DNA of 64,000 nt from Verrucomicrobium sp. BvORR106. GTDB taxonomy: Bacteria > Verrucomicrobiota > Verrucomicrobiia > Verrucomicrobiales > Verrucomicrobiaceae. The stretch spans positions 1 to 64,000 of the forward strand of contig NZ_BATR01000191.1 in assembly GCF_000739655.1 (NCBI RefSeq), read 5' to 3'. Both the position numbers and the translations under genes were made by a program. Positions 1 to 64,000 of this stretch are shown one piece after another (the first letter of the stretch is position 1; each line of letters begins with the position of its first letter). The notes beneath the pieces are model-generated. The model worked only from the letters and a program-made list of their open reading frames with translations. It had not been told where the DNA came from and did no database searches.

Positions 1-83
1 GCGGCATAGCGAGACGGCGCTTCAACAGTTTACCGATTTGCAAGCCGTTAAGGTTACCTCGAACCTACGAGAACCAAGAGCCG

Positions 84-354
84 ATGGAACCCGGAGGGTT
101 CACCATGCGTAGCCACGGGTCGACCGAGTGGAGCGAGGGCTACCCGTGGTTGGCAACGGTTCACCTTCTACCGCGGAGCGGTAGGCCCATCGTATTGCGC
201 ACCCCAGACGCCAATCCCGCGATGCATCCCCTCCGTCGTTTGGCCGCTCTAGGACTACCGCTCCGCGGTAGAATTCCCAGGCCAGTCTTCCATGGGTAGT
301 CCTCGCTCCGCTCGGCCGGCCCATGGCTACTCATGGCGAACCCTTCGGGTTCAT
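84..354. repeat. Long imperfect inverted repeat, family A copy 1 (arms pointing outward)
   Basis: Two arms of about 100 bp are imperfect reverse complements. The left arm (84-188) carries GGAACCCGGAGGGTTCACC and CTACCGCGGAGCGGTAG. The right arm (253-354) carries CTACCGCTCCGCGGTAG and GGCGAACCCTTCGGGTTCA. Each arm contains its own small hairpin from the CCGCGG-centred palindrome and the AACCC..GGGTT segment. The same arms recur at 11107-11393 in the opposite order, so this is an interspersed family and not a local structure. Short ORFs that cross it are repeat-encoded and probably not genes. A miniature or REP-like element is an inference; no transposase is nearby. Confidence 0.75.
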
Positions 355-372
355 GAGATAACGCGCGCAAGG

Positions 373-552
373 GAACCAAGAACCAAGAACCAAGAACCAA
401 GAACCAAGAACCAAGAACCAAGAACCAAGAACCAAGAACCAAGAACCAAGAACCAAGAACCAAGAACCAAGAACCAAGAACCAAGAACCAAGAACCAAGA
501 ACCAAGAACCAAGAACCAAGAACCAAGAACCAAGAACCAAGAACCAAGAACC
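373..552. repeat. 7-bp tandem repeat (AACCAAG)n, about 25 copies
   Basis: An essentially perfect run of the heptamer AACCAAG fills about 180 bp between the family A repeat and the 3' end of the small PSCyt1 gene. The sequence at the left edge of the window (around 71-80) has one isolated GAACCAAGAG. All three frames are open because a 7-bp unit cycles the frame, which produces artificial peptides rich in LGSWFLV or PRTKNQE. Slipped-strand copy-number variation is likely. Confidence 0.95.
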
Positions 553-963
553 CTACCCTCCCATCGCCCCCACCCACTTCTTCAGCATCTCGATCTGCTC
601 CTCGTCGAGCTTCCCGTCAGGTGGCATCTGGAGGTCGGCGTCTTCGTAGCAGATGGCGGCGATCAGGTTCGATCCTTCCACATCCCCTGGCACCACAGCA
701 GGCCCGCTGTCGCCGCCTTCCATCATGGCTTTGAGCGTGTCCAGCCGGAGGTTGGCCTTCTGCTTTTCCGGTCCGTGGCATTTCACGCAGTGGGTATCCA
801 GCAGCGGGCGGACCTTTTTCACATACACCGGATCTTCCTCAGGGTTCGAGGCATGCACAAGACCCGGGCCCAATGCCAGGATCAGCAGGGTGAAAGCATG
901 CACAACCCCTGCGGCACGACCGCGAGATATCAGGAACCGTGGGTGAACAAAGTGCCGCAACAT
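553..963 (-). CDS. Small exported PSCyt1-type c-type cytochrome domain protein
   Basis: A 136-residue protein with an N-terminal hydrophobic export segment (about residues 19-38, ending near VHAS) and one heme-binding CVKCH motif (C59, C62, H63). The pattern around it (VRPLLDTHCVKCHG, then LRLD, then DLQMPPDGKL near the C-terminus) is the planctomycete cytochrome c (PSCyt1) signature, with the Met of QMPP as the probable axial ligand. Family members usually carry further domains such as PSD1/PSCyt2 or LRR; here the domain stands alone. It is divergent from the TIGR02597-like pair and its 3' end lies against the heptamer repeat. Periplasmic electron transfer or ligand binding is likely; the partner is unknown. 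Confidence 0.8.
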   Translation of the reverse strand: MLRHFVHPRFLISRGRAAGVVHAFTLLILALGPGLVHASNPEEDPVYVKKVRPLLDTHCVKCHGPEKQKANLRLDTLKAMMEGGDSGPAVVPGDVEGSNLIAAICYEDADLQMPPDGKLDEEQIEMLKKWVGAMGG

Positions 964-1114
964 GGGTGGAAAGAGGCGTGTGATTGTGAGATTGAAACTC
1001 GTGTCGCAACAAGCTCAGACTGATCATCCTCCGTAACGCAATTGATGTCAATTCGACATAATTTGAGCCGTCTCGACAGTTTCTTTGAGGGCTGCTAATA
1101 CTCGGGGAATTTCC

Positions 1115-2095
1115 ATGAAATTCCACCCTCTCCTCCTCGTCGCAAGTGTCCTCCCCTTCGTCCCAGGAGCGTGGGGGCAAACGACTGAAACCGCCTCAAG
1201 CGATTTGGCAGGGCATTACCAAATCACGGTCAGGTCGAACTCCTCAAAGGTGGTGGGAACGAGCTTCGTCCGCCCCTCAGTGGCAGCGGGTCATCTGGAG
1301 ACCACCAGTGCGAACACCCTGGAAGACACAGATGCCGACTTCACGGCCACGTTGTCTCCCGGTGTGGCATACTGGGTGGAGATCACCAGCGGGGGCAACA
1401 AGGGCCTGGCCAGCATCGTGAGTTCCTTCACGCAGCATGGGTTGGTCACAGAGGATGACCTGTCCGCTTTCATCAGTGCCGGGGACACCTATGCCGTGCG
1501 CCCCGCCCACACCATCGCGAGCCTGTTCGGCACCACCAACTCCGCGGGCCTTCGCGCGGGAACCAGTGCGACCAACGCCGACAGGGTGGAGGTGCCGGAT
1601 GGGCAGGGTGGCCTGGCCGTGGTGTACTACAACAACACCGCTCCTGCAGGGTGGCGCACCAGCACCACGGGCACGGACGACGCGTCGAACCTCCCGGTTT
1701 ATCACGTGGACGCGCTCAACATCACCCGCAACGCCAATTCCAACCTGAAACTCGTCTTCGCCGGGTCACTCCGCAAGAACCCTACCTACTACGGGATTCT
1801 GCCGGGGCTGAACTATGTGAACGTGAACTACCCGGTGGGCTCCACGCTGGGGAACAGCACTCTGCAAACGCAGGTGAAGCAGGGCGACAGCACCACGGGA
1901 GACCTGGTATGGATCCCCAACAGCGCCACAGGCTACAAGAAGTACTACTGCAATGCCGGTGTCTGGCGCCTAGTTAGCGGAAACAACGCCGATAGAGGCA
2001 CCGTCGCACTTACGCCGGGCATCATCATTGAGCGACGGGATGCCGCCACCAACCTGCAAATCCCTCCCAACGCCGCCCTCTACGGCGGGCTCTAG
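1115..2095 (+). CDS. TIGR02597-like exported protein, first tandem copy
   Basis: A 326-residue protein starting at the ATG with a GGGGA element just upstream; a TTG 30 bp earlier is open but lacks such a site. Residues 1-22 form a signal peptide ending GAWGQ. The mature part resembles the roughly 350-residue family I know as TIGR02597, found in Verrucomicrobia and of unknown function. Motifs shared with the next gene include YWVEITSG, GDTYA.RP.HTIASLFG, DGQGG, PAGWR, YHVDA, GDST..LVWIPN and GYKKYY, and both end in YGGL. It is probably secreted or surface-located. The spacing of 54 bp to the paralog suggests one transcript. Confidence 0.75.
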   Translation: MKFHPLLLVASVLPFVPGAWGQTTETASSDLAGHYQITVRSNSSKVVGTSFVRPSVAAGHLETTSANTLEDTDADFTATLSPGVAYWVEITSGGNKGLASIVSSFTQHGLVTEDDLSAFISAGDTYAVRPAHTIASLFGTTNSAGLRAGTSATNADRVEVPDGQGGLAVVYYNNTAPAGWRTSTTGTDDASNLPVYHVDALNITRNANSNLKLVFAGSLRKNPTYYGILPGLNYVNVNYPVGSTLGNSTLQTQVKQGDSTTGDLVWIPNSATGYKKYYCNAGVWRLVSGNNADRGTVALTPGIIIERRDAATNLQIPPNAALYGGL

Positions 2096-2149
2096 GAAAT
2101 TCAGCTTCCTTCCGTCTTCCACCCCGCACAACCTCCAACCACCGCCCTC

Positions 2150-3199
2150 ATGAAATCCCTGAGCCTTGTGTCCTCCCGCCCCGTTGTCCCCACCGTCATG
2201 GGCATGGCCCTCATAACTTGCCTGCTCCCGATCTTCCCCGGAGCCCGGGCTCAGGCGCAGGAGGTGACCACTGCCCAGTCCAATCTGGCCGGCTTTCACA
2301 AGGTGACGGTCCGGGCGCTGTCCTCCCGGCTTCTGGGCGTCAGCTTTGTGCGACCCACGGCCGTCGCGGGCCATCTGGAAAGTACCGCCGCCAACACCCT
2401 GACGGACACGGACGTGGACTTCACCACCGCACTCACAGCAGGCACGGAGTACTGGGTGGAGATCACCAGCGGTGCCCACCAGGGCATGGCCTCCAGCGTG
2501 ACAGGCTTCGCGGCAAACTCGGTCACCACGGAGGATGACCTCTCCCTCTACAGCGCGGCAGGCGACACCTATGCCATCCGGCCGCTGCACACGATCGCCA
2601 GCCTCTTTGGAGCCACCAACTCGGCTGGGCTCCGCACAGGCAATAGCGCCAGCAGTGCGGATACCATTGTCATCCCCGATGGCCAGGGCGGCACGCAGAC
2701 CATTTATTACAGCACCTCCAGTCCGGCGGGCTGGCGCAACGCCGCCACAGGCACCGCCGATGCCTCCGCCACCCCGGTGTATCATGTCGATGCCATCACC
2801 ATCACCCGCCGCTGGCTGACGAATCTGAACCTCACCTTTGCGGGTGAACTCCGGACACGTCCCACGCATTATGTCGTCCAGCCCGGGCAGAATTCTGTGA
2901 GCGTGAACCAACCAGTGAGCGTCACCCTGGCCAACAGCACGCTGCAAGATCAGGTGCGCCAGGGCGACAGCACCACCGCCGATCTAGTCTGGATCCCCAA
3001 TACCACGACCACCGGTTACAAGAAGTACTACTACACCCCAGAGGCCCCGCCCCTCACGGCAGGCTGGAAACTGGTGGGCGGAGACAACACCGATCGCGGC
3101 ACCATCCCCCTGGGCACCGGCATCGTGATCGAGCGCCGCGATCCCGCCACGGCGACGATGAAAATTGTGCCCGATCCCGCAGTGTACGGCGGGCTTTGA
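2150..3199 (+). CDS. TIGR02597-like exported protein, second tandem copy
   Basis: A 349-residue paralog of the preceding gene, aligned along its whole length with the same motif order. The longer N-terminal signal region has a hydrophobic core at about residues 14-32 and a cleavage site near GARAQA. The two copies differ mainly in the N-terminus and by a short insertion (PEAPPLTAG region) near the C-terminus. The tandem arrangement indicates gene duplication. The function is not known. An imperfect hairpin at 3258-3287 follows and may end the transcript. Confidence 0.75.
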   Translation: MKSLSLVSSRPVVPTVMGMALITCLLPIFPGARAQAQEVTTAQSNLAGFHKVTVRALSSRLLGVSFVRPTAVAGHLESTAANTLTDTDVDFTTALTAGTEYWVEITSGAHQGMASSVTGFAANSVTTEDDLSLYSAAGDTYAIRPLHTIASLFGATNSAGLRTGNSASSADTIVIPDGQGGTQTIYYSTSSPAGWRNAATGTADASATPVYHVDAITITRRWLTNLNLTFAGELRTRPTHYVVQPGQNSVSVNQPVSVTLANSTLQDQVRQGDSTTADLVWIPNTTTTGYKKYYYTPEAPPLTAGWKLVGGDNTDRGTIPLGTGIVIERRDPATATMKIVPDPAVYGGL

Positions 3200-3257
3200 G
3201 TGGTGGAGTGCAATGACGTTGATCGTCGAGGTCCCGCAGTGATCCTCCGGCCACGCT

Positions 3258-3287
3258 CGGCGGTTGTGCTTAAGGCACAAACCGCCG
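3258..3287 (+). terminator. Possible terminator hairpin after the TIGR02597-like pair
   Basis: CGGCGGTTGTGC (3258-3269), a 5-nt loop TTAAG, and GCACAAACCGCCG (3275-3287) form a 12-bp stem with one bulged base. No T-run follows, so it could instead be a processing or attenuation structure. Confidence 0.4.
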
Positions 3288-3459
3288 CTCCTTGGGAGCT
3301 GCTGTATGGACATTCGCCCGTGCGGGGCTGGGAACCCCCGCCTCCTTTTGCAAGGCCTCACCACTCCGTGCCTTGGTCTGGGAACACGCATTCTCCCACT
3401 CCTCCGACCAACCCATTCCGATGCCAATCTGCGCTACCGCTACTCCCCATCCCAGCGTA

Positions 3460-3534
3460 GCGTCTCAACCAGGCGAAGCCGTCTCAACCAGCAGCCGCCC
3501 AGGCGGCAGCGTCTCAACCAGCAACGCGTCTCAA
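3460..3534. repeat. Short direct repeats of CGTCTCAAC(CAG)
   Basis: The unit CGTCTCAAC occurs four times (starting near 3461, 3480, 3510 and 3526) with irregular spacing; three copies continue as CAG. Between the second and third copies a GCCGCC-CA-GGCGGC hairpin lies at about 3494-3507. The array sits in the 421-bp gap upstream of the sigma factor gene, where no coding region is convincing. It could be a degenerate tandem repeat or a binding-site cluster. Confidence 0.6.
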
Positions 3535-3620
3535 CTTTTCTGTCCAACTTCCCCCTCCTCGCGACCTAGTTCAGGTGATAGTCTTCCCAGACATCGCCCC
3601 TTTCACCTCCCTGGATCCGC

Positions 3621-4163
3621 ATGGAGTCCGCCGACCGCACGACCGAATTTCTCACCCTGCTCACCCAGCACGATCGTGCGCTGGGGGTGTATGTGTACAG
3701 TCTGGTGCCTCTGGCGGCAGATGCGGACGACATTCTGCAGCAGACCAAAATGGTCATGTGGCGGAGTTTCTCCCAGTTTGAACTGGGCACGAATTTCCTC
3801 GCATGGGCCCGGAAGGTGGCCTTTCACCAGATCCTGACCTACCGGCGGGAAAAGAAGAAAGAGCACCTCCCGCTGGAAGATGACGTCCTGGAGGCCATCG
3901 GCCACGAGGTGGAGAAGCTGGCCACCGATGGTGGAGATCACCGTCGTGAAGCCCTGCAGGCCTGCCTGCACAAGCTGCCCAAGGAACACCGACAGCTCAT
4001 CCTGCTCCGCTACTATGAGGATCTGGAGGTGGATCAGGTGGCCAGTCGCATCCAAAGCACCCCGGGTGCCGTGTACCGTGCCCTGAGCCGGGTGCGTATG
4101 GCCCTGCTGGACTGTGTGGCCCGGCAGATGCAACCACATGCCAACGAGGGGGTAGCCCCATGA
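3621..4163 (+). CDS. ECF sigma-70 factor, Rhodopirellula/Verrucomicrobium type
   Basis: A 180-residue sigma factor with only regions 2 and 4. Region 2 (about 18-85) contains the DADDILQQT and FLAWARKVAF segments that match the core-binding and -10 recognition parts. Region 4 (about 112-165) contains LPKEHRQLILLRYYEDL followed by the helix-turn-helix ending GAVYRALSRVR. Length and motifs fit the group usually modelled as TIGR02989. It overlaps the next gene by 4 bp (ATGA), the usual arrangement for a sigma and its membrane anti-sigma. No zinc-finger anti-sigma is present. The target promoters are not evident from the sequence. Confidence 0.93.
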   Translation: MESADRTTEFLTLLTQHDRALGVYVYSLVPLAADADDILQQTKMVMWRSFSQFELGTNFLAWARKVAFHQILTYRREKKKEHLPLEDDVLEAIGHEVEKLATDGGDHRREALQACLHKLPKEHRQLILLRYYEDLEVDQVASRIQSTPGAVYRALSRVRMALLDCVARQMQPHANEGVAP

Positions 4164-5671
4164 ATGATCAACCGATGACCGACTCCGAACGCTGGCACCT
4201 TCTCGAGCTCTGCGAAAGAAGCCTGAACGCCAGTCTGACGCCCGTGGAGAAAGAGGAACTCAACGTGCGACTGCGCACTGATGCGGAAGCACGACGCTTG
4301 TTCGCCGCAGCCCTTCAACAGCATGCGGAGCTGAAGTTTGACACCCATCTGCTCAAGCAACTCGCGGGTGAATCCCCCCCAGCAGCCACCAGGACCTCCC
4401 CCGTCCGGAGCATCGTCTCCCGTACCCCCTGGCTGCCTTCCGCGCTCGCGGCGGCCGCAGGCATCGCCGTGCTCGGCGTCGTGGGAGCCGTCTGGAACTG
4501 GCAGCTCACCCCGCGCCCCGGTGAGACGCCCAGCCTGACCGTGGCTACGGTCATCAAGGCCCGCGATTGCAAATGGGCCGGCAGCACCCTGCCCACGGCC
4601 GAAGGATCTCGCGTAGCCGCCGGCACCCTCGAACTCGCCGAGGGCCTGGCCACGCTCAAGTTCGACAGCGGTGCCGAAATCGTCATGGAGGCCCCGGCCA
4701 CGCTGGAGATCGTGGACGCCAAGGCGTGCCGCTTGGTCAGAGGCACCCTCATGGCCGATGTGCCCCCCAGTGCCATCGGCTTCGTGGTGGACACGCCCGA
4801 TGCCAAGGTGGTGGACTACGGCACCCGTTTCGGCGTCAGCGCCGGCGAGGACGGCAAGTACCTGGTAAAGGTGCTGGACGGCCTGGTGGAAGTGAACCCC
4901 AAAGCCACTGGCGAAGCGAAGCAATTGCGCGGCGGCCAGAGCGTGGACACCGGCATCCGCCGCAGCCAGCTCACGCCTACTCCCAACCCCTCCACTGTGG
5001 AGCTGGAGTCTCGTCGCTGGCAGCCCAACATCATTTTGGATGCGGGTGGTGGCTGGCAGATCGTTTCCACCGCCTACGGCCGTGGCAAGGACACCTACAT
5101 CCAGGGCAACCCTAAATCGAAGAATTTCGGCAAGGACCCGTACTTCCGCGTGAAGCGCAGCAGCTTCTCCCCGGAGCTGGATCGGAAAGGCTACGTGTGC
5201 TTCGACCTCGGCAAGTTCAAGGATGACCTCAAGGAAGATGCCGAGTTGGTGTTGAGTATCGAACCCAGCGACCTCGGCTTCGCCAGCCTGGTGCCGGACA
5301 GCACCTTCGCCGTGTACGGGCTCACCGATGAGTCGGAGGACAACTGGAACGAGAACTCGCTTACGTGGAAGGAAGCCCCCGCCCACAATGTCTCCACCGC
5401 GGAAGATCAACACCATCTCCCGGATCTGAAAAAATCCAGCCTGCTCGGGCGCTTCCAGATCGCCCAGGGGGTCAGCCGCGGAACCCGCTCCATCAAGGGC
5501 GAGGCGCTCGTGAAGTTCCTGCAGAGCGATACGAATGGACTGGTGACCTTCATCATCTGCCGTGAAACGGACGAGTCCGCCCGCGACGGCATGGCTCACG
5601 CCTTTGCCACCAAAGAAAGCGGCAGCAACACCCCGCCCCTCCTGCGGGTGAAGGTGAAGGATGTGGAGTAG
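4160..5671 (+). CDS. FecR-type membrane protein with C-terminal DNRLRE domain; putative anti-sigma factor
   Basis: 503 residues. The cytoplasmic N-terminus (1-90) begins like anti-sigma domains of this family (SLNASLTPVEKEEL, then LRTDAEARRLF), followed by one transmembrane helix at 92-113. The next part, about 120-265, is a FecR-like domain (GTLELAEGLATLKFDSG, VVDYGTRFGVS, VKVLDGLVEV). The C-terminal third resembles the DNRLRE/CBM96 beta-sandwich (DTYIQG, YVCFDLGKFKDD, ENSLTWKEAPAHN). In the FecR family such proteins hold the sigma factor until an outside signal is received; here the DNRLRE domain could sense or bind a glycan. That last step is inference. Confidence 0.85.
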   Translation: MNDQPMTDSERWHLLELCERSLNASLTPVEKEELNVRLRTDAEARRLFAAALQQHAELKFDTHLLKQLAGESPPAATRTSPVRSIVSRTPWLPSALAAAAGIAVLGVVGAVWNWQLTPRPGETPSLTVATVIKARDCKWAGSTLPTAEGSRVAAGTLELAEGLATLKFDSGAEIVMEAPATLEIVDAKACRLVRGTLMADVPPSAIGFVVDTPDAKVVDYGTRFGVSAGEDGKYLVKVLDGLVEVNPKATGEAKQLRGGQSVDTGIRRSQLTPTPNPSTVELESRRWQPNIILDAGGGWQIVSTAYGRGKDTYIQGNPKSKNFGKDPYFRVKRSSFSPELDRKGYVCFDLGKFKDDLKEDAELVLSIEPSDLGFASLVPDSTFAVYGLTDESEDNWNENSLTWKEAPAHNVSTAEDQHHLPDLKKSSLLGRFQIAQGVSRGTRSIKGEALVKFLQSDTNGLVTFIICRETDESARDGMAHAFATKESGSNTPPLLRVKVKDVE

Positions 5672-5833
5672 CGCCCAAGTCACCTGAGTTGTAGAGCGAG
5701 TGCCCCGCTTGCCCCACGTCGCCGCTTGGCGACTGCACCGAGCACCCCCGCAAGCCGAAATCATCGCCTCCCAACAACTCACCCCCAACACCTTGTCGCA
5801 CTGACGCACTGCCCACTGACGCACTGGCCTCCC

Positions 5834-6724
5834 CTACTTCCTCCTCTTCCGCCACTCCGTGGGGCTGCACTTGTACACCCGCTTGAAGATCCGGTTGAAG
5901 AACGAGATCTGCGAGAACCCGCATTCGCCGGAGATCTCCAGCACGCTGCGATCACTCTCTACCAGCTCGCGGCAGGCGGCCTGAAGGCGCAGGCGGTTCA
6001 GGAACTCACTGAAGGTCCGGCCGGAGTGCTTCTTGAACTGCCGGGCAAAGGTGGGCCGGCTCAGATTGGTCAGCTCCAGCACCTCTTCCAGTCGCACCTC
6101 CTGGCGGAAGTTGGCAATCAGATGACGGACCGCATCGCGGATGGCCTGTTGATAGTGCGACTCCATCGGCAGGGCAAAAGAACGCACAGAAAGAAAGGTC
6201 CGGTCCTGCTCCGGGGCTCGTGAAAGGAGCGCCAGCAACTTCAACAACAGCGCCAGCCGTTCCACGCCATCGGCGGTCGTGAGTTCCTGTAACAGTACGG
6301 CCGCCGCTCCAGCGCTGCGCCCACTGAAGCGGAGCCCGCGACCAGCTTTCTTGAACAGCCCGGCCAGCTTGAGGGTTTCAGGAAACGCCCAGAACGGGTG
6401 ACTCTCCGGGAAGTGCCACTGCACCGAGACGCCCGACGAGGCCTCCTTCGTGTGCCAGTAGTGCGGCAGCTTTCCCCCCAGCAACACCAGATCCCCTCCG
6501 GCGAAACCGCCGATGTGATCCCCGACAAAACGCATCCCTGCCCCGCTGGTGAAGAGGGTCAGCTCCATCTCCGTGTGGTAGTGCCAGTGCGTGCCTTCGC
6601 CCGCGATCTTTTGCGCCTTGCCCGGGGCCAGCACGCACTCCACCTCCCTGAGGTTCCGCGACCAGCGGATGACCCGGAAGGACTGGCCGGGCGGGAAGTC
6701 GATTTTCTCTCGGAGGGCCTGCAT
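5834..6724 (-). CDS. AraC-family transcriptional regulator with cupin-like sensor domain
   Basis: A 296-residue regulator starting at MQALREK; the frame stays open 69 bp further upstream but that extension is not typical. The N-terminal half has the AraC cupin signature with GEGTHWHYHTEMEL and GGDLVLLGGKLPHYWH, which in this family binds a small ligand, often a sugar. The C-terminal two helix-turn-helix motifs span about 190-296 (VRLEEVLELTNLSRPTFAR and the GFSQISFFNRIFK segment). It is transcribed away from the sugar operon, with a 195-bp shared upstream region, so it very probably controls that operon and possibly itself. Confidence 0.92.
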   Translation of the reverse strand: MQALREKIDFPPGQSFRVIRWSRNLREVECVLAPGKAQKIAGEGTHWHYHTEMELTLFTSGAGMRFVGDHIGGFAGGDLVLLGGKLPHYWHTKEASSGVSVQWHFPESHPFWAFPETLKLAGLFKKAGRGLRFSGRSAGAAAVLLQELTTADGVERLALLLKLLALLSRAPEQDRTFLSVRSFALPMESHYQQAIRDAVRHLIANFRQEVRLEEVLELTNLSRPTFARQFKKHSGRTFSEFLNRLRLQAACRELVESDRSVLEISGECGFSQISFFNRIFKRVYKCSPTEWRKRRK

Positions 6725-6919
6725 AATGGGTGAGGAAAGCAGAAACTGGGCGGAGCGGGGCGGAGCCTCCCATAGACAGCCCCCACCCGTCACAATTCCA
6801 CCGTTTCATGTCACTTCCATCCGTGAATGACGGTGTACAGCAGGAAAATTGAGACAATAGTCGCAGCCCCTGAGTCTGGGAGCGTAGCGCCCGCCTCCAG
6901 ACCCGGCCATCCTCCCGGC
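6725..6919. promoter_or_regulatory. Divergent control region between the AraC regulator and the sugar operon
   Basis: 195 bp separate the two start codons. It must hold promoters for both directions. A GC-rich near-dyad (GGGCGGAGC..GGAGCCTCCC) lies at about 6749-6766, and a TTGAGA that could be a -35 element of the rightward operon begins near 6849. No clear -10 was found. Confidence 0.45.
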
Positions 6920-7963
6920 ATGAGCAATCCCACCCAGTACCGCTTCTCCTTCGGCCCTTGGAACATCAGCGAAGGTTCGGACCCCTTTGGCGTTGATGTC
7001 CGCAGCCCCTTCCCGCACGAGGAAAAATACGCCCTCTACCGCCCGCTGGGTTTTGAAGGGGTGCAGTTCCACGATGACGACGTGGTCCCGGGAATGGACA
7101 GCCTGAGCCCGGACCAGATCTCTGCCAAGGCGGCTGAGGTGAAGACCATCCTGGCCAACCAGGGGCTGACCCCGGAGTTTGTCGCGCCCCGCCTTTGGTT
7201 CGCGGAACAAACCACCGATGGGGCCTACACGTCCAACAGCGCCAGCGACCGCGCCTATGCCTGGGACCGCACGAAGAAGTGCATCGACATCGCCCGGGCC
7301 ATTGATTGCAAGGCGGTCGTCCTCTGGCTCGCTCGTGAGGGCTCCTACATCCGCGAGTCCAAGGACGCCCGCCTGGCCTACCAGCGCCTGCTGGAGACGG
7401 TGAACGCCATGCTGGACTACGACAAGGAAATCGAGATCTGGATCGAGCCCAAGCCGAATGAGCCCACGGACCAGGCTTATGTCCCCACCATCGGCCATGC
7501 CGTTGCGCTTTCCTATGCCTCCAGCGATCCGAAGCGGGTCAAGGGCCTGATCGAGAGCGCCCATGCCCTCCTGGCGGGTCTGGACCCCAGCGATGAGATG
7601 GCTTTCGCCCTCTCCCACGACAAGCTGGCCAGCGTGCACCTGAACGACCAGAACGGTCTCAAGTACGACCAGGACAAGAACTTCGGTGGGGCCAACCTGC
7701 GCGCTGCGTTCAACCAAGTGCGCGTGCTGGAGGAGGCTGGCTACGGTCAGCGCGGCGAATTTATCGGCCTGGATGTGAAGGCCATCCGCACCCAGCGCGG
7801 CTGCCCGGTGACCGACCACCTTAAGAACAGCCGCGAGATCTTCCTCCACCTGGTGGACAAGGTCCGCTCACTCGACAACGGCCTCGTCCAACAATACCGC
7901 GACGGCCGTGATTATGAGGCCCTGGAACTTTACATCTTGAAGCACCTCATGGGTATCAAGTAA
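6920..7963 (+). CDS. xylA: Xylose-isomerase-like TIM-barrel sugar isomerase
   Basis: 347 residues, slightly shorter than the 388-residue actinobacterial xylose isomerases that it matches in motif order. The start MSNPTQ is chosen because family homology begins there; 31 extra codons upstream are open. Visible active-site positions: FHDDD (H51, D54), W136, E176 and K178 in WIEPKPNEP, E212 and H215 in IESAHALLAGL, D250 and D252 in KYDQD, and D285. The family's metal-1 aspartate in HIDLN is replaced by histidine (H240 in SVHLND). It probably interconverts an aldose and a ketose, but given the substitution the substrate may not be xylose. It is the first gene of the operon. Confidence 0.85.
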   Translation: MSNPTQYRFSFGPWNISEGSDPFGVDVRSPFPHEEKYALYRPLGFEGVQFHDDDVVPGMDSLSPDQISAKAAEVKTILANQGLTPEFVAPRLWFAEQTTDGAYTSNSASDRAYAWDRTKKCIDIARAIDCKAVVLWLAREGSYIRESKDARLAYQRLLETVNAMLDYDKEIEIWIEPKPNEPTDQAYVPTIGHAVALSYASSDPKRVKGLIESAHALLAGLDPSDEMAFALSHDKLASVHLNDQNGLKYDQDKNFGGANLRAAFNQVRVLEEAGYGQRGEFIGLDVKAIRTQRGCPVTDHLKNSREIFLHLVDKVRSLDNGLVQQYRDGRDYEALELYILKHLMGIK

Positions 7964-8020
7964 GACCAGAGCCACCGCCTGTCCCGTCCAAAGCCCCCTT
8001 CCGTTTTCCCAACCTGCTCC

Positions 8021-8848
8021 ATGAAACAATACCGCCTCAATCGCCTCTTCAACGCCAAGTCCAACCGCTGTTTCGATGTCGCCGTGGATCACGGCTTTTT
8101 CAACCAGCCCGGCTTCCTTCAGGGCATTGAAGACATGCGCACGGTGGTGAAGACCCTCGTGGATGCAGCGCCGGATGCGATCCAGCTCACGCTGGGGCAG
8201 GCCCGCCACCTGCAGGAGATCCCCGGCCGCCACAAGCCCTCCCTCGTGCTGCGCACAGATGTGGCCAACATCTACGGCAAAGAGCTGCCCGAGACCCGGT
8301 TCAGTCTGATGATTGAGGAAACCATGCTCCAGGCCGTGCGTTATGATGCAGCCTGCGTCTGCGTGAACCTCTTCCAGATCCCCGGTGCCCCGGAAGTGCA
8401 TGCCGAGTGCGTGGAGAACATCCTGCGCCTCAAGCCCCAGGCGGACTACTACGGCATCCCCATGATGGTGGAGCCGCTCGTATTCCAGCCCAACTCCGTG
8501 GCCGGCGGCTACATGGTGGACGGCGACCTCACGCAGATCATGTACCTGGTGCGCCAGGCCGTTGAACTCGGAGCAGACATCATCAAAGCGGACCCCACCG
8601 ACGATGTGAGCGTGTACCACAAGGTGGTGGAGACCGCGGGCGGCATCCCCGTGCTGGTGCGTGGCGGCGGCCGCGTGAGTGACCGCGACATCCTCGTGCG
8701 CACGCAGGGCCTCCTTGAGCAAGGGGCATCCGGCATTGTATATGGTCGCAATGTGATCCAGCACCCGAATCCCAAAGGCATCACCCAGGCCCTCATGGCC
8801 ATGGTGCATGATGGGGCCAGTGTTGACGAAGCCCTGGCCAAGATCTAA
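8021..8848 (+). CDS. Class I aldolase of the DhnA/LacD/LsrF type
   Basis: A 275-residue (beta/alpha)8 aldolase. The N-terminus has the family AVDHGFF motif (D23, H24); the probable Schiff-base lysine is K189 in ADIIKADPTDD; RGGGRVSD and YGRNVIQH form the typical phosphate-binding loops. A phosphate site implies a phosphorylated ketose substrate, which fits the PfkB kinase two genes downstream. By family, the reaction would be retro-aldol cleavage to dihydroxyacetone phosphate plus an aldehyde. The LsrF thiolase-like alternative cannot be ruled out. It lies 57 bp after the isomerase gene. Confidence 0.85.
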   Translation: MKQYRLNRLFNAKSNRCFDVAVDHGFFNQPGFLQGIEDMRTVVKTLVDAAPDAIQLTLGQARHLQEIPGRHKPSLVLRTDVANIYGKELPETRFSLMIEETMLQAVRYDAACVCVNLFQIPGAPEVHAECVENILRLKPQADYYGIPMMVEPLVFQPNSVAGGYMVDGDLTQIMYLVRQAVELGADIIKADPTDDVSVYHKVVETAGGIPVLVRGGGRVSDRDILVRTQGLLEQGASGIVYGRNVIQHPNPKGITQALMAMVHDGASVDEALAKI

Positions 8849-8868
8849 CGCCCCGCCCGCTGCACCGC

Positions 8869-10002
8869 ATGAAAGACATCAGAATTGGCATCATTGGCGG
8901 CGGCCTCATGGGCCGGGAAATGGCCAGCGCCTTCGCGCGCTGGTGTGCCCTCACGGACGTGAGCGTACGCCCCGTGCTCACCGCCGTGGCGGACCTCAAT
9001 CCGGCCACGCTGTCCTGGTTTGACATCATCCCCTCCTGCACGCTGCGCACAGGGGACTACAAGGAGCTGCTCGCGAGCCCTGACGTGGATGTCGTCTATG
9101 TGGCCGTGCCGCATCATCTCCACGAACCCATCTATCTCGATGTGCTGGCCGCCGGGAAGGACCTCTTTGCCGAGAAACCCTTCGGCATCGATCTCGCTTC
9201 CGCCAAGCGCATTCTGGAAGGCGTTCGCACGAGCGGCCGCTTTGTCCGTTGCAGCTCCGAGATGCCCTTCTTCCCCGGTGCCCAACGGGCACTCAGTCTG
9301 GCGGGCAGCGGCACCTTGGGCCGTGTGCTTGAAGTCGTTTCCGGCTTTCATCACAGCAGCGACCTGGATCCGAACAAGGCAGCCAACTGGAAGCGCATGA
9401 ACCAGTTCTGCGGCGAAGGCGGCGCTCTCAACGATCTGGGCATGCATGCCTGCCACCTGCCGCTGCGCCTCGGCTGGAATCCCACCCGCATCTTTGCCCA
9501 ATTGCAAAAGGGCTACCCCCAACGCCCTGATGGCAAGGGAGGACTTGCTGTCTGCGACACTTGGGACAACGCCCTGCTTCACACCTGGACCACGATTGGC
9601 GAAAACGAAGTGCCGCTGCGCCTGGAGATGAAGCGTCTCGCCCCAGGGGCGACGAACACCTGGTTCATTGAAATACTGGGCACCGAGGGCGGCGTCCGCT
9701 TCAGCACGGCCGAGCCCAAGACCCTCTGGGTCTTTGAGCGGGGCAAGGAGCAGTGGTGGAAGAAGACCGAACTCGGCTTCGGCACGCCCTTCAAGGCCGT
9801 CACCGGTGGCATCTTTGAGCCCGGCTTCCCCGACGTCATCCAGCAGATGTGGGCCGCCTATCTCATGGAGCGGGAAGGCCTGCTTGAAGGCCGGTTTGGC
9901 TGCGCTACGCCGGAGGAAGCCGTGGCCACGCACGAGATCTTTGCCGCCGCCCTGGAATCCCAGCGCACCAGCACCGTCGTCCCTATCCCCGGTCTGTCAT
10001 GA
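8869..10002 (+). CDS. Gfo/Idh/MocA-family NAD(P)-dependent oxidoreductase
   Basis: 377 residues. The Rossmann motif is IGIIGGGLMG at about 6-15, the family hallmark EKPFG follows in DLFAEKPFGIDLASAK, and the catalytic-type sequence GGALNDLGMHACHL contains the conserved D..H pair. This family oxidises or reduces hydroxyls of sugars and cyclitols. It starts 20 bp after the aldolase gene and overlaps the kinase by 4 bp, so it is translated in the same operon. A step before or beside the isomerase is likely, for example oxidation of a related sugar or polyol; the substrate is unknown. Confidence 0.9.
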   Translation: MKDIRIGIIGGGLMGREMASAFARWCALTDVSVRPVLTAVADLNPATLSWFDIIPSCTLRTGDYKELLASPDVDVVYVAVPHHLHEPIYLDVLAAGKDLFAEKPFGIDLASAKRILEGVRTSGRFVRCSSEMPFFPGAQRALSLAGSGTLGRVLEVVSGFHHSSDLDPNKAANWKRMNQFCGEGGALNDLGMHACHLPLRLGWNPTRIFAQLQKGYPQRPDGKGGLAVCDTWDNALLHTWTTIGENEVPLRLEMKRLAPGATNTWFIEILGTEGGVRFSTAEPKTLWVFERGKEQWWKKTELGFGTPFKAVTGGIFEPGFPDVIQQMWAAYLMEREGLLEGRFGCATPEEAVATHEIFAAALESQRTSTVVPIPGLS

Positions 10003-11006
10003 GTTCCTCACGCAGCGGCCTGCTGGCGGGCGGGAACTTCATTGTGGACCACGTGAAGATCATCGACGCCTATCCGGATCAGGACATGCTCGCCAGCATC
10101 CTGGGCCAGACCCAGGCCAATGGCGGTGGTCCGTACAACGTGCTCAAGGACCTTGCCGCCATGGGGGCCACCTTCCCCCTGGCCGCCGCCGGCATGGTGG
10201 GCGAGGACGACAACGGACGCTGGATCCGCGAGGACTGCCGGGTTCATGGTATCAACACCGACCAGCTCCACGCTACGAAGGAGCGCGCCACTTCCTACAC
10301 CGATGCCATGACCGTGGCTGGCACGGGACGGCGCACGTTCTTCCACCAGCGCGGGGCCAATGCCCTCTTCAATGTAGCGCATGTGGACTTCCGCAACAGC
10401 TCTGCCCGAATCTTTCATCTAGGCTACCTGATGCTGCTGGACACCCTGGATTCCTTTGCCCCGGATGGCCGCACGCACGCCTCCCACCTGCTGGAGAAAG
10501 CCGTGGCCGCCGGCCTCGAGACCAGCGTGGACATGGTCAGCACGGAGCATCCTCAGTTCAGGGAAATTGCCCTGAGCGCCCTGCCCTACACCCATCACCT
10601 CATGCTCAATGAAGTGGAGGCCGCCCGCGTCCTGCACCGGAGCATTCCAGCGGATCAGCCGGAGGCGCTGCTGAGTGCTGCCTCGGACCTTCTGGGCCTG
10701 GGCGTGCGTCAATCGGTGACCGTTCATACGGAGCATGGATGCGCCTCGGTCACCGTCGCCGGGGAAAAGCTTCACCAGCCCTCTCTGCTCATCCCTGCGG
10801 GCTACAGCAAGGGAGCCACCGGTGCTGGCGATGCCTTTGCCGCCGGTCTGCTCTACGGGCTGCATGAGCAGCTTTCCCTGGCCGAGCGCCTGCAACTGGC
10901 CGTCTGCACCGCAGCGGCATCGCTGGCCGATCCCACACCTTCCGCTGGGCTACGCCCGGTGTCCGAGTGCCTGGCCCTGGCCGCTGAGTTCGGGTTTAGG
11001 AAATAG
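9999..11006 (+). CDS. PfkB-family carbohydrate kinase
   Basis: A 335-residue ribokinase-fold kinase. It shows the N-terminal glycine-rich substrate motif GGGPYNVLKDLAAMG and the C-terminal signature GATGAGDAFAAGLLYG, whose aspartate is the catalytic base. It overlaps the dehydrogenase stop through ATGA. It probably phosphorylates the ketose made by the isomerase, giving the phosphate that the class I aldolase then splits. The operon as a whole resembles no single pathway I can name with confidence; myo-inositol and sulfoquinovose routes share kinase and aldolase types but lack the other partners here. Confidence 0.9.
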   Translation: MSSSRSGLLAGGNFIVDHVKIIDAYPDQDMLASILGQTQANGGGPYNVLKDLAAMGATFPLAAAGMVGEDDNGRWIREDCRVHGINTDQLHATKERATSYTDAMTVAGTGRRTFFHQRGANALFNVAHVDFRNSSARIFHLGYLMLLDTLDSFAPDGRTHASHLLEKAVAAGLETSVDMVSTEHPQFREIALSALPYTHHLMLNEVEAARVLHRSIPADQPEALLSAASDLLGLGVRQSVTVHTEHGCASVTVAGEKLHQPSLLIPAGYSKGATGAGDAFAAGLLYGLHEQLSLAERLQLAVCTAAASLADPTPSAGLRPVSECLALAAEFGFRK

Positions 11007-11106
11007 ACCGGGGTGGCATTGGAATGGCATTTGGCCGTCGGGAGCCATCTGAAGGTCCAAGCACACGTCTCCGTGGTCTTATGTCGGGGGTTGTTTGCAA
11101 CTTCAG

Positions 11107-11393
11107 GCCTACCGCTCCGCGGTAGAAAGCCCCCGGACGTTTCCATGGGTTGCACTCGCTACGCTCGTTTCACCCGTGGCTACTCATGGCGAACCCTCCG
11201 GGTTCAGGAATGCACGCAGCGATTGCCGAAAATGGAACGACATCTGCAATTGCATGCACCACCGTCATGCTGCCCCTGACACCCATGCCAGGAACCCGGA
11301 GGGTTCGCCATGAATAGCCATGGGCCGGCCGAGCTCAGCGAGGACTGCCCACGGTCATTTCCCGCTTGCCATCTACCACGGAGTGGTAGGCCC
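11107..11393. repeat. Long imperfect inverted repeat, family A copy 2 (arms pointing inward)
   Basis: The left arm (11107-11206) has CTACCGCTCCGCGGTAG through GGCGAACCCTCCGGGTTCA. The right arm (11289-11393) is its imperfect reverse complement, from GGAACCCGGAGGGTTCGCC to CTACCACGGAGTGGTAG. Compared with 84-354 the arms are in the opposite order around the spacer. Changes inside the small hairpins are compensatory: CCGCTCCGCGG in one arm and CCACGGAGTGG in the other both still pair. The rest of the 626-bp gap 11007-11632 contains no convincing gene. Confidence 0.75.
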
Positions 11394-11450
11394 ATCGCGT
11401 TGCCCACCCCTGGCACCCGCCAAACACTTTGGGAGCCCCAGCATCTACAC

Positions 11451-11550
11451 AACGCTTTCAGCGTTGAAAGCTTCTCTCATCACACCCACCGTAGACTCGC
11501 TTGAAGCTCGTCAACGGTGGGCTGTGCTCCGCATCCCCTACAGGGATCAA
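11451..11550. repeat. Small hairpin cluster, possibly another interspersed repeat
   Basis: AACGCTTTCAGCGTT at about 11453-11467 is a 6-bp stem with a 3-nt loop. Further on CCCACCG (about 11488) pairs with CGGTGGG (about 11514), followed by CTGTGCTCCGCATCCCCTACAGGG. The style matches interspersed repeats I associate with Verrucomicrobia and Planctomycetes, but only one copy lies in the window. Confidence 0.35.
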
Positions 11551-11632
11551 CTTCGAACAGATCATTCTTGAAGCCCGAATGGCCGGATGCCCGACCATTC
11601 AGAAATCACAGATCCAAATTCGAAAATCCCCC

Positions 11633-13279
11633 TCACGCCTTCTGGACAATGATCCGGGTGCCCGTCACGGACTTCACCTTCACAGGCGTTCCAGGGGCGA
11701 TGTAGTCCCCTTCCACCATCGCTTCGATCGTGGTTTCACCAAAGTCCACATGCCCATACGGACGCATGGCGCTGCGGGTGGTGCCGGAGGCTCCCACCGG
11801 CACCGTGGAGGCGCGGCTCTGGCCATGGCCTTCAATGGAATCCTGCTCGCCACCCACGGCCGCCTGCAGGATCAGCCTCTGGAACGGACCTGCGGACGGG
11901 AAGTAGCGCATGAAGATGATGATCAAGGCCAGCGCTCCGGTGAAGGCCAGGCCCAGATTGCGCAGGGCCACGACATAGTCCTCGAACCGCACCGGGAAGG
12001 TGCCGCCCTCGGGCACATTCACATCCCAGCCGGACATCGTGTAGATGATGGATCCAATCACCAGGACCAATCCCACCAATCCAAACATGAGGTGCCCGGG
12101 AAAGACGAACAGCTCCACGATCAGGAAGAGCACACCGATAAAGAAGATGAAGACCGTCTCGTATCCCACCAGGCTGCCCGCCACATAGTGCCCAAAGAAG
12201 AACAAGCCAAATGCGGTCGCGGAAATAATTCCTGGAATGCCAAACCCAGGATGCTGCATTTCCAGATAGCCGCCGGCGATTCCCACGAGGAGCAGGATGG
12301 CGGCGTACTTCGTGATCAGGATGGCCACCAGCTCAAACCCTTTGGGCTCGGCCTTGATGATCGGGCCTTTGAAGCCTTCCTGCTTCACCAACTCATCCAG
12401 GTTGCGCACAATGGCCTTGGCCAGGAGCGGCTTCCCGTCGTAGGTCTTGGTGGCTTCCTGCTGGTCCAGCGTGAGGATGCGTCCCTTCGGGCAGATCTCC
12501 ACACCGGAAACCTTCAAACCCACATCCTTGTCGATCATGGCCTCGATGATCTCTGGATTGTGCCCCTTGCTCTTCACGGCGGTGCGCGCCATGGCCATGA
12601 AGGCGGAGTTCATCTTGGCACGCTCCGCATCGTCCATTTTCTCGCCGCCGCCTGAGACCGGAGTTGCTGCGCCGATGCTGCTCGCGGGGCTCATATACAC
12701 AGCGTCCGTGGCCATCGCGATGATGGCCCCGGCAGAAAGCGCACGGGGATTCACAAACGCCACGCTGCGAGGCGTCAATTCCTGAAGGTCTTTCATGACC
12801 ACGGTGGTGGTGTGCCACGCCAGGCCTCCGGGAGTGTCCAGATCAAACACCACCGCCTCGGCACCTTCATCCGTCGCCCGCTTCATGGTGCGGGACATGT
12901 ACTCGAACCGCGCCGGGCTGATCAGATCCTCTTCACCAATAGGAATGACCACCACCTTGCCCGTGTACTCGCCTGTTTTAGTTGCTGGAGGCTTGATGCG
13001 GGGAGGCAACACAAAGTCCTGCATCTTGGGCAAAGGCTTGGCAGCCTCCGTGGCGGCGGGCGGTGAGTCAGCCGCTTCGGTTTTCTTGCCATCGACTGGT
13101 TCCGCAGGTTTGGCAGACTCCTTCGGAGCTTCATTCTTCGCCTCAGTCGAAGCTGGTGCTGCTGGCACCGGTGCCGGAGCGGGCGGCACCTCCTGCCCGG
13201 CGACCAGAAGGGTGCCAATCGTGGCCAGGATCGCAAAAAAAGCTGCCGGGAAGATGGGGAGTTGGCGGCGGGTTTTCAT
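11633..13279 (-). CDS. NfeD-type membrane-bound ClpP-like serine protease (long form)
   Basis: 548 residues, starting at MKTRRQ because it begins a proper signal peptide (1-28); codons upstream are open but not signal-like. Residues 30-100 are a Pro/Ala/Glu-rich linker. A ClpP/crotonase-fold protease domain follows; the probable nucleophile is the serine of ALSAGAIIAMATD, with FDLDTPGG before it. Several transmembrane helices then lead to a C-terminal NfeD OB-fold domain ending at TRIIVQKA. Long NfeD proteins often occur with a stomatin (SPFH) partner; none is adjacent here. A role in membrane-protein quality control is inferred from the family. Confidence 0.88.
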   Translation of the reverse strand: MKTRRQLPIFPAAFFAILATIGTLLVAGQEVPPAPAPVPAAPASTEAKNEAPKESAKPAEPVDGKKTEAADSPPAATEAAKPLPKMQDFVLPPRIKPPATKTGEYTGKVVVIPIGEEDLISPARFEYMSRTMKRATDEGAEAVVFDLDTPGGLAWHTTTVVMKDLQELTPRSVAFVNPRALSAGAIIAMATDAVYMSPASSIGAATPVSGGGEKMDDAERAKMNSAFMAMARTAVKSKGHNPEIIEAMIDKDVGLKVSGVEICPKGRILTLDQQEATKTYDGKPLLAKAIVRNLDELVKQEGFKGPIIKAEPKGFELVAILITKYAAILLLVGIAGGYLEMQHPGFGIPGIISATAFGLFFFGHYVAGSLVGYETVFIFFIGVLFLIVELFVFPGHLMFGLVGLVLVIGSIIYTMSGWDVNVPEGGTFPVRFEDYVVALRNLGLAFTGALALIIIFMRYFPSAGPFQRLILQAAVGGEQDSIEGHGQSRASTVPVGASGTTRSAMRPYGHVDFGETTIEAMVEGDYIAPGTPVKVKSVTGTRIIVQKA

Positions 13280-13417
13280 AGAGGAAGCTTCGACGGATAC
13301 GAGATACGATCCTGCAACTCCGTCGAAACACAACCCCTCATCACGTCACACCGCCGCCGCCGCGCAGACGCGTCGGGGTTAAGGGGTGCCCCCGTTGTCA
13401 CATGCGAGTGCTCTGAC

Positions 13418-13682
13418 GCCAAGGGCGTCACACAAAGTAGCCCAGGGTCAGGCGAGGCACGAGCCGCCACCCTGGGTATGTAGGCAGTTGGATCAGAACT
13501 CCGAAGTGAGTTCTACAAACCGTGGCCGCATCCCTGATGTCCACCGCAAGCAAGACGGTCGTCTTCAGCTGATCTGAACCGTCTGTAGAACTCCCTTGGA
13601 GTTCCATCGCTATCCCATGAATACCCGGGGTGGCGACCGCTTCGCGGTCTGACCCCGGGCTATCTTGTATCACACCGTTGGC
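13418..13682. repeat. Long imperfect inverted repeat, family B
   Basis: The left arm (13418-13523) and right arm (13577-13682) are imperfect reverse complements of about 105 bp around a 53-bp spacer. Paired blocks include GCCAAGGGCGTCACACAAAG with CTTGTATCACACCGTTGGC, AGCCCAGGGTCAGGCG with CGGTCTGACCCCGGGCT, and the two GAACTCC..GGAGTTC hairpins. It differs in sequence from family A. It fills most of the 489-bp gap between the protease and the PSCyt1-LRR gene. No ORF inside looks real. Confidence 0.75.
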
Positions 13683-13768
13683 GTGGAGCTTCTGTCACGA
13701 AGACATGCGTCACCTTCACACTCAAGTCCAGCATTCCGCCAACCTGACGTCGATGCGCCGCCGCAGGA

Positions 13769-14809
13769 CTACTTGTTGTTCTTCTTGCGTTTGCCCTGGT
13801 TGTCTTCTTGTGCAGCCCCTTCAGGAGCGGCGATGACGACGTTGTGAACAATCTCTGCCTGAGGCAGCGCCGCTTTGAGTTTGGCCACTCCAGCATCAGT
13901 CGCTTTGGTTTCCCAGAGGTAGATGTTCCGCAGGGTCTTGATGCCTGCCAGTGTTGCCAGGCTCGCATCGGTCACCTCGGTGCCGTAGAGGTTCACGTAG
14001 GTGAGATGCTTAAGGGCGCTCAGTTGCTCTACGCCTTTGTCGGTCACTTTGGTCTTGCGCAGATCCAGGCGGGTCAGACGGGGGAACTGCACCACCGCTT
14101 TCAATCCTGCATCCGTGACCGCCGTGCGAGCGAGGTCCAGGTGCACCACATTTTCTTTCAGCACCAGCAGGTTCTGAATGCTGGCGTCATCACAACGGCT
14201 CACTCCGGTGAGGAAGTCCACCCGCAGGAGCGGGCTGTTCACCATGAGCGGGCTCACTTGGGCACCGGCATCTTTGGCTTTCTTCAGTGCCTCGGTACTG
14301 GCAGGTTGCAGACCTTCCGCGAGCGCCTTGTAGAGAACATCGTGCTCCCTTTCTTTCTGCACCACCTTGGCTGCAGCAGGATCGACGGGCTTGCCGGCCA
14401 CATTGCCTTCCCATCCCCCAAAGTCGCCCCCTTCTTCAATCCAGGTCTTGATCTTGGCCATCTCATCCGCCGTCACAGGATCACCCTTGGGGGGCATGAA
14501 CATGTCATCATCCTTGGGCAAGGTCAGCACTTCATAAAGGTAGCTCTTGGCAACATCTTTGGGAACGAGTGCGGGGCGTTTGCTCTCGCCGCCTTTCAGG
14601 ATGGCCCAGGCGGCATCCAGACGGAGTTCCGCCTTCGGTTTCACCAGCTTGCCGGCCTCTTCATGCGGCGCGCTGTGACACTTTAGACATTTCGTCTCCA
14701 AAATCGGAAGGATCTCCGACTTGAATTCGACCTTCGCAGAGAGCGTCACCGGGAGCGTGGCAGCGACCCACAGCACGATGGACCGACGGGTTATAGGAAG
14801 CTTTGTCAT
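13769..14809 (-). CDS. Exported PSCyt1 cytochrome c domain fused to leucine-rich repeats
   Basis: 346 residues. The signal peptide is 1-25 (ending LSAK). A PSCyt1 domain follows with heme motif CLKCH (C41, C44, H45) and candidate axial Met in DMFMPPKGD. After an alpha-helical linker, residues about 200-310 form LRR-type repeats of about 24 residues (LDLARTAVTDAGLKAV, LDLRKTKVTDKGVEQL, VNLYGTEVTDASLATL, IYLWETKATDAGVAKL). The C-terminus is lysine/asparagine-rich (KRKKNNK). PSCyt1-LRR fusions are common in Planctomycetes and Verrucomicrobia with no assigned function. It is divergent from glgC. Confidence 0.85.
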   Translation of the reverse strand: MTKLPITRRSIVLWVAATLPVTLSAKVEFKSEILPILETKCLKCHSAPHEEAGKLVKPKAELRLDAAWAILKGGESKRPALVPKDVAKSYLYEVLTLPKDDDMFMPPKGDPVTADEMAKIKTWIEEGGDFGGWEGNVAGKPVDPAAAKVVQKEREHDVLYKALAEGLQPASTEALKKAKDAGAQVSPLMVNSPLLRVDFLTGVSRCDDASIQNLLVLKENVVHLDLARTAVTDAGLKAVVQFPRLTRLDLRKTKVTDKGVEQLSALKHLTYVNLYGTEVTDASLATLAGIKTLRNIYLWETKATDAGVAKLKAALPQAEIVHNVVIAAPEGAAQEDNQGKRKKNNK

Positions 14810-14862
14810 AGGGCGGCGAAGGAAACGCTTGCCCCATTGCCTTGTTTCAGGAAAATTCCTCC

Positions 14863-16185
14863 ATGGCTGCCGCTGCTTCCTCCGTGAATCGCTTCGAAAC
14901 TGAAGCCCTTCTGAATCGTCACACGTTGGGGATCATTATGGGTGGGGGGGCCGGTACACGACTCTTCCCGCTAACCAAGGACCGGGCCAAGCCTGCCGTC
15001 CCTCTTGCTGGCAAGTACCGCCTGGTGGACATCCCCATCAGCAACTGCATCAACAGCGGCGTACGCCAGGTGTACGTGCTGACGCAGTACAACAGCGCCT
15101 CCCTCAACCGCCACATCAGCCGGGCTTATAAGTTCGACCTTTTCAGCCACGGTTTTGTGGAGATTCTGGCAGCACAACAAACTCCAGAAGGCGAAGCCTG
15201 GTATCAGGGCACTGCAGACGCCGTCCGCCAAAACCTGCGCAACTTCACCCAGGGCAAGTACGAGTACTTCCTCATCCTCAGCGGTGACCAGTTGTATCGC
15301 ATGGACTTCCGCAAAGTCCTGACCCGTCACCTGGAGAACAATGCCGACATCACCATCGCCACCATCCCCGTGGATGAGCGGCAGGCCAAGTCCTTCGGCA
15401 TCATGCAGACGGACCCGGATGGCCGGATTCGGAACTTTGTTGAAAAACCGAAGGATCCTGAAGTGCTGCAGTCCCTGGCCATGCCAGCTGAAATCGTGCA
15501 GCAGCTGAAGCTGAGCGAAGACCAGCCTTACTACGAAGCCAGCATGGGGATTTACGTCTTCAACCGCGCGGCCCTGATTGCGGCTCTGGACAACGACTTC
15601 GTCGATTTCGGCAAGCACATCATCCCGCAGGCGATCAAGGACTACAAGGTCCTCAGCTATCCCTTCCAAGGGTATTGGGAAGACATCGGAACCATTCGCA
15701 GTTTCTTCGAAGCCAATCTGGACCTCTGCTCGGTGGTCCCCCAGTACGACTTCTTTGATTCGCAGGCACCGATCTTCACCCACGCCCGTTTCCTGCCCGC
15801 AACCAAGATCAACGGCGGCAGCATTCACCGTGCGTTGCTCTCAGACGGCTGCATTCTGTCCGAAGCCCGGATCGAAAACAGCATCCTCGGGGTCCGGACG
15901 GTCGTGGAGGCCGAGACCTCCATCAAAGACTGCATCATCATGGGAGCCGACTACTACGCCGGCGCTGTGAACTGCCCCATCAACCGCCCTGCCACCGGCA
16001 TTGGCCGTCGCTGCAAGATCGAGCGGGCAATCATCGACAAAAACGTCCACATCGGAGATGGTGTGGTCATCACTCCCAAGGACAAGCCGGAAAACTTCGA
16101 CCATCCGGAAGGTCTCTATTACATCCGCGACGGCATCGTGGTCATTCCCAAGGATGCCATCATTCCCGCAGGGATGTGGATTTGA
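14863..16185 (+). CDS. glgC: Glucose-1-phosphate adenylyltransferase (ADP-glucose pyrophosphorylase)
   Basis: 440 residues, normal for the family. The start MAAAASS is preceded by AGGAAAA; a TTG 21 bp upstream is also open. The nucleotidyltransferase motif is [18 protein letters not shown], with the sugar-binding [11 protein letters not shown] after it, [14 protein letters not shown] in the centre, and VEKPKDP later. The C-terminal left-handed beta-helix domain ([37 protein letters not shown]) is complete. It makes ADP-glucose for glycogen in the cytosol and is normally controlled by allosteric sugar phosphates. No other glycogen gene is nearby; a strong terminator follows, so it is monocistronic. 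Confidence 0.97.
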
Positions 16186-16204
16186 TCCAACTCTAAATCA
16201 CCAA

Positions 16205-16236
16205 GGGGAGCCGGGTTGTACCGGCTCCCCTTTTTT
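16205..16236 (+). terminator. Rho-independent terminator of glgC
   Basis: The 10-bp perfect stem GGGGAGCCGG / CCGGCTCCCC with loop GTTGTA is followed at once by six T residues, 19 bp after the glgC stop codon. Confidence 0.93.
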
Positions 16237-16253
16237 GTGCGACCTCGCACGTA

Positions 16254-17207
16254 TCAAGGCCCAGGCCTTGCCGCCCAAAATTCAGCCGGCGGCTTCAGAT
16301 CGTTGCCTTCTTCGGCAAACTTGGTGCCGATCTCCCCGAGCGGCAGAGCCTTGGCCACCTCCAGGCCTGTCTTGATACGGTCTGGAGTGAAGACCAACCT
16401 CGTGAGATGCAGGCCCTGAAGGGGGGTCAGATCCTCCACCGGGGTTTCACCAATGTGCAGGCGCTCCAAAGAGGAACCTTTGAGCGGGCCAAGGTCCACC
16501 ACCCGGGTGAGGTGCAAGGTCAGGCTCTTCAGAGGCAGCCCTTTCAAGGGAGCAATGTTGGTCAGCGGACATCCATTGAGCCACACCATCGAAAGCGGGC
16601 TTTTCCGCAGTGCGGAAATGTCGGAGATGGGACAGTCTTTGGCATTGAAGTCCGTCAGGGGCAGCCCTTCCAGAGGCCCCAGATCCTGCACCGGAGTTCC
16701 GGTGAGATACAGCTTCGTCAACGGCATGCCGCGTAGCGGAGACAGGTCCCGCACCTTCGTGCGCTCGATGTAGAGCTCCGTGATCGGCAGCCCCTTTAAA
16801 GGCGTCAGTTCACTCACCTGCGTGTCACTGAGGTACACTGCGGTCAATCGCGCACGCCCTTCCAGAAACTTCAAATTGCTCACCTTGGCTCCATCCAGAC
16901 CCACAGCGAGAGGTTCCCCGTCCTCAATGCGAAACTGTCCGCCGCCCTCGTACTCAGGGTTGTGGAACTTGATCTCCTTGTTCATCAACTCCTCCGTCCA
17001 GGCAAACTTGAGTTTGGCCGCCGGTGGAGTCGGAGCTGGTGCAGTGGCGGGCGCACCTGCTGGAGGGGTTGCCGCGGGTAGTGAGGATGCCGTTTTGTCC
17101 GGCAAGGTCGGCTCCTGCTTCGGCCCGCAATGGGTCAAACCGAAGATCACCGCGAAAAGTCCGCCGAAGGAAGCGAAGGTGTGCCGATACGCCATGGAGA
17201 AAGCCAT
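16254..17207 (-). CDS. Leucine-rich-repeat lipoprotein
   Basis: 317 residues if started at MAFSMAYR; a start 12 bp further in (MAYRHT) is equally possible. A hydrophobic signal precedes C27 in FGLTHC, a probable lipidation cysteine, though histidine at -1 is unusual. A Pro/Ala linker (PPAGAPATAPAPTPP) follows. Residues about 125-290 hold some seven repeats of about 22 residues with the pattern LxPLxGLPLTxLxLxxTPVxDL, the internalin-like LRR form. Protein-protein contact at the cell envelope is the likely role; no enzyme domain is visible. It converges on the glgC terminator. Confidence 0.75.
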   Translation of the reverse strand: MAFSMAYRHTFASFGGLFAVIFGLTHCGPKQEPTLPDKTASSLPAATPPAGAPATAPAPTPPAAKLKFAWTEELMNKEIKFHNPEYEGGGQFRIEDGEPLAVGLDGAKVSNLKFLEGRARLTAVYLSDTQVSELTPLKGLPITELYIERTKVRDLSPLRGMPLTKLYLTGTPVQDLGPLEGLPLTDFNAKDCPISDISALRKSPLSMVWLNGCPLTNIAPLKGLPLKSLTLHLTRVVDLGPLKGSSLERLHIGETPVEDLTPLQGLHLTRLVFTPDRIKTGLEVAKALPLGEIGTKFAEEGNDLKPPAEFWAARPGP

Positions 17208-17293
17208 GCCGCCTACCAACGCCGCTCGCAACCCGAAGTTACAGGAGGTTTGCCTGGAAGCCCGCTCTCCTCTTCAGCGGCCTCCCAATCAAC

Positions 17294-17671
17294 TCACCAG
17301 CAATGCCCGCCGTAGTAGCGCGGCGCGTAGCGGCGCCGATAAACAACCGGCGGAGGGCAGTAGTCGTAGGAATAGGAATAGTAGCGAGGCGGAGGAGGTG
17401 GCGGGGGCCCATATCCATAGTCGCCGTAGGCATACTGGTCCTGCGAGTTCCCGATCAGGGAGCCCGCCAGAGCCCCCAACACGCCACCGATGGCTGCCCC
17501 TTCCAAACCACGGCCGCTCTGGTGGCCAATGATGCCGCCCGCCGCAGCGCCAGTGACTGCACCTGCCACCCCACCCACGCGCTCGTTAGGCCCCGGGTAG
17601 TAGGATACGCAGGAACTCAGGGTGAACGCAGCCGCGAGGGCTCCGACACTACAAACGGCGGGCATCTTCAT
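17294..17671 (-). CDS. Glycine-zipper lipoprotein with Tyr/Pro-rich tail
   Basis: 125 residues from MKMPAV. The lipobox LSSC places the lipidated cysteine at 21. Residues about 34-78 form a glycine zipper of repeated GxxxG type (GGVAGAVTGAAAGGIIGHQSG, then GAAIGGVLGALAGSLIG), as in SlyB/OmpA-like glycine-zipper proteins that sit in membranes. The tail is rich in Tyr, Pro and Arg (PPPPPPPRYYSYSYDY) and ends GGHCW. An outer-membrane or periplasmic location is likely; the function is unknown. Confidence 0.75.
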   Translation of the reverse strand: MKMPAVCSVGALAAAFTLSSCVSYYPGPNERVGGVAGAVTGAAAGGIIGHQSGRGLEGAAIGGVLGALAGSLIGNSQDQYAYGDYGYGPPPPPPPRYYSYSYDYCPPPVVYRRRYAPRYYGGHCW

Positions 17672-17719
17672 GGGTGTCCGTCGTTCGACGAACACCACGT
17701 GAGAACATTCAAAAAAACT

Positions 17720-18667
17720 TTAGGGCGAGGCCTGCGCCTCCGCGGCGGCCTCCTCCTTGCGAAGGCTGAATACTTCCACCTTGTTCGGATGGCCCTTCAC
17801 TTCATAAGCCCCACAAGGCTCAAACCATTCCTGTCCTTCTGTCCAACCCTCCAGGAACGCCTTGCTCACCAAGATGGGTTGGCGCGTCTGCCGGGTCAGG
17901 CTTTCGATGCGGAAAGCAAGATTCACCGCGTCACCAAGGGCGGTGTTGATGCCTTTACCCATCGCGCCGAGAGCCACGGGACCCAAATGCAAACCAATGC
18001 GACAGTCGAGCACGACGCCACGGGTCTCCCGCAAATGCTTGCGAACCGGGGTGGTCACCGCAACCTCCACCTCACGCAGCGCTCGCGCTGAATCCACCGC
18101 CTTCTGGCGGATGTCGGCCTCAATCCCCGGCCAGTAGGCAAACACACAGTCGCCGATGAACTTGTCGATCATTGCGCCATAGCGCTTCATGATCGTGTTG
18201 CAGTCCGCGTACCACTCACGCAGCAGCTCAGCGAGCTCAGTCGCACTGAGCTGGGAACTCAACTGGGTGAACCCCTTGAGATCCCCCACCAGCAGGGTGG
18301 CGGAAGTCGTCTTCACCGGCACGGGATTGCGGCGCAGCACCTGGGTCTTGGTGCCGAGCATAGTAGTATCGGTGTTGGATGAGCTCTCGCTCTGGTCGAA
18401 AAGAAACACCGCCCCGCCGATCTGCAACCGGTCCCCGTCGCGCAGCACACGGGCCGTCGTCAGTGCCACGTCGTTGACGTAGCTCCCGTTCGCACTGCCC
18501 AGGTCCACAAGCCAGTAGTGCACGCCCTCGCGGCGAATGGTGGCATGCTGTCGCGAGACGCCCGCATCATTCAGACGGATGGTTGCCTCCTCACTGCGTC
18601 CGATGAGGTTAAAGTCTTCCAGAGGAAAGGTATCACCGCTGGTTAAGGTTCTGAGGTAGGCTCCCAT
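17720..18667 (-). CDS. FHA domain - class III adenylate/guanylate cyclase
   Basis: 315 residues, no membrane segment. Residues 1-95 are an FHA phosphothreonine-binding domain (IGRSEEATIRL, GVSRQHATI, GSANGSYVND). Residues about 120-305 are a class III cyclase: metal aspartates in VGDLKGFT and FIGDCVFAYW, the substrate lysine in DKFIGD, and the transition-state Asn/Arg in LGDAVNLAFRIES are all present, so it should be active. The order suggests activity controlled by binding a phosphorylated partner, probably from a Ser/Thr kinase not in this window. It has an exceptionally good ribosome binding site. Confidence 0.92.
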   Translation of the reverse strand: MGAYLRTLTSGDTFPLEDFNLIGRSEEATIRLNDAGVSRQHATIRREGVHYWLVDLGSANGSYVNDVALTTARVLRDGDRLQIGGAVFLFDQSESSSNTDTTMLGTKTQVLRRNPVPVKTTSATLLVGDLKGFTQLSSQLSATELAELLREWYADCNTIMKRYGAMIDKFIGDCVFAYWPGIEADIRQKAVDSARALREVEVAVTTPVRKHLRETRGVVLDCRIGLHLGPVALGAMGKGINTALGDAVNLAFRIESLTRQTRQPILVSKAFLEGWTEGQEWFEPCGAYEVKGHPNKVEVFSLRKEEAAAEAQASP

Positions 18668-18670
18668 TTG

Positions 18671-18681
18671 TCACCTCCTTT
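18671..18681 (-). promoter_or_regulatory. Near-ideal Shine-Dalgarno site of the cyclase gene
   Basis: The minus strand reads AAAGGAGGTGA, with the AGGAGG core 6 nt before the ATG at 18667. This fixes the start and stands out because most genes in the window have weak sites. Confidence 0.85.
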
Positions 18682-18808
18682 CAACCGAATGGACCCATGA
18701 AAGTCAACTCTTCCTTTTTTTTCATCAGTTTGATGGCAGCCCCTTCCAGACACCCTCTCGCGTAAGATTTCAAGTTGGCATTTCCAACAACTTCTCGGAG
18801 GTTCACAG

Positions 18809-19504
18809 ATGGTTCGTAGGCAGTGGGCCCTGATGGCTTTGGCATTGATTCTGACAGCGGTCCGTATTCAGGCCCATCCCATCCCCACGCTCGTCGTGGA
18901 AGCCATTTTTCACCCAGATCGCGCCTGCGAGCTGAAGGTGAATCTCGATCCTCGTCTCTTTCTTCACGAAGTCCCCTCGACGCTTCCCCCGGTGCCAGGA
19001 TCCTGGTGGCGGGATCAGGATGAGACGGAGCGCGCTAAGAACTTGGACCGCGCGCGCCAGTACCTCGCTGGGACGCTTCAGTTCGTTTTTAATTCCTCGT
19101 CTTCCCAGCCTCCGTGGGAGGTGCAAGCCATCGACAGCATGCTGAACACGGAGATCTCTGCCACCACGGCAGAAGTGCACCTGCTGGCCCGTTGCAGGGT
19201 GAATCTCCCGACGGATGCCAAAGAGTTCAAGGTCACGCTTGCCCGCAACGCCGCCGTGCCGGTGATCCTGCTCAATTCTGAGCTGGGCAATCCCAAGGTC
19301 GTTCCCCAGTCTGTTTATCCTGGGGAAAGCAGCCGGGCCTTCTCCGTGCCAGTCACAACATCAAGCCCACCCGAGTCGGCCTCGGTCACATCGACGGCCC
19401 TTCCAAACGCCACAGGCTCCCTATGGCGTCTCATGCTCGCATCCGTCCTGGTGGTTGGTCTGGCCGCCGTCTTCTGGTGGAGCCGCCCACGGTCAAAGGC
19501 GTGA
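18809..19504 (+). CDS. Exported protein with C-terminal membrane anchor, function unknown
   Basis: 231 residues. The start has GGAGGT about 7 nt upstream. Residues 1-22 form a signal peptide ending IQA, then the mature protein begins HPIPTLVVEAIF, reminiscent of the N-terminal part of HupE/UreJ-associated proteins, though I cannot confirm this. Residues about 205-223 form a transmembrane helix followed by a short basic tail (SRPRSKA), so the body faces the periplasm. A serine/threonine-rich stretch precedes the helix. There is no enzymatic motif. Upstream is a small dyad GTTGG-CATTT-CCAAC. Confidence 0.6.
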   Translation: MVRRQWALMALALILTAVRIQAHPIPTLVVEAIFHPDRACELKVNLDPRLFLHEVPSTLPPVPGSWWRDQDETERAKNLDRARQYLAGTLQFVFNSSSSQPPWEVQAIDSMLNTEISATTAEVHLLARCRVNLPTDAKEFKVTLARNAAVPVILLNSELGNPKVVPQSVYPGESSRAFSVPVTTSSPPESASVTSTALPNATGSLWRLMLASVLVVGLAAVFWWSRPRSKA

Positions 19505-19525
19505 CAGACTGCCACCACGCCATGT

Positions 19526-20218
19526 CTAGGGCCCCTGCGCAGAAGCTTCTGCCTCGATGACCTCGGCCGAAGGCTTCCCGGATTCCTGATGGAGCCTCTC
19601 CGCCATCATCTCGGGCGTCTCAAAGCGGATCTCCTTGAGCCGGCCATGTTCCTTCACGTAGTGTCCCATCAGGCGGCCCTCGCGATCATAGTCTTTCTCC
19701 TCGCCGTGGAAGCGGCCTTCGGAATCGAGCTGCCCTTCAGACCATAGCACGCCGTTGTCATACCAGCGCAAGATGGGCCCCTCCCCCACCTCTTTCTCAT
19801 TGAGGGCGTATTGGTACTTCTTTTTGCCGTTGCCGTGGTACACCACCAAAAAGGCGGGACGCCCCTGCTCAAAAGTGCGCTCCTCACGGAGTTTGCCACC
19901 GCTGGTGAAGCTCACCGTCATGCCGTGGCGTCGACCTTTGACGTAAGGCGTACGGCGGGCCAACCGCGGCGGGGTCCGGTCATAGTGAAGCTCTACGGCA
20001 TCCCCGGTGAAGGGGAGTTCAGCAGCAGGCAGGTAGGCCAGGCCATCCTCCCGTATCTCCACCTTCACCTCCTGATAGCCTGGCACAGCGTCCTCTGCGG
20101 GAGGGCTGCCTGCGCGGTCCAACGCTGCCCGCCCCTTCGCCTCCATCTCACAGGAACAAAAAAGCGCGGCACTCAGAAAAAGCACTGCAGCCTGGGCAAA
20201 AGGATTTCTGGAAATCAT
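19526..20218 (-). CDS. MORN/YwqK-like repeat lipoprotein
   Basis: 230 residues starting at MISRNP. The signal region ends in LFCSC, a plausible lipobox. The mature protein has four or five MORN-like units (YVKGRRHGMTVSFTSGGKL, FEQGRPAFLVVYHGNGKKK, ILRWYDNGVLWSEGQL, GRFHGEEKDYDREGRL), as in the YwqK antitoxin-component family. In other bacteria such proteins are of unclear function. It converges with the preceding gene at a 21-bp gap. A related MORN-like segment is inserted in the Yej-like permease at 50087-51685. Confidence 0.75.
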   Translation of the reverse strand: MISRNPFAQAAVLFLSAALFCSCEMEAKGRAALDRAGSPPAEDAVPGYQEVKVEIREDGLAYLPAAELPFTGDAVELHYDRTPPRLARRTPYVKGRRHGMTVSFTSGGKLREERTFEQGRPAFLVVYHGNGKKKYQYALNEKEVGEGPILRWYDNGVLWSEGQLDSEGRFHGEEKDYDREGRLMGHYVKEHGRLKEIRFETPEMMAERLHQESGKPSAEVIEAEASAQGP

Positions 20219-20286
20219 GTGAAGGTATAAAAATTTTAACCACCAGCCCACGGTCTTCCCGTGCGCAACTTCAGCGGTTTTTTGGA

Positions 20287-21213
20287 TCAGGCGGAGCGCT
20301 CAGGAGCTTCAGGCTCGTCTGCGGCCTGATCATCCTCAGGAAGCTCAGTCTCCTCGTTAGCGAAGGCCTCTTCGTCAGAAGCCTCCCCTTCAGAGGTCAG
20401 GGACTCATCTGTCTCTGCCTCTTCTTCAACAACCTCTTCGTGGGCCTCATGCGACGAGGCTTCATCGAGCTCAGCCTCCGTTGGCTCGGAAACTTCCGTT
20501 GCGGAGGTTTCTTCTGCCGTCACAGACGCTGCCGGCTCTTCTGCCACAGGGGCTTCATCGGCAGTAGGGGCGGCATCAGCGACAGCTTGGTCTGGAACGT
20601 TCGCCCCCTTGCCTGCTTTGCCACCCTTCTTGCCCTTCTCCAGGTTTTCGACCTTGCCATCAGGCGTGATCCGCATGCCTACGGCAGCAGCCGCCTCAGC
20701 CGCTGGGCCACCGAAGCCCAGAAGCATCGCCACTTCATCCTGAACCATCGCCAGTTCGTCCAGGCGAAGCTCAGGATCCTTGATGATGAAAACTTCCCCG
20801 CTCTTGCGGTGCTCGTAGATGATCGTCTTCCCGTGCTCGGTCTCCTTCGTCTCCTTGGGCACCAGCTGCTTCTTCCGCTCCAGCATCAACGCCAGGATGT
20901 ACCGGGCGTGTTCGGTGTGTTCTTCATCCTCTTCGACGAACCGTCTCAGGAGATCTTCAGCGCTCTCGCGGCTGGTGATCTCCACCTTCGGCCGCAGGCT
21001 CTCCGGTCTGACGTACTCAGCCTTCCAGTAGGAGAAAGGCTTGCGCTCGGCAAGCTCCTCCGCCCAGGCTGACTCTGCCACATCCCGCCGCTGGAATTCA
21101 CCGGAGACTGTATCGAAATAAATGGCTGTGTAAAACCTCTCCCCTTCTTCAAACGGGCGATTGGTGCGGGAGCATTCGTGAGCTCGTGATTTAATGTTCC
21201 AGTTGGCTTGCAT
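20287..21213 (-). CDS. Conserved hypothetical protein with acidic low-complexity tail
   Basis: 308 residues without signal or membrane segment. The N-terminal domain (1-160) is globular and contains AHECSRTNRPFEEGERFY, FSYWKAEYVRPE and YILALMLERKKQLV; I recognise this as a domain seen in other Verrucomicrobia and Planctomycetes but with no known function. After a short KGKKGGKAGKG linker the last about 110 residues are almost entirely Ala, Glu, Asp, Ser and Thr, probably disordered. Only 8 bp separate it from the LptF/G-like gene upstream, so both are probably in one operon. Confidence 0.7.
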   Translation of the reverse strand: MQANWNIKSRAHECSRTNRPFEEGERFYTAIYFDTVSGEFQRRDVAESAWAEELAERKPFSYWKAEYVRPESLRPKVEITSRESAEDLLRRFVEEDEEHTEHARYILALMLERKKQLVPKETKETEHGKTIIYEHRKSGEVFIIKDPELRLDELAMVQDEVAMLLGFGGPAAEAAAAVGMRITPDGKVENLEKGKKGGKAGKGANVPDQAVADAAPTADEAPVAEEPAASVTAEETSATEVSEPTEAELDEASSHEAHEEVVEEEAETDESLTSEGEASDEEAFANEETELPEDDQAADEPEAPERSA

Positions 21214-21221
21214 CCCAGAGG

Positions 21222-22952
21222 TTAGGCGGTCTTGACGAAGATGCGTGAGCGAAGGGCCTGCCAGATCACGGCCAGCTTCTCACGGAGGGTCTTGAAGGAC
21301 AATTTTGGCAGTTCCTTGTTCTGGGACCGAAGCTTGAACAGGTAAACACCGATGCTCCCCAGCAGCAGGTGCGGCAGCCAAACGGAGACGTATGAGGGGA
21401 TGATGTTGCTCTTGCCCAGGTTCAGGAAAAGGTTGTCCATGAACATCAGCGCAAAGAAGAAGATCACGGCCATCGACAAACCACCCACGAGACCGCGCCT
21501 GGAGAACACGACGGAAAGAGGGGCCGCAAACAGCACCACCACCATGCACTGCCAGGGGAATGTGAAGCGGTAGAAAAGGTGCGTGAGGTACGGAGCCAGC
21601 TTCCGCTGCCCGTAGGCAGAGTTTCCGCGGATGTAGGAAATCAGATCCGGCACCCCGAGATAGTCAGGCACCAAGGTGCCGCTGAGCAGGATCCACGGCG
21701 TTTCCGTCCAGCCTTCGAAGTCGATACGCGGGTGACCGGTCCCCGTGTCGAAGTTCTGCATCGCCACGACCTGACCGTTCTTATAGGTGACTTCCACGCC
21801 GGAGTAGAACGACCAGACCTTGCGGTCCGGCCACCAGAAGGCGCTCTTGGCAAACCAGCCCTTCACCAGACGGCCTTGGTCATCTTCCTGACGAATTTCA
21901 ATGCGGCGCATGCGGTCTCCGCGCAAGTCTTCCGGCACCTGCCCCACGAACCATGTCCGTCGGTCTTCCTGGTTTCGGTACATCAAGCCCATCACCAGGA
22001 AGTTCTTCCCGATGCGCTCCTTCACGTTCTCCAGGAGCTTCTCCTTGTTGCCCGCTGAAACGGGAGCCCAGTGGTAGTTGGCCGCCATTCCCAACAGAGA
22101 GGCGCAGCAAGCGATCACGTAGAAGGGCTTGAGCACATCGAACATGCTCTTGCCGGTGCCCAGCATGGAGATCAACTCGTTCGTGCGGGACATGCGCCCC
22201 AGAGTGTACAGAGTGGAGAGAAGCAGCGTGATGGGTGCCACCGTCACGAAGATGAACGGGATCAGCTTCACGTAGAACATCAGGATCTGCGTCCGGGAGA
22301 TCTTGTTCTCCTGGAAGTCCTGCATGTTGTCCAGCAGGTCCATCACGATCCAGAGGGTGCAGAAGGCGATGAAACAGAACATCACCGGCTGGAGGAAGGA
22401 ACGCATCACATAGCGCTCAAGGATCTTGCTCCGGGAATAGTACGTGAGCACCAGCGGCGGTGTGCACAGCAGCCCCAGAATCAGCAACAGCTGCACTCCA
22501 AAGGCCGTGACGGAAAAGACTTCCCCTGAGAAACTGGCACTGAGCGTCTCCCAGCGGTCATAGAGCTGGCTGACCAGAGCCCAGAGGGCCAGATAGGCGC
22601 AGGCAATCCAGGTTGGGATCACCATCTTCCGGGCATCCGGATAGGCACGCAGGATGAAGGCATGGTAGGCCACCCCGCCCACCAGCACAAACAGGCGCAT
22701 GTAGGAGAGGATGTAGAGGGTGAAGTACGCTCCATCTGGCGGCGCCTCCCATCCCTTGGGCAGCTCATTGATGTTGGAGGGCGTCACCGGCATGTAGTTG
22801 CGGTGATACCCGGCCATCTGGCAGATGAACATGACGATCACTGCCAGTAACAGGGCGAGCCAGCCGGCATTCGGGGAGTGCCGCAACCAGCGCCAGATGG
22901 CGTTGCAGCCGTCTAAAACGGGAGTGAGCACTTTCCGGAGTTGCTTTGTCAT
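21222..22952 (-). CDS. LptF/LptG-family permease with extra N-terminal membrane domain
   Basis: 576 residues, compared with about 360 for LptF or LptG. Residues from about 178 on match the family: KILERYVMRSFLQPVMFCFIAF, then DLLDNMQDFQENKISRTQ, a periplasmic beta-rich domain (about 330-440), and C-terminal helices with FPWQCMVVVLFAAPLSVVF. The first 170 residues add about four predicted membrane helices. In lipopolysaccharide export LptF and LptG form the inner-membrane pair moved by the LptB ATPase; neither the second permease nor LptB is nearby. The gene is followed closely by the acidic-tail protein. Confidence 0.87.
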   Translation of the reverse strand: MTKQLRKVLTPVLDGCNAIWRWLRHSPNAGWLALLLAVIVMFICQMAGYHRNYMPVTPSNINELPKGWEAPPDGAYFTLYILSYMRLFVLVGGVAYHAFILRAYPDARKMVIPTWIACAYLALWALVSQLYDRWETLSASFSGEVFSVTAFGVQLLLILGLLCTPPLVLTYYSRSKILERYVMRSFLQPVMFCFIAFCTLWIVMDLLDNMQDFQENKISRTQILMFYVKLIPFIFVTVAPITLLLSTLYTLGRMSRTNELISMLGTGKSMFDVLKPFYVIACCASLLGMAANYHWAPVSAGNKEKLLENVKERIGKNFLVMGLMYRNQEDRRTWFVGQVPEDLRGDRMRRIEIRQEDDQGRLVKGWFAKSAFWWPDRKVWSFYSGVEVTYKNGQVVAMQNFDTGTGHPRIDFEGWTETPWILLSGTLVPDYLGVPDLISYIRGNSAYGQRKLAPYLTHLFYRFTFPWQCMVVVLFAAPLSVVFSRRGLVGGLSMAVIFFFALMFMDNLFLNLGKSNIIPSYVSVWLPHLLLGSIGVYLFKLRSQNKELPKLSFKTLREKLAVIWQALRSRIFVKTA

Positions 22953-23065
22953 GCTTGGGGGTGGGAGGTTTCAACACAAACCGCCCCTCGTCAAGGAGGG
23001 GCAAATGCCCGAACACCGTCTGCACCTTGCACAGCGGCCCGCCCAGACGTATCAAAACGACCTCC

Positions 23066-25069
23066 ATGATTCACATTGCCTCCGATGCCGAAAGCGCCGC
23101 CCAACCCACACTGGCGGAGCGTATGGCACAGGCATTCTCGCCCGACGGCATCCTGGCTAAGTCGCCTGACTTCGAGTACCGGAAGCAGCAGCAGCGCATG
23201 GCGAAAATAGTTGGGAAAGCGCTCGAGACGACCCGCCCGGTGGTCATCGAGGCCGCCACTGGCGTCGGCAAATCCCTCGCCTACCTCCTGCCCTCCGTAA
23301 CGTTCGCGATGGAAAAGAAGCGTAAAGCCATCATCACCACCCACACGATCAACCTCCAGGAGCAGCTCATTCACAAGGATCTGCCGATCGTGCAGAAAAT
23401 CATCGGCACCCCCTTCAAGTCAGAACTCCTCAAAGGCCGCGGGAACTACCTGTGCCCCCAGCGCCTGGAACGGGCCTTCCAGGGCACGCCGGATCTTTTC
23501 ACCACCAGCGAGCAAGCCGAACTGAAGCTGATCTGGGAATGGAGTCAGAAGACACTGGATGGGAGCCTGAGCGACCTGGATTTCACCCCCTCGCCCAAGG
23601 TCTGGTCCCAGATCTGCAGCGAGTCCTACATCTGCACTCCCCGTCGCTGCGGCCAGACCCGCTGCTTCTACCAGGCAGTCCGGAAACGCATGGCGGAGGC
23701 GGATGTGCTGGTGATGAACCACTCGCTCTTCTTCATGCTGCTCTCCTCCACGGAGGATGTGCTACCCGAGGACGCCAACTTCCTGTACCCCAAGGACTTC
23801 CTGATCGTGGATGAAGCTCACACGATCGAAAACGTGGCCGCCAGGGCCTTCGGCCTCCACCTGTCTGAGAGCAGCATCCGCTTTGAACTGCAACGGCTCT
23901 TCAATCCGCGCACCAAGAAGGGCCAGTTCCCCCACCAGGGAGATGCCGTGGGCTGTCGCGCGGTGACGGAAGCGCTGGACGCCATGGAAATGTTCTTCCG
24001 TGCCGTGGAAGGTTCCTCTCACTTCATGAACCAGCAGAGCCGCGAGTTCCGGGTCAGGGAGACGGGGTTGGTGGACAACACCATCGCCCTCCCGCTGCAC
24101 CGGGTCATCGAGCGGACAAAAATAGCGGGAGATGCGGCCAAGAACGAAACCTCCCGCCTGGAATTCCAAGACCTGACCCGCAGGCTGGCCTCCGTACAGG
24201 CCGGGATGACGGCCTTTCTCGACCAGACCGAGGACGATCACGTGTACTGGGTGGAGCGCAGCGGCGGCGACAACCGTGCCGTGAGCCTGCACAGCGCCCC
24301 CATCGATGTGAGCCCGCAGCTCTCCAAGCTTTTCTTCCAGGGCGACAAGGCTTGTATCCTGACCAGCGCCACCCTGGGAGTGGGTGAGGCGGAAGACCTC
24401 AGCTACTTCCGTCAACGCGTCGGGGCCACCTCCACCGTGGCCGTGAACATCGCGAGTCCATTTGATTTCGAGAAACAGATGCGGCTCTACCTGGTGAAAT
24501 CCATGCCTGCGCCGGGCACCAAAGAACACGAGGCCGCCCTTCCCAAATGGATCGAGCACTTTCTGGATCTGTCCCAAGGCCGGGCCTTCGTGCTTTTCAC
24601 CAGCTACACCCAGATGACGCGCATCGCGGAGCAAATGGAAGAGTTCTGTGAGGATCGCGGCTGGACCCTGCTGGTTCAGGGCCGCAATCTGCCCCGTCAC
24701 CAGTTGCTCGCCGAATTCCGCCGGGACACCCATAGCATCCTCTTCGGTACCGAGAGCTTCTGGACCGGGGTCGATGTGCCGGGAGAGGCACTCAGCAATG
24801 TCATCATCACCAAGCTTCCCTTCGCCGTGCCGGATCACCCCCTCACGGCTGCCCGCCTGGAGCACATCGAAGAGAGTGGCGGCAATCCCTTCACGGAATA
24901 CTCTGTGCCAGAAGCCATCCTCAAGCTCCGCCAAGGTGTGGGTCGCCTGATCCGCACGAAAAAGGATCAGGGCATCTGCGCCATTCTGGACAACCGGGTG
25001 CTCACCAAGCCCTACGGCCGGGCCTTTCTCAAGGCACTGCCCCCCTGTCCGGTGGAAATTATCTCCTGA
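23066..25069 (+). CDS. dinG: DinG/XPD-family ATP-dependent DNA helicase with Fe-S cluster motif
   Basis: 667 residues starting at MIHIAS; 40 upstream codons are open but unlike the family. Walker A is EAATGVGKS (62-70), the helicase box II is DEAH (249-252) in LIVDEAHTIENVA. Cysteines C130, C184, C190, C195 and C200 lie between them where XPD/DinG proteins bind a 4Fe-4S cluster. C-terminal motifs include LTSATL and the GTESFWTGVDVPG segment, plus the final QGVGRLIRTKKDQG box. It unwinds DNA 5' to 3' in repair and resolution of unusual structures. It converges with the M23 peptidase gene. Confidence 0.93.
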   Translation: MIHIASDAESAAQPTLAERMAQAFSPDGILAKSPDFEYRKQQQRMAKIVGKALETTRPVVIEAATGVGKSLAYLLPSVTFAMEKKRKAIITTHTINLQEQLIHKDLPIVQKIIGTPFKSELLKGRGNYLCPQRLERAFQGTPDLFTTSEQAELKLIWEWSQKTLDGSLSDLDFTPSPKVWSQICSESYICTPRRCGQTRCFYQAVRKRMAEADVLVMNHSLFFMLLSSTEDVLPEDANFLYPKDFLIVDEAHTIENVAARAFGLHLSESSIRFELQRLFNPRTKKGQFPHQGDAVGCRAVTEALDAMEMFFRAVEGSSHFMNQQSREFRVRETGLVDNTIALPLHRVIERTKIAGDAAKNETSRLEFQDLTRRLASVQAGMTAFLDQTEDDHVYWVERSGGDNRAVSLHSAPIDVSPQLSKLFFQGDKACILTSATLGVGEAEDLSYFRQRVGATSTVAVNIASPFDFEKQMRLYLVKSMPAPGTKEHEAALPKWIEHFLDLSQGRAFVLFTSYTQMTRIAEQMEEFCEDRGWTLLVQGRNLPRHQLLAEFRRDTHSILFGTESFWTGVDVPGEALSNVIITKLPFAVPDHPLTAARLEHIEESGGNPFTEYSVPEAILKLRQGVGRLIRTKKDQGICAILDNRVLTKPYGRAFLKALPPCPVEIIS

Positions 25070-25099
25070 CCAGACGGTCGCCCCAGCCTGGGTCGGGGC

Positions 25100-26125
25100 T
25101 TACTTCTCCTCCAGGCCGGTAGTCACGCCACCATTGGCGATTTTGGATTTGAGCCGGGACCAGAAGTCGCTCTTACCTGCAGTCGGATCTGATGGAGGCG
25201 TCGGAATAGTGCTGCCGGGGATGGTGGAAGGGCCCGGAGTTCCGGGAAGAGGGGCAGGCGGGGTAGAGGCAGTGGTCGATCCCGCCCCAGGTTTGCCCGC
25301 CGCGGGATAACCGCTTCCCGGACCATTGATGACAGGAATCGTCAGCCCACGACCCGTGCGGGTGAATCCGCGGGACGGCGCCGAACCAGAGGCGGTGTTG
25401 GCCGCCGACGAGGTGGCGCCGGAAACGCGCTCCTGTGCCTCCGTCAGCTCACCCCCGTATGCCGCAAAGGTATTGATCGGCACATCGTACTTTTTGAAGT
25501 CCGAGGCCAGCTGGCGATGCGCGTTGATGAAAGCCGTGGGGCTGTGGTAGTTGGAATAGTCCTTCGCAAACTTGGAGCGGTTCATCCCGATGGCGAGATT
25601 CTTCCGCACCTCCAGGTGGAGGTGCACAGGGTACATCCCGTTGTTTCCCCCCATGGTACCCACCAGCTGACCCTTCTCGATCATCTGCCCCACTTTCACC
25701 TTCCGTTCCAAAAGGTGCCCGTAGAGAGAGTCCACCATCTCGATCTTGCCCGTCACTTCCCGGAAAACGTGCCGGATGATGACCACGTTCCCCCAGCCGA
25801 CCTTGATGTCTTCTGACTGCACCACAATGCCCCGCCCGATCGCGTAAATCGGATCTCCGAGGTCACTGTCGCCACCGCCAGAGCCGTTCCAGTCTTCGCC
25901 CAAGTGCCCGTTGGGCCAGAATCCGCGAGCCTTGTAGTATCCCGTCCCCTCGGGCTTGCCACAGGGAAAATCGAATCCGTCCGCCAGCTGGCAACGAGCC
26001 GTGTCGAACGCTGCGACGGGCCCAGCCCCCAGGAAAACCGTCATCATGGCCACGGCAGCGATCCAACCCAATACGGGTCCACGGGGCGGGTTATGGAGCG
26101 GCAGGAGGGTCGGACGACGGAGCAT
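25100..26125 (-). CDS. Secreted M23 (LytM-type) peptidase-like protein
   Basis: 341 residues from MLRRPT; the frame is open 36 codons more. An export signal ends near VAAFDT. The LytM fold is visible as HLGEDWNGSGGGDSDLGD (first zinc His and Asp), DSLYGHLL and PVHLHLEVR (HxH), so all zinc ligands are present. Family members cleave peptidoglycan cross-bridges. The C-terminal about 130 residues are Pro/Ser/Gly/Thr-rich, probably disordered, ending SRLKSKIANGG. It is divergent from uppP, another cell-wall gene. Confidence 0.88.
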   Translation of the reverse strand: MLRRPTLLPLHNPPRGPVLGWIAAVAMMTVFLGAGPVAAFDTARCQLADGFDFPCGKPEGTGYYKARGFWPNGHLGEDWNGSGGGDSDLGDPIYAIGRGIVVQSEDIKVGWGNVVIIRHVFREVTGKIEMVDSLYGHLLERKVKVGQMIEKGQLVGTMGGNNGMYPVHLHLEVRKNLAIGMNRSKFAKDYSNYHSPTAFINAHRQLASDFKKYDVPINTFAAYGGELTEAQERVSGATSSAANTASGSAPSRGFTRTGRGLTIPVINGPGSGYPAAGKPGAGSTTASTPPAPLPGTPGPSTIPGSTIPTPPSDPTAGKSDFWSRLKSKIANGGVTTGLEEK

Positions 26126-26322
26126 TCGGCTTGCGACAGTTTTAAGGATCAATGCGTTGAAAAAGAGACAGGGGGTCTGGCGGGGGACGACACGGTAACC
26201 GGGGTTGGGAGGATTGCCACGATCAAGTTGCATATGAAGCCAAGTTCACCGGCAGGCCGTGATTGAAGCTTGCGCATCCGTGTTCCTCCCCCATCATGCC
26301 GGGCTCATCCCCCAAACGCACC

Positions 26323-27108
26323 ATGCCCGACTGGCTCACCGTCATTATTCTCGGCCTCATTGAAGGGCTCACGGAGTTCATCCCAGTTTCATCCACCGGT
26401 CACCTGTTGATCGCCCAGAGATGGCTCCCCCGGCAGTCAGAACTGTTCAACATTGTGATTCAGAGCGGCGCGGCCCTCGCACTGGTCCCCCTCTTTTGGA
26501 AAAAGTTCAGCGGCATGGCCTTTGGCTTGGGCAAGGCTGAAAACCGCGACCTACTCATGAAGCTGGGCACGGCGTTCCTGATCACCTGCGTGGCAGGCAT
26601 GGCGATGAAAAAGATGGGGCTGGAGCTTCCCGAAGACGCCCGTCCGGTAGCTTGGGCCACACTGATCGGCGGTTTTGTCATTTTTGGCGTCGAAGCCATT
26701 TGTAAGCGCCGGGTGCTCTCGGATTCACTGACCTGGCCGATTGTCATCGGCGTCGCCGTCGGCCAGTTGATCGCCATGGTGTTCCCTGGAGCTTCCCGCT
26801 CGGGCGCGACGATCATGATCGCACTCCTGATGGGGCTTTCCCGTCCTGTGGCCACGGAATTCTCCTTCCTGCTCGGCGTTCCCACGCTTCTGGCCGCTGG
26901 TGGATACGAGCTCCTGAAAGCCTTCAAGGATGGCGAGTTTGCCACCCTCAACTGGTTCCACGTGGCCCTCGGTTTCGTGGCTGCCGCAGTTTCCGCCTTT
27001 GTGGTGGTGCGCTGGTTGATCCGCTTCGTGCAGAGCCACACGTTCAACGGCTTCGCCATCTACCGGGTCGCCCTCGGTGCGGCGCTGCTGCTCTGGCTGG
27101 CACGCTAA
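26323..27108 (+). CDS. uppP: Undecaprenyl-diphosphatase
   Basis: 261 residues, starting at MPDWLT; two earlier ATGs are in frame. The BacA/UppP signatures are present: EGLTEFIPVSSTGHL (about 14-28) and PGASRSGATI, with eight or so hydrophobic helices. It removes a phosphate from undecaprenyl diphosphate on the periplasmic side, recycling the lipid carrier for peptidoglycan; overproduction gives bacitracin resistance. It ends near the glnB terminator. Confidence 0.95.
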   Translation: MPDWLTVIILGLIEGLTEFIPVSSTGHLLIAQRWLPRQSELFNIVIQSGAALALVPLFWKKFSGMAFGLGKAENRDLLMKLGTAFLITCVAGMAMKKMGLELPEDARPVAWATLIGGFVIFGVEAICKRRVLSDSLTWPIVIGVAVGQLIAMVFPGASRSGATIMIALLMGLSRPVATEFSFLLGVPTLLAAGGYELLKAFKDGEFATLNWFHVALGFVAAAVSAFVVVRWLIRFVQSHTFNGFAIYRVALGAALLLWLAR

Positions 27109-27125
27109 CCGCCTGCCCCGCCCAA

Positions 27126-27155
27126 AAAAAACAGGCCCTCCAATTGGAGGGCCTG
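27126..27155 (-). terminator. Rho-independent terminator of glnB
   Basis: The perfect stem CAGGCCCTCC (27132-27141) / GGAGGGCCTG (27146-27155) with AATT loop is followed on the minus strand by eight T residues. No T-run exists on the plus strand, so it serves the PII gene, although uppP also ends here. Confidence 0.9.
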
Positions 27156-27200
27156 CCGTCTGAGAAAGTTGGATGCTGGCTCAGCACCGGATGGGCCAAA

Positions 27201-27560
<360 letters not shown>

Positions 27561-27638
27561 TTAAGCGGGTCCACCCCCCGCAATCAAGCCAAAAGAATCA
27601 TTGATTTTACGGACATCTTCCGTCACTGCACCCCTTTC

Positions 27639-28265
27639 ATGCACCTGCATTACCGACGATTTGTCCTGCGCCTTTACAAGAGGTTCCGTCACCCTCGGAA
27701 GCTCAAGCAAAGCCGGCTGCATAAATGGTTCGCGTTGCATTTTTTGGACAAGACAGTGTGGAAACCCACCCGGCACAGTTTTGCCGGTGGCCTCGCGATT
27801 GGGCTTTTTGTAAACATGCTGATCATTCCCGGTCAGATGCCGCTGGCAGCGCTGCTGGCGGCTTTGTTCCGGGTGAACATCCCCATCGCCATCGTGGCCT
27901 GCTGGATCAGCAATCCGGTCACCATGCCCCCCATTGCCTGGTGGGAAATCGAGTTCGGCAACTGGTTGTGCCACACCCTTCATCTGGGCAATCCCCCGCC
28001 GTTGGATTGGAAGGACCTCAAGCGCATCCTGGATGAGGCGACGGGATTCTGGAACTTCTTTGCCCAACTCAAGCCGTGGGCCGCCTCACTATATATCGGA
28101 GGCTCCGTTGCGGGAGTCGTTCTAGGCTTCGCCGCCTATGCGGTGGCCTTCGTTCTTTGGGATCTGCTGCTCACCCTGACTCACCGTCGCGTGAAGGACG
28201 ATGATGATGAAAACGACAGCGGGCCAGACAATTCCGACAGTGGCCAGAGCGGCCGCCGGTCGTGA
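27639..28265 (+). CDS. DUF2062 membrane protein
   Basis: 208 residues. The family features are an N-terminal basic part, a conserved HSFAGGLAIGLFVNMLIIPGQMP segment (cut in two here as HSFAGGLAIG and LFVNMLIIPG) and CWISNPVTMPPIAWWE. Three hydrophobic helices are predicted, the last at about 150-178. The C-terminus is acidic and serine-rich. The family is widespread and without a known biochemical role. It is divergent from glnB and 84 bp ahead of the amidase gene. Confidence 0.87.
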   Translation: MHLHYRRFVLRLYKRFRHPRKLKQSRLHKWFALHFLDKTVWKPTRHSFAGGLAIGLFVNMLIIPGQMPLAALLAALFRVNIPIAIVACWISNPVTMPPIAWWEIEFGNWLCHTLHLGNPPPLDWKDLKRILDEATGFWNFFAQLKPWAASLYIGGSVAGVVLGFAAYAVAFVLWDLLLTLTHRRVKDDDDENDSGPDNSDSGQSGRRS

Positions 28266-28349
28266 AACCTCACCCCTACATTGAATTCCGGTGATAAGCC
28301 CCCCTTGTCACGCGGTGAGGATGCGTTACATCTATGGATATTACACTCC

Positions 28350-29075
28350 ATGAGATTACTTCCCCCTCTTCTCTGTCTGGCGGTGCTGATTGCCGTCCTC
28401 CTGGGCTGTGAGAGCACCAGCCCCCGCGTGACTGGCTGGGAGGGAAGGCTGGGACCGGTGCCGGTTGAGCGAAAAGTGATGCCCGTGGGGATGCTGCAGG
28501 AAGTTCGGCTCCAGCAGGACATGATCACCAAAGGCACGGCAGGCCGGAAAACTTTCCGGCGGATGAATCCGCAATTCATCACCATCCACTCCACGCAGAA
28601 CTACACGGGCAACGCCTACAACCACGCGCTGGCGCTTAAAAGAGGAGCCCTGCGCGCGCCGAAACGCAGAGGGGGCAATCGCATCGGTTTCCTGACCTGG
28701 CACTTCACCGTACAGGACAACGTGGCCATCCAGCACCTGCCGACCAATGAGCAAGGCGAGCACGCAGACTTTGATGGACCAGGCAATAACTACAGCATCG
28801 GCATCGAGATGTGCGAACACCGCGGCAATGATCTGGCCCGCACGATCGACAACACCGCCAAGCTGACCGCCTTCCTCATGATGGAGCACCAGATTCCCCT
28901 GCGGAACGTCGTTCCCCACTACCACTGGCCACGGCAGGGGCTGACCCCGCCCAACAAGAACTGCCCGCACTTCCTGCTCGACAATGGTCGGCCGGGACGG
29001 AACTGGCGCTGGTTCCTGAGCCGGGTGGAGGCGCACTACTCTCGCCTCGTCCCCGGCCCTGTGCCTAGAATCTAG
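28350..29075 (+). CDS. N-acetylmuramoyl-L-alanine amidase, lipoprotein
   Basis: 241 residues starting at MRLLPP, which gives a lipoprotein signal with lipobox VLLGC at C20; 23 upstream codons are open but disrupt it. The Amidase_2 domain has zinc ligands in TIHST, HYHWPRQG and KNCPHF, and the catalytic glutamate in GIEMCEH. It hydrolyses the bond between muramic acid and the stem peptide in the periplasm. The convergent cysteine desulfurase gene ends 12 bp away. Confidence 0.9.
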   Translation: MRLLPPLLCLAVLIAVLLGCESTSPRVTGWEGRLGPVPVERKVMPVGMLQEVRLQQDMITKGTAGRKTFRRMNPQFITIHSTQNYTGNAYNHALALKRGALRAPKRRGGNRIGFLTWHFTVQDNVAIQHLPTNEQGEHADFDGPGNNYSIGIEMCEHRGNDLARTIDNTAKLTAFLMMEHQIPLRNVVPHYHWPRQGLTPPNKNCPHFLLDNGRPGRNWRWFLSRVEAHYSRLVPGPVPRI

Positions 29076-29087
29076 CCCCTCAGGGGG

Positions 29088-30260
29088 TTAGGCGCTCATT
29101 TTGACGAGCCCCTCGACATTGAGCGTTTTCAGTTTCGCCACGCACTCGATCACCTTCTCCGCCGCGATAAGAGCCTCTTCTTCCGTGTTCATGCGGGAGA
29201 AGGAGAACCGCAGCGTACCGCGAAGGCGCTCTTCGGTGAAACCCATGGCACAGAGCACGTGGGAGGGGCGTAGCGTCTCCGAGTGACAGGCTGAGCCTTC
29301 TGAGCACGCGACCCCTCGCTCATCGAGGAGGATCAAAAGCCCGGCAGTGTCCAGGCCGGCAAAGTAAAGACTCGACGTGCCGGGCACGCGAAATTCCCGG
29401 CTCCCGTTGACTTCTGTGCCCGGCACTGCAGACAGGATGCGCTGCTCAAAGGCATCCCGCATGGCAGCCACCTTGGCCGGGCCATTGTCCCGCAGATGCT
29501 CCAGCATCAGTTCGGCCGCCTTCCCCAGCCCGACAATATGAGGCACATTCTCTGTTCCAGAGCGTCTCCCAAACTCCTGACCACCGCCCAGCATCCACGG
29601 GCGGAAGCGCACCCGCTTGCTGATAAAGAGCGCTCCAATGCCCTTGGGCGCATGGAATTTGTGCCCACTGAGGCTGAGATAATCCACCGGCACTTTCTTG
29701 ACCGATACCGGGATCTTGCCCACCGCCTGCACCGCATCGCTGTGGAACATGGCACCGTTGGAATGCACCAGTTCAGCCGACTCCTCGATCGGGCCGATGA
29801 CGCCGGTCTCGTTGTTCGCCCACATCATGCTCACCAGCGCGGTCTGACCGGAGCGCGTACAGCTTTTCAGCTCCCGAATCATGGGCACCCCTTCCCGGCT
29901 CACATCCAGGAAGCTGGCGGAACGCCCCTCCTCCGTCCAACGACGGGCCGACTCCAGCACGGAGGCATGCTCCGTCTTGAAGATGATCAGGTGCGTCTTG
30001 CGCGGCTGCTGCAAGGTCAGGGCCGATGCCAGAGCGGCATTGTTGGCCTCGGTGCCGCCACTGGTAAAGATCAGCTCATTGGGTTCACAATCAATCAACG
30101 CGGCGACCTGCTCCCTGGCTTGTTCCACAGCCTTGTGAACGAGCCGTCCCCCTGCATGACCGGAGGAAGGGTTGGCAAAATGCTTCGTCAAGAACGGCAT
30201 CATGGCCTCAACCACCCGTGGATCAGTCTGGGTGGTCGCATTCGAGTCGAGATAAATCAT
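29088..30260 (-). CDS. iscS: Cysteine desulfurase, IscS/NifS type
   Basis: 390 residues from MIYLDS; 12 more upstream codons are open. The PLP lysine is K201 in SGHKFHAPKG, H99 in TEHASV stacks on the cofactor, NNETG (150-154) is typical, and the catalytic cysteine is C325 in GSACHSE. It takes sulfur from cysteine for Fe-S clusters and other thio-cofactors. IscS and NifS cannot be told apart by motif; no iscU or nifU is next to it. A long inverted repeat lies in the leader region (30377-30435). Confidence 0.93.
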   Translation of the reverse strand: MIYLDSNATTQTDPRVVEAMMPFLTKHFANPSSGHAGGRLVHKAVEQAREQVAALIDCEPNELIFTSGGTEANNAALASALTLQQPRKTHLIIFKTEHASVLESARRWTEEGRSASFLDVSREGVPMIRELKSCTRSGQTALVSMMWANNETGVIGPIEESAELVHSNGAMFHSDAVQAVGKIPVSVKKVPVDYLSLSGHKFHAPKGIGALFISKRVRFRPWMLGGGQEFGRRSGTENVPHIVGLGKAAELMLEHLRDNGPAKVAAMRDAFEQRILSAVPGTEVNGSREFRVPGTSSLYFAGLDTAGLLILLDERGVACSEGSACHSETLRPSHVLCAMGFTEERLRGTLRFSFSRMNTEEEALIAAEKVIECVAKLKTLNVEGLVKMSA

Positions 30261-30376
30261 AGGCCCATCTTCTCCCAGAGCAGGATATGTGGGCAAGTGA
30301 AATACGGAGGCGGTTGGGTCACATCGTATTGGAAATCAGCGATGAACCGGACGTGAGGACAACGGACCCGCCGCGT

Positions 30377-30435
30377 GCGCATGGAGCAATCATGGAGCCC
30401 GCTCAGTTAGTGGTCACACCGTTTTCTCCATGCGC
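30377..30435. repeat. Inverted repeat between the desulfurase gene and the pseudopilin cassette
   Basis: GCGCATGGAG (30377-30386) and CTCCATGCGC (30426-30435) are perfect 10-bp arms 39 bp apart. It lies 39 bp after the end of the cassette A gene and 117 bp ahead of the desulfurase start. With no T-run it is either a factor-dependent end of the cassette transcript or an element in the desulfurase leader. Confidence 0.5.
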
Positions 30436-30473
30436 CGCCCACGTGCTACAATAGTGATTCCCCTCTTCTCGGA

Positions 30474-33400
30474 CTACGGCAGGAACCTCTTGCTGTGGAT
30501 CACCCGGAATCGATACAACGTATCCAGCGGAACGTAGTCGGAAGCGGAGGCGGACTTGGTGGCATAGTCCTGGAGACGGGAATCTTCGGGATCAATGTAC
30601 CGTTCCAACACCGTGGATCCGCGCGTTTCTGATACCACCAAGTCGTTGGTTTCATTCCACTTGGCCCAGGCGTCCGGGCTGTCGCCGCGACTGCGCACCG
30701 CCTGCCGGAGAGCCTGCACGCGATAGTGCACGGTGTAGGTGTTCGACTTGGTCGTGAGGCGAGGGTAGAGCGTCGCATACGGGCGCTCTTTCATATTGTC
30801 ACCGGTGAGCGTGTTGGTCGTGTTCCAGTACGTGGCCATGTTTGCCAAAGTGGCCCCCTGCGGCACCAGATAGAGATCACAGAGTTCGGTGGGAGACTTG
30901 AAGATATCGTTCGCCGCGAAGCGGGTTTTGAACTGCTCCAGCGTCTGGGCGGCATCAATTTCCAAACGGAAGTTGGTGGCGGTGCCGGTCTTGTAGTTGT
31001 TGGCGTTTGCCAGGGGGACAGCAGCCACCCGCTCACTGCGCAGCAGGGCTCTCAGCCCGGTGCTGCGCTCGATGTAGGTGAAGGGCATGATCTGGTAGTT
31101 CATGTTGATCTTGCCCGCAGTGGAGAAGGGCTCACTGATCGCGTAGGGCTCCACCACCGGCATCCAGAACAGGTCGAGCAAAAGATGATCCTTGGGGGAC
31201 TGCGCCCCCACATGCGTCGCCACTCCTGTGTTGGGACGGAAGAGCAGCGTACGCCATGGGACGTTGGCCTTCACCTGGCTGGGCAATGAGCCGAACATCA
31301 CCGGGGACATCACCTGACGGTTGGGCGAGAAGAAGGTAGGCCCCGCCGTCTCATGCCGCTCTGTGTAGGAGAAATACGGGATGGCATCCGCGGCCCCATC
31401 ATAGGCGCTGCCCTCGTCCGGCTTGTTGATGTAGGCGCCATCCGGCACCGGCCCCAGACCATTGTCAAAGTCCCCCGAGTCACTGCTCCACGGTCCGCCA
31501 TCGGCATCAGCTCTGAAGGGCACGTCTGGACGCCTGCTGCTGGCATAAGCCGCCGTCTTCACCAGCTTGCCGGTCATGGTGGCGCCATAGATCATGTCTG
31601 CCCCCAACACCTCCGTCATGGAATGGGCCAGCAGCTTGGAGGTGTCGTTGTAGTACTGGTGCGGCTTGAACACGCCTTCCGGCACATCACGCTGGGCGGC
31701 GATCAGACGATAGTCACCGTGGAAAGGCACCAGGGTGCGCACCGTGTCATACTTGCGGATCGGGTTGCCACTCGCCTCCCCTCCTCCGGCCGGGTTGGTG
31801 TTGCGCCCTGGCTCCTCACCCACGTAGTAGATGCGCCCGTAGTTGGGGGCCGGAGCTCCGGTGATGGCTCCATCGCGTGAGAACGTCCACCAGTTGCGAG
31901 CCTCAGTCACCGAGTTGCTGGTGTGCATCCACGTCTGGCCGGAACTGGCACCGTCAATGGCCAACTGCGGAGCCGGGAACTCCGTGACGGAAGTGTGCCC
32001 GGTAAAGTTCATGTGCAGGGATTGAACCAGCTGAGTGGAATTCACCGTGCTGGTGCCGCCGGCATAGATGTTGATGGTGATGGGCCCGGATGACTCCAGG
32101 AACATGCGGGCAGCCGCCCCCGGTTTGATGGTGACCGGCGCGCTCACGAAGGGATAGGTGTTGTCCATGTTCGTCGAGGCTCCATCCTTGGCCATGTTCC
32201 CCCGGGCGGGAAGACCCCGGCCGCGCATGTGCGTGCGGAAGCCTCCCAGCCCGCCCCAGCCGCGACCGTGAATGGTGCCCGCAGAGGTCTGGGTGATGTG
32301 CATGCGTGCCGTGGCGGGAAACCCCATCGGCTGGGCCGCCCCGTCTGCCGCCCCTTTGAGCGACAGCTGGTTCAGCCCCACGACTTCAATCTGGATGTCC
32401 CGGCAGAGGGCCGTCCAGCCATGGGCTGCGGAGAAAAGTTCGAGGAGCAACAATGCCTCAACCCGCTTCTCACTGTTCGCGAGAGGCTGCACCAGCGTGC
32501 GATTCGCCGTCTTGTTGCTCGCCACTTTGGCCACATTGGTGGCATCCGACTGCGCAGGGTCACCACTGCCATCCGCGGTGCAGATGAAATGCAGCCCCAC
32601 CTCGGAAATGGTGTCAAAGCGTCCAAAGCCCATCGTGCTCTTCGTCACATCCGCGGGACTTGCGGGATCAGGACGGTAGATGGGAGCTGCCTGACCATGA
32701 CCTGCGACCCCGCTGGATTCCCCGGAGCGTCCTTTCGTGAACTGCTTCCCTTTTGTGGGATAACTCCAAGGCAGCGATTGCGGTTCAATGCTGTCGTCAA
32801 AGAGGTTCGTGGAACGGATGTAGTCGAAGATCTCCGTCAGGATCTGATCACGATCCAGAGGGTATTTCTGGTCAAACTTGCCGCCGAATCCGGGGATTTC
32901 CCGCGAGGTCAGGTTTTGAAGATAGGTATAGAGCTCCTGGTTCCTGGAAATATTGGCGAGATCCGAGGTGACAGAGAGGGGATCGTTGCGCTTGAAGAAG
33001 TACTCCTTCGTCACACCGGCAATCCGATATTGCGAGCAGAAGGCGATGAGCTCATCAAAAGGGCTGCGATACTTGGCCGCCGCGGTGTTCGTGAGGTCGT
33101 GAATGGGCCAGATCGAGACCCTCGGGGTATTGAAGAGGGTCACCTCCGGGGCCCGGCTGTGGGCGGTGAGGAAGAACCGGCTGCGCTCCAGCAGCGGCTT
33201 CACCACCGCTTTGTCCATACCCGCCTGCGTGGTGCGGTCTGGATTGTAGATCAATTCATCCACCGAGGCGTAGAGCCGGTCCGTGTCCAACAGGACCTTG
33301 CCCGGCGCCCACACCGTGCCCCCCTTGGACCCGCCGGTCTGCAGCCGGGGCGCGATCAATCCAATCTGTTCACGCGTGAGGCTGGGAATGACCGCGCTGA

Positions 33401-34334
33401 GGTAAGTGGTGGCGGGATGGCCTGGATAGCGCTGGTACTCCAGCTGCGCTGGCTGGCGCAGTGCGAGTTTGTTCTTCTCGAAGTCCGTGAAAAGATGCGG
33501 CACGTCCCAGTAGGAGCCCGGTTCCGTAGCCGCCAGGCCCCATTCGTCACCGGCGGCGGTGTTGATGTTGACCTTGCTGGATTCATCGTCCGTCCAGAAC
33601 GCCACTCGTCCCACAACCGGGTTGGTTTTGGAAGGTGACTTGGCGGTTCCAGGAGCCCACGTCACTTCCGACGCAGCGCTGCCAGAGGGGCTGGTGAGTG
33701 TGCCGTCCTGCAGGACATAAAGCCACCTCACGGGCATCGGAGCCGGATTGTCTTCCGCATTGGTGCCTTTCACGGGAGCGCTCGTGATGGCAAATCCTTG
33801 TGTCACGGGGGCAACCGTGGCCGCGGTCGGATCCATGATAGGGTAGATCCGGGCACCTGCCAGACTCTTCACCGGCAGGTTGAGGTCCGTGTACAGAGCT
33901 GGCAGCGTGTGCCAATCCGCCGGCACATCAGCGGCAGGAGAGAACGCCCCGTCGGCCGGAGTCCAGGACATGCGCTCCGCAGAATAGAGCTTGTAGTAGG
34001 CCAGAGGGGCGCTGGATGCCCCGCTGCTGGTGCCACTGGCAACTCCATAGGTCCGGATCATGCCCGGTTGAGAGGCCCAGGCGATGTTGGAGCCCCGCGT
34101 GGTAGCCTCCCGGATCTGTGCCATCACAATGTTGGTAGCGGTCTCCGCCAGCTCCCTCCCCCTGCTCCCGCTGTCAGCAAAACGCGACGCCTTGGTCTCC
34201 GTGGTGACACTGCCGAAGAATGCCAGAATCAGGGCACTGAGCAGTACGAGGAAACTAAGCACGAGCACAAGCGCCATGCCTTTGCGGTACCGCAGGATGG
34301 AAAGGATTCGGGAAGAGGGAAGAGGCCAATGCAT
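30474..34334 (-). CDS. Verru_Chthon cassette protein A (large pseudopilin-associated protein)
   Basis: 1286 residues, the last gene of a D-B-C-A cassette. The N-terminus has a PilX-like type IV filament leader, RKGMALVLVLSFLVLLS, with a hydrophobic helix at about 20-42 followed by FFGSVTTETKASRFADSG. The large remainder is beta-rich with many Ser, Thr, Pro and Gly and no catalytic motif I recognise. It matches what I know as TIGR02600, always found with three small pseudopilins. Export through a type II/IV-like machine is inferred; it may form the large minor-pilin-like tip or a surface protein. Confidence 0.88.
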   Translation of the reverse strand: MHWPLPSSRILSILRYRKGMALVLVLSFLVLLSALILAFFGSVTTETKASRFADSGSRGRELAETATNIVMAQIREATTRGSNIAWASQPGMIRTYGVASGTSSGASSAPLAYYKLYSAERMSWTPADGAFSPAADVPADWHTLPALYTDLNLPVKSLAGARIYPIMDPTAATVAPVTQGFAITSAPVKGTNAEDNPAPMPVRWLYVLQDGTLTSPSGSAASEVTWAPGTAKSPSKTNPVVGRVAFWTDDESSKVNINTAAGDEWGLAATEPGSYWDVPHLFTDFEKNKLALRQPAQLEYQRYPGHPATTYLSAVIPSLTREQIGLIAPRLQTGGSKGGTVWAPGKVLLDTDRLYASVDELIYNPDRTTQAGMDKAVVKPLLERSRFFLTAHSRAPEVTLFNTPRVSIWPIHDLTNTAAAKYRSPFDELIAFCSQYRIAGVTKEYFFKRNDPLSVTSDLANISRNQELYTYLQNLTSREIPGFGGKFDQKYPLDRDQILTEIFDYIRSTNLFDDSIEPQSLPWSYPTKGKQFTKGRSGESSGVAGHGQAAPIYRPDPASPADVTKSTMGFGRFDTISEVGLHFICTADGSGDPAQSDATNVAKVASNKTANRTLVQPLANSEKRVEALLLLELFSAAHGWTALCRDIQIEVVGLNQLSLKGAADGAAQPMGFPATARMHITQTSAGTIHGRGWGGLGGFRTHMRGRGLPARGNMAKDGASTNMDNTYPFVSAPVTIKPGAAARMFLESSGPITINIYAGGTSTVNSTQLVQSLHMNFTGHTSVTEFPAPQLAIDGASSGQTWMHTSNSVTEARNWWTFSRDGAITGAPAPNYGRIYYVGEEPGRNTNPAGGGEASGNPIRKYDTVRTLVPFHGDYRLIAAQRDVPEGVFKPHQYYNDTSKLLAHSMTEVLGADMIYGATMTGKLVKTAAYASSRRPDVPFRADADGGPWSSDSGDFDNGLGPVPDGAYINKPDEGSAYDGAADAIPYFSYTERHETAGPTFFSPNRQVMSPVMFGSLPSQVKANVPWRTLLFRPNTGVATHVGAQSPKDHLLLDLFWMPVVEPYAISEPFSTAGKINMNYQIMPFTYIERSTGLRALLRSERVAAVPLANANNYKTGTATNFRLEIDAAQTLEQFKTRFAANDIFKSPTELCDLYLVPQGATLANMATYWNTTNTLTGDNMKERPYATLYPRLTTKSNTYTVHYRVQALRQAVRSRGDSPDAWAKWNETNDLVVSETRGSTVLERYIDPEDSRLQDYATKSASASDYVPLDTLYRFRVIHSKRFLP

Positions 34335-34370
34335 GGGACTAGAAGGGATGGTTGGGACAAGACTGGCGGC

Positions 34371-35402
34371 CTAGTTGGCCTGTTCACGACTCCACCTGGC
34401 TCCTCGCAGGCTGACTTCCGTGCTAAACACCCGGTAGTTGACCTTCATGTTGGCCAGTGTGGTCTCGAGGGTTTGCAGATCGCTCTTGCGGCGGGCTGGC
34501 GTCGCGTCCTTGAACAGGGTGCCAAGCCCGAAATCAGGCGGTGAGCCTCCTTGCTCCAGACGAACGGCAGACGGCTCATCAATGGCGACCATGATCACCT
34601 CCACCACCGGAGGCAGCTGGTGGCGGCTGTTCAACTCGGCACCTGACGCTGCCTGCCCCACCGTGGTGGAATCATAGGCGTAGGCAGGCGAAAGCCGGTT
34701 GCCGTCAGGATCCACCCGCAAGTCCCCGGCAGGGCCCTGGGACGGAAGCTTGGGGAGAAATGTCAGGCAGATGATGTTGCTGGCGATGACGTGCGAGTTG
34801 GCCCCGCCAGCAACGGTCTGGAGCCACTGGTTCGGCTGCTGGTACACCTGAAGACTCTCCGTTGGCTCCATGAACTCCATGAGCCGGAAGCGGTGGCGTT
34901 TCGTCCCGGGCATGTAGGCGGGCCGGTCGGAATCCTCGCGGAACTCGAGGTAGTATCCCCACGTGTTGATCAGGTTCTCCAGACCTGCATTGTCAGCAGC
35001 CTTCGTGAACCCCAGCGGGGCCTGGAAAAAAAGCGCCTGCCCCGGGAAAGTGGCGACCGCCCCTCCGACCAGCGTGGAGGCCTCGCCAGACTGAAACCGA
35101 AGCTCAGACTGCCGGCCGTAAGAGGCTGGCACGAAGGTGGCGGGGTCCGAGGCCTTGCGGGAGGAGCCGTCCGCCGCGTAGTAGTCATAATAAGTGTTGA
35201 GCGTGGCCTGGGCCAGATTGCGGCTGATCGCCTCGAAGGCATTGCGGGCCTCCCGGAACTGATTGGACTTCCCCGTCGTATCCCTCCAAACGGCACTGGT
35301 CTGTCCTGTGATCGTGACCATCACGATCAGAAGAATCGAGACGATGGTCATGGAAACCAGCAGTTCAATAAGGGTGAAGGCACGCGCTTTCATGATCATC
35401 AT
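34371..35402 (-). CDS. Verru_Chthon cassette protein C (pseudopilin-like)
   Basis: 343 residues. A class III prepilin signal lies at the N-terminus: KARAFTLIELLVSMTIVS, with cleavage expected before F and the E at +5. The body contains FREARNAFEAISRNLAQATL, a GspJ/PilW-like helix, then a beta-rich part. The length is much greater than a typical major pseudopilin. The start overlaps the end of gene B by 4 bp, so they are coupled; gene A starts 36 bp after it. Corresponds to the family I know as TIGR02599. Confidence 0.88.
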   Translation of the reverse strand: MMIMKARAFTLIELLVSMTIVSILLIVMVTITGQTSAVWRDTTGKSNQFREARNAFEAISRNLAQATLNTYYDYYAADGSSRKASDPATFVPASYGRQSELRFQSGEASTLVGGAVATFPGQALFFQAPLGFTKAADNAGLENLINTWGYYLEFREDSDRPAYMPGTKRHRFRLMEFMEPTESLQVYQQPNQWLQTVAGGANSHVIASNIICLTFLPKLPSQGPAGDLRVDPDGNRLSPAYAYDSTTVGQAASGAELNSRHQLPPVVEVIMVAIDEPSAVRLEQGGSPPDFGLGTLFKDATPARRKSDLQTLETTLANMKVNYRVFSTEVSLRGARWSREQAN

Positions 35403-35947
35403 CGGGCCCGCGCCACGTGGCTGTTGTAGGTGTAGAACGGCAGGCCGCCTTGCGGATCCACCGTCTGGGCAAGCGGATCCGTGGCCGAGGCCGGCAGCAG
35501 AACAATGTTCCTATTGTTGGGATTGGTGACCACCTGCACCGTCACGGTGGCCAGGGAGGCATTGGCCCCGGTGGTGTTTCCAGAGGGCAGTTGGCTGGAG
35601 GGGACCACCCGGGTGAGCACATGAAAAATGGCATCCTGTGGAACGGGCTGCTCCACCCCCTGATCATTGAAATAACGCCACGGTTTCACAACCGGCGTGG
35701 TGCCGGTGCCACTGGCACCCACCAAAACATCGTAATCCGTCTGCATCGCCTCCTGGATCAATCGCTGGGCTATCTGTGAAGAGACGCTGACCGTCATGGA
35801 GTCACGAAACATCGTGAGCCCCGACGGGAGCAAACCGAAGAGCATGATGATGCCGATGGAGGCGATGCCTGCAGCAATGGCGACTTCAACAAGGGAGAAG
35901 CCACCCGGCCCGGCAGTAGCGACTGCGGGAGGTCGTGAGGTTTTCAT
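35399..35947 (-). CDS. Verru_Chthon cassette protein B (pseudopilin-like)
   Basis: 182 residues. The prepilin motif is GPGGFSLVEVAIAAGIAS, with cleavage before F and glutamate at +5; it precedes a helix that runs to about residue 45. SSQIAQRLIQEAMQ follows, then a beta-rich C-terminal half (VTVQVVTNPN). The 19-residue leader is longer than in the other members. It lies 12 bp after gene D and overlaps gene C by 4 bp. Corresponds to the family I know as TIGR02598. Confidence 0.88.
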   Translation of the reverse strand: MKTSRPPAVATAGPGGFSLVEVAIAAGIASIGIIMLFGLLPSGLTMFRDSMTVSVSSQIAQRLIQEAMQTDYDVLVGASGTGTTPVVKPWRYFNDQGVEQPVPQDAIFHVLTRVVPSSQLPSGNTTGANASLATVTVQVVTNPNNRNIVLLPASATDPLAQTVDPQGGLPFYTYNSHVARAR

Positions 35948-35959
35948 GATGTACGGGGG

Positions 35960-36607
35960 TTAACCGGGGCGGTAGAGACGCAACGATCCGTTGTAAGGAT
36001 CTATCTGCACTGCGGCATGGTTGGGAGGCGGGCTGCCTGTTTCCCGGCTGCCATGCAGAGTCAGAAACCAGCTCCCCGCCCCCAGGTCCGTGGACCCATC
36101 CGGACGGAAGCGCAGGGCATAAGTCTTGTAGCTGGAGCCGATGCCTCGGGGCAGGCTTTGCTTGGGATCATCCGTGGTCCAGTTGGTCTTTTCCCGGCTT
36201 GTTTTCAGGAGGCTGGAGAGACTTTCGTCCTTGCTGACCACCACACCTCCTGGAAGATGCTCCACTGACCCCAAGGGGGAGGACTTGGTGTTGGTCTCGT
36301 CATAGATCACAGCCTCAAAGGCTGAAACCTCGGTAGTGGTCGCATCCCCTCTTTCGAGGCTGGCGAAATCATAAAACCGCACCTCGACCACGCGATTCTG
36401 CGTGAGGGCGGTCTGGCGGGCCAGACTGAGTCCGTCCACCACCATCTGGGTGCCGGTGGTGATCTGGTTCGCTGTAAGCACCGAGTTGGTCACGGGCACG
36501 GCAAACAGCAGCAAAATGGCCGCGATGGTGATCACGACCAAAAGCTCAATCAACGTGAAGGCCCGGCGGGACGCGTTGACACGGTGGTTCCAGGTTTGTG
36601 ATTTCAT
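35960..36607 (-). CDS. Verru_Chthon cassette protein D (GspH/GspG-like pseudopilin), first gene
   Basis: 215 residues starting at MKSQTW, chosen because GAAGGA sits a few bases upstream; ATGs 15 and 48 bp earlier are also in frame. The prepilin motif SRRAFTLIELLVVITIAA is followed by a GspH-like helix (VDGLSLARQTALTQNRVVEV). The remainder is beta-rich, ending NGSLRLYRPG. Corresponds to the family I know as TIGR02596. As first gene its upstream region should hold the cassette promoter; a TTGACA and a dyad are found there. Confidence 0.87.
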   Translation of the reverse strand: MKSQTWNHRVNASRRAFTLIELLVVITIAAILLLFAVPVTNSVLTANQITTGTQMVVDGLSLARQTALTQNRVVEVRFYDFASLERGDATTTEVSAFEAVIYDETNTKSSPLGSVEHLPGGVVVSKDESLSSLLKTSREKTNWTTDDPKQSLPRGIGSSYKTYALRFRPDGSTDLGAGSWFLTLHGSRETGSPPPNHAAVQIDPYNGSLRLYRPG

Positions 36608-36673
36608 GAATCCTTCAGCCATCGTTTGAGAGTCGGCTTTGCGCTCACATTTCAACTGGCACCCAACACTCTA

Positions 36674-36702
36674 AATTTCATCAAACCACAAGAAAATGTC
36701 AA
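36674..36702 (-). promoter_or_regulatory. Candidate promoter of the Verru_Chthon cassette
   Basis: The minus strand reads TTGACA (36702-36697), 17 bp, then GAAATT (36679-36674). The -35 is a perfect match to the sigma-70 consensus but the -10 is weak, as expected for an activator-dependent promoter. The leader to the gene D start would be about 60 nt. Confidence 0.35.
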
Positions 36703-36712
36703 TACACTGTAT

Positions 36713-36738
36713 ATTATCTTTCGAAGGGAAAAGATAAT
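36713..36738. promoter_or_regulatory. Dyad ATTATCTTT-N8-AAAGATAAT upstream of the cassette
   Basis: Perfect 9-bp inverted arms at 36713-36721 and 36730-36738. They lie 10 bp upstream of the candidate -35 of the cassette, a typical activator position, in a locally AT-rich stretch unlike the rest of the window. The binding protein is unknown. Confidence 0.5.
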
Positions 36739-37164
36739 CGGACTCCCTGCTTAGCGAAAGCCCTCCATCCTGCGAAATGGCATTAAGTGAATTGCTTAAA
36801 AACCAGGTGAACCTATCAATTCACAATTGTTGCATCCTTTATCCACCATGCAAAATGCTCCTGATTGTGACTCACGTCGAAACAATCATCGCAAGTTATT
36901 CCTCATTCCACCTAAAGATACGCCGTAGTCGATGCATGAGAACTGCCCTGGTTCGCTCAAGCAGGGGTGAAGATCCGGGCGCCCGCCGCGAAAACTTGTC
37001 TCGCGCGCAGAGGGTTACCCTTCCCGATTTCGAATGAGGGCACACGTTGAACTTTCAAAATGTACTGCCTTCGATCGAACAACAATCGGCGTGTATTTCT
37101 CAACAATTGTTGCGCGGCAGCCGAGGCATTGCTGTGTACCCTTGATTGGAGGATCTCTCGCCGT
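36739..37164. other. Intergenic region between the cassette and the hemoglobin gene
   Basis: No convincing gene: the one 86-codon ORF (36777-37037) has no ribosome site, odd composition and no recognisable motif. The left half is AT-rich. A perfect 12-bp palindrome CAACAATTGTTG occurs at 37100-37111 and a related CACAATTGTTG at 36822-36832, which may be operators for the hemoglobin gene. Confidence 0.5.
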
Positions 37165-37653
37165 GTGACAGCGGAAGGGATGCAGCCTAATCCAATGAAT
37201 GAACCATCAAGAACTGATCTGGCAGGTCGCGCCGAAATCGAAAAGCTTGTGAATGCTTTTTACAAGCGTGTGCGCAACGATGACCTGTTGGGTTTCATTT
37301 TTGACCGGGTGGCGCACGTGGACTGGGAAACCCATTTGCCGAAGATGTACGCATTCTGGGAAACGGTGATGTTTCGCACAGGCGGCTTCCGCGGAAACCC
37401 TCTGGTGCCGCACATGCAACTGGCCGGGCTTACGACGATGGGCAGAGAGCAGTTTGATCGGTGGTTGGCCCTCTTTCAGGGCACAGTGGACGACTTGTTC
37501 GCTGGAGAAAATGCGGAGCACATCAAACGCTGTGCCGAGGACATGGCGAATGTCATTCACTCTCGCATCAACGCTGCCAAGCCTGGCCCATCTCACTGCG
37601 CGAACCTGCACAACTCCCCATCACATGTTGAATCGAATGAATCGAGGCAATAA
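37165..37653 (+). CDS. Group III truncated hemoglobin
   Basis: About 157-162 residues. GTG at 37165 has GGAGGA 11 nt upstream; ATG at 37180 or 37195 would give a more usual N-terminus, so the start is uncertain. Group III motifs: LVNAFYKRVRNDDLLGFIF, DWETHLPKMYAFWETV, then GNPLVPHMQL with the probable heme-proximal histidine, and FDRWLALFQGTVDDLF. The C-terminal tail is longer than usual and polar (NSPSHVESNESRQ). Family members bind O2 or NO, often in nitric-oxide protection. The gene stands alone, convergent with the hydrolase. Confidence 0.9.
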   Translation: MTAEGMQPNPMNEPSRTDLAGRAEIEKLVNAFYKRVRNDDLLGFIFDRVAHVDWETHLPKMYAFWETVMFRTGGFRGNPLVPHMQLAGLTTMGREQFDRWLALFQGTVDDLFAGENAEHIKRCAEDMANVIHSRINAAKPGPSHCANLHNSPSHVESNESRQ

Positions 37654-37674
37654 GCCACCCTCCACCAGAACGGT

Positions 37675-39813
37675 TCACCGGGGTTTAGGAAGATCCCGCA
37701 ACTGCAAGCCCGCTTTCTTCTCTGCATCCCACGCGAACTTCTCATTTAATGACCGGGCGAACTCCCATGGCGACTTGTCGTCGGCGTAGATGATCACACG
37801 GGTGCGCTGGGCGGCCATGGCCGCCGCTTGGGGCAGGTCCAGATACTTCAACACATTCAGGTACACCGGGCCGTCCCGATGGGATGTGGGAACCTCATGC
37901 AGATCCAGACGGGTGATACCATCTTCGAAGAGGCTGGCATAGACCGCATTCCCGGCCTGATGGCGGCTGGCCTGGATCCACAGTGACGCTTGTTTGAGCG
38001 CGTCCACGCTCCGCAATCCCCGAATAGCGCAGCGGACATCCCAGACCTGCTGCCCTTCCAGGGTCTGCCCCAGCAGGTAGTAGCGACGAAGCTGATGAGT
38101 GCGTGTCTTCACGTCAGGAGACAATGCCCGCGGGCCCACGCCGCGCGGGCAAAAGTAGATCATGCCCCACTTCCTATGGGTGAGCATGTCGCGTTCCTCA
38201 GCAAACGCTTTGTCATCGGGCTTCGCTGCTACCTTTTGTCCCACGACGGCGGGGAAGGCTGCGCCAAAGGTGTTGCCCACCTCCTGCCAGCCCTCGTCAT
38301 CCAGCGCGTGCAGCACCATCAGCTCCAGATCCTCGGGCTTGAACGCGGCCCCGTGGAGCAGAAACAAATCCCCGCCCCCTTCTGGATCGCGATCAGATGA
38401 AGGAGCGAGCTTCCAGGCGGTCAGCGTGACATCGCGGTTCGTGGTGACAACAGGATCGGAGAGCTTTGTCGCAGGCTCTCCCAGACTGCTCCAGCCGCCA
38501 AAACACCTCGACCGCAGGGCCTCCATCCAGCCCTCACGCATTTTGTCCCAGGCTGCCTGATCCTGTGGCGTTTCCACCGCACCTGCCAGAGGAACGAACA
38601 CCTCATCCACGCGGGTGTTGATCTGATCGGCAGGCAGTTCCTGGAAGACGCGGAGCTTCTCCATGGGGATGCCTTTCACGGCCGGGGTATCTGTGGTGTC
38701 CATCAGGCCCGCTCCCTGGAGATGACGCATCATCCAGTGAAACTCACCCGTATTGAGCGGCTGCATGTCTTTGTGCGGCCCCTCTGCGATGTGCAGACCG
38801 ATGTTCCCCTCGGCCCCCAGGGCCTTGTAAACCCGGCGGGTGGACTGGTAGATGTTGAATACGCCATCGATGGGGAAGATGCCGTCCTTGTCCGTGTTCG
38901 TGACCAGCAGGGCCCGCGGAGCGACGAGTGCGGCAAGACGGTCATAGTCCCACCGGAAAGTGTTCACGAAAAACATGCAGTCGCAGTGCCCGGCGACACA
39001 ACCGTCCACCACGTGGTTTCGCAAGGTGGTGATGCCAGCCGTGGGCACCGCACACTTGATCCGCTCATCCAGGGCGGCCACAAACCAGGAATAAGCACCG
39101 CCACCGCTCCTCCCCGCCACGCCAAAGCGGGTCTTGTCCACCTCGGGGCGAGTCTCCAGATAATCCAGCGCACGGATGCCCGCCCAGGCCTCCACCCCGG
39201 CCGGCGTGTACCCTCGGGCCATCCACCACCATTTCCCCAACCGATAAGTGCCATGGTGCTCGCCAGGGATTTCACCCAATTGCACGGTATCGATAATGAG
39301 GCAGACGAACCCATGCTTCGCATACCAGACCCCGTGGTGCTCATAGCCGGACTTGTTGCCATAGCTCACGCCATCCTTTGTCATGCTGGAGTGACCGCAG
39401 ACGTAAAGCACGGTGGGCAGAGGTTTTTCCACCACCTTGGGCCGGTAGAGGTTCGCCGTGACGTACAGCCCAGGCCGGGACTGGTAGTGCAGGTTCTCCA
39501 CCACAACGCCCTCGTGCTCGAACTCACCCGTCTTCGTAACTTTTAGATCGGTGCGCGCTGCGGTCAGATCCAGCCCCAGCATCTCCGCCAGTTCCGCCCG
39601 GCTCTGGTCGCGGAAGGCGTTCCAGGTGTCTTTCCTGACTTGGGCAACAGCTGAAGCATCCTCAATCAACGAGACCTGTCGCTCAAAGTAGGCCGCCTGG
39701 TGGCCCTCTCCCTTCTTTTCATCCGCCGCGCCTGACAACGATGGGCTCAGCAGGACGCCACATGCCGCAGCTACCATCAGCAAGTTCCACGAGAGGAAGG
39801 AGGGTGAACGCAT
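37675..39813 (-). CDS. Exported large alpha/beta hydrolase, acetyl-xylan-esterase-like
   Basis: 712 residues with a signal peptide (about 1-29, ending LSGA). The hydrolase part (about 80-370) has LPTVLYVCGHSS, the nucleophile elbow GRSGGGAYSW, a candidate acid in TNTDKDGIFP and a histidine in AEGPHKDMQ, so the triad looks complete. A second region (about 400-700) has another alpha/beta-like pattern without a clear nucleophile, so the protein may be a tandem fusion with one active and one inactive domain. Substrates are probably plant or algal glycan esters; this is inferred from the adjacent sulfatase, which is divergent. Confidence 0.78.
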   Translation of the reverse strand: MRSPSFLSWNLLMVAAACGVLLSPSLSGAADEKKGEGHQAAYFERQVSLIEDASAVAQVRKDTWNAFRDQSRAELAEMLGLDLTAARTDLKVTKTGEFEHEGVVVENLHYQSRPGLYVTANLYRPKVVEKPLPTVLYVCGHSSMTKDGVSYGNKSGYEHHGVWYAKHGFVCLIIDTVQLGEIPGEHHGTYRLGKWWWMARGYTPAGVEAWAGIRALDYLETRPEVDKTRFGVAGRSGGGAYSWFVAALDERIKCAVPTAGITTLRNHVVDGCVAGHCDCMFFVNTFRWDYDRLAALVAPRALLVTNTDKDGIFPIDGVFNIYQSTRRVYKALGAEGNIGLHIAEGPHKDMQPLNTGEFHWMMRHLQGAGLMDTTDTPAVKGIPMEKLRVFQELPADQINTRVDEVFVPLAGAVETPQDQAAWDKMREGWMEALRSRCFGGWSSLGEPATKLSDPVVTTNRDVTLTAWKLAPSSDRDPEGGGDLFLLHGAAFKPEDLELMVLHALDDEGWQEVGNTFGAAFPAVVGQKVAAKPDDKAFAEERDMLTHRKWGMIYFCPRGVGPRALSPDVKTRTHQLRRYYLLGQTLEGQQVWDVRCAIRGLRSVDALKQASLWIQASRHQAGNAVYASLFEDGITRLDLHEVPTSHRDGPVYLNVLKYLDLPQAAAMAAQRTRVIIYADDKSPWEFARSLNEKFAWDAEKKAGLQLRDLPKPR

Positions 39814-39956
39814 GTCTGACCAATCGCCGCCAGCCGGCGGGGTCTTGCGATCACGGCCACATCCGCCTCAAATGTACCGGAACGCGACATTCCATGCAGT
39901 GCATTTTGCCGAAACAGAAGGGGTGACACTTCGTTCCAGTCAGACATTCTATACCT

Positions 39957-41474
39957 ATGACGGTTCGCCACCTCCTCTTGACTGCTGCCCTGCTGGGCTT
40001 GTCCGCCGCGCTGCCCGCTGCGGAAAAACCCAACATCATCTACATCCTGGCCGACGATGTCGGGTATGGAGACCTGAGTTGCTATGGGGCCACCCGGGTT
40101 AACACACCCAATCTGGACCGCCTGGCGGCGCAGGGCCTCCGCTTCACTGACGGCCACTCCCCCTCTGCCACCTGCACCCCCACGCGCTACGCCACGATCA
40201 CGGGCCAGTATGCCTGGAGGAAAAAAGGCACCGCCATCCTGCCGGGTGATGCCGCCCTGATCTTCGAGCCAGGGCGCCTCACCCTGCCCGCTCTGCTGAA
40301 GCAGGCAGGCTACACCACGGGTGTCGTCGGCAAGTGGCACCTCGGCCTTGGCGCCGCGGAGCAAAAGGTGGACTGGAACGCCGAGATCAAACCGGGGCCG
40401 CTTGAGATCGGGTTCGACTACTCGTTCCTCATTCCGGCCACCGGTGACCGCACCCCGTGCGTGTTCGTGGAGAATCATCGGGTGGTGGGCCTGGATCCCG
40501 CCGATCCCATCTCCGTGCGTTATGGCGAGAAGATCGGCGACGAGCCCACGGGCCGGGAGAACCCCGACCTGTTGAAGATGAAGCCCAGCCATGGGCATGA
40601 CATGACCATCGTCAACGGCATCAGCCGCATCGGCTACATGACCGGCGGCAAAGCAGCCCGCTGGGTGGACGAGGACATTGCCGACACGATCACGCGCAAG
40701 GCCACGGCGTTCGTGGAGCAGAACAAAGAGAAGCCCTTCTTCCTCTTCTTCCCCACCCATGACATCCATGTACCCCGGGTGCCTCACCCCCGGTTTGTGG
40801 GCAAGACCGAGATGGGCCCCCGCGGTGATGCCATCGTACAGCTCGACTGGTGTGTGGGCGAGGTCCTCGCCACGCTGGAGCGACTGAAGCTGACGGAAAA
40901 CACGCTGATCATTTTCTCCAGCGACAATGGTCCCGTAGTGGATGACGGCTATCAGGATGAAGCCGTGACCAAGCTGGGCGCCCACAGCCCTGCCGGCCCT
41001 GTGCGCGGTGGCAAATACAGCAACTTCGAAGGTGGCACCCGCGTGCCTTTCATCGTCCGCTGGCCCGATCGCATCAAGCCCGGCACTTCCAACGCCCTCA
41101 TGTGCCAGATCGATTTCATGGCCAGCTTTGCCGCGCTCACCGGCCAGACCTTGCCTGCGGACGTGGCTCCCGACAGTCTCAACACCCTTCCAGCGCTGCT
41201 GGGCGAATCCAAGACCGGCCGGGAGTACCTGGTGGAGCACGCGAGCCAGCTCTCCCTGCGTCACGGTACGTGGAAATACATCCCCCCGGGCAAGGGCCCG
41301 AAGCGGCAGCAGAACACCGGAGTCGAATCAGGCAAAGATGAGAAGGGGCAGTTGTTCGATCTCTCCAGCGATCTGGGAGAGAAGGTGAACGTCCTGAGCG
41401 AACATCCCGACAAGGCCGCAGCCATGGCAGCCAAGCTGGAGGAAATACAGAAATCCGGCCGCAGCCGGAGCTGA
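39957..41474 (+). CDS. Exported sulfatase (formylglycine type)
   Basis: 505 residues. Signal peptide 1-22 (ending PAAE). Metal site: ADDVGYGDL near the N-terminus; the formylglycine motif is C73-T-P-T-R77, so it needs the maturation enzyme (FGE or anSME). The later FSSDNGPVVDDG holds the second metal DN pair, and FFLFFPTHDIHVPRVP the active-site histidine region. The family hydrolyses sulfate esters of glycans or small molecules. The gene is followed by a hairpin and the sensor kinase, so sulfated polysaccharide sensing and use may be linked here. Confidence 0.93.
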   Translation: MTVRHLLLTAALLGLSAALPAAEKPNIIYILADDVGYGDLSCYGATRVNTPNLDRLAAQGLRFTDGHSPSATCTPTRYATITGQYAWRKKGTAILPGDAALIFEPGRLTLPALLKQAGYTTGVVGKWHLGLGAAEQKVDWNAEIKPGPLEIGFDYSFLIPATGDRTPCVFVENHRVVGLDPADPISVRYGEKIGDEPTGRENPDLLKMKPSHGHDMTIVNGISRIGYMTGGKAARWVDEDIADTITRKATAFVEQNKEKPFFLFFPTHDIHVPRVPHPRFVGKTEMGPRGDAIVQLDWCVGEVLATLERLKLTENTLIIFSSDNGPVVDDGYQDEAVTKLGAHSPAGPVRGGKYSNFEGGTRVPFIVRWPDRIKPGTSNALMCQIDFMASFAALTGQTLPADVAPDSLNTLPALLGESKTGREYLVEHASQLSLRHGTWKYIPPGKGPKRQQNTGVESGKDEKGQLFDLSSDLGEKVNVLSEHPDKAAAMAAKLEEIQKSGRSRS

Positions 41475-41499
41475 TGGGAAGAATTCTTTCTTCCTCAGG

Positions 41500-41537
41500 G
41501 TTGCAGAACGTGATTCACTCAAGGCACGTTCTGCAAC
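41500..41537. promoter_or_regulatory. Perfect 13-bp inverted repeat directly before the sensor-kinase start
   Basis: GTTGCAGAACGTG (41500-41512) and CACGTTCTGCAAC (41525-41537) are exact reverse complements around a 12-nt loop. The right arm ends 3 nt before the ATG at 41541, where a ribosome site would be. It lacks a T-run, so it is more likely an operator or a translation-controlling hairpin than a terminator. Confidence 0.7.
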
Positions 41538-41540
41538 GTA

Positions 41541-43571
41541 ATGAGTTCCCCCCGATTCCTGATCATTGCCTGCACACTTGGGTGCCTCGCATGGAGGATT
41601 CCGGTCTGTGCCCAGAGTCAAAGCCCTTCTTTGTCCGCCAAGACAGAGGTCTCCAGCTGGGCCTGGCTTTCACGTCTGGATGGCACGCTCAAGCATCTGA
41701 ATGAGGACATCACGCTCCTGCAGGCCCGCCACGCCACGCTGGCCCGCCTCCCTGAGGAGCAAACAGGGGAACGCCTCGGCTATCACAGCCGCATTCTCCA
41801 GAGTGGAAGGGCGGGAGATATCTGGGTGCAGGTGGATCTGGGCTCAAACCGGGAGTTTGACACCGTGGTGCTGGTTCCCGTGGTGCTCCCCCGGGAACTG
41901 GGCGGCATTTCAGGGTACGGATTCCCCAGGCGGTTTCGAGTCACCGTGGCCGAGACGTCCGACATGGCCAATGAGCAAGTGCTGGCCGACCTCACGGAAG
42001 ACCTGCCCAATCCCGGTCGCACTCCGCTGCTGGTTCACGCAAAGGGCGCCCAGGGACGGCACCTGCGAGTGACCGCCACCGGACCCACTGGCCGAGTGGG
42101 ATCAGACGGTCGGGTCAACTGGCCCTCCCTGGCACTCGCGGAAGTGATGGTGTTGCATGGCGACGAAAATCTCGCCGCGGGACGTCGGGTCACCGCCCCC
42201 ACCTCCCGGGAGGCGCCTCCCGTCTGGTCTCTGCAGAATCTCACCGATGGCGAGAGCGTGCTGGGGGCTCCAGTGGGCTCAGGCTCGAAGCCACGCAAGG
42301 GGTGGCACAGCGTGGCCTACCCCGAGGCCACCACCCCAGTCTCCATCACGCTGGACCTTGGCCAGGTGATGCCTCTGGATGATGTGCGGTTGTTTCCCAT
42401 GCGGTGGGAGGGCTACCCCCACTGGCTCGGTTTTGGCTTTCCAGTGCGCTACCGGGTGGAGTGCGCTGACGATCCCTCGTTCATCGCGCCCCGCACGATC
42501 GCAGACTTCACTGGGCATGATGTGCCCAACCCCGGCATGAATGCCGTGACGTTGCCGGCCGATGGAATTCAGGCCCGCATGGTGCGCATCACCGCCACCC
42601 AGCAGTGGGAGCGTTTTACGGATCACGCGTTCGCCCTGTCTGAAGTGCAGGTCTATTCCGCAGGTGCCAACGTGGCCCGGCAGGCGATGGTCACCACCAC
42701 CAGCGTGTACCCCGACAAACCCTGGGCGAATGAGAACCTCGTGGATGGCGACGCCAGTGACAACCCGATCCTGCCGCTGCAAGAGTGGGTGCAGGAACTC
42801 CAGCAATCCTCCCGTCTGGAGCATGAACTGAAGTCCCTGAAAGATCAGCGCACCCAACGGGAATCCAAATGGAAGCGCGGCATCCTGCGGGGTGGCATCG
42901 GCCTGGTGCTGCTCACGCTGACCCTGCTCACCACCTCCCTGGTCCGCAATTCACTGCGTCGCCGCAAGGAATTGCGCGCCCTGCAGCAACGCATTGCCCG
43001 TGATCTGCATGACGAGGTGGGCAGCAATCTGGCCGGCATTTCCCTGCTCAGCAGGGAGGCTAGCCACACAGCCTCCCCGCCTCTGCGCCGCCAGATCCTG
43101 GAAGAGGTCTGCCGGGTGGCGGATGAGACGGCGGCCTCTATGCGCGACCTCGTGTGGATGGTGCAGCCGGGCATGCCCGGGGATCTCATCAGCGGCCTGC
43201 GATTGACAGCCGGACGCATGCTTCCAGGCTTGAACGTGCAGTTCCAACCTCCGGAGACTGCCCTGCCTCCACGACTGGAACTGGAGTTCAAGCGAGAGCT
43301 CTTCCTCATCTTCAAGGAGGCCCTGCAAAACATCACCCGGCACAGCGGAGCGAAGCATGTGGTGATTTCCTTTAGCCGAGAGGGCCGCCTCATGGTGGTA
43401 CGCATCAAGGACGATGGCAAAGGGCTGCCAAAAGCAGGTGAAACTCCCAGCTCAGGCAACGGGCTGGACAACATGCGGCAGCGGGCGCGCTCCCTGCGCG
43501 GGGAGGTGCGGCTGATCTCTCCGGAGGAAGGTGGCTGCGAAGTCCAGATCCGGGTGCCCTGGCCAGTGTGA
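41541..43571 (+). CDS. Discoidin-like sensor histidine kinase (HisKA_3 type)
   Basis: 676 residues. Signal peptide 1-24 (ending CAQ). Two F5/8-type-C (discoidin)-like segments fill about 60-375: GDIWVQVDLGSNREFDTVVLVP and VSITLDLGQVMPLDDVRLFP each mark one (quoted in part). A coiled coil (LEHELKSLKDQRTQRE) precedes a transmembrane helix at about 450-472. The kinase has RIARDLHDEVGSNL with H490 as phosphorylated histidine, and an HATPase with FKEALQNITRH, DDGKGLP and SSGNGLDNMRQRA. It probably reads a carbohydrate outside the cell and phosphorylates the response regulator 80 bp downstream. Confidence 0.9.
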   Translation: MSSPRFLIIACTLGCLAWRIPVCAQSQSPSLSAKTEVSSWAWLSRLDGTLKHLNEDITLLQARHATLARLPEEQTGERLGYHSRILQSGRAGDIWVQVDLGSNREFDTVVLVPVVLPRELGGISGYGFPRRFRVTVAETSDMANEQVLADLTEDLPNPGRTPLLVHAKGAQGRHLRVTATGPTGRVGSDGRVNWPSLALAEVMVLHGDENLAAGRRVTAPTSREAPPVWSLQNLTDGESVLGAPVGSGSKPRKGWHSVAYPEATTPVSITLDLGQVMPLDDVRLFPMRWEGYPHWLGFGFPVRYRVECADDPSFIAPRTIADFTGHDVPNPGMNAVTLPADGIQARMVRITATQQWERFTDHAFALSEVQVYSAGANVARQAMVTTTSVYPDKPWANENLVDGDASDNPILPLQEWVQELQQSSRLEHELKSLKDQRTQRESKWKRGILRGGIGLVLLTLTLLTTSLVRNSLRRRKELRALQQRIARDLHDEVGSNLAGISLLSREASHTASPPLRRQILEEVCRVADETAASMRDLVWMVQPGMPGDLISGLRLTAGRMLPGLNVQFQPPETALPPRLELEFKRELFLIFKEALQNITRHSGAKHVVISFSREGRLMVVRIKDDGKGLPKAGETPSSGNGLDNMRQRARSLRGEVRLISPEEGGCEVQIRVPWPV

Positions 43572-43651
43572 GCCGGTGGCGGAACCGGGACCGCAGACCT
43601 CCCGGACACTCGTGAGTTGCAAATCCCCCCTTCCCGTCCCAGCCTTCGCCC

Positions 43652-44290
43652 ATGTCCCTGCCCCGCGTCTGGATCGTTGAAGACAATGCCGTGTATCGCG
43701 GCGCGGTGGCCCGTGCCCTGACCGCGACCGGTGAGCTGAACTGTGAAGAGCAGTTCGGCACGGGCAGGGCCCTGATGCAGGCCATGCAGGACCGCCTGCC
43801 GCCTCAGATCGTCCTCTTGGATGCCGGGTTGCCGGATGGCAGCGGCATTGATCTCCTGCCAGCCATGCGCGACCGTGCCCCCGACTGCCGGGTGCTCATG
43901 CTCACCGTGTTTGAAGACGCCGCCAAGATCACCCAGGCCATCTGCAACGGAGCCCAGGGTTATCTCCTGAAGAACTCTTCGATCGAGGAAATTATCACCG
44001 GCATCCAGCAATCGCTGAAGGGTGGCGTGCCCATGACGCCGTGCATCGCCCATCAAGTGCTGGAACTCTTCTCCAGGTTCGCCCCGCGGCATGCGGACTA
44101 TGGCCTGAGCACACGCGAGCGGGAAACGCTGGAACTGATGGTGCAGGGGTTCATCCGCAAGGAGATCGCTGACCGGCTGGGCCTGAGCCTGCACACGGTG
44201 GATACCTACCTGCGCGGCATCTATCGCAAGCTGGAGGTGAACACCCGTACGGGAGCCGTGGCCAAAGCGTTGAAGGAGGGGCTGGTTTGA
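43652..44290 (+). CDS. NarL/LuxR-type response regulator
   Basis: 212 residues. Receiver: E10/D11, phospho-acceptor D57 in VLLDAGLPDGSG, T85 in LMLTVF and K107 in YLLKNS. The DNA-binding part (about 145-208) has the LuxR helix-turn-helix STRERETLELMVQG and GLSLHTVDTYLRGIYRKL. It pairs with the HisKA_3 kinase just upstream. The stop overlaps the acyltransferase start (TTGA), which ties production of the membrane enzyme to it. Targets are unknown; the dyad at 41500-41537 is one possible site. Confidence 0.94.
   Translation: MSLPRVWIVEDNAVYRGAVARALTATGELNCEEQFGTGRALMQAMQDRLPPQIVLLDAGLPDGSGIDLLPAMRDRAPDCRVLMLTVFEDAAKITQAICNGAQGYLLKNSSIEEIITGIQQSLKGGVPMTPCIAHQVLELFSRFAPRHADYGLSTRERETLELMVQGFIRKEIADRLGLSLHTVDTYLRGIYRKLEVNTRTGAVAKALKEGLV
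44273..44289 (+). promoter_or_regulatory. Ribosome site supporting a TTG start
   Basis: AAGGAGGG (44273-44280) lies 6 nt before TTG at 44287. It sits inside the end of the response regulator gene and makes the unusual start and the TTGA overlap credible. Confidence 0.75.
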
Positions 44291-45435
44291 CCCAAGCGAC
44301 CGCACCGAAGTTGGATGAGAGCACCTCGGCAGGTCTGGATCTGCTCAGAGGGCTCCTGGCCGTGCTAGTACTGCTTTCCCACGCCTTCCGCCAGACGATG
44401 CTGCGCAGTGAGTGGGCCACGAGTGACGCCTTCGTGATCCGTGTGCTCCAGGCCTCGGTGGGTATGGGCCTGGTATGGGTCATGGGCTTCTTCGTGATCT
44501 CCGGTCTCTGCATTCAGATGAGCATCCGTCGCAGTCTGGAGACGGGCACGTGGAGCTTCAGTGACTATCTGCGGGCCCGGTTCAGCCGCATCTACCCGCT
44601 TTTTCTCGTAGGCATCGCTGCCTGTCTTCTCGCGGAATGGCTCAACCCCAAGCCGGATCTTTTCAGTTGGAGCAGAGTCACAGGCTATTTCTTCATGCTC
44701 CAGGGGTTCCTCGGCTACACAGAGCACTTTGCCCCCTCATGGAGCCTCACCAACGAGTGCCTCTACTATCTGGTGTGGCCCCTGATCTTGATGGCCTGCC
44801 GCTTTCACTCGGCACGAGCCTGGTTGAGCGCGGTCACCCTCACTTTGCTCGTCACTGGCGGTCTCGTCTTTTGGTGGGCAGCTAACGGTAAGCCACATGG
44901 CCCCTTGAATGAATCATGGACCGTGACCGTCCGGTTTCTCATCTGGCTGGTCGGCGTGGGCCTCTATGATCGTTGGGCTCAAATCAGCCAGGCATGGAAG
45001 CCCGGCAGAGGATTCAATCTGGTGTTGGCCCTCGGGGCACTGGTCTATCTGGCCCTCTACACGGGGTTCTGGATGTACTCCCGTCGTGTCTTCCTCCTGC
45101 ACGGTCTGGAGTTGATCGCCGGCATCGGCTTTGCAATACTGATTGCCCGCCTGCAGGACGCGACCTGGCTGCGTGAAGTTCGTTGGAGGAAGCTGGCCCA
45201 CACCCTCGGCATCTGGAGTTACCCTCTGTACCTCCTCCACCAGCCAGTCATCGGTCTCACCGACATCCTCTTCAAACCCGGGGCCGTACTCGCAGGCAGC
45301 CCCGTCTGGATCTCCGGCCCGGTCTTCATTGCCACACCTCTGATCGCGTGCTGGCTTCTCGGTGCCCCCCTGGAGCGTCGCATTCTCTCCTGGCGGAAGT
45401 CGTGGCTGGAGGCATCCAGATCTTCAGCCCGCTGA
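44287..45435 (+). CDS. Acyltransferase 3 family membrane protein (OafA/NodX type)
   Basis: 382 residues with about ten transmembrane helices. Conserved motifs: LDLLRGLLAVLVLLSHAF at the N-terminus (His for acyl transfer), FVISGLCIQMS, RARFSRIYPLFLVG and WSLTNECLYYLVWPL. The start is TTG with a strong ribosome site (44273-44280) and a 4-bp overlap with the regulator gene. Such proteins acylate sugars of cell-surface polysaccharides. Its direct translational coupling to a two-component system is unusual and suggests that signalling remodels the envelope. Confidence 0.88.
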   Translation: MTQATAPKLDESTSAGLDLLRGLLAVLVLLSHAFRQTMLRSEWATSDAFVIRVLQASVGMGLVWVMGFFVISGLCIQMSIRRSLETGTWSFSDYLRARFSRIYPLFLVGIAACLLAEWLNPKPDLFSWSRVTGYFFMLQGFLGYTEHFAPSWSLTNECLYYLVWPLILMACRFHSARAWLSAVTLTLLVTGGLVFWWAANGKPHGPLNESWTVTVRFLIWLVGVGLYDRWAQISQAWKPGRGFNLVLALGALVYLALYTGFWMYSRRVFLLHGLELIAGIGFAILIARLQDATWLREVRWRKLAHTLGIWSYPLYLLHQPVIGLTDILFKPGAVLAGSPVWISGPVFIATPLIACWLLGAPLERRILSWRKSWLEASRSSAR

Positions 45436-45504
45436 AAGCCCTTACCCTAATTCCGTAAATTCCGTAAATTCTGTCTAAATCCACTCGCGCAACGCCTCCT
45501 CCCC

Positions 45505-46167
45505 TCAAGGAAGATACGACTTCGTCGTTTCCGCGAACCGATCATCCAACCAGGGATCGGCGGTGTTGCTGTAGCCGCGTTTTTCCCAGTACCCAAGCTG
45601 CTCCGCACTGAGAAATTCGATCTTGCGCACGAACTTGGCGCTCTTCCACGCATAGAGATGCGGGATGACAATCCGTGCCGGGGCACCGTGTTCCAGCGTG
45701 ATGGGTTTCCCCTCGAAATGCGTGGCCAGCAGGGCATCCGCATGGGTCCAGTCCTCCACCAGGGTGTTGGTGGTGTAGCCGTCATAGCTGGTGTAGAACA
45801 CGAACTGGGCGTCTTCGTGGGGGCGGAGCCGGTCGAGGAGATCCATCAGCGGCACGCCGCTCCAGGCGCAGTCATACTTGCTCCAGGTCGTGACACAGTG
45901 GAAGTCACTGGTGCGCTGATCCTGTTGCAGGGCGATCAAGTCGGCCCAAGACAGCTTCAGGGGCACCTCCACCTCTCCGGCAATCTCCAGCTGCCAGTCG
46001 TCCAACTTGACCTTGGGATGGATGCCGAGATCCAGCACGGGGAACCCGGAGGCCAAGTGCTGGCCCGGTGGCAAGCGATCGGTGGAGCGCTCCTCCAGGC
46101 GATACGCACCCCGCTCCTGCATTTTCCGCGCCCAGGCCTCTTTGCGTTGGGTGAAGTCAGCAGCCAT
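45505..46167 (-). CDS. Sulfite-oxidase-like molybdopterin-binding oxidoreductase, cytosolic
   Basis: 220 residues, only the molybdopterin domain. DFHCVTTWSKYDCAWSGV contains the conserved cysteine that coordinates molybdenum; FYTSYDGYTTN and PARIVIPHLYAWKSAKFVRK are other family blocks. No Tat or Sec signal is present and the gene is shorter than MsrP/YedY or sulfite oxidase, so it is a cytosolic form. The physiological substrate is unknown. An ATTCCGTAA direct repeat (about 45450-45470) lies between it and the acyltransferase gene. Confidence 0.88.
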   Translation of the reverse strand: MAADFTQRKEAWARKMQERGAYRLEERSTDRLPPGQHLASGFPVLDLGIHPKVKLDDWQLEIAGEVEVPLKLSWADLIALQQDQRTSDFHCVTTWSKYDCAWSGVPLMDLLDRLRPHEDAQFVFYTSYDGYTTNTLVEDWTHADALLATHFEGKPITLEHGAPARIVIPHLYAWKSAKFVRKIEFLSAEQLGYWEKRGYSNTADPWLDDRFAETTKSYLP

Positions 46168-46207
46168 GCAGGGAGGTCGGGGTGAGGGATTGAGGAATCA
46201 ACAAAGA

Positions 46208-47175
<968 letters not shown>

Positions 47176-47179
<4 letters not shown>

Positions 47180-48162
47180 GCGACGCAAACGGGGCATTGT
47201 TCCACCCAGTGCTGGGGAGAGATTTCGATGAAGGGCGGACGCTGGTTCAAGTGCTCCGGCAGGTGGGGCCGACCCGAGCGCTCAGCGAAGCGACAACCCG
47301 GGAGCAGGGTCTCGATAGCGGGCACACTGCCGGGAATCGCCTTGAGCCGCGACTTGGGCACAGATTCAATCTTGGGAATGCTCTGCAGCAGGCCCTGAGT
47401 GTAGGCGTGTCGCGGGGAGGAAAAGATCTCGGCCACGGGCGCACGCTCCACAACACGACCCGCGTACATCACCACCACCTCATCACAGGTCTCAGCAATC
47501 ACTCCCAGATCATGGGTGATCAACAACACGCTCATGCCCATCTCCGTCTGGAGACTGTTGATCAGGTCCAGAATCTGAGCCTGCACCGTGACATCCAGCG
47601 CGGTGGTGGGCTCGTCAGCAATCAAAAGCTTGGGCTTGTGCACCAGCGCCATGGCGATCATCACGCGTTGCCGCATGCCGCCGGAGAGCTGATGCGGATA
47701 CTCCTGCAGTCGCACTTCCGGCGAGGGGATGCGGACTTTCGTGAGCAGCTCAACCGACCGTTGCAGGATCTCTCGCGAGCTGCATTTCTGGTGAAGCAGA
47801 ATGGCCTCGGCCAGTTGTTTGCCCACCGTCTGCACAGGATTCAGAGCCGTCATGGGTTCCTGGAAAATCATGCTGATCTCCCGCCCTCGGAACTGGCGAA
47901 GCTCCTCCACGCTCAGTCCCGCGAGATTGCGCCCTTCAAACGAGATGGAACCTCCCGCAATCTTCCCATGGGGTTGAGGAAGCAGACGGTTGATGGAAAA
48001 CGCCGTGACACTCTTGCCACAACCTGACTCCCCCACCAGACCCAGCGTCTTGCCTCGTTTGACCTCAAACCGCACCCCGTCCACGGCAGTCACCCGGCCA
48101 GCATCGGTGTCAAACACCGTGACCAGATCCTTCACTTCAAGAATGTTCTCAGCGGCACTCAT
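47176..48162 (-). CDS. oppD: Peptide ABC transporter ATP-binding protein OppD/DppD type
   Basis: 328 residues. Walker A GESGCGKS, signature [15 protein letters not shown], Walker [13 protein letters not shown], and the C-terminal GCRFAERSG. It begins within the stop of the solute-binding gene (ATGA) and its end overlaps oppF. In E. coli the corresponding YejF is a single fused protein, here two genes. OppD and OppF form the heterodimer that powers the permeases. Confidence 0.95.
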
Positions 48163-50090
48163 TGATCTTTGTACTGGTCAAACACGCGCAGCGTCTCTCC
48201 AAAGGACTTTCCGGAGCGTTTCGCCTCCAGGGTCTCGTCCTTCACGTCTTCATCAAGCCAGTGCACATACGTGTCGAGCGGGAGCTGGCTGTTCTTGAGG
48301 TTGCCGTCCTTCGGCCAGCGCACCCAGCGCCAGTGGCCGTAGCGATACCAGGGAGACTCCCATCCGGGAATCGAGACCGCCTTGGCCTCCACCATCTCCT
48401 CCAGGATCCAGCAGAGCCGCTGCATCTCTTCTTCAGTGGGTGCCACACGTTGCTGGTCGATCAATGGGTCCATTTCCGGATCGGCCGTCATCGTCACATT
48501 GTTGGTGTCCGGCACCACTTTCTTGGTGCCATCTGGCTGCAACTTCCAGGCGTTGTCGGAATGATAGTACTCCCAGAAACGTGGATAAGGGGGCTGCGCG
48601 GACCATCCCACCAGACACATCTCATGATTCTTCTGGTCGATCTTTTTATAAAGCTGGGTGGTGTCGAGCGCCTCCACACCGAGGTCCAATCCCGTCTTCA
48701 AGGCTTCTTGCTTCAATCGCATGGCGATCTGCACCATGGGCCCGATATTGGGCAATGACAGGGTCAGGCTCAGGCGCTGCCCCTTGTCGTTCACCCGGAT
48801 CCCATCCGCACCCCGTTTGGTGAACCCGGCCTTGACGAAATGTTCCTCTGCGAGGGCGACATCAAACTCCCTAGGCTTGAGAGCCGGATTGGTGTAGCGC
48901 CCAAATCCTGCGAAAGTGCTTTTCATGCGACTGGGGTCGCCGCGAAAGTCGATCTCAATGACCTTCTTGAAGTTGAGCGCATGGTTGATGCCCAGGCGCA
49001 CGTCGAGATTGTCGAGAGGTGGCTTGCTCTGGTTCAGGTAAATACCCCGGGAGATGCGGGGATAGACGCTGTAGAAGAGCCCGCGCTCAATGTAGCCATT
49101 GTAGATCTCCGGGATCTCCGCCTTGTCATACCAGTAGCGCGGCAGGCCCATGATGTAGAAGTCGAGCTGACCCTGACGGAACATCTCGAACGCCTTGTCC
49201 ATGTTGGCCACCACCTTGTACTCAAGGAAGTCAGGATTGAACCGGTAGCGGAAGTTCTTCCGGTCCTTGGCCCACCAGTTCTTCACCCGGGTGAGGGTGA
49301 CCGAGCGCCCTTTCTTGATGCCGTCTGGCAGGATGTCGTAAGCTCCCGTGGTGGGTGACTTTCTCCACTGATACCGGGCGGGATAGTCGTCGGTGAACTC
49401 CTTGTAAAAATGCCGTGGGGACGGCGGGAGATCCGCATACCAGAGCGGATCAGGCTTCAAGTTCGGGATGGTGATCGAGAAGGTGTGATCATCATACTTC
49501 GTGATCGCCTTGAACTCTTTGGCATAGAAGTCGTTGTACCAAGGGTCCTGGATGTGAGGGCTCAGCATGATGAAGAACGTCATGAAGAAGTCCTCCACCT
49601 CCACGGGCACGCCATCCGAGTAGGTCGCGGTGGGACAGAGCCGGTAGTAGATCGTCTTCTTGTCCGGGGAAATGGCCCACTCGTCGGCCAGTCCCGGCAC
49701 CCAGCCATCGACATTCAAGTGGCGCTGCACCAGCGTGACCAGAATGTTGTCATGGTGCTCGCTACGGAACGTTCCATTGGCATCCGGCCCGTTGACCCGG
49801 AAGGTTGCAGGAAATGACTCAATATAGTCATGGAATGTCCCGCCCTTTTTGGCAGCAGGATCACCCATCTCCGGCAGATCGCCGCCATTCTCCCATTTCA
49901 GGTCAGTTGGAAGGTCCGCCGGTGTCTTCCACTGGAAGAAGTCCGGTTTGGACTTCCAGAATGCCTTGACCTCTTCCGTGTTGTCATACGGGGGGAAACG
50001 GTCGTCCTCCGCATGGGCGGAGATTCCTCCCATGGCAAGGGAGGCAGCCAACACGCCCCACCATAGGGCTTTCCTCATCGCAGGCATCAT
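48159..50090 (-). CDS. yejA: Extracellular solute-binding protein of the YejA type (family 5)
   Basis: 643 residues with signal peptide ending SAHAED. Family 5 features: [19 protein letters not shown], a central [12 protein letters not shown] segment, [18 protein letters not shown] and the C-terminal WWR-like wide domain. It binds oligopeptides in the periplasm; YejA of E. coli binds microcin C and other peptides. Both ends overlap neighbours by 4 bp (ATGA). The initiator may be M1 or M5. Confidence 0.9.
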
Positions 50091-51685
50091 TGATAGGTGG
50101 TGAATTTTTTGGGATCGAAGGCCTCACGCACGGCCTCCCCGACAAACGTGACCAGCACGAGCACGAAGACCAGTGCGCAGAAGGCTGAGCTCACGATCCA
50201 TGGATAGTTGAAATTCTCCGTCCCTTCCTGGAGGAGGCGCCCCCAGCTGGGCTGATCCGGCGGAAGCCCAAATCCCAGGAAGTCGAGGCCAGCCAGTGAA
50301 ATGATGATGTCCGGCACCATGAAAGGCACCAGGGTGACAAAGACGGCGATGGTGTTCGGCAGGATGTGCTTGAACAGAATCCGACCCGTACCCGCCCCGA
50401 GCAACCGGGTGGCGGCCACGTAGTCACGCTCTCTTTCGCGATAGGTGGCGGTACGCATGTAGAGCGTGGGGCTCACCCAGGAGAAGAGGCAGATGATGAG
50501 CACAAGGATGGAGGTCTGCGGCTGGATCACCGAACTCACAATCAGCACGATGAAGAGGAAGGGCATGGTGGACCAGATCTCGATGATCCGCTGCCCGAAG
50601 AGGTCGATCCATCCGCCAAAGAAGCCCATGAGCCCCCCGAACACCACCCCCAGGGTCACCGTGATCACGAGGTAGAAGATCACCACATAGATCGATTGCT
50701 GAAGACCACCGAAGAGTGAGGCCAGCACATCCCCACCGCTGGTGTTGGTACCCAGGTAGTGCTTGTGCAGTAGCGAGGGTGCCATCGGCGGGAAGACTTG
50801 GGTTTGCAATCCGGAACCAGCCTCCAGCTCGGCCGCCTTGCCATCGGTGAAGTCGCTGTAGGAAGCCTGCTTCCCTTCCTCGAACTTGCCCTTTTCCACC
50901 TGCTCCCCTGCGGGATTCCAGCCCCGCATGTCACCGTGTCGAAGCCCCTTGCGATAGGTCCACTCTTGGCGTGGCTGACTGGGCTTGGACGGAAACACGC
51001 TGTAGGCGCGACCATCAAAGGGTTGGGCGGCACCGGGGCGATAGACAATCCCGCCACGATCCTCCAGTTCCTCCACCACCTCAGGTGCATCCAGATGAGC
51101 CCCGTAGGGCACGGGAGGCATCAGCACCCAGTTGGATCCGTCTTTCTCATCAGCGAGCTTTTTCTTGAGCGTCCGGTATTCCGTCTCGCTGTCATAGGGC
51201 AGACCAAAAGTGCTTCCAGGGATCAGCGGAGAGACAAACGGGAAATAGTACTTCCCGTCGTAGTGCACCATCAGAGCCCGCTTGCCCACCAGCAGGTTGT
51301 CCAGGCAGGCCACGAAGATGAGCGCGAGCAGGATAAGCCAGGCCACATATCCCCGCCGGATCGAGCGGAACCGGCTCATCTTCTTCCGGGTCAGAGGATT
51401 GAACTGCCATTGTGGCGCATGCCAGATCAGGAAATAGAGGCTGACGACCGTCACGAGCGCGAGCACGATCCATGAGACCACGCTGGCAAACCCTACGGGA
51501 TTGGCCGTCCACTCCCCTTTGGCTCCACAGAGTCTGGCCACGGAGAAGATCACCTCCGTGAGTTCCTCCCCCGCGAGTTGCGGAAGCTTAAAAAAGGGCA
51601 CCCGAAGGCCCGCCCATTGAAAGGCTGCCGACCCCAAAGCCCAGCCCAGCAGGGCGCTACCTAGTTTGCGTGGAGATAAACTCAT
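50087..51685 (-). CDS. yejE: YejE-type permease with N-terminal extension and MORN-like insertion
   Basis: 532 residues, against about 341 for E. coli YejE. Residues 1-105 are extra, with about two membrane helices. The YejE match begins at RFRSIRRGYVAWLIL and includes YDGKYYFPF, TFGLPYDSETEY and WVLMPPVPYG. After YG a segment of about 110 residues (about 190-300) has no counterpart and contains MORN-like units: EWTYRKGLRHGDMRGW and QVEKGKFEEGKQASYSDF. The permease then resumes at LGTNTSGGDVLASLFGG, and the coupling loop is YVAATRLLGAGTGRILFKH. The insertion would lie on the outer face. Confidence 0.88.
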   Translation of the reverse strand: MSLSPRKLGSALLGWALGSAAFQWAGLRVPFFKLPQLAGEELTEVIFSVARLCGAKGEWTANPVGFASVVSWIVLALVTVVSLYFLIWHAPQWQFNPLTRKKMSRFRSIRRGYVAWLILLALIFVACLDNLLVGKRALMVHYDGKYYFPFVSPLIPGSTFGLPYDSETEYRTLKKKLADEKDGSNWVLMPPVPYGAHLDAPEVVEELEDRGGIVYRPGAAQPFDGRAYSVFPSKPSQPRQEWTYRKGLRHGDMRGWNPAGEQVEKGKFEEGKQASYSDFTDGKAAELEAGSGLQTQVFPPMAPSLLHKHYLGTNTSGGDVLASLFGGLQQSIYVVIFYLVITVTLGVVFGGLMGFFGGWIDLFGQRIIEIWSTMPFLFIVLIVSSVIQPQTSILVLIICLFSWVSPTLYMRTATYRERERDYVAATRLLGAGTGRILFKHILPNTIAVFVTLVPFMVPDIIISLAGLDFLGFGLPPDQPSWGRLLQEGTENFNYPWIVSSAFCALVFVLVLVTFVGEAVREAFDPKKFTTYQ

Positions 51686-52929
51686 CGGAAACGAATGCGC
51701 GGATCCGCCAGCGCCACGAAGAAGTCAGAAAGGATGTTCCCAAGCAGGGTGAGAAAGGCGGAAACCACCAACACGCCCATCACCAGCGGATAGTCCCGGT
51801 CGGTGATGGCCTGGATGCTCAACATGCCAAACCCATTGATGTCGAAGATGCGCTCGATCAGGATGGAGCCCCCGACAAACACCGTGACGACCTGTCCAAG
51901 TGTGGTGGCCAGAGGGATGAGGGAGTTCCTCAGGGCATGCCCCAGAACGGCACCACGGAAAGTTGCCCCTTTGGCAATGGCAGTCCTCACGTAATCTGCC
52001 GCGAGGTTGTCCATGAGGTTGTTTTTCACCAACATGGTCATGAAGGCAAATCCGCCGACCATGTAGCAGATCAGGGGCAGCACGGCATGATGCACCAGGT
52101 CCCACACTTTTCCTGGCAGGCTCAGTTGATTGAAGTTTTCCCCGACAAATCCTCCCGTCGGGAACCAGCCCATGCGGGCGGCTAGATAAACCACGAGGAG
52201 ACTCCCAAGGACAAACCCAGGAACGGCATATCCAACGAAGATGACCACTGAGGTGGCGTTGTCCAGAACCGTGCGGTGCTTGATCGCCTTGATCACCCCC
52301 AGCGGAATACAGACAGCGTAGGTGAGGATGAAGGTGATCAACCCATAGAAGATCGAAACTGGCATGCGCTCCTTGATCATGTCCCAGACCCGGTCGTTGT
52401 ACCGGGTGGAGACGCCCAGATTCCCTTGAAGCAAGCCATTGAACTTGGTCCGGAAAACGGTGACCCGTTGCTTCTCGGGCTCAGCCTTGGTCTTCCAGCC
52501 CACCACATCCGGTCCCGTCAACGCCCCCTTCCGGTCCACTGTGGCCTCAGATACCTTGAAAGCATTCGTGGCCGTCCATTGGGCTCGCGGCAGAAGCGAC
52601 TTCAAGGTGACCTTGGTCTCATTCTGCCCTTCTTCGAATTTGATGTACTGCTTTTCCACCTCCTGGGGAGCGGCTCCCAGCCAGATCAAGTAGGCAGCAA
52701 AGAACGGCTTGTCGAAGCCATAGTAGGCGGCGAGCTGCTCCTTTTGCTCCTCGCTGAGGGATCCACCCGCATCCTTCATGCTGCGCTCGGAGGCCATCGC
52801 CATCGCCTGTCGCATTCGAGCTTCCAAAGGCCCCCCGGGAACAATCCGGGTGATGAAGAACACGGCGAGCGTCGCCCCGAGCAAAGTCGGGATGATGAGG
52901 AGAAGGCGGCGGATGAAATAGTCCCTCAT
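51682..52929 (-). CDS. yejB: YejB-type peptide ABC permease, first gene of operon
   Basis: 415 residues. RRLLLIIPTLLGATLAVFFI starts the membrane part, YGFDKPFFAAY is the conserved periplasmic motif, and the coupling loop is YVRTAIAKGATFRGAVLGH. Compared with E. coli YejB (364 residues) an extra segment lies in the first periplasmic loop (about 90-165). It is the first of five genes (B-E-A-D-F) each overlapping the next by 4 bp, so the system is made in tight stoichiometry. Confidence 0.92.
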   Translation of the reverse strand: MRDYFIRRLLLIIPTLLGATLAVFFITRIVPGGPLEARMRQAMAMASERSMKDAGGSLSEEQKEQLAAYYGFDKPFFAAYLIWLGAAPQEVEKQYIKFEEGQNETKVTLKSLLPRAQWTATNAFKVSEATVDRKGALTGPDVVGWKTKAEPEKQRVTVFRTKFNGLLQGNLGVSTRYNDRVWDMIKERMPVSIFYGLITFILTYAVCIPLGVIKAIKHRTVLDNATSVVIFVGYAVPGFVLGSLLVVYLAARMGWFPTGGFVGENFNQLSLPGKVWDLVHHAVLPLICYMVGGFAFMTMLVKNNLMDNLAADYVRTAIAKGATFRGAVLGHALRNSLIPLATTLGQVVTVFVGGSILIERIFDINGFGMLSIQAITDRDYPLVMGVLVVSAFLTLLGNILSDFFVALADPRIRFR

Positions 52930-53140
52930 GTTCAGTCAATCAAAACGCTTCGTACAGAACGCACGGCCGCACAAGTTTTTCATCTTCAACATCCGCCGGA
53001 TCAAGGTTGAGAAATCTGTCCGTCCCAGGATGTTCACCCTCGCGGGGGTGGGACGTGTTTTCTTTCATAAAACCGCCTAAAATTCCGCATTTTCACGTCC
53101 AGGCTTTACTGGGTGACCAAGCCCCTTAGAATGCGCGCCC
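52930..53140. promoter_or_regulatory. Divergent promoter region of two peptide-transporter operons
   Basis: The 211 bp separate yejB and oppA. GTCCCAGGATGTTCACCC..GGGGGTGGGAC at about 53023-53055 can fold into a hairpin or be an operator. TAAAAT at 53088-53093 with TTTCTT about 22 bp upstream is a weak rightward promoter candidate. Confidence 0.45.
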
Positions 53141-54823
53141 ATGAAGTGGACCACCCGCCTCCTGGTACTTGCTGCGCTCGCTGGCGGGCTGGTGTGTTTT
53201 CACATCATCCGGTCGAACAGGCCGCTGAGGGTGAACGAAGCCACGAAGGAGGACACACTCCTGCTGGGAAATGCCACGGAACTGAGCACCCTGGACATCC
53301 ACGTGGCCACTGGGCAACCAGAGCACATGGTCTTCGCCGCCCTGTTCGAGGGCCTGGTGGCTCCGGATGTGGCCAATCCCGACAAGCCCGCCCCCGGCGC
53401 GGCTGCCTCTTGGGAAACTGCGGACTCCATCAACTGGACCTTCCACCTCCGACCTGACGGCAAGTGGAGCGATGGCACCCCGCTCACCGCCCACGACTTT
53501 GTCTGGTCGTACCAGCGCATCCTGACGCCAGCCCTCGGGGCGCAGTATGCGTCCATGCTCTTCCCCATCAAGAATGCGGAGGAATTCAACAAGGGCACAC
53601 TGAAAGACTTCACCCAGGTGGGAGTGAAGGCCCTGGATGACCACACGCTACAGCTCACGCTGGTCGGCCCCATGCCCTACCTGCTGGGCATGATGAAGCA
53701 CTACTCCTGGTTTCCCGTGCCCCGCCATGTCATCGAGAAATTCGGCAGCCCCACGGACCGGGCCAGCCGTTGGACGAAGGCGGGCAACCTAGTAGGAAAT
53801 GGCCCCTTTGCCCTCAAGGAGTGGCGGTTCACGCACTCCCTGACGGTGGAAAAGAACCCTTACTATTGGGACGCTGGCGTCGTCCGCATAAAGAAGATCG
53901 TTTTCGTGCCCATCGCCAGCGATACCACCGAGGAGCGGGCCTTCCGGGACGGCCAGATCCACTCGACCTTCACCCTGCCCAATCCTCTCGTGCAGGAGTA
54001 TGCCAAAAACCACAAGGATGTGCTCACGAGTGAGCCGATCCTGAGCGTGTACTTCTACCGCATCAACACTACGCGGGAGATGCTGAAGGACGTGCGGGTC
54101 CGCAAAGCCCTCAGCCTAGCCATTGATCGCGACGGCATCATCAACAACATCCTCCGGGCAGGACAGAAGCCCTCCCAAGGTCTCACACCGTACCCTGAAA
54201 GCCTCGACTACCCACAGGCGCCCAAGGTCATCCGTTTCGACCCAGCCGAGGCGCAGCGTCTGATGGCAGAGGCGGGCTACCCGGGAGGCAAGGGGTTCCC
54301 GAAGTTCGACATCCTCATCAACACCCACGAGGCGCACCGGGTCATCGCTGAAGCCGTTCAGGAAATGTGGCGCAAGAATCTGGGCATCCATGTCGGGATC
54401 TTCAATCAGGACTGGGGGGTCTATCTGGAATCCCAGCGTCAGATGAACTACTCCGTCTGCCGGGCCGCCTGGGGTGGAGACTATCCGGATCCCCTCACTT
54501 TCCTGTCGATGTGGAAGACGGGTGACGGCAACAATGAAACGGGCTGGAGCAATGCCCAGTATGACGATCTGATCAACCAATCCAACCGCGAGGCCGACGC
54601 GACGAAACGCCTCAATCTACTCGGTCAGGCGGAATCCATCCTGCTGGATGAGATGCCCATTATCCCCTTTTACTGGTATGTGCATGTGTATGCCTCGCGA
54701 CCGGAACTCAAGGGCCGGGTACCGAGCGTCCTGCAGCACCGCGCCTACAAGGGCTGGTATCTGGACCATTCCGTCCTCAATCAACCCGCAACCGTGGCCC
54801 CCCTGCCCCCTGACATCGCATGA
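53141..54823 (+). CDS. oppA: Oligopeptide-binding protein OppA type
   Basis: 560 residues. The N-terminal hydrophobic anchor (about 5-24) ends without a clear lipobox, so it may stay as an uncleaved or signal-peptidase I type. Family 5 motifs: LSTLDIHVATG, FEGLVAPD, WTFHLRPDGKWSDGTPLTA (quoted in part), VRKALSLAIDRDGI and SVCRAAWGGDYPDP, close to E. coli OppA. It presents peptides of 2-5 residues to OppBC. Divergent from the Yej-like operon and coupled by ATGA to oppB. Confidence 0.93.
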   Translation: MKWTTRLLVLAALAGGLVCFHIIRSNRPLRVNEATKEDTLLLGNATELSTLDIHVATGQPEHMVFAALFEGLVAPDVANPDKPAPGAAASWETADSINWTFHLRPDGKWSDGTPLTAHDFVWSYQRILTPALGAQYASMLFPIKNAEEFNKGTLKDFTQVGVKALDDHTLQLTLVGPMPYLLGMMKHYSWFPVPRHVIEKFGSPTDRASRWTKAGNLVGNGPFALKEWRFTHSLTVEKNPYYWDAGVVRIKKIVFVPIASDTTEERAFRDGQIHSTFTLPNPLVQEYAKNHKDVLTSEPILSVYFYRINTTREMLKDVRVRKALSLAIDRDGIINNILRAGQKPSQGLTPYPESLDYPQAPKVIRFDPAEAQRLMAEAGYPGGKGFPKFDILINTHEAHRVIAEAVQEMWRKNLGIHVGIFNQDWGVYLESQRQMNYSVCRAAWGGDYPDPLTFLSMWKTGDGNNETGWSNAQYDDLINQSNREADATKRLNLLGQAESILLDEMPIIPFYWYVHVYASRPELKGRVPSVLQHRAYKGWYLDHSVLNQPATVAPLPPDIA

Positions 54824-55740
54824 CCCGGTTTCTCATCAGCCGCTTTCTGCAAGGCATCGTCGTGATCCTGGCGGTCTTCGTTATCACCTTTGTCCTGCAA
54901 AAGCTTTCGCCCACCAGTCCCTTCAACGGGGAGCGCAATGTGCCGGAAGAAGTGCGCAAGACTCTGGAGTCCTACTACGGCTACGACAAGCCCTGGCTTG
55001 TCCAGATGTGGCTGCACATTAAGGCCTTCGCCACCTTCAACCCGCCCGACTGCGTCAAGTCACCCGGCCGCGGCGTGGGAGAAGTGATCTCACAAGCCTT
55101 TCCCGTATCTGTCGCCCTGGCGGTTCCTGCACTGCTTATCGCCTTGGCCATCGGCATTCCACTGGGCGCGATCGCCGCCCTGCGTCCCAACACTTTTGAC
55201 GACCACTGGGCAACGGCCACGGCCACGTTGGGAATTTGTATCCCCAGCTTTGTCCTCGGCCCCCTGATCGCCATGATCTTCGGGCTCTATTTGCGCTGGT
55301 TCAATGTGGCAGGCTGGCACGATTCAGCAGACTGGGTGCTACCCTCGCTCACCTTGGGTCTTATCTACAGCGGCTATGTGGCGCGGCTCACCCGCGGTGG
55401 ACTTCGCGAAACGCTTGCTCAAGACTTCATCCGCACGGCCCGCGCCAAGGGAGCGAGTGAACCCGTGGTAGTCATCCGTCATGCCTTGAAGCTGGCCTGC
55501 CTTCCGTTGCTGAATTTCCTCGGTCCCACCGCAGCGGGTCTGCTCACAGGTTCCATGGTGACGGAGACCGTCTTTCAGATCCCGGGTCTCGGACAGCACT
55601 TTATCAGTTCTGCGATCAACCGGGACGACACCCTGGCTGTCGGCATCACTCTTCTCTTTGCCGTCCTCATCCTCGTCTTTAACATGCTGGTGGACATCAT
55701 CCAGGCAGCGCTCAACCCGCGAATCGGACTGAAGTCATGA
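54820..55740 (+). CDS. oppB: Oligopeptide permease OppB type
   Basis: 306 residues. FLISRFLQGIVVILAVFVIT and YYGYDKPWLVQ fit OppB; the coupling loop is FIRTARAKGASEPVVVIRH and the terminal part is GLGQHFISSAINRDD. Six membrane helices. Both ends overlap neighbours by 4 bp. Confidence 0.95.
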   Translation: MTRFLISRFLQGIVVILAVFVITFVLQKLSPTSPFNGERNVPEEVRKTLESYYGYDKPWLVQMWLHIKAFATFNPPDCVKSPGRGVGEVISQAFPVSVALAVPALLIALAIGIPLGAIAALRPNTFDDHWATATATLGICIPSFVLGPLIAMIFGLYLRWFNVAGWHDSADWVLPSLTLGLIYSGYVARLTRGGLRETLAQDFIRTARAKGASEPVVVIRHALKLACLPLLNFLGPTAAGLLTGSMVTETVFQIPGLGQHFISSAINRDDTLAVGITLLFAVLILVFNMLVDIIQAALNPRIGLKS

Positions 55741-56711
55741 CCCTGGCTCCTCTCGCGCCTCCCAAGGCTTCCATCGAATCCCCCTGGCGCACGGCCAGAC
55801 GACGACTGTTCAGCAATGCGCGGTCGGTGACCGGCCTCATTTTCCTGGCCCTGCTCTTTGCTTTTTGCATCGTCGGTCCAGCCTTCTCCCCCTACAAGCA
55901 GACCGACCAGAATCTGAACAACAAGACGGCCGCTCCCAGTGCCAGTCACTGGATGGGCACTGACCCCCTGGGCCGCGATGTGATGACCCGCACCATGTAT
56001 GGGGGCCGGGTGACATTGCTGGTGGGCTTTGTGGCGACCGGCGTCGCCGTGGCGATTGGCGTGATCTACGGCATGGTATCAGGCCTGGTGGGAGGGCGCA
56101 CGGACTCCGCCATGATGCGGGTGGTGGACATTCTCTATGCCTTCCCCTTCCTCAACTTCGTCATCATCCTCACCGCGGTTCTGGGAACCCACCCATTTTT
56201 AGTCGGCGCGGAGGCCTGGGTCATGGACAAGCTTTCCGTGATCCCTGCGCTCAAAGGAGCTGCGACGGACCTCGGCTTCAATGCCAGCTTCCTCCTTCTG
56301 TTCGCCGCCATCGGTGCGGTGGAGTGGCTGACCATGGCCCGTGTCGTGCGCGGTCAGGTGCTCTCGCTGAAGAATCAAGAGTTCGTCACCGCTGCCCGGA
56401 GCTATGGCGCGGGCACCAGTCGCATCCTTCTGCGGCACCTGCTGCCAAATGTCATTGGGCCGGTGATTGTGTATGCCAGTCTGACGGTGCCCGGGGTGAT
56501 GCTGCTGGAGGCAACACTGAGTTTCCTAGGTCTCGGCATTCAGCCCCCCGCTTCATCTTGGGGTGTGCTCATCAATGACGGTGCCCAACGCATGGACACT
56601 GCCCCTTGGCTGTTGCTCTTCCCCGGTGTCTTCTTCTCCCTGACTCTGCTCTCACTGAACTTCGTGGGGGATGGCCTGCGCGACGCTCTGGATCCCCGAA
56701 GCATCCGCTAG
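55737..56711 (+). CDS. oppC: Oligopeptide permease OppC type, last gene of operon
   Basis: 324 residues. The N-terminal cytoplasmic stretch is followed by SVTGLIFLALLFAFCIVG, the family motif MGTDPLGRDVMTRTMYGG and the coupling loop FVTAARSYGAGTSRILLRH; it ends GDGLRDALDPRS. There are no ATPase genes after it: the operon ends 1 bp from a convergent gene. The OppD/OppF pair of the opposite operon is the only ATPase pair in the window. Confidence 0.95.
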   Translation: MTLAPLAPPKASIESPWRTARRRLFSNARSVTGLIFLALLFAFCIVGPAFSPYKQTDQNLNNKTAAPSASHWMGTDPLGRDVMTRTMYGGRVTLLVGFVATGVAVAIGVIYGMVSGLVGGRTDSAMMRVVDILYAFPFLNFVIILTAVLGTHPFLVGAEAWVMDKLSVIPALKGAATDLGFNASFLLLFAAIGAVEWLTMARVVRGQVLSLKNQEFVTAARSYGAGTSRILLRHLLPNVIGPVIVYASLTVPGVMLLEATLSFLGLGIQPPASSWGVLINDGAQRMDTAPWLLLFPGVFFSLTLLSLNFVGDGLRDALDPRSIR

Positions 56712-56712
56712 C

Positions 56713-57642
56713 CTAGGTCCACCAGTGCTCGCCGCGCACTTCATTGAGCTCCACCCGGGCACCACCGCGGCGCTTGCTCTCGTCCGCGGCGGCCATGAAG
56801 GCGTAGATCTCCAGCGTCTCGGCAGGCGATACTGGAGCCACGCCTGATCCAAAGAAAGCGACGATCCGTTTCAGCAACGGCGTGTAGTCCCCGACATCCT
56901 GTTGCTCCACCACCGCCGCGTCGCCGAACTTGATCACTTTGTACTCTGCGGGCCAGCGATGGAGCGCATGAAGAGTGCCCACCTTTTCATCCTTCCACAA
57001 CCCGGTCACCACGGACAGATGCGGCGTTGTGGTGCGTTGCACACTCTGACAACCGTTGCCCAGCACCGTGAACAACGCCTCGGTGGGATGGATGCCGTAA
57101 AAGAACAGATCCGGATGGGTGGGCTCGATCGGGGCCGGCCCATAGGAGACCGCCCCCTGGACAACTCCTGCATCGGTCTCGACCAGAGCTTGGATGCCAG
57201 GATACCAACGCAAGGCGGAACTGCTGAAGAGCGGCGTGCCCGTTTCCGCGGCGAGCTCATAGATGCGCTCCGCCTCCGCCAAACTGCCGGCCACGGGCTT
57301 GTCCAGAAACACCGGCAATCCCGCCCGCAACACGGGTGCCACCTGTTCGGGGTGGGCCCGGCCATCCAGGCTGCACAGCAGGACCGCGTCACATCGTTCC
57401 AGCAGGGCTTCAATGCTCCCGACCATCTCCACACCATGGCGGGTCTGTAGTTCCTCCACGAACCCAGCCGCCCGGGTCTGGCTCCAGGGCATATCCGGGC
57501 TCACGGTGGGATGCGCCGCTACCACCCGGGCTCCGGCCACATGACCAGAGTGCCCGGCGTCATTCAGGCGGGCCGTGAACTCGATCGCGTGCGACGTATC
57601 GCAACCGATGATGCCGATGCGAAGTTCGCGGGGGTCACTCAT
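56713..57642 (-). CDS. Gfo/Idh/MocA-family dehydrogenase
   Basis: 309 residues from MSDPRE; the ATG lies 8 nt inside the end of the upstream beta-helix gene, indicating translational coupling. The Rossmann motif is IGIIGCDTSHAIEF, which departs from the usual GxGxxG (GCDTSH). FLDKPVAGSLAEAERI carries the EKP-like DKP. GIHPTEALFTVLGNG matches the active-site region. A sugar or uronate derivative released by the beta-helix protein is a plausible substrate but this is inference. It ends 1 bp from oppC. Confidence 0.85.
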   Translation of the reverse strand: MSDPRELRIGIIGCDTSHAIEFTARLNDAGHSGHVAGARVVAAHPTVSPDMPWSQTRAAGFVEELQTRHGVEMVGSIEALLERCDAVLLCSLDGRAHPEQVAPVLRAGLPVFLDKPVAGSLAEAERIYELAAETGTPLFSSSALRWYPGIQALVETDAGVVQGAVSYGPAPIEPTHPDLFFYGIHPTEALFTVLGNGCQSVQRTTTPHLSVVTGLWKDEKVGTLHALHRWPAEYKVIKFGDAAVVEQQDVGDYTPLLKRIVAFFGSGVAPVSPAETLEIYAFMAAADESKRRGGARVELNEVRGEHWWT

Positions 57643-60262
57643 TGCGGATGTCGAGATCGTCCAGGCTGAAGGAGGTGGCCACATTGGCGTCGCTCACGAA
57701 CACCATGCTCTCGAGTTCTCGAAGGTCTGGGTTCTTGAATGCCAGTTCCCTAAACTCTTTACGGGTCCCATCCGGCAAGGTCACGGTCAGATCCCATTTC
57801 GCAGCACTGGACTCGCCCAGGGCGGCACGGATCTCAATCCCCACCCATTGGGCGGGTTCAAGCTTCAACAACTCCTTGCCAGCCACCTTGAGCGAGCCTT
57901 TGCGAATCTCGAGGCTCGGACCTGCCCGATAGGGCGCATTCTTGTCCCTCCACTCATGGGTGAACTCAGCCTCCAGCTCCAGCCAGAGATTGAACCGGAC
58001 GGTGGTGGTGCCCGTTTTGTGATTCAGATCAAAGGAGAGATGCGGCTGGTAACGCTGGGTGAGCCCGGGGGCATCCTGAAACTTCAGGCTGCGATTGCCG
58101 CTCTTTGCCCGATCCTCACTGACCAGGATGGTGCCGCCCTTCTCATCCGTGCTGACGCGGCCATTCCACATCGTCTTGCCCACAGGAGTGCTTTCAAAGT
58201 CATCATGCAGGGTGAACTTGGGCAGCTCTTCGCGCTCCAGTTCCAGAGGCTTCAGACTGGCGGCGAGTTGTTTCCAGGCATCGTCACCCGTGACGCCAGC
58301 CTGGCTGTAGTCAAATGGCTTGAAGCCCATGGCCAGAGCGGGTGACTCCGGCTTCAGATGGAAGTCGCCTTTCGCCACATCCACAAAGAGCGGGTCAGCG
58401 ATCTTTGACCCCCGGTCATAGCCCTGCTTCTGCCACGCGGCGAAGTCCCCGCCCCCGAAGTCGATCGGACGCTTGCTGGCATCCCAATACAGATTCTGCT
58501 CCATGCGCACTTTGGGGCTCTTCCACTGGCCGTAGAGAAGAAGACCGCTGTCGAAGTACACGATGTTGTTCTGGTAGCTGAAGGAGAGATGCTCCTCCGT
58601 GCGGGAGCGCTGAATCTGAGCCTCCTCGCCAAAGGCGAAGATGTTGTTCCGGATGATGTTGTCCTTCCCGTAGTGCTGGTGGAATCCCGCGTGGCGCGTG
58701 TGGTGGACCAGATTGTTTTCCATGAGCACACCGGAGCTCCCTTCGTCCGTGTACAGTCCCCAGCCGCCGTAGCGGTAGCCGTTCACGTGATGGGCGTGGT
58801 TGTTGGACACGGTGGTGCCGGAGGCAGGTCCGAGGAGATACACCGCCCCCATGTCGCTCAACACTCCATACCCCAGGTGGTGGATGTGGTTGAACTCAAT
58901 CTTGTTGTGGTGAGCCACGCTCTCCGCATAGCCCCATACCCAGCCAGCCGAAACACCGCTGTAGAAGAAGTCCCCGATGTCATTGTGCGTGATGGTGTTC
59001 TCACCGCTGTGCGTGATGAAGACCCCCACGCTGCCCATGAAATAACGCCCGCCGGTGTGAATGATGTTGTTGTGCGCCGTGATGTGGTGGGTGCGCCCAC
59101 GGGGATCCGGGTCCAGCGGCACATCGCCAATCCGCACGCCTCCCGCACCCATGTCGTGCAGATAGGACCGGGTGATGGCGCTGTCTGTGCACCCCTTGCG
59201 GAACCAGATGGCGTAGATGCCGGTGTGGGCGATCTCGCACGAATCGAACGTCACATTATTGACGCCGTCCAGCATCACCACCGCCGGCACCTTGGAGTCC
59301 GCCTGGGAGTCGATGTGCCCGTCCTTGCCCAGCTCAAAACGGCTGTGCTTAAACGCCAGTCCTTTGAAGTGAAGATTCTGGACGAACTCGCCCTTGTCCG
59401 GAGCGCCCTGAATCTGGATCAGCTGATCCGCGACCGGAGCCACCGCCTCCACTTTGCCCAGTTCCTCACCTGGAAGCGGCTTGTAGAAGAGCTTCCCAGA
59501 CCGGTCCAGAAACCACTCCCCGGGGGCGTCCAGCGCCGACTTCATGTTCTCCAGGAAATAACGCTGCCGGGTCTCATAGACCAGGAAGGGCCAGCGCGAG
59601 TCGGCGGTGAACTGCACATAGCCTGCCTCAGGTTTCAGGAAAGCCACCCGGTGACGGGCGATCTGCCAGGTCTGGAACACCACCACCTCGGCATCCTTCA
59701 GCTCCCCCGCCTCCAGCTTGCCCAGCGGGGCCAAGTCGCCCACCTCTGCATAGAAGGCGGTGAACTCCGGCTTGCCCATGGGAGGAGCCCCTTCCGGAGC
59801 CTCCAGAGCGGGACGCGTGGCGTGGAAGTAGCGGGTGTTGGGCGTGCGGGCCCGGGTGGCACGCCGGCCATTGATCCACAGGTCCTGGAAGTACCACTTC
59901 CCTTCTTTTACCTCCGGGATCTCAGCCACCCAGGTGCCATTGCCCGCATCCTGCCACCCGGTGATGCCCCGCCCCCCGCTGATGACCGCCTTGCCGCCGC
60001 CTTCATAAGTCACGGATGCCCCGGCAGTGCCACCGTCCTCAGGACCGAAGGTCACCGGCTGAGTGATGGGATACGTGCCCGGCGCAAGTCGCACGGTGAC
60101 CGGCTCCGCCTTTCCCTTGCCCTCACCCTCCCGCCAGTTCCGCACCGCATCCCGCGCCTGCTCCAGTGTCTTCACCGGTCCATCCGGGCTGACCTGCACC
60201 TCCAGCGCGAGGAGGGAGGAAACACTGGCACTGAGGGCACAAAGCGCGACGAACGATCTCAT
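57635..60262 (-). CDS. Secreted right-handed parallel beta-helix protein, carbohydrate-active type
   Basis: 875 residues from MRSFVA (signal peptide 1-19); 29 earlier codons are open but non-signal. DGPVKTLEQARDAVRNW and VRLAPGTYPITQPVTFG are the N-terminal features of this family. Beta-helix repeats occupy about 340-640 with NNVTFDSCEIAHTGIYA, THHITAHNNIIHTGG, HHNKIEFNHIHHLG and VSNNHAHHVNGY. A C-terminal beta-sandwich (about 690-875) resembles LamG-like/DUF1080-type domains. A lyase or glycoside hydrolase role on polysaccharide is likely by fold; the active site cannot be named. Confidence 0.85.
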   Translation of the reverse strand: MRSFVALCALSASVSSLLALEVQVSPDGPVKTLEQARDAVRNWREGEGKGKAEPVTVRLAPGTYPITQPVTFGPEDGGTAGASVTYEGGGKAVISGGRGITGWQDAGNGTWVAEIPEVKEGKWYFQDLWINGRRATRARTPNTRYFHATRPALEAPEGAPPMGKPEFTAFYAEVGDLAPLGKLEAGELKDAEVVVFQTWQIARHRVAFLKPEAGYVQFTADSRWPFLVYETRQRYFLENMKSALDAPGEWFLDRSGKLFYKPLPGEELGKVEAVAPVADQLIQIQGAPDKGEFVQNLHFKGLAFKHSRFELGKDGHIDSQADSKVPAVVMLDGVNNVTFDSCEIAHTGIYAIWFRKGCTDSAITRSYLHDMGAGGVRIGDVPLDPDPRGRTHHITAHNNIIHTGGRYFMGSVGVFITHSGENTITHNDIGDFFYSGVSAGWVWGYAESVAHHNKIEFNHIHHLGYGVLSDMGAVYLLGPASGTTVSNNHAHHVNGYRYGGWGLYTDEGSSGVLMENNLVHHTRHAGFHQHYGKDNIIRNNIFAFGEEAQIQRSRTEEHLSFSYQNNIVYFDSGLLLYGQWKSPKVRMEQNLYWDASKRPIDFGGGDFAAWQKQGYDRGSKIADPLFVDVAKGDFHLKPESPALAMGFKPFDYSQAGVTGDDAWKQLAASLKPLELEREELPKFTLHDDFESTPVGKTMWNGRVSTDEKGGTILVSEDRAKSGNRSLKFQDAPGLTQRYQPHLSFDLNHKTGTTTVRFNLWLELEAEFTHEWRDKNAPYRAGPSLEIRKGSLKVAGKELLKLEPAQWVGIEIRAALGESSAAKWDLTVTLPDGTRKEFRELAFKNPDLRELESMVFVSDANVATSFSLDDLDIRNE

Positions 60263-60546
60263 GGCTCCACCATGAGTCAGGGTCGGGCGCTGCACAACCG
60301 CCGAAGCAGGGCGGAGCAAACCGGGGCAGGCACTACCCGCTCGACACAACCGCCATTTTTGTGCATCATATCACCATCAAACACCCGCAGACGAGCACGG
60401 CTCGTGGCAAGTCCGTATAAAATGACGGCAGGCAGGCACCTCACAGAATCGTCACCACATGCCTCTTCTGCCTCACTTCATCCCGTCAATGGTCTGTGCG
60501 CGACGCTGGCACGACGTCGGTCGCAGCCCCCTTGCCCCCTGAGCCT

Positions 60547-61737
60547 ATGGATTCCCCGAACATCCTCGTCATCAACTGCGGCAGCTCTTCGCTCAAGTTC
60601 GCAGTGATCTGGCCTGTGTCGGGCAAGGTGTTGAGCCAGGGTCTGGCCGAGAGGCTTGGCACTCCGGAGGCGCGCCTAATCTGGACGGCGACGGATGGGG
60701 GAAAGCACACCAAACTCCTGCCCAAAGCGGGCCATGAAGAAGCCCTCGACGTCATCCTGGCAGGGCTGCAGGGGATTGCGCTGGGTGCGGTGGGGCATCG
60801 CGTCGTGCATGGCGGGGAACAGTTTTCCGACAGTGTCCGGCTGAGTACGGCCACGCTCGCCGGCATCGAAGCCTGCAACGAACTGGCACCGTTGCACAAT
60901 CCGGCCAACGTGACCGGCATTCGCGCCGCCATGGAGCGTTTCCCGGAACTGCCCCACGTTGCGGTCTTCGACACCTCGTTCCACCAGACGATGCCGCCTC
61001 ATGCCTACCTCTATGCGGTGCCGCATGAGCTGTATGAGAAACACCGGATCCGTCGCTACGGCTTCCATGGCACAAGTCACCGCTTTGTCGCAGGTGAGGC
61101 CTCCACCCGCCTGGGTCGGCTGCCGACGGAGTTGCAACTCATCACCGCCCATCTGGGGAACGGGTGCAGCGCCTGCGCGGTGAGGCATGGTCGCAGCGTG
61201 GATACCACCATGGGGTTCACGCCCCTGGAAGGCCTGGTCATGGGCACCCGCAGCGGGGACGTGGATCCCAACCTCCACCAGTACCTGGCCGAACACACCG
61301 GGCGCACGTTGCAGGAAATTACGGACCTCTTGAACCGTGAAAGCGGTTTGCTGGGTCTCTCTGGGCTGAGCAATGACATGCGCACCCTCGTGGCCGCGAG
61401 CGAACAGGGCGACACCCACGCCCACCTCGCCATCGAGGTCTTTTGCTACCGGCTTGCCAAGGCCATTCTGGGCCTCTGCGCTTCTCTTGATCACCTGAAT
61501 GCCCTGGTCTTCACGGGTGGGATTGGTGAGAACTCCGCCCCAGTGCGCGCCCGCACGCTGGCTCATCTGGGGCTGTTGAAGGCGCGGGTTGACCATGATC
61601 TCAATGCCCAACACGGCTCGGCGGTCGCTGGACGCATCACCACGACGGACTCGGGTCTGCTGGCCATGGTGGTGCCAACCAATGAAGAACTCGTGATTGC
61701 CCGCGAGGCCGACCGGCTTCGTCTGACTGAACCCTGA
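60547..61737 (+). CDS. ackA: Acetate kinase
   Basis: 396 residues from MDSPNI. Motifs: NILVINCGSSSLKF, HRVVHGGEQF, VFDTSFHQTMP, RRYGFHGTSHRFV, LITAHLGNGCSACAV and FTGGIGENS, covering the substrate and nucleotide sites. It converts acetyl phosphate and ADP to acetate and ATP. It is followed 13 bp later by pta, giving the classical acetate pathway. Upstream (60263-60546) no gene is visible. Confidence 0.97.
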   Translation: MDSPNILVINCGSSSLKFAVIWPVSGKVLSQGLAERLGTPEARLIWTATDGGKHTKLLPKAGHEEALDVILAGLQGIALGAVGHRVVHGGEQFSDSVRLSTATLAGIEACNELAPLHNPANVTGIRAAMERFPELPHVAVFDTSFHQTMPPHAYLYAVPHELYEKHRIRRYGFHGTSHRFVAGEASTRLGRLPTELQLITAHLGNGCSACAVRHGRSVDTTMGFTPLEGLVMGTRSGDVDPNLHQYLAEHTGRTLQEITDLLNRESGLLGLSGLSNDMRTLVAASEQGDTHAHLAIEVFCYRLAKAILGLCASLDHLNALVFTGGIGENSAPVRARTLAHLGLLKARVDHDLNAQHGSAVAGRITTTDSGLLAMVVPTNEELVIAREADRLRLTEP

Positions 61738-61750
61738 ACGCCCCTCCTGC

Positions 61751-63835
61751 ATGCCCCACACCCTCTATCTCGCCCCCAGCGGCAGCAGCGCCGGCCTCAC
61801 CACCATCGCCCTCGGCCTGGTTCGATCCCTTGACATTCACGGTGTGAAGGTGGCGTTCTGCAAACCCATTGGCCAGTCCACCAGCCAGGACAAGGGACCG
61901 GAACGCTCCACCCACTTCGTTCGGGAGGCGACGCATCTGCGCCCTTCGACACCAATCCCGCTGGATCAGGCAGAGAGGCTGATCACCACCGGCCGCCTGG
62001 ACGAACTGATGGAACGGGTCATAGAGAACTACCACGCCTCTGCGGCAGATGCGGATGTGGTGATCGTGGAAGGGCTGGTCCACACGGCCGAGACCCCTCA
62101 AGCTGACGAACTCAATCTTCAACTGGTCAAGACCCTGAGCGCAGAAGTCATCCTTGTGGGGTCCCTGGGAGATGTGCCGATCGCGGAGTTCGAGTCCCGC
62201 ATGGAGTACACCTCCAAGAAGTTCGGCGACTCCGTGGTGGGCTGCATCATCAATCGGATTCCGGACGCCGTTGACCAGTCGCTCAAGGAACTCGCCGTGA
62301 GCTTCGCCTTGCGCAGCCGCCTGTTCCATCGCAGTGGATTCCACCTCATCGGGGCGGTGCCGGAGAAAGCGGAACTGGCCTCCTGCCGCGCTGTGGATGT
62401 GGCCCGCTATCTGAATGCCACCGTGCTGCATGAGGGGGAGCTGAAGACGCGGCGGGTGCGCCGCTTCACCATGCTGGCCCGGACCGTGCCCAACATGCTG
62501 GACACCTTTGTGCCGGGATCGGTGCTGATCACGCCTTCAGACCGCAGTGACGTCATCGTCGCCGCCTGCATGGCCACCCTCAATGACATCCCCATCGCTG
62601 CCCTGCTGCTGACGGGTGACATGGAGGTGCCCCCGGCCATCTTCGACCTCTGCCGGGCCGGGCTCGCCACCGGCCTGCCTATTCTCCAGGTCCCCACCAA
62701 CAGCTGGCATACCGCCACCGCCCTCACCCGCATGAGTGCAGAGGTGCCGGTGGACGACATCGAGCGGGTGCAGCAGAGCATGGACTATGTGGCCCGTTAC
62801 ATTGACAGCGAGTGGATCGCTTCTCACGCCGCCATCCCCGTGGAGGCCCGCATGTCGCCAGCCGCATTCTGCTTCCGTCTCACGGAGATGGCGCGCCAGA
62901 CCACCCGGCGAATCATTCTGCCTGAAGGAAACGAACCCCGCACCATCCGCGCCGCTGCCATCTGCGCCCAGCGCGGCATTGCCCGCTGTGTCCTCATTGG
63001 CTCCCCCGAGGAGATCCGCCGCGTCGCCCGGGGTCAGGAGGTCGAACTCCCGCCGCAGGTGGAGATCCTCGATCCCGCGCCACTACGGCAGAACTACATC
63101 GCCCCCCTGGTGGAGATGCGCAAGGCCAAGGGGTTGACTCCTGAAGCCGCTGCGGAATTGCTCGAGGACAACGTCTGGCTCGGCACGGTCATGCTGGCGC
63201 TGGGCGAGGTGGACGGTCTTGTGTCAGGGGCAGTGCATTCCACCGCCAACACCATCCGGCCGGCGCTGCAGATCATCAAGACCCGGCCCGGGGCCAAAGT
63301 CGTTTCCTCGATCTTCTTCATGTGCCTGCCCGACCAGGTGCTTGTCTATGGCGACTGCGCAGTCAATCCGGATCCAGATGCGGAGACGCTCGCGGACATT
63401 GCCATTCAGAGTGCCGATTCCGCAGCGACCTTCGGCCTTCCGGTTCGAGTGGCCATGATCAGCTACTCCACTGGTGAGTCCGGCAGCGGGGTGGATGTTG
63501 ACAAGGTCCGCGAAGCCACGCAGATCGCGCGGACCAAGCGCCCCGATCTGACGCTGGACGGCCCGCTCCAGTATGACGCGGCCGCCGTGGCTGAAGTGGC
63601 GGCCTCGAAGGCACCCGACAGCCCGGTCGCGGGCAAGGCGACCGTTTTCATCTTCCCCGATCTGAATACCGGCAACACCACCTACAAGGCCGTGCAGCGC
63701 AGTGCCAGCGTGGTGAGCATCGGCCCCATGCTGCAGGGGATGCGCCGGCCGGTCAACGACCTCTCCCGGGGAGCCCTGGTGGAGGACATTGTGTACACCA
63801 TCGCCCTCACCTCCATCCAGGCGGGTCAGAACTGA
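61751..63835 (+). CDS. pta: Phosphate acetyltransferase, long form
   Basis: 694 residues, the long form as in E. coli. N-terminal BioD-like P-loop domain (LAPSGSSAGLTTIALGLVR), a DRTGG-type domain around 210-330 (ITPSDRSDVIVAA), and the catalytic PTA_PTB domain from about 370 (RRIILPEGNEPRTIRAA, GLVSGAVHSTANTIRPALQ, VRVAMISYSTGESGSG). It interconverts acetyl-CoA and acetyl phosphate. With ackA it forms a two-gene operon. Confidence 0.97.
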   Translation: MPHTLYLAPSGSSAGLTTIALGLVRSLDIHGVKVAFCKPIGQSTSQDKGPERSTHFVREATHLRPSTPIPLDQAERLITTGRLDELMERVIENYHASAADADVVIVEGLVHTAETPQADELNLQLVKTLSAEVILVGSLGDVPIAEFESRMEYTSKKFGDSVVGCIINRIPDAVDQSLKELAVSFALRSRLFHRSGFHLIGAVPEKAELASCRAVDVARYLNATVLHEGELKTRRVRRFTMLARTVPNMLDTFVPGSVLITPSDRSDVIVAACMATLNDIPIAALLLTGDMEVPPAIFDLCRAGLATGLPILQVPTNSWHTATALTRMSAEVPVDDIERVQQSMDYVARYIDSEWIASHAAIPVEARMSPAAFCFRLTEMARQTTRRIILPEGNEPRTIRAAAICAQRGIARCVLIGSPEEIRRVARGQEVELPPQVEILDPAPLRQNYIAPLVEMRKAKGLTPEAAAELLEDNVWLGTVMLALGEVDGLVSGAVHSTANTIRPALQIIKTRPGAKVVSSIFFMCLPDQVLVYGDCAVNPDPDAETLADIAIQSADSAATFGLPVRVAMISYSTGESGSGVDVDKVREATQIARTKRPDLTLDGPLQYDAAAVAEVAASKAPDSPVAGKATVFIFPDLNTGNTTYKAVQRSASVVSIGPMLQGMRRPVNDLSRGALVEDIVYTIALTSIQAGQN

Positions 63836-63845
63836 GGAGCCTGCA

Positions 63846-64000
63846 TCACAGCAACCGGGAATCGACCGGGAAGTCAACCGGCCCACGAACCTCAATCTTT
63901 TTGAAGTCGGGATGCGCCGGGTTCAGGAGATAATTGCGCTCGCCGGGAACGATGGCACTGGGAAGGGACAGCACGGCGGAGTCACCTGCCGCCACCCAGG
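63846..64000 (-). CDS. RES-domain NAD-degrading toxin-like protein, C-terminal part
   Basis: The gene runs off the right edge; its last 51 codons are visible. The reading GDSAVLSLPSAIVPGERNYL, then NPAHPDFKKIEVRGPV and a final FPVDSRLL match the end of RES-domain proteins (PSA..P.E.NYL.NP.HPDF). In Xre-RES toxin-antitoxin systems RES proteins destroy cellular NAD. The antitoxin normally lies upstream of the toxin, which is outside the window. Assignment rests only on this short segment. Confidence 0.7.
   Translation of the reverse strand, partial: WVAAGDSAVLSLPSAIVPGERNYLLNPAHPDFKKIEVRGPVDFPVDSRLL

What the first reader, a model, noticed from the sequence alone, without database searches (positions are those of the whole stretch)
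30474..36738. Complete Verru_Chthon pseudopilin cassette with no visible export machine
Four genes in order D-B-C-A carry prepilin-type leaders; A is a 1286-residue giant. No ATPase, platform protein, secretin or prepilin peptidase is near. The cassette's function is undescribed to my knowledge; it may be a dedicated minor-pilin complex that plugs into a distant type II/IV system to show or secrete the large A protein.
Basis: partly seen in the sequence, partly recalled or inferred. Interest (0 to 1): 0.7.

Follow-up and report, generated by a model that had tools for sequence, protein, structure and literature searches.

The report
Giant-headed tip of a secretion filament
Four neighbouring genes encode what looks like the four-part tip of the filament inside a bacterial type II secretion machine, with its top subunit enlarged about fourfold; the genome carries some 20 such tips but only two clear type II machines, which suggests that a shared machine is refitted with different tips for different exported proteins.

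Summary
In detail: window 36655-30474 (minus strand) carries all four NCBIfam Verru_Chthon families, order D-B-C-A, each above its curated cut-off. The cassette is intact, under strong purifying selection, and syntenic in Verrucomicrobium sp. BvORR034.

I identify it as a minor-pseudopilin tip of the GspH-I-J-K type. Each cassette profile best matches its counterpart in canonical Verrucomicrobiota type II operons (D=H, B=I, C=J, A=K). The model of C retrieves only GspJ structures and one GspJ-like Thermus pilin at Z above 10. A has GspK's N-terminus, lacks Glu5, and carries both GspK 'NxN' motifs, spaced ~820 residues apart instead of ~110: a GspK with a giant inserted head.

The genome has about 20 A genes but only two canonical type II loci (each with its own HIJK), several type IV-like loci, and two tandem prepilin peptidases; none lies on the window's contig.

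Thirteen of 23 A-gene loci lie within 5 kb of a same-strand PATR-repeat protein (chance about 2e-9), often with PEP-CTERM and no autotransporter barrel. In other species neighbours are often glycoside hydrolases. The window cassette has no PATR neighbour.

Best model: interchangeable tips on a shared machine, each serving its own exported protein. Homology is well supported; machine and cargo are inferred.

The parts
35960..36655 (-). cassette protein D, 231 aa from TTG (ATG alternatives at 36622, 36607); GspH-like minor pseudopilin
   Evidence: TIGR02596 131.8 bits, above cut-off; D profile best matches canonical GspH over 158 columns, hhalign 98.1%; Glu5 present
35399..35947 (-). cassette protein B, 182 aa; GspI-like minor pseudopilin
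   Evidence: TIGR02598 58.4 bits, above cut-off; B profile best matches GspI, 95.7% against 92.1% for GspJ; relatives match XpsI, GspI and PilV models
34371..35402 (-). cassette protein C, 343 aa; GspJ-like minor pseudopilin
   Evidence: TIGR02599 401 bits; AlphaFold model pLDDT 87.7; GspJ structures and GspJ-like TTHA1219 at Z 10.1-11.1, next row Z 5.0
30474..34334 (-). cassette protein A, 1286 aa; giant GspK-like tip pseudopilin
   Evidence: TIGR02600 1007 bits; reciprocal profile hits with canonical GspK; no Glu5 and two NxN motifs
33561..33587 (-). first NxN motif of A (DESSKVNIN, residues 250-258), counterpart of the GspK motif ExxRxNxN
   Evidence: pattern in 61 of 68 A proteins; 110 of 111 ORFs with it are A/K family; position
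31098..31115 (-). second NxN motif of A (GKINMN, residues 1074-1079), counterpart of the GspK motif GDGRxNxNTA
   Evidence: both motifs in 60 of 68 A proteins, spacing 737-986 residues, median 819, against 103-123 in canonical GspK
31689..32624 (-). inserted beta-sandwich region of A's head (about residues 571-882, mapped from the relative L175 A)
   Evidence: AlphaFold model of L175 A, pLDDT 86.3, pTM 0.88; only weak structural matches, Z about 4 or less; mapping
37675..39813 (-). same-strand gene about 1 kb upstream: secreted-type esterase (glucuronoyl/acetyl-xylan type); possible functional partner only
   Evidence: PF22244, PF05448; its counterpart (90% identical) stays upstream of the cassette in BvORR034

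Best explanation
The cassette encodes a four-subunit minor-pseudopilin tip of the GspH-I-J-K type (D=H, B=I, C=J, A=K). By analogy with known tips, the subunits would be processed by the genome's shared prepilin peptidase, assemble at the inner membrane, prime a pseudopilus and carry A's enlarged head at the top. The genome has about 20 such cassettes but few machines, and none beside this one. I therefore infer that the tips are interchangeable modules on a shared type II machine (less likely a type IV-like one), and that A's large head, inserted between the two conserved GspK motifs, confers cargo or ligand choice. For many sister cassettes the likely cargo is the neighbouring PATR/PEP-CTERM surface protein or carbohydrate enzyme. 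For the window cassette the cargo is unknown; the secreted esterase and sulfatase upstream are candidates. Shown here by computation: gene families, homology to H/I/J/K, GspJ fold of C, K motifs and insertion in A, copy number, machines elsewhere in the genome, purifying selection, PATR adjacency. Inferred: tip assembly, which machine is used, and cargo choice by A.
For: Families above cut-off. Profile-profile best partners fall on the diagonal A-K 92.8, B-I 95.7, C-J 97.1, D-H 98.1 (A-K again 94.6). The reference GspK set matches PDB GspK 5vtm_X and 3ci0_K. Of 3274 ORFs, the GspK profile hits listed were essentially canonical GspK and A proteins. NxN motifs and their spacing. Glu5 absent from A, present in most B, C, D. 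C model retrieves GspJ structures. About 20 A genes. Canonical type II loci at C73 and C200 with their own HIJK. PATR adjacency 13 of 23, P about 2e-9; no autotransporter barrel in complete PATR neighbours. Same-strand neighbours of at least 700 aa enriched, own genome p 6e-6, other genomes p 1e-5. Tip role of GspHIJK: PMC6211770. Several minor-pilin tips on one pilus machine: PMC12075869, PMC7541494.
Against: Once the first 32 mature residues are removed, profile matches become weak: only A-K and D-H keep the expected best partner, B and C do not. A's GspK core was not confirmed as a fold, because searches with the whole model return only the inserted sandwich. The window cassette has no PATR neighbour (nearest 53 kb), and many cassettes in other genomes have none. 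Nothing ties the cassette to a type II rather than a type IV machine beyond its subunit homology. The carbohydrate-enzyme association rests on a truncated tally and a classification made afterwards.
Confidence: 0.6

Rival explanations
1. The cassette is a tip of a type IV-like pilus (FimU-PilV-PilW-PilX type) that displays A's head on the surface as an adhesin or sensor, and the machine is one of the genome's PilB/PilC loci.
For: The genome has several type IV-like loci (C29, C159, C161); multiple minor-pilin tips per pilus machine are documented in Myxococcus (PMC7541494, PMC12075869); B relatives match PilV as well as GspI models; C also matches TTHA1219 of a Thermus pilin cluster.
Against: A matches GspK at the N-terminus and in both NxN motifs, and no PilX or PilY1 family appeared in the scans of A. 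The eight genomes in which A passes the family cut-off all have a GspD-type secretin match at E below 1e-80.
Confidence: 0.22
2. The cassette serves mainly to export or display A itself: A's head is the functional surface protein and neighbouring genes are incidental.
For: The head is about 700 residues larger than in GspK; some A genes stand alone or in tandem (L069, L078, L202, L208); the window cassette lacks a giant neighbour.
Against: PATR adjacency in the window's genome, always on the same strand, is far above chance, and on the A tree the PATR-neighbour label changes at least 14 times, so the link arose or was lost repeatedly.
Confidence: 0.14
3. Most cassettes are redundant paralogous copies in decay without present function.
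For: High copy number and variable gene order; one A gene on C43 appears split into two frames.
Against: The window cassette is intact and under strong purifying selection against BvORR034: dN/dS A 0.033, C 0.049, D 0.094, B 0.108, similar to the neighbouring aminotransferase at 0.038.
Confidence: 0.04

Closest known systems
[quoted passage not shown]
   Same: Four prepilin-type genes in H-I-J-K order; each cassette profile best matches its counterpart; C has the GspJ fold; A lacks Glu5 and carries both GspK NxN motifs.
   Different: A is 1286 residues against roughly 300-430 for the GspK proteins used here, with the extra mass between the two motifs; the cassette stands apart from any type II core; about 20 copies per genome; gene order varies among copies.
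Verru_Chthon cassette (NCBIfam TIGR02596, TIGR02598, TIGR02599, TIGR02600)
   Same: All four families present above curated cut-offs.
   Different: A plain member. The library offers only the family names; the H-I-J-K assignment and the neighbour associations were worked out here.
Interchangeable minor-pilin Tips of the Myxococcus Kil (Tad) pilus and the three minor-pilin/PilY1 clusters of its type IVa pilus (PMC12075869, PMC7541494)
   Same: Several minor-pilin cassettes per machine; in the Kil case the larger subunit exposes a variable domain at the tip.
   Different: Those are pilus machines; the subunits here are type II-like with a GspK-like top subunit, and copy number is far higher. A similarity of working, not of membership.
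Type V autotransporter passengers (PATR repeats)
   Same: Neighbouring large proteins of sister cassettes carry PATR beta-strand repeats.
   Different: No C-terminal autotransporter barrel was found in the complete PATR neighbours scanned; several end in PEP-CTERM instead.

Membership tests
Verru_Chthon cassette | Proteins A, B, C, D each above the NCBIfam cut-off, in one cluster | tested here: met
   clustered at 30474-36655
Type II minor pseudopilin tip (GspHIJK) | Four contiguous genes whose profiles best match H, I, J, K in that order | tested here: met
   hhalign diagonal, full-length profiles
Type II minor pseudopilin tip (GspHIJK) | The same best matches with the N-terminal helix removed | tested here: inconclusive
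   A-K 9.8% and D-H 9.4% remain best; B and C do not separate
Type II minor pseudopilin tip (GspHIJK) | GspJ fold of the J subunit | tested here: met
   C model: 3cfi_B Z 11.1 (rmsd 3.3, 152 aligned), 5vtm_W 11.0, 3ci0_J 10.6; next row Z 5.0
Type II minor pseudopilin tip (GspHIJK) | K subunit lacks Glu5 and carries two NxN motifs | tested here: met
   no Glu at +5 in 64 A proteins; both motifs in 60 of 68; motifs seen in most, not all, of the canonical GspK proteins used
Type II minor pseudopilin tip (GspHIJK) | GspK fold of the K subunit | tested here: inconclusive
   whole-model search of a 1190-aa relative dominated by the inserted domain
Type II minor pseudopilin tip (GspHIJK) | Fold of H and I subunits | not tested
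Type II minor pseudopilin tip (GspHIJK) | Type II core (E, F, D, G) and prepilin peptidase in the genome | tested here: met
   C73 and C200 loci; peptidases at C76
Type II minor pseudopilin tip (GspHIJK) | Assembly on a GspG pseudopilus and effect on secretion | not testable with these tools
   needs experiment
Type IVa pilus minor pilin complex (FimU-PilV-PilW-PilX-PilY1) | PilX-type subunit | tested here: inconclusive
   no PilX model hit for A in NCBIfam or Pfam; absence is weak evidence
Type IVa pilus minor pilin complex (FimU-PilV-PilW-PilX-PilY1) | PilY1 gene beside the cassette | not tested
   the neighbouring genes scanned are not PilY1, but PilY1 was not searched for genome-wide
Type V autotransporter (for the PATR neighbours) | C-terminal beta-barrel translocator | tested here: not met
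   no barrel family at E 1e-3 in about seven PATR neighbours with complete C-termini

The most novel reading that the evidence does not exclude
A type II secretion machine whose substrate choice is set by about 20 exchangeable tips: each cassette supplies its own GspHIJK set, the giant GspK head selects its cargo, and barrel-less PATR/PEP-CTERM giants and carbohydrate enzymes reach the surface this way in Verrucomicrobiota.
Probability: 0.35. Interest if true: 0.82.

Novelty: new variant of a known kind. Interest (0 to 1): 0.6.

Why it matters
How type II systems choose their substrates is a long-standing open question (my own knowledge). Here natural copy number offers a direct test: about 20 tip sets, many of them matched to a neighbouring export candidate, and only two canonical type II loci. 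If the model is right, it assigns a function to four families named only as cassette proteins, suggests how barrel-less PATR proteins leave the cell, and may tie this expansion to polysaccharide breakdown, a major role of Verrucomicrobiota.

Tried and rejected
Sequence-profile search of solved structures: nothing for A; mainly N-terminal pilin helices for C and D, and for B only such helices plus unrelated weak rows. Whole-model fold searches with A listed no pilin entry; they matched only the inserted sandwich at Z about 4 or less and do not test the core. The phylum-wide link between A and GspD is uninformative because 283 of 289 genomes have a secretin match. TIGR02600 at E<=1e-3 in 159 of 289 genomes mostly reflects short N-terminal matches; only 8 genomes pass the cut-off. 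A genome search for TIGR02597 found nothing although one copy lies in the window, so that search is insensitive. The paper library has no mention of 'Verru_Chthon'; most subscription journals are not held. Decay of the window cassette was rejected by dN/dS. My script used 14 PATR-adjacent loci; a recount gives 13, and one search corrects the probability.
Full report
Observation. The four ORFs lie on the minus strand in the order D (36655-35960), B (35947-35399), C (35402-34371), A (34334-30474), tightly packed, with B and C overlapping by four bases. Each passes the NCBIfam cut-off of its Verru_Chthon family. B, C and D have a prepilin leader with Glu at +5. A has a leader of the GspK kind without Glu5. 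D and C have Ala rather than Gly before the predicted cleavage site, which prepilin peptidases can tolerate (own knowledge).

Where it comes from. The genome, G000, has 8.69 Mb in 209 contigs. The best match of the cassette in GTDB genomes is Verrucomicrobium sp. BvORR034 (95% amino-acid identity of A), where D-B-C-A and the esterase gene upstream are kept. Against this relative dN/dS is 0.033 for A, 0.049 for C, 0.094 for D and 0.108 for B, against 0.038 for the neighbouring aminotransferase. The cassette is therefore maintained, not decaying.

Machines. The genome has six large PF00437 ATPases plus PilT-sized ones, six loci with PF00482, thirteen secretin matches and a tandem pair of A24 prepilin peptidases at C76. 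Reading these loci shows two canonical type II clusters: C73 (E, F, G, H, I, J, K, then a secretin) and C200 (E, K, L, M, D, F, G, H, I, J). Each has its own HIJK. Other loci (C29, C159, C161) look type IV-like; gene letters here rest on order, size and leader sequences as well as family hits.

What the cassette is. I gathered canonical GspH, I, J and K proteins from Verrucomicrobiota type II operons and compared profiles with the four cassette families drawn from 56-68 loci. Best partners fall on the diagonal: A-K 92.8%, B-I 95.7%, C-J 97.1%, D-H 98.1%. With the first 32 mature residues removed, only A-K and D-H remain best, both weak, so much of the signal is N-terminal. The K reference set is sound: its profile matches 5vtm_X at 5.5e-24 and 3ci0_K at 2.3e-13. 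Run over 3274 ORFs, the K profile hits canonical GspK and A proteins and essentially nothing else; the A profile in turn hits most canonical GspKs at E 0.1 to 3e-7.

Anatomy of A. Canonical GspK has two motifs, of the form ExxRxNxN and GDGRxNxNTA, 103-123 residues apart in the sequences here that show both. A has DESSKVNIN at residue 250 and GKINMN at 1074. Both are found in 60 of 68 A proteins with a median spacing of 819. The first pattern is almost confined to this family: 110 of 111 ORFs that carry it are A/K. So about 700 extra residues sit between the two motifs. The model of a 1190-residue relative (L175; pLDDT 86.3, pTM 0.88) shows a long N-terminal helix, inserted beta-sandwich material and C-terminal strands. 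Fold searches with it match only the insert, weakly, so the GspK assignment of the core rests on sequence.

Fold of C. The model of the window's C (pLDDT 87.7) retrieves GspJ structures from several bacteria and the GspJ-like Thermus pilin TTHA1219 at Z 10.1-11.1; the next row has Z 5.0 (PMC5131608).

Copy number and order. Twenty-three A loci, some of them cut by contig ends, are present in the genome. Order varies: A-B-C-D, D-B-C-A, B-C-D-A, B-C-A-D, with B directly before C in most. More distant Verrucomicrobiota carry shorter A-like proteins in D..D-B-C-A clusters, which narrows the size gap to GspK.

Neighbours. In the window's genome 13 of 23 A loci have a PATR-repeat match within 5 kb, all on the same strand; about 1.8 are expected, P about 2e-9. 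Two of the 13 share one PATR gene. Several of these proteins end in PEP-CTERM, and complete ones lack an autotransporter barrel. Two exosortase genes pass the family cut-off. In other genomes, same-strand neighbours of at least 700 aa are enriched (22 of 83 against 62 of 701, p 1.2e-5) and include GH2, GH3, GH5, GH36, GH38, GH106 and heparinase-like proteins. A size-matched tally points to carbohydrate use near cassettes but is truncated, so only suggestive. On the A tree the PATR-neighbour label changes at least 14 times.

The window cassette itself has no PATR neighbour. About 1 kb upstream is a same-strand esterase, followed by a sulfatase and a sensor kinase with F5/8 C domains. Its sister cassette in BvORR034 (L214) does have a PATR gene directly downstream.

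Mechanism. GspHIJK form the pseudopilus tip: K on top, I-J as core, H at the base (PMC6211770). Multiple minor-pilin cassettes serving one pilus machine are documented in Myxococcus (PMC7541494, PMC12075869). The simplest reading is that Verru_Chthon cassettes are exchangeable tips on a shared, probably type II, machine. Assembly, the partner machine and cargo choice are inferred. I found no paper naming these cassettes in the library searched. Haft and colleagues first met PEP-CTERM in Verrucomicrobium spinosum, with 65 copies (PMC1569441), and a 2026 study reports 67 PulG-like pseudopilins in Verruconatronum and one pseudopilin up on alginate (PMC13274419).

Verdict. Real, conserved, a new variant of a known kind. 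Interest comes from the giant GspK, the copy number and the cargo link, which together make a substrate-choice question testable.

Noticed in passing
window 373-552: Perfect 7-base tandem repeat (GAACCAA, 25.7 copies).
   Followed up: no
window 1085-2095 and 2150-3199 (+): Two adjacent similar secreted-type proteins; the second matches TIGR02597 (51.4 bits, cut-off 50), an uncharacterised family numbered next to the cassette families.
   Followed up: partly
window 57635-60349 (-): 904-residue ORF with parallel beta-helix repeats (TIGR03804).
   Followed up: no
contig C19 beyond the window, L068 and L069: Two further A genes on the same contig at about 82.7-86.7 kb and 92.8-97.0 kb, flanking a PATR/PEP-CTERM gene.
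   Followed up: partly
L071 6091-10823 (C43): A gene split into two overlapping frames, possibly a frameshift or assembly error.
   Followed up: no
L153 (G232), L202, L208: Two or three A-like giants in tandem.
   Followed up: no
L154, L156, L160, L161, L165: Distant Verrucomicrobiota have several D-like pilin genes in a row ahead of B, C and A.
   Followed up: partly
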